This document shows positions 1 through 9,310 of a stretch of DNA of 9,310 nt, one piece after another. The stretch comes from Chromatiales bacterium. Its GTDB lineage: Bacteria > Pseudomonadota > Gammaproteobacteria > UBA6429 > Thiohalophilaceae. The notes beneath the pieces were generated by a model that saw only the letters and a list, made by a program, of their open reading frames with translations, was not told the origin of the DNA and made no database searches. A program made the position numbers and the translations under genes. Where the stretch lies: assembly GCA_027057985.1 (NCBI GenBank), contig JALUTJ010000392.1, positions 1 through 9,310 on the forward strand, given 5' to 3'. The stretch's first letter is position 1. Every line of letters begins with the position of its first letter.

Positions 1-179
1 GCTCAAGTATTGCAGAGCCGACAAAAAGCCTTATGCCATACTCAATTTTGACCTTCTGACAAAAATAAAACTCCCCGGATATTTTTCTCGCAAAATATCC
101 AGTTACGAGCAAGAAATAAATCTTTGCGTCTTTATGGTGAAAAAAACTGTAGCTCGACTCAAACATAGCGGAGCCGACA
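1..179. repeat. Degenerate direct repeat pair with shared gagccgaca end
   Basis: Two related units lie at 1-23 and 152-179. Each begins with gctc and ends with the identical nine bases gagccgaca (15-23 and 171-179). Inside each unit gctc can pair with gagc, so each could form a small stem. The middles differ in length and sequence. They lie downstream of the 182-residue minus-strand gene, in non-coding DNA. What they are is unknown; the left edge of the window may cut a longer repeat series. Confidence 0.35.
60..100 (-). terminator. Probable intrinsic terminator of the 182-residue gene
   Basis: A perfect 9-bp stem, ggatatttt (77-85) with aaaatatcc (92-100), encloses a 6-base loop. Read on the minus strand it is followed, after a short G run, by a T-rich stretch with one interruption (gttttattttt). 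It sits about 90 bases after the stop codon of the minus-strand gene ending at 192. The stem is A/T rich and the T tract is not directly adjacent, so the call is moderate. Confidence 0.5.
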
Positions 180-191
180 GAATATAAATAT

Positions 192-740
192 TTATTTAAA
201 CAGATTGGGCACCGACTTTTTCAGGTGCTGCATAATATCGCGCACCTCGATTTCAATGACCTGATCCGCAACCCACTTGTTATTCTTGTCGCCCAGTAAC
301 AACGCCACCTTGTCGCCAAAGAAACGCTTCATCGGGAAGCTGGGGCCATCTTTTTCATCGTAGGAAAACTCGGAATACTCGGCAATGCGCTCATTCAGTT
401 GCTCGATAAAGTCCTGGCGGTAGTCTCCATCACCAATCAGATCACGCTTGTTATCCTCGAGGTGCTTGGCTGTTTTCTGAACAAGCTCAGTGAAAAAACG
501 GACCCGCTCATTTTCATCAAAGGATTCAATGGTCATGCGATCGACCATATGAATAATAAAAATCAGGAACTCGGTGATAATTTCCAGTCGCTGCTTCTGC
601 GTTGCGGTTTCAAAATCATTGTTCTCGAGGCTTAACAGGCAGTTACCTGCAATCCGCCAGGCGATAAAAGCAACCGCGCCGGCAATCTCCTCAAGACTAT
701 GGGTTTTGCCTTTTTTACTCCAGCGACTCTTGATTCTCAC
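192..740 (-). CDS. Conserved-looking hypothetical protein, 182 residues
   Basis: I do not recognise this family. The protein begins with a basic stretch (MRIKSRWSKKGK), followed by a segment rich in small and hydrophobic residues (about 16-36). A very hydrophobic stretch (about 55-67, EFLIFIIHMVDR) follows, and the rest is charged and mostly helical in character. There is no signal peptide, and the hydrophobic stretch is too short and too close to charges to be a confident membrane span. No cysteine-based metal or redox motif is seen; the single cysteine is near residue 34. The start codon is GTG; it is chosen because a good ribosome binding site, GAGGA at 747-751, lies six bases upstream. 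The gene is divergent from the 352-residue gene and has a terminator-like hairpin behind it, so it is probably transcribed alone. Function is unknown. Confidence 0.8.
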   Translation of the reverse strand: MRIKSRWSKKGKTHSLEEIAGAVAFIAWRIAGNCLLSLENNDFETATQKQRLEIITEFLIFIIHMVDRMTIESFDENERVRFFTELVQKTAKHLEDNKRDLIGDGDYRQDFIEQLNERIAEYSEFSYDEKDGPSFPMKRFFGDKVALLLGDKNNKWVADQVIEIEVRDIMQHLKKSVPNLFK

Positions 741-804
741 AATAATTCCTCTATAAACAACAATTTACAAAAATTACTTAAAGTAAATAATTTTCTTATT
801 TAAG

Positions 805-815
805 CGCTATTATAC
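805..815 (-). promoter_or_regulatory. Possible -10 element for the 182-residue gene
   Basis: The 11-mer cgctattatac read on the minus strand is gtataatagcg, containing a perfect TATAAT box. It would start transcription about 60 bases before the GTG start at 740. No good -35 box is seen 16-18 bases upstream. The same 11-mer occurs at 3518-3528 in front of another minus-strand orphan gene, which is the main reason to list it. Confidence 0.35.
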
Positions 816-852
816 GTCGCTCCCCCGCTTTCAGCGATGCTTTATTCTGCCT

Positions 853-887
853 TTGACCAGGGGTAAAATATTTGTGTAGTATTTTAC
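853..887 (+). promoter_or_regulatory. Probable sigma70 promoter with overlapping dyad
   Basis: TTGACC (853-858), an 18-base spacer and TAGTAT (877-882) fit a sigma70-type promoter for the gene starting at 936. An 8-bp inverted repeat, gtaaaata (863-870) and tattttac (880-887), overlaps the spacer and the -10 box. This is the place expected for a repressor operator, although it could also be a chance AT-rich dyad. Promoter and operator are inferred from sequence only. Confidence 0.4.
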
Positions 888-935
888 TCAGGTTTTTATC
901 TTGCTCAATATCCCCAAGGGAAGGTACGATAGCTT

Positions 936-1994
936 ATGCCTGTAGACACACCCTCAAAAGAACTGGCAGCGCTTGCCGAGACGGTTCAGCACAACTGCCA
1001 TATTGCCGATGCCCAGCATGCCGGTGATTATACGTTATGTATTTACCTGTTAAAAATGCGCGAGCTGTATCGCTGGGAACAGGGACAGAACTTCTCTACG
1101 CCGCTGCCTAACCAGCAGGTAGGACAATGGCTACGTGAACGTGAAGCACTATGGGATACGCTCGAAGATAATCCGTACAGGGAAATCCCGCTTGCGGGTA
1201 AAAACGTCTCCCCCTTTGAGTCATCTGTGGTCAACCAGCACCTTGAGACGCACGAACTCGTTTACAGTGGTGGCATGGGCATCAATAACCGACCGCATTT
1301 CTTTCTCGCCGAACTGGAACTCCGTGAGCAGCACGATGACTTCACCCTTTATATTGCAGGCCGGGAATATGCTCGCGATATGTCAGCACCGCCGGCCATG
1401 TCTAATAACCGGGAAATCTATATCCGCAAGGAAAGCCTGCGCCGCCTGCTTTGGGAAAAACTGGAAACCTGGCGCTGGAACCGTCCTGATAATGCCCTTG
1501 GCCGCGCCTTTGCCTGCTATGACCTAGAGAACAATCTCGACCAGGCACTGGAACAGATGAGTGAGGCCGAGGTGGACAACGTGGTACAACATGAACGCGG
1601 GGAAATTCAGGCCGGTACTCTGCTGGGTGAAGGCTGGCAATCCCTGCTCTATGATATCCCCTATTCAAAAGCGGCGCTGCAGTTACGCGCAATCCGTGAT
1701 CACCTTGCTGACTGCCTGGTAACCCTGCCTGCTTTGCTGAAAAAGGACAGCGCTCCCAGCTGGCACTTTTATTTTGGCAACCTGAATAACCTGCGCAAGG
1801 ATCTTTTCCCTTCTTTACAACAGGCCTATGACACATGGCTCGATACTGGCTCACTCACTGCAATGAGCCACATCATTGAAAAAGGAAAACAGCACTGGCT
1901 AGCGCTTTGTCAACAAGTGATGCAGGTTGAAAACGAAGATCTGGCGCTACAGCAAAAACAAATTGAAGCCCTGGTCGAAGAAAATCGTTTATAA
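936..1994 (+). CDS. Conserved hypothetical protein, possibly Sfum_1244/DUF6866 family
   Basis: This 352-residue soluble protein has no signal peptide or membrane segment. The N-terminal part contains a pattern (NCHIADAQHAGDYTLCIYLL, then KMRELYRWEQG, about residues 19-51) that I associate from memory with the Sfum_1244 (DUF6866) family, found in sulfate reducers and other proteobacteria. That assignment is not verified. The middle (about 97-180) looks beta-rich and hydrophobic. The last 25-30 residues are rich in Q and E and may form a short helix or coiled coil. The start is ATG, with a purine-rich AGGGAAGG 11 bases upstream, a slightly long spacing. It is the first gene of a plus-strand run with the 2-oxoglutarate oxygenase (51 bases downstream) and the acetyltransferase. 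The biochemical role is unknown. Confidence 0.8.
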   Translation: MPVDTPSKELAALAETVQHNCHIADAQHAGDYTLCIYLLKMRELYRWEQGQNFSTPLPNQQVGQWLREREALWDTLEDNPYREIPLAGKNVSPFESSVVNQHLETHELVYSGGMGINNRPHFFLAELELREQHDDFTLYIAGREYARDMSAPPAMSNNREIYIRKESLRRLLWEKLETWRWNRPDNALGRAFACYDLENNLDQALEQMSEAEVDNVVQHERGEIQAGTLLGEGWQSLLYDIPYSKAALQLRAIRDHLADCLVTLPALLKKDSAPSWHFYFGNLNNLRKDLFPSLQQAYDTWLDTGSLTAMSHIIEKGKQHWLALCQQVMQVENEDLALQQKQIEALVEENRL

Positions 1995-2045
1995 TCTCAA
2001 GCTGCTAAACAATCCCTGCATCCAGCACAAAGAACAGGAATCCCC

Positions 2046-2642
2046 ATGTCAGCTATAAAACCGCTCAGCACGATTCGCGAGGTAAAGGAAAACACCTTTA
2101 TCTTTGAAAAACCGCATTCACTCAGTGATGAACTGTGTGATGAAATGGTACGCCGCTTTGAAGACTCTACTGATGATCACTATGCCGGTCGTATTGGTCA
2201 GACCGCCAATCAGGACAGCAGCATAAAAAAAACTACCGACCTCGTTGTCAGCGGCAAGGAGCACTGGAAAGACATCGACCAGGCGCTGTTTCATTCCCTC
2301 GCCACGGCAATCAAGGAGTTTCGTGAGACTTTTCCTTATTTCAAGGGTCCCTTCAAGGACATGGGCTATGGCATTCAGCGTTACCAGCCCGGTGAATACT
2401 ATCACTGGCATATCGATGGCGGCTCACATGACTTCAGTCAGCGTCAGCTGGTAGCACTGTGGTATCTGAATGATGTCCCCGGTCCCGGTGGTGAAACCGA
2501 ATTCCTGTACCAGGACATTAAAATCAGCCCGAAAAAAGGCAAGCTGGTGTTATTCCCGCCTTTCTGGACCCATGAACATCGGGCTGTGACCGTGAATGAA
2601 GGTGTAAAATATATTGCCACCACCTGGGTTGTCTTTGCCTGA
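2046..2642 (+). CDS. Fe(II)/2-oxoglutarate oxygenase, prolyl-4-hydroxylase type
   Basis: The 198-residue protein has the jelly-roll oxygenase signature. The iron-binding H-x-D is H122-I-D124 (in YHWHIDGG). The distal iron ligand is most likely H178 (in THEHRAV), and K188 ten residues later (GVKYIATTW) fits the lysine that binds the 2-oxoglutarate carboxylate in the prolyl-4-hydroxylase branch. All expected catalytic residues are present, so it should be active. Such enzymes hydroxylate a protein side chain or small molecule using O2 and 2-oxoglutarate; the substrate cannot be told from sequence. The length is normal for a single-domain bacterial member. The ATG start has AGGA six bases upstream. 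It lies 51 bases after the 352-residue gene and 13 bases before the acetyltransferase gene, which suggests one transcript. The protein is predicted to be cytoplasmic. Confidence 0.88.
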   Translation: MSAIKPLSTIREVKENTFIFEKPHSLSDELCDEMVRRFEDSTDDHYAGRIGQTANQDSSIKKTTDLVVSGKEHWKDIDQALFHSLATAIKEFRETFPYFKGPFKDMGYGIQRYQPGEYYHWHIDGGSHDFSQRQLVALWYLNDVPGPGGETEFLYQDIKISPKKGKLVLFPPFWTHEHRAVTVNEGVKYIATTWVVFA

Positions 2643-2655
2643 CTACGACCACGGC

Positions 2656-3087
2656 ATGTTGACTATTGCCACACCCCAAACTGATAAAGAGTTTTCGGAT
2701 TATTATCAGTTGCGCTGGGCGTTATTACGCCAGCCCTGGCAACAACCTCAGGGCAGTGAAAAAGATGAATTTGAATCTCAGGCAATACATCGCTATGCCC
2801 TGCTTGATAATGAGATGGTTGCTGTTGCCCGATTACACACAATAGACAGTAAGTCTGCACAGATTCGTTATATGGCTGTTAAAGCAGAAGTCCAGCGCCA
2901 GGGCATTGCTACAGCGCTACTTACCGAACTTGAGCAACAGGCACGGCAGCAGGAAGTTTCAGAAATTATTCTTCATGCCAGGGAAACTGCGCTGGGTTTT
3001 TATCGAATACACGGTTACAAGGTGATAGAAAAAACACACCTGCTGTACGACGAGATACAACACTTTAAAATGCAAAAAAAACTTTAA
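2656..3087 (+). CDS. GNAT-family N-acetyltransferase
   Basis: From the ATG at 2656 the protein has 143 residues and one GNAT domain. Motif A, the acetyl-CoA pyrophosphate loop, is Q80-R-Q-G83-I-A85 within YMAVKAEVQRQGIATALL. Motif B follows near residues 112-122 (LGFYRIHGYKV). The N-terminal part (DYYQLRWALLRQPW) resembles small ElaA/YitI-like acetyltransferases. The acceptor is unknown. A longer reading frame opens at a TTG at 2614 and overlaps the oxygenase gene. I prefer the ATG at 2656 because the domain starts right there and the overlap disappears; however, no clear ribosome binding site precedes it, so translation may be coupled to the upstream gene, whose stop is 13 bases away. A hairpin follows the stop codon. 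Confidence 0.85.
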   Translation: MLTIATPQTDKEFSDYYQLRWALLRQPWQQPQGSEKDEFESQAIHRYALLDNEMVAVARLHTIDSKSAQIRYMAVKAEVQRQGIATALLTELEQQARQQEVSEIILHARETALGFYRIHGYKVIEKTHLLYDEIQHFKMQKKL

Positions 3088-3101
3088 GCGTCTTTTTGAA
3101 A

Positions 3102-3137
3102 GTCACTTTTATCCTGCAATAACAGCATAAAAGTGAC
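3102..3137. terminator. Hairpin between convergent genes, possible terminator
   Basis: A perfect 11-bp stem, gtcacttttat (3102-3112) with ataaaagtgac (3127-3137), has a 14-base loop. It lies between the acetyltransferase gene (stop at 3087) and the minus-strand gene ending at 3146, where a shared terminator is expected. Neither strand has a clean T run after the stem, so it may be a weak terminator or an mRNA 3'-end stabiliser. Confidence 0.5.
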
Positions 3138-3145
3138 GTTATAAT

Positions 3146-3463
3146 TTAAAGGAAATGAATTTCCTGGATTTCATCGGAAGTGTCGACCACCACACTCTCA
3201 ATCATCGGTGCCTTGCTAAGGATATAGGCAGACATCATGGTAGCGAGATCCATGTTATTCTGCTCCAATGCGGTAACAAGGCGATCTGCCGCAATCTGAC
3301 AACGCTGTTCCGGATTTGGGTTTTCTACCCAGTACCGCCCCATCTGGTAGCCCTTATCGAGATCGGCATCCACCATAGCAAAATAATCCCGTGCTTCTGA
3401 AAGCATGGAGTCCGGTACATTGATATCGGTGCTTTGACCATCAACGGCAATATTCAGTATCAT
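3146..3463 (-). CDS. Small acidic orphan protein, 105 residues
   Basis: I do not recognise this family. The protein is acidic and soluble, with a short N-terminal segment that looks like a beta hairpin (MILNIAVDGQSTDINV). A helical, charged middle follows (about 18-85, including DLDKGYQMGRYWVENPNPEQ and RCQIAADRLVTALEQ), and it ends in ESVVVDTSDEIQEIHFL. It has one cysteine, near residue 54, which does not sit in a recognisable metal or redox motif. The ATG start has AAGGA nine to ten bases upstream. It is divergent from the PKHD-hydroxylase gene over a 92-base spacer and convergent with the acetyltransferase gene. The density of aromatic and glycine positions looks like a constrained family rather than a spurious frame. 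Function is unknown; a link to sulfur oxidation is only suggested by position. Confidence 0.75.
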   Translation of the reverse strand: MILNIAVDGQSTDINVPDSMLSEARDYFAMVDADLDKGYQMGRYWVENPNPEQRCQIAADRLVTALEQNNMDLATMMSAYILSKAPMIESVVVDTSDEIQEIHFL

Positions 3464-3517
3464 TTTAAATCCTTCACTTTATTTAAAACGTAATGCGCTA
3501 TATGCTCATTAGTATAA

Positions 3518-3528
3518 CGCTATTATAC
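3518..3528 (-). promoter_or_regulatory. Probable -10 element for the 105-residue gene
   Basis: The minus strand reads gtataatagcg, with a perfect TATAAT, about 55 bases before the ATG at 3463. A weak -35-like ATTACC lies 17 bases upstream. The identical 11-mer occurs at 805-815. On the plus strand the same bases offer TATTAT, so the element could also serve the PKHD-hydroxylase gene starting at 3556. Confidence 0.4.
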
Positions 3529-3555
3529 ATGACAAACTTACTCAGGTAATCTTTT

Positions 3556-4230
3556 ATGCTTATAACCATACCCGACGTACTGGATAAACAACGAATTGAT
3601 TTTGTGCAACAGGCACTGGAAAACGCTGACTTTGTCGATGGTACCTTATCTGCGGGTATGGCAGCAAAACGGGTCAAGAATAATGAGGAACTGGCTGCAG
3701 ATGAGAAGCTGATGCAGCAGCTCAATAACATTGTCATGGGCTCTCTGGTACAGAATGAGCAGTTCAAGGCGGCTGCCCTGCCGCTGCGTGTCGCTGCTCC
3801 GTTCTATGCCCGCTATAGCAGTGGTATGACCTATGGTGACCACGTTGATGACCCTGTAATGGGCCCGCCGGGGCAACAGTACCGCACCGATGTCTCAACC
3901 ACGGTATTCCTTAATGAGCCCGACGATTACGAGGGGGGTGAACTGGTGGTACAGACTGCGTATGGCCCACAGAAAGTAAAACTGGCCGCAGGTTCTGCCG
4001 TGGTTTACCCCTCTTCCAGCCTGCACCATGTGGCAGAAGTGACCAAAGGTACCCGCCTTGTTGCCGTTACCTGGACGCAGAGCATGGTACGTGACCCGGC
4101 CAAACGTGAACTGCTTTACCAGATGAACCAGGCACGCGAATCGCTGCTAAAAAAACGCCCGGATGATACCGAAACCCGTCAAATTGATGTTGCTTATGTC
4201 AATTTATTTCGCATGTGGTCCGAGTTATAA
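3556..4230 (+). CDS. piuC: PKHD-type Fe(II)/2-oxoglutarate hydroxylase (PiuC/YbiX family)
   Basis: The 224-residue length matches the family norm of about 225. The iron ligands are H96-V-D98 (in YGDHVDDPVMG) and H157 or H158 (in SSSLHHVAEVTKG), with R167 (GTRLVAVTW) fitting the 2-oxoglutarate arginine. The stretch YRTDVSTTVFLNEPDDYEGG, about 109-128, is typical of the family. All catalytic positions are kept. In Pseudomonas and E. coli relatives the gene sits beside TonB-dependent iron-siderophore receptors (PiuA/Fiu) and is iron-regulated. No receptor gene is present here and no clear Fur box was found, so the role in this organism may differ. The true substrate of the family is poorly known. 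The protein is cytoplasmic. The gene is transcribed alone, divergent from the 105-residue gene, and ends at a strong bidirectional terminator. Confidence 0.92.
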   Translation: MLITIPDVLDKQRIDFVQQALENADFVDGTLSAGMAAKRVKNNEELAADEKLMQQLNNIVMGSLVQNEQFKAAALPLRVAAPFYARYSSGMTYGDHVDDPVMGPPGQQYRTDVSTTVFLNEPDDYEGGELVVQTAYGPQKVKLAAGSAVVYPSSSLHHVAEVTKGTRLVAVTWTQSMVRDPAKRELLYQMNQARESLLKKRPDDTETRQIDVAYVNLFRMWSEL

Positions 4231-4253
4231 AATACTGGATAAAATATTCCAGG

Positions 4254-4288
4254 CATGAAAAAAGGCGCTTAAAGCGCCTTTTTTCATG
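4254..4288. terminator. Strong bidirectional intrinsic terminator
   Basis: A 17-bp perfect inverted repeat (arms 4254-4270 and 4272-4288) has the G/C core ggcgc/gcgcc flanked by six A on the left and six T on the right. It therefore works as a rho-independent terminator in both directions. It lies between the stop of the PKHD-hydroxylase gene (4230) and the stop of the convergent 69-residue gene (4301). Confidence 0.93.
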
Positions 4289-4300
4289 TTCAATAACTGA

Positions 4301-4510
4301 TTAGAACCAGCGACTTGAACCTTTTTCTTTATGAGCCATTTCGTCAACCTTGTTGGCCAGCTCCTGGTACTTCTGGGCATAACCGTTTAAAGGGTGACCT
4401 TCCTGGCCAACGAAGTAGTCTTTCGCATCAACACCATTTTCATGTTCATATTCCATGAATTTCTTTTGCATTTCGAGCATTTCTGCGATTAATTTAGCTT
4501 TTTCACTCAT
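4301..4510 (-). CDS. Small charged orphan protein, 69 residues
   Basis: I do not recognise a named family. The protein is highly charged and mostly helical. An amphipathic helix (SEKAKLIAEMLEMQKKFMEY, 2-21) is followed by a turn-rich middle (about 22-43, with GVDAKDYF and EGHPLNGY) and a second helix (44-62), ending in SSRWF. It has no cysteine, no membrane segment and no signal peptide. The ATG start is preceded by GAGGA at a spacing of about nine bases, a ribosome site almost identical to that of the DsrC-like gene upstream. It lies about 150 bases downstream of the DsrC-like gene on the same strand, and transcription ends at the strong terminator. The clean ribosome site, composition and terminator all support a real gene. 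Function is unknown; a partner for the DsrC-like protein is one guess. Confidence 0.78.
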   Translation of the reverse strand: MSEKAKLIAEMLEMQKKFMEYEHENGVDAKDYFVGQEGHPLNGYAQKYQELANKVDEMAHKEKGSSRWF

Positions 4511-4532
4511 TTTAAAATCCTCAGTGTGTTTA

Positions 4533-4552
4533 CTTTTCGACTAGCCGAAAAG
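4533..4552. repeat. Short inverted repeat before the 69-residue gene
   Basis: A 7-bp stem, cttttcg (4533-4539) with cgaaaag (4546-4552), has a 6-base loop. It lies in the untranslated leader just upstream of the minus-strand 69-residue gene. There is no T run on either side, so it is not an obvious terminator. It could stabilise or control a transcript, or be an operator. Confidence 0.35.
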
Positions 4553-4600
4553 CGGAAATTTGTCTGGAACTCATCCTTGCTGCGAAATTTAACAGCACTG

Positions 4601-4620
4601 CCGGGGTCAGACTATACCCC
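4601..4620. repeat. REP-like palindrome, possible remnant
   Basis: The sequence ggggtcagactatacccc (4603-4620) forms a 5-bp ggggt/acccc stem around an 8-base loop. The ggggtcaga core resembles, from memory, REP elements linked to RAYT-type transposases in gammaproteobacteria. Only one copy is present and the match is imperfect. It lies between the stop of the DsrC-like gene and the 69-residue gene. Confidence 0.3.
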
Positions 4621-4658
4621 CTTTAGGCTAGATCAGGGAAAAAATTCCAGAAATTTGC

Positions 4659-4997
4659 TTAGTAACCGCCTTTACGGGTACTTTTTGGCAGACCGGCCAG
4701 TTTACGCCCCTGTTTTGAAGGCATTGCCGGGAACATTTCGTACATGGTCTTGGAGGAAACTTTTTCACCCCATAACTTGCTCATGGCCTTGAGAATGGTA
4801 CGTTCGTTAGGCTCTGCACCGTTGTTATTGACGTGCTCATCACGTAAATACTTCACAACATCCCAGTGACGTTCTGTCATTGGCAGTTCATCAGCATCAG
4901 CCAGTGCCTGTGCCACGTCCAGGTCCCAGTCATTTAAATCTTCCAGGTAACCTTCGTCAGTAGTCGGGATGGTTTTACCGTTTACTTCCAGTGCCAT
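4659..4997 (-). CDS. DsrC/TusE-family protein lacking both redox cysteines
   Basis: The 112-residue protein aligns along its whole length with DsrC. It has the N-terminal V-x-G-K and DEGYLEDLNDWD (14-25), the ERHWDVVKYLRDE segment (42-54) and the C-terminal arm FPAMPSKQGRKLAGLPKST (89-107). In true DsrC this arm carries two cysteines, which form the sulfur-carrying trisulfide with DsrAB; TusE keeps only the last one. Here the first is replaced by R98 and the last by K109, the tail is two residues longer, and no cysteine exists anywhere. It therefore cannot carry sulfur as DsrC does. From memory, cysteine-free members have been called RspA and proposed to be regulatory. The ATG start has GAGGA about eight bases upstream. 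It may be co-transcribed with the 69-residue gene; a 124-base gap separates it from the Cas6-like gene upstream. Confidence 0.92.
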   Translation of the reverse strand: MALEVNGKTIPTTDEGYLEDLNDWDLDVAQALADADELPMTERHWDVVKYLRDEHVNNNGAEPNERTILKAMSKLWGEKVSSKTMYEMFPAMPSKQGRKLAGLPKSTRKGGY

Positions 4998-5084
4998 TAT
5001 AAAATCCTCTAGCGTTTAATGTAGTCTAAATGGTTAAAAAATCGTGTTATTTAGCAATCATCGAAACCGGGCTATATTAACGGG

Positions 5085-5110
5085 CGCTTATTTAACCAGA
5101 AAAATAAGCG
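5085..5110. other. Hairpin downstream of the Cas6-like gene
   Basis: A perfect 9-bp stem, cgcttattt (5085-5093) with aaataagcg (5102-5110), has an 8-base loop. It lies 12 bases after the stop of the minus-strand Cas6-like gene, before the DsrC-like gene. No T run follows it on the minus strand, so it is a poor intrinsic terminator. It could mark an RNA 3' end, be a processing site or be an operator for the DsrC-like gene. Confidence 0.4.
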
Positions 5111-5121
5111 AAATTAAACCC

Positions 5122-5823
5122 TTAATCATCTGAATTAACTGCTTTAATATCCTTTTGTGGCAGAAAAATACCACAGCCGAGTTTGCGCCCCGGGCCAAGC
5201 CCATGCTGTTGCAGGCGTACCGATTCGGCCTTTTCCATTTCGGCCACCATCAGGCTGCGGGTAACCCGTTTCTCACCACTTTGCAGCGTCACCACCCGCT
5301 CCTTTCCAGCCATCATTTTTCTGACGGGAATATCGAGTTTTTTAAGCTCATCATAGGCCCATTGCAGAAACTGGTTTTCATCCATTTCCTTGTCGATAAG
5401 TATTCCCCGGCAAAACGTGGTTGGCAGATCACTGAGTTGCCTGGTACTGCTTTTACCAATTTCAACTGGATAACCCGCTACCTCGATAGTGGAACCCACC
5501 AGTTCTTCCGCATCTTCAAGCCGCTCTTTGGGCAGGCGCAGGATCATTTTCTGCCGCCGGGAGAGATAGATCAGCTCATCAGGATCGGTACTACGCTCCC
5601 AGCCATTGCCAGACTCAGCACCATTAATCGGGTGAATCCCGGCCAGGGGCTCGTCTTCGAGCCATGGCAGGGCCTGAAACAGGCTTTGTGACAGTGCATC
5701 CATGTGCTCCAGTGGCAGGCATTTACAGCGAATGGCATAGGAAACATCGACAATGTCATCAGGAATAACAAACTCTTCCTTCTTTTTGTCTTCATTCCAG
5801 AACAGATTATTCGTCTCTGACAT
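5122..5823 (-). CDS. Cas6/Cmx6-like RAMP protein, not linked to a CRISPR array
   Basis: The 233-residue protein resembles the Cas6/Cmx6 (type I-MYXAN) family as I remember it. Landmarks in order are DVSYAIRCKCLP (26-37), ALPWL...GIHPI (51-66), YLSRRQKMILRLPKERL (86-102), the beta segment VAGYPVEIG (115-123), SLMVAEMEKAESVRLQQHGL (190-209), and the glycine-rich loop GLGPGRKLGCGIFLPQK (208-224), the hallmark of RAMP-fold RNA-binding proteins. H64 in GIHPI or H40 are possible catalytic histidines, but this is inference. The family's usual PHK near the end is PQK here, as far as I recall. Cas6 enzymes cut CRISPR precursor RNA; no repeat array or other cas gene is in the window, so another RNA role is possible. 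The ATG start has AGGG upstream. It is the last gene of an operon, 13 bases after the 62-residue gene. Confidence 0.72.
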   Translation of the reverse strand: MSETNNLFWNEDKKKEEFVIPDDIVDVSYAIRCKCLPLEHMDALSQSLFQALPWLEDEPLAGIHPINGAESGNGWERSTDPDELIYLSRRQKMILRLPKERLEDAEELVGSTIEVAGYPVEIGKSSTRQLSDLPTTFCRGILIDKEMDENQFLQWAYDELKKLDIPVRKMMAGKERVVTLQSGEKRVTRSLMVAEMEKAESVRLQQHGLGPGRKLGCGIFLPQKDIKAVNSDD

Positions 5824-5836
5824 GATAAAAACCCTG

Positions 5837-6025
5837 TTATCGTGTAGAGGTAAAGGCAGATTCGAGCTGTTCTTCCCAGTCTTCCGGGGTATCGACGAAA
5901 GGTGGTTTCACATCCATGCGAAAGAACATCTCCCCGGATTTGCCCTTCTCGCTGATCACTTCTGCCAGTTCTTTAAAAGATTCAATTTCGTGTCCCTCTA
6001 AAAGGACTTCACTTAACCACAACAT
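5837..6025 (-). CDS. Small acidic orphan protein, 62 residues
   Basis: I do not recognise this family. The protein is acidic. It starts with a short hydrophobic strand (MLWLSEVLLEG), followed by a helix (ESFKELAEVISEKG, about 15-28), a strand EMFFRMDVKPPF (32-43) and a helical tail (TPEDWEEQLESAF, 46-58). No cysteine or metal motif is seen, and the first residues are too few and too acidic to be a signal peptide. It is real by context: an ATG with AGGA about nine bases upstream, 18 bases after the TauD-type gene and 13 bases before the Cas6-like gene, all on one strand. Tight spacing suggests co-expression and perhaps a complex with the Cas6-like protein, but this is inference. Confidence 0.75.
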   Translation of the reverse strand: MLWLSEVLLEGHEIESFKELAEVISEKGKSGEMFFRMDVKPPFVDTPEDWEEQLESAFTSTR

Positions 6026-6043
6026 AATGTTTTTCCTAAAATA

Positions 6044-6982
6044 TCAGGATATTCGTGACTGAATATCATTGTAAGTTGTCTTTGCCAGGCGATCATAGAA
6101 ACGCCCGCGGTAAATCAGCCGGTGCTGACCGGTTTCATCATCATCTTCGAAGCCGGTTCGGTTATGTAGCACGTTATTGCAAACTAGTCCCTGCCCCGGC
6201 TCCAGGCGATGCCTGAATATCCAGGGTGAATCGCTGGCAAGAAAATCATCCATTGCCTGAACCGCTTCCCGGGTAACTTCATTATCAGTCCAGATAATAT
6301 TGCGTTTGCGAGCACTGTAACGCATATGCAGGCTGCCACCACAGGCATCCACCGAAAATACCGGGCCGGTCTGTGCTCCGCGAATCTCCACACCATTTTC
6401 AATATTGGCTGGAATCGTCATCACATCTTCTTCCATGAGTGCTGATATATAGGCCGGATTGCGATCTCTCAAGTGAATATAAAGCATTTCATGGTCCACC
6501 AGCGCATTTTCACCACCTCGGGCGGCCGGGCTGACGCAATGCAGTACGATCGAGCGTATCTGTTGCTCGGGTAAATTGTAATAACCGTCCGTATGCCAGC
6601 TGAGTTTCAGGTTACTATAAGGGATATAGCCCTGTTGACGACCATTTTCCATGACCTGAAGCGACGTAATACTGTCATTATCTGCTCCCAGGTTCTTGTC
6701 CAGGCGCTCGATGCCGAGCTGCCGGCCAATAGATTCAACAATTTTCTTGTCGGCAATATCAGAGACATTATTAATAGTATAGATGGCCATGTTGGCGCGG
6801 ATAAAGCACTCATTCAGGCGTGCCTTTTCATTCTGACCAAGAGAAAACGGGTTATCAATTTCCACCAGCAGTTCTTCAGCTGCAGCAGGATAAACCGATA
6901 TTTTCCAGTCACGCCACTGCTGGTAGGCCGCTTCTGCATCTGGGTGCAGCGAAAAGGGAGAATCTGTCGTGACAATATTCAT
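6044..6982 (-). CDS. TauD/TfdA-family Fe(II)/2-oxoglutarate dioxygenase
   Basis: The 312-residue protein has the TauD fold signature. The facial triad is H130-T-D132 (in LSWHTDGYYN) and H273 (in NNVLHNRTGF). R288 (QHRLIYRGRFYDR), fifteen residues after the distal histidine, is the expected 2-oxoglutarate arginine. The stretch SPAARGGENALVDHEMLY (151-168) is also typical. Length and catalytic residues are normal, so it is likely active. TauD relatives release sulfite from taurine or alkylsulfonates, but others act on quite different substrates. With no sulfonate transporter nearby, the substrate is open. Placement next to dsrAB makes an organosulfur substrate attractive but unproven. It is the first gene of the operon with the 62-residue and Cas6-like genes, divergent from dsrA. 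The ATG lacks a clear ribosome binding site. Confidence 0.9.
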   Translation of the reverse strand: MNIVTTDSPFSLHPDAEAAYQQWRDWKISVYPAAAEELLVEIDNPFSLGQNEKARLNECFIRANMAIYTINNVSDIADKKIVESIGRQLGIERLDKNLGADNDSITSLQVMENGRQQGYIPYSNLKLSWHTDGYYNLPEQQIRSIVLHCVSPAARGGENALVDHEMLYIHLRDRNPAYISALMEEDVMTIPANIENGVEIRGAQTGPVFSVDACGGSLHMRYSARKRNIIWTDNEVTREAVQAMDDFLASDSPWIFRHRLEPGQGLVCNNVLHNRTGFEDDDETGQHRLIYRGRFYDRLAKTTYNDIQSRIS

Positions 6983-7209
6983 AAATATAAATTCAAGTTA
7001 TACCCGCTTAAGTATTGCAATCCTGGTCTGCAACAGTAAAATACGCCCACGAAGTATGTGGTATTCCTGAGTTAATTACTAGGTTATACCATGTTTACCG
7101 TCAGGTGTCGTAAACAACGTTTAATTTGAAGTGATTAGCAGACTATTATCTCCTGCCCTCACCCTTCAAGGATAGCGCGATTTAAACACATACGGTAAGG
7201 GATACTGAA

Positions 7210-7245
7210 TATCCAGCAGGTAATACTGGATAAGTTGTTGTTTTT
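7210..7245 (+). terminator. Terminator-like hairpin with T-rich tail, possible attenuator
   Basis: A 7-bp stem, tatccag (7210-7216) with ctggata (7226-7232), has a 9-base loop. A T-rich stretch, gttgttgttttt, follows at 7234-7245. On the plus strand this resembles a weak intrinsic terminator about 330 bases before dsrA. It matters only if transcription starts upstream of it, for which no strong promoter was seen. Confidence 0.35.
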
Positions 7246-7365
7246 ACGTCTTTTTTAAAGACCAACAGCAAGCGTGAATTTTGTATTGTGATGCAGCAGG
7301 ACGATTTGGATCAGGTGAACTATACCCACAATGGGATAAGATCACCCATTCGAATCCCCCATCAG

Positions 7366-7381
7366 TGTGATTCTCGTCACG
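7366..7381. promoter_or_regulatory. CRP-like palindrome upstream of dsrA
   Basis: The bases TGTGA-N6-TCACG match the CRP consensus TGTGA-N6-TCACA at nine of ten half-site positions. The centre lies about 200 bases before the dsrA start and about 140 bases before the proposed -35 box. A CRP/FNR-superfamily regulator could bind here; the site is far for simple activation of the proximal promoter. Confidence 0.35.
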
Positions 7382-7511
7382 CACAGGGGCACATAGACTG
7401 CGTCGCAACTGAAAAAGTACTGTCGTTATGGTTTTGAACCCAATATTGTGTGGGTACAGAGTTATAACAACACAAGAAGTGGGTGGTTATTACCGCTGGT
7501 AGTGACTACAC

Positions 7512-7541
7512 TTGATAACTTTAATTTCGAAAATTTATAAC
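7512..7541 (+). promoter_or_regulatory. Probable sigma70 promoter of dsrA
   Basis: TTGATA (7512-7517), an 18-base spacer and TATAAC (7536-7541) fit a sigma70-type promoter. Transcription would start near 7548, giving a leader of under 30 bases that contains the strong ribosome binding site AGGAG (7564-7568), six bases before the dsrA ATG. Confidence 0.5.
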
Positions 7542-7574
7542 GCGACTAACGGGTAACCGATTTAGGAGAACGCA

Positions 7575-8834
7575 ATGTCAAAAGCTACGATTCATGACAC
7601 ACCAATGCTGGATGAACTGGAAAAAGGTCCATGGCCTTCATTCATTTCAGGCTTCAAACGTCTTCGTGACGACCATCCAAGTGAACGCATCAACAAAGCT
7701 GTTGGTGACTTACTCGGTCAATTAGAACACTCTTACGAAACCCGTAAAGGTTACTGGAAAGGTGGTACCGTATCAGTATTCGGTTACGGTGGTGGTATCA
7801 TTCCACGTTTCTCAGAAGTTGGTGACGCATTCCCTGAATCAAAAGAATTCCACACTTTACGTGTACAGCCTTCACCAGGTAACTACTACACTACAGACAT
7901 GATGAACCAACTGGCTGACAGCTGGGAAAAATACGGTTCTGGTCTGATTACCTTCCACGGTCAAACCGGTAACATCATGTTCATCGGTACTGACACTGAA
8001 AACACTCAGCACTTCTTTGATGAAATCAACGAATACGGCTGGGATCTGGGTGGTGCTGGTCCTTGTGTACGTACTGCTATGTCCTGTGTTGGTGCTGCTC
8101 GTTGTGAACAGTCCTGTGCAAACGAACACGCCATTCACCGTCACCTGGTAAATGAATTTGTTGATGACGTTCACCGTCCGGCCCTGCCATACAAGTTCAA
8201 GTTCAAAGTTTCTGGTTGTCCAAACGATTGTCAGAACTCTATTGAACGTTCTGACTTTGCTGTAATTGGTACATGGCGTGATGACATGAAAATCGATCAG
8301 GCTGAAGTCAAGAACTTCATCGAAGCCAAAGGTCGTCAATATGTTATCGACAACGTAATTACTCGTTGCCCAACTAACTGTATGACTCTGTCTGATAACG
8401 ACGAACTGACTGTTGATAATCACAACTGTGTTCGTTGCATGCACTGTCTGAATGTTATGAATAAAGCCCTGTCTCCTGGAGATGACAAAGGTGTTACTGT
8501 TCTTATCGGTGGTAAGCGTACACTGAAGATCGGTGACCTGATGGGTACCGTTGTCGTTCCATTCAAGAAGCTGGAAACTGCTGAAGATTACGAAGAACTG
8601 GTTGAACTGGCTGGTGACGTTATCGACTTCTTCGCTGAAAATGCACTTGAGCACGAACGTACTGGTGAAATGATTGAACGTATCGGCCTGGTTAACTTCC
8701 TCGAAGGTGTTGGTATCGAAGTTGACCCACACATGGTTAACAACCCACGTCAGGTCTCTTATGTTCGTATGGACGGTTGGGACGAAGAAGCTAAGAAATG
8801 GTTTGAACGCAAAGCTGAAGAAGCAACTGCGTAA
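7575..8834 (+). CDS. dsrA: Reverse-type dissimilatory sulfite reductase, alpha subunit
   Basis: The 419-residue protein is a full-length DsrA. The siroheme/[4Fe-4S] cysteines are C171-x5-C177 and C215-x3-C219 (in SGCPNDCQNS). The inserted ferredoxin domain has C265-x3-C269 and C285-x2-C288-x2-C291 (in NCVRCMHCLN), which supply a second [4Fe-4S] cluster. The N-terminal YETRKGYWKGGTVSVFGYGG and LRVQPSPGNYYTT are typical of the alpha subunit. In sulfur oxidisers the cytoplasmic alpha2beta2 enzyme, with DsrC, oxidises sulfane sulfur to sulfite; the oxidative type is inferred from overall similarity and the DsrC-like and proteobacterial context. AGGAG lies six bases before the ATG. Codon use is strongly biased (CGT, GGT, GTT, GAA), unlike the genes to its left, as expected for a very highly expressed enzyme. 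dsrB follows after 54 bases. Confidence 0.97.
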   Translation: MSKATIHDTPMLDELEKGPWPSFISGFKRLRDDHPSERINKAVGDLLGQLEHSYETRKGYWKGGTVSVFGYGGGIIPRFSEVGDAFPESKEFHTLRVQPSPGNYYTTDMMNQLADSWEKYGSGLITFHGQTGNIMFIGTDTENTQHFFDEINEYGWDLGGAGPCVRTAMSCVGAARCEQSCANEHAIHRHLVNEFVDDVHRPALPYKFKFKVSGCPNDCQNSIERSDFAVIGTWRDDMKIDQAEVKNFIEAKGRQYVIDNVITRCPTNCMTLSDNDELTVDNHNCVRCMHCLNVMNKALSPGDDKGVTVLIGGKRTLKIGDLMGTVVVPFKKLETAEDYEELVELAGDVIDFFAENALEHERTGEMIERIGLVNFLEGVGIEVDPHMVNNPRQVSYVRMDGWDEEAKKWFERKAEEATA

Positions 8835-8888
8835 CTCAATCGCATTCATAATTTAACGAATTAAGATTTAAAGAACTAGGAGATTAAT

Positions 8889-9310
8889 ATGGCTCTTGAA
8901 GATATGCGTTCACCGATTGAATCTGGTTGCCCAGACGGCTTCCAGTATATGCATCCAACAATGCGTAAAAACTTCGGTCAGTGGAAATATCATGAACATC
9001 CACGTCCAGGCGTATTACTACACGTTGCTCACAGTGGTGACAAAATCTGGACTGTAAAAGCTGGTACTCAGCGTATTCTTGATGTTTACACCTTACGTAA
9101 GCTGACTGAAATCGGTGACAAGTTTGCTGATGGTTACATCCGCTTTACTTTACGTTCAAACATCGAGTACATGGTCACTGATGAGGCTAAAGTTGAACCT
9201 TTAATCAAGGCTCTGGAAGATGCTGGCTTTATCGTTGGTGGTACTGCAAACTCTGTTGCTATGCTGTCACACACTCAGGGCTGGTTACACTGTGATATCC
9301 CAGGTACTGA
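8889..9310 (+). CDS. dsrB: Dissimilatory sulfite reductase, beta subunit (5' part)
   Basis: The frame opens at ATG 8889 and reaches the window edge after 140 full codons, so the 3' part is missing. The start MALEDMRSPIESGCPDGFQY and the segment MRKNFGQWKYHEHPRPGVL are characteristic of DsrB. The later KIWTVKAGTQRILDVYTLRK and FTLRSNIEYMV belong to the first sulfite-reductase half domain; the beta-subunit cluster cysteines lie beyond the edge. AGGAG (8878-8882) is six bases upstream, nearly the same layout as for dsrA, and codon bias is equally strong. It pairs with DsrA to form the alpha2beta2 enzyme and is surely co-transcribed with it. No sign of a defect is seen in the visible part. Confidence 0.96.
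   Translation, partial: MALEDMRSPIESGCPDGFQYMHPTMRKNFGQWKYHEHPRPGVLLHVAHSGDKIWTVKAGTQRILDVYTLRKLTEIGDKFADGYIRFTLRSNIEYMVTDEAKVEPLIKALEDAGFIVGGTANSVAMLSHTQGWLHCDIPGT

Follow-up and report, generated by a model that had tools for sequence, protein, structure and literature searches.

A Cas6 relative accompanies the dsr genes in nearly all dsr-bearing gammaproteobacteria sampled

Introduction

Cas6 is the enzyme that cuts CRISPR guide RNAs. Why should a gene for a Cas6-family protein, here called cas6L, be found near dsrA, on the opposite strand, in a Chromatiales bacterium, on a stretch of DNA that holds no CRISPR array? The stretch that raises this question (the window) is an entire contig of 9,310 bases, whose outer flanks lie unseen beyond the contig ends (Table 1). 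The original prediction, made from the letters of the window, was that of a stand-alone, CRISPR-derived RNA endonuclease recruited for another RNA task linked to sulfur oxidation. A Cas6 offshoot found near-constantly with a main gammaproteobacterial sulfur-oxidation enzyme would clearly exemplify the recruitment of a CRISPR protein into energy metabolism, and where sulfur oxidizers have entries labelled 'type I-MYXAN Cas6/Cmx6', these would need re-reading before CRISPR systems are called from them. A further question is what controls the dsr transcripts and which RNA-binding protein is involved.

The neighbourhood has already been drawn in print. A 2023 paper on metagenome-assembled genomes (MAGs) from the mangrove rhizosphere has gene maps of dissimilatory sulfur metabolism in which a 'cas6', likely cas6L, is coloured (Figure 3B legend of PMC10989796); MAGs of Burkholderiales and Chromatiales are in the set mapped. 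Its one mention of cas6 is in that legend; no word of the main text begins with CRISPR, and in section 10 nothing is concluded from the gene. Other papers naming both dsrAB and cas6 discuss, in their cas6 passages, CRISPR systems apart from the dsr genes. A search of the literature open without subscription found no paper treating the neighbourhood, which we do not claim to be unpublished.

Results and discussion

A Cas6-family gene in a module transcribed away from dsrA

The window protein scores 114.7 bits against TIGR02807 (curated cut-off 98.85) and 184.2 bits against PF09559 (cut-off 26.7), and six PADLOC Cas6 models match it at 5.5e-16 or better, the best of them at 7.7e-55. Its predicted structure has the two-domain RAMP fold of Cas6, with a strong structural match among the 50 matches listed by the comparison (VIA-align). 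A database search returned 1795 proteins that match the window protein at E 1e-3, their contexts not checked singly, and some members among the matches listed carry the NCBI label type I-MYXAN Cas6/Cmx6, although source names are given for few of the 120 listed. All 33 members that we aligned match TIGR02807 at 1e-3 or better, an E-value threshold and not the curated cut-off. In this alignment the residues G210, R213, G216, C217 and G218 of the C-terminal glycine-rich loop (GLGPGRKLGCGIF) are invariant, and the loop retains G208, G210 and G216-C-G218. Profiles and structure thus bear out the predicted Cas6/Cmx6-like homologue, and the RAMP loop attributed to it was located.

The order of genes on the minus strand is TauD-type gene, sm62, cas6L, DsrC/TusE-family gene and 69-aa gene (p69), with the sm62 and TauD ORFs just upstream of cas6L on the same strand, at gaps of 13 and 18 nt. 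The original prediction had grouped cas6L, sm62 and the TauD gene as a three-gene operon divergent from dsr: their common strand stands, as does the divergence, dsrA and the start of dsrB running the other way from 7575 onward, but three genes are too few, as the set continues with the DsrC-family gene and the 69-aa gene. The statement that the window has no array or other cas gene held up as well, in that no array-like direct repeats were found in it and a PADLOC scan found no core cas family in its 10 other ORFs. The PADLOC model '2OG', labelled CAS-associated, matches both 2OG-oxygenase ORFs (2046-2642 and 3556-4230).

Several further features of the window were recorded. The PKHD-type 2OG oxygenase at 3556-4230 and the 105-aa protein at 3146-3463 are kept beside the module in many relatives; also positionally kept in many of them are the 2OG-oxygenase-like gene at 2046-2642, an acetyltransferase-like gene at 2614-3087 and a DUF6866 gene at 936-1994. 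Between two convergent genes, at 4254-4288, lies the inverted repeat GGCGCTTTAAGCGCC, which is flanked by runs of A and T and resembles a two-way terminator. An Rfam scan of the window yielded zero families at gathering score, and of 13 weak matches 10 fall at 4147-4345, around this inverted repeat. Two 25-nt near-copies (80%) of CTCAAGTATTGCAGAGCCGACAAAA are present at 2-26 and 158-182.

Table 1. Features of the window around cas6L and dsrA
Feature	Position	Strand	Remarks
p69, conserved 69-aa protein without recognised family	4301..4510	-	
DsrC/TusE-family paralogue	4659..4997	-	tail STRKGGY
cas6L (Cas6-family protein)	5122..5823	-	233 aa, ATG start
Glycine-rich RAMP loop GLGPGRKLGCGIF, residues 208-220	5164..5202	-	alignment of 33 members
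ESGNGWER insert, residues 70-77, gammaproteobacterial type	5593..5616	-	
E56 codon (histidine column of CRISPR-type Cas6)	5656..5658	-	
sm62, conserved 62-aa protein without recognised family	5837..6025	-	
TauD-type dioxygenase gene	6044..6982	-	PF02668
Palindrome TATACCC-ACAAT-GGGATA	7321..7338	+	
Second conserved promoter element, around CCCCATCAGTG	7356..7380	+	
TAGACT, putative -10 box (unmapped)	7394..7399	+	
dsrA leader hairpin P1 (predicted)	7421..7472	+	
dsrA leader hairpin P2 (predicted)	7477..7513	+	five pairs with changes on both sides, five genomes
dsrA, first gene of divergent operon	7575..8834	+	TIGR02064, 627.5 bits
dsrB start, cut by window end	8889..9310	+	TIGR02066, 183.3 bits, profile positions 2-117 of 341

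cas6L follows dsrA and not CRISPR genes

A single-sequence scan of the genome contigs gave two loci, and the distribution figures were instead taken from searches of genome samples. We found cas6L in 34/58 relatives and in 118/369 genomes sampled from the class, a recurrence that excludes a chance origin of the ORF. At a threshold of 1e-60, dsrA is present in 117 of these 369 genomes; both genes occur in 110, cas6L only in 8 and dsrA only in 7 (Fisher p=1.5e-74). They are on different contigs in 28 of the 110 genomes and on the same contig in 82, where 80 pairs are no more than 6 kb apart, always on opposite strands and with a median gap of 1,686 bp. A Cas6 relative accompanies dsr in nearly all dsr-bearing gammaproteobacteria sampled, CRISPR present or not, and both genes are carried by five genomes of 1.0-1.1 Mb (G075, G177, G289, G321 and G384), all without Cas1.

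Ten of the 15 single-gene genomes have the gene at a contig end (nine) or a partial dsrA adjoining cas6L (one). Inspection of five of the eight cas6L-only genomes revealed a contig end close on the dsrA side in G103, G162 and G351, a partial dsrA in the same locus in G254 and a DsrC-family gene at the expected place of dsrA in G333. Similarly, in six of the seven dsrA-only genomes (G106, G115, G146, G159, G242 and G388) the contig ends within 2 kb on the module side; G129, G221, G352 and G246 make up the remaining four. True separations were seen in G145 and G359, where cas6L and dsrA are 41 kb and 517 kb apart, and in G093, where cas6L is on another contig though dsrA is preceded by 30 kb of contig. 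In one family with genomes of 1.4-1.6 Mb (L159 and L160 of G145; G359) cas6L lies at least 41 kb from dsrA, and in G145 neither sm62 nor a DsrC-like gene was found in the 9 kb around cas6L.

Cas1 was detected (at 1e-5) in 133/369 genomes, in 49/118 with cas6L versus 84/251 without (p=0.16). Among the twelve one-contig genomes with cas6L that were listed, eight lack Cas1, and PF03787 RAMP proteins were found in 0/8 of these. No genome out of nine, these eight among them, exceeded the cut-off for the Cas3 core, a weak test since the window's genome, which bears Cas2-3f, also fell below it. That genome has the type I-F genes Cas1f, Cas2-3f and a partial Cas8f on another contig (L184), as well as Cas6f/Csy4 on a third (PF09618, 206.6 bits); the L184 locus is cut by the contig end and has a WYL-domain gene preceding cas1. 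A type I CRISPR locus just outside the window had been named as an explanation to be considered, and such a locus was not encountered: the window's own flanks are out of view, the I-F genes lie on other contigs, and in relatives with longer contigs the cas6L locus is flanked by dsr and module genes. Linkage to a CRISPR array or to cas genes was found neither in the window nor among the neighbours nor, for Cas1, genome-wide. The predicted link to sulfur oxidation is seen in the presence of cas6L in 110/117 dsrA genomes, and the expected recurrence next to dsr in 80/82 same-contig pairs.

These counts bear on whether cas6L could be a cas gene that has moved out of its locus and whose product still processes CRISPR guide RNA in trans. 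Its passing of the TIGR02807 equivalog cut-off, the NCBI names and the type I-F genes in the window's genome would be compatible with such a task, but the distribution contradicts it, as cas6L shows no association with Cas1, persists in the eight one-contig genomes that have neither Cas1 nor a PF03787 RAMP, and is near one-to-one with dsrA, while the window's genome has its own Cas6f for the I-F genes. We regard maturation in trans as extremely improbable, and a CRISPR role for cas6L was rejected on the Cas1, RAMP-family and Csy4 (Cas6f) searches. On the counts, Cas6L is a Cas6 relative that serves the dsr pathway and not CRISPR.

In a sample of 349 genomes from the phylum, 52 have dsrA and four have cas6L, these four being exactly the dsrA genomes marked as own or same class. 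Of the 48 remaining dsrA genomes we examined 20, through a single dsrA upstream region each. Four regions, all from other classes (L186, L188, L189 and L190), have a divergent tauD plus sm62 upstream of dsrA, and neither cas6L nor the DsrC-like gene was found within about 4.5 kb; the other 16 cas6L-less regions show no module gene (L187 reaching only ~1.2 kb upstream). Because these four have only tauD-sm62, this pair is wider in distribution than cas6L; the latter was either gained or retained in the class, and the 62-aa protein may be part of a more ancient core. Three loci of the same class in the phylum sample (L161-L163) hold a shorter form of cas6L, which we term the betaproteobacterial type after the source names Thiobacillus, Hydrogenophilaceae, Gallionellaceae and Burkholderiales found among close relatives of the L161 protein. 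In this type cas6L adjoins dsrA and is followed by a DsrC-family gene ending in KGGY.

The histidine of CRISPR-type Cas6 is replaced in the dsr-linked family

The closest known system is the Cas6 of type I-B CRISPR-associated transposons, or Cmx6 (TIGR02807, PF09559; PDB 8fcj_B). Cas6L differs from proteins of this type in tracking dsrA and not Cas1, in the loss of the histidine and most tyrosines, in being acidic, and in its N-terminal FWxED tail, its ESGNGW insert (gammaproteobacterial type) and its new R90 and K224. The CRISPR-type set used for comparison (P0121-P0228) was named by kinship to 8fcj_B and by database names, not by loci, and the residue and pI counts for n=110 dsr-linked members include L108, a copy of L031.

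Column 56, which we take to be the catalytic position from its conservation and its presumed correspondence to H46 of PfuCas6, is histidine in 21/21 CRISPR-type relatives versus 2/110 dsr-linked members (the window protein has E), and in a second set in 25/25 CRISPR-type versus 0/27 betaproteobacterial-type sequences. Column 45 is tyrosine in 19/21 CRISPR-type but only 5/110 dsr-linked sequences, the betaproteobacterial type having Y or F in 23/27, and positions 188-189, GF or GY in 21/21 CRISPR-type relatives, read TR in most gammaproteobacterial members, with G in 27/27 and mostly Y in the betaproteobacterial type. Conversely, R90 (106/106 gamma, 27/27 beta) and K224 (101/106 gamma, 27/27 beta) are rare in the CRISPR type (5/25 and 3/25, respectively), and the insert, with W75 in 106/106, is confined to the gamma type (0/25 CRISPR-type, 0/27 beta-type sequences). 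R96 and the glycine-rich loop are retained as in CRISPR-type members, from which the FWxED tail distinguishes the dsr-linked family. The window protein has a pI of 5.06 and a net charge of -9 (computed from residue 7 on); the mean pI is 6.01 for the dsr-linked family (n=110) versus 8.93 for the CRISPR type (n=103).

A tree of 158 sequences, rooted at its midpoint, has one clade of the gammaproteobacterial members (support 0.77) and one of all 133 dsr-linked sequences (support 0.68, branch 0.97), and the 25 CRISPR-type sequences form no clade in this rooting. The dsr-linked family apparently descends from CRISPR Cas6, and not the reverse.

Might Cas6L still work as an endoribonuclease, cleaving the dsr mRNA at a hairpin in its leader or at some other site, with H40 replacing the CRISPR-type histidine? 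H40 is retained in 109/110 and H64 in 105/110 dsr-linked members, so that cleavage could proceed via another histidine, and the leader has predicted hairpins to offer (see below). A Cas6 without the canonical histidine has a likeness in SsoCas6 of Sulfolobus, which processes crRNA as a dimer and has a face of positive charge; because SsoCas6 cleaves without such a histidine, the missing residue in Cas6L is not proof of inactivity (PMC3652601). Unlike SsoCas6, members of the dsr-linked family are acidic, and a role with crRNA is at odds with their distribution. H40, moreover, is to judge by conservation not the catalytic residue of the CRISPR-type relatives, because 10/21 of these have asparagine in its column, and the near-complete loss of the column-56 histidine, the loss of the column-45 tyrosine (largely kept as Y or F in the beta type) and the acidic charge all argue against a nuclease. 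We therefore consider an active enzyme unlikely, and of the 'RNA endonuclease' first proposed the cleaving part, to judge from these residues, has likely been lost.

A DsrC paralogue without the cysteine tail adjoins cas6L

We surveyed gene order for eight gene families in 109 loci (after dropping L108, the copy of L031), many of the incomplete loci being cut by contig ends or fetch limits. The next recognised gene upstream of cas6L is sm62 in 96/109 loci, the next downstream is a DsrC-family gene in 94/109, and a divergent dsrA lies upstream in 98/109; the full set of dsrA, tauD, sm62, cas6L and DsrC-family gene is present in 75/109. The downstream neighbour is a member of the DsrC/TusE family but has a KGGY end where DsrC has its cysteine tail. 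This end was found in 91/94 of the neighbours, the other three ORFs being cut short. The last 15 residues are free of cysteine in 86 of the 91 KGGY proteins, four contain one within a GGCP motif, and in the remaining protein (L163, beta type) a cysteine occupies the position of the first cysteine in the DsrC tail. By comparison, 29/31 DsrC-family genes on the dsrA strand encode a cysteine in the last 12 residues. Because its tail is without DsrC's cysteines, the KGGY-tailed paralogue, for which RspA is presumably the name in use, is probably unable to carry sulfur in the manner of DsrC.

Neither small protein was convincingly matched to a family. A Pfam scan of sm62 gave no convincing family (weak MinC_N matches in 3/24, best 0.0043), its structural model (pLDDT 87.7) had zero PDB matches at E 0.001, and the family search for p69 returned nothing convincing. 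According to PMC7596348, Lenk et al. 2012 gave the name dsrQ to tauD genes beside dsr; the article describes a tauD transcribed against the dsr cluster and has no word beginning with Cas6. The TauD gene of the window is evidently of the same kind.

With such neighbours Cas6L may have given up RNA, and a complex of Cas6L with sm62 and the KGGY DsrC paralogue might assemble, plug or regulate DsrAB or the DsrEFH-DsrC relay. The acidic charge balance, the DsrC-family gene that follows cas6L in 94/109 loci and after the beta-type gene too, and the new gamma-type insert with its invariant tryptophan are what such a complex would lead one to expect, and the acidic charge makes binding to proteins alone almost as probable a role as that of an RNA regulator. 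We hold this role to be a serious, if doubtful, candidate, given that the glycine-rich loop and R96 have been retained as in CRISPR-type members and that the divergent leader has conserved hairpins.

Hairpins are conserved in the dsrA leader of several lineages

Leaders were extracted from 53/100 dsrA upstream regions (the L108 copy included). Folded as single sequences, these have a mean z of -1.27, compared to -0.69 for the complement and -0.54 for DNA further upstream (n=52). Consensus folding of nine groups of relatives gave z of -8.5 (the window's genus), -6.8, -6.5, -4.0, -2.4, -1.5, -1.5, -0.3 and +0.3, so that five groups, some of them poorly aligned, lie above -4, and four of these five at -1.5 or weaker. 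A strand control on the four best groups gave -8.0, -8.0, -6.6 and -3.6 for the dsrA-sense strand versus -4.2, -6.8, -3.5 and -0.9 for the complement, the sense strand being lower in 4/4, although one group has a complement that folds to lower energy than the sense strand; upstream DNA of the same groups gave no folding signal. The consensus for the window's genus (5 genomes) has two helices with 36 pairs in all, 92.8% of cells paired and 7 pairs changed on both sides, a number reached by 4/500 shuffles, slid partners giving 0-3. Hairpins are conserved in the dsrA leader of several lineages, and no sequence common to the hairpins of different lineages was seen.

By contrast, the last 150 nt before dsrA in four cas6L-less groups gave z of -0.52, +0.30, +0.36 and +0.54, versus -6.3 and -6.4 for the two best gammaproteobacterial groups cut to the same 150 nt. 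Two of these controls align at 66 and 72% identity and two poorly, at 37 and 47%, and all differ in phylogeny as well, so that the contrast in leader folding is a correlation that includes phylogeny and not a measure of binding.

Our tentatively preferred reading is that Cas6L is apparently an offshoot of CRISPR Cas6 and likely a regulator that binds RNA without cleaving it, the predicted target being the hairpin leader of the divergent dsrAB mRNA. The offshoot would have retained the fold and glycine loop while giving up cleavage; it would grip the hairpins at the start of that mRNA, both RNA as the ligand and the dsrA leader as the RNA in question being predictions; the KGGY-tailed DsrC paralogue would be the likely link that reports the sulfur state; and binding would tune the stability or translation of the dsr mRNA. 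It is the regulatory, leader-binding half of this reading that we infer, and several results tell against it. Charge is one of these, the mean pI being 6.0 in the acidic dsr-linked family versus 8.9 in the CRISPR type, and the GF/GY motif is replaced in the gamma type. The z lies above -4 in 5/9 leader groups and averages only -1.27 in single sequences, the complement strand scores too, and the hairpins of the lineages have no visible sequence in common. The cas6L-less controls are confounded by phylogeny and two of the four are poorly aligned, and in G145, G359 and G093 the gene is far from dsrA.

A broader version would have a single early domestication in Gammaproteobacteria, after which Cas6L, the 62-aa protein and the KGGY DsrC paralogue together sense the state of the sulfur relay and grip the dsr leader hairpin, as a core retained even at genome sizes of 1.0-1.1 Mb; taken as a whole we judge it rather unlikely.

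Two DNA elements precede the dsrA leader

Upstream of the leader, two elements recur across loci, the palindrome TATAYCC-N5-GGGATA and CACCCCATCAGT. The conserved block upstream of dsrA had been considered as an RNA element and was dropped in favour of promoter/operator DNA, because it precedes a TAGACT/TAGAAT/TACAAT box. Within the last 300 nt before dsrA in 96 loci of the class (beta type excluded), CACCCCATCAGT occurs in 39, the palindrome in 51 and both in 28, versus 2, 1 and 0 in shuffled controls, and each is present in 0/20 of the cas6L-less genomes. A DsrC-family or other regulator may bind the two elements. The window copy of TATANCCN5GGGATA is the sole perfect one in its genome, and copies with at most one mismatch number nine versus five for a reversed control pattern. 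One such copy with one mismatch (L177; G000:C222:1195-1212) lies just before an ORF that resembles a LysR-type regulator, as named by eye.
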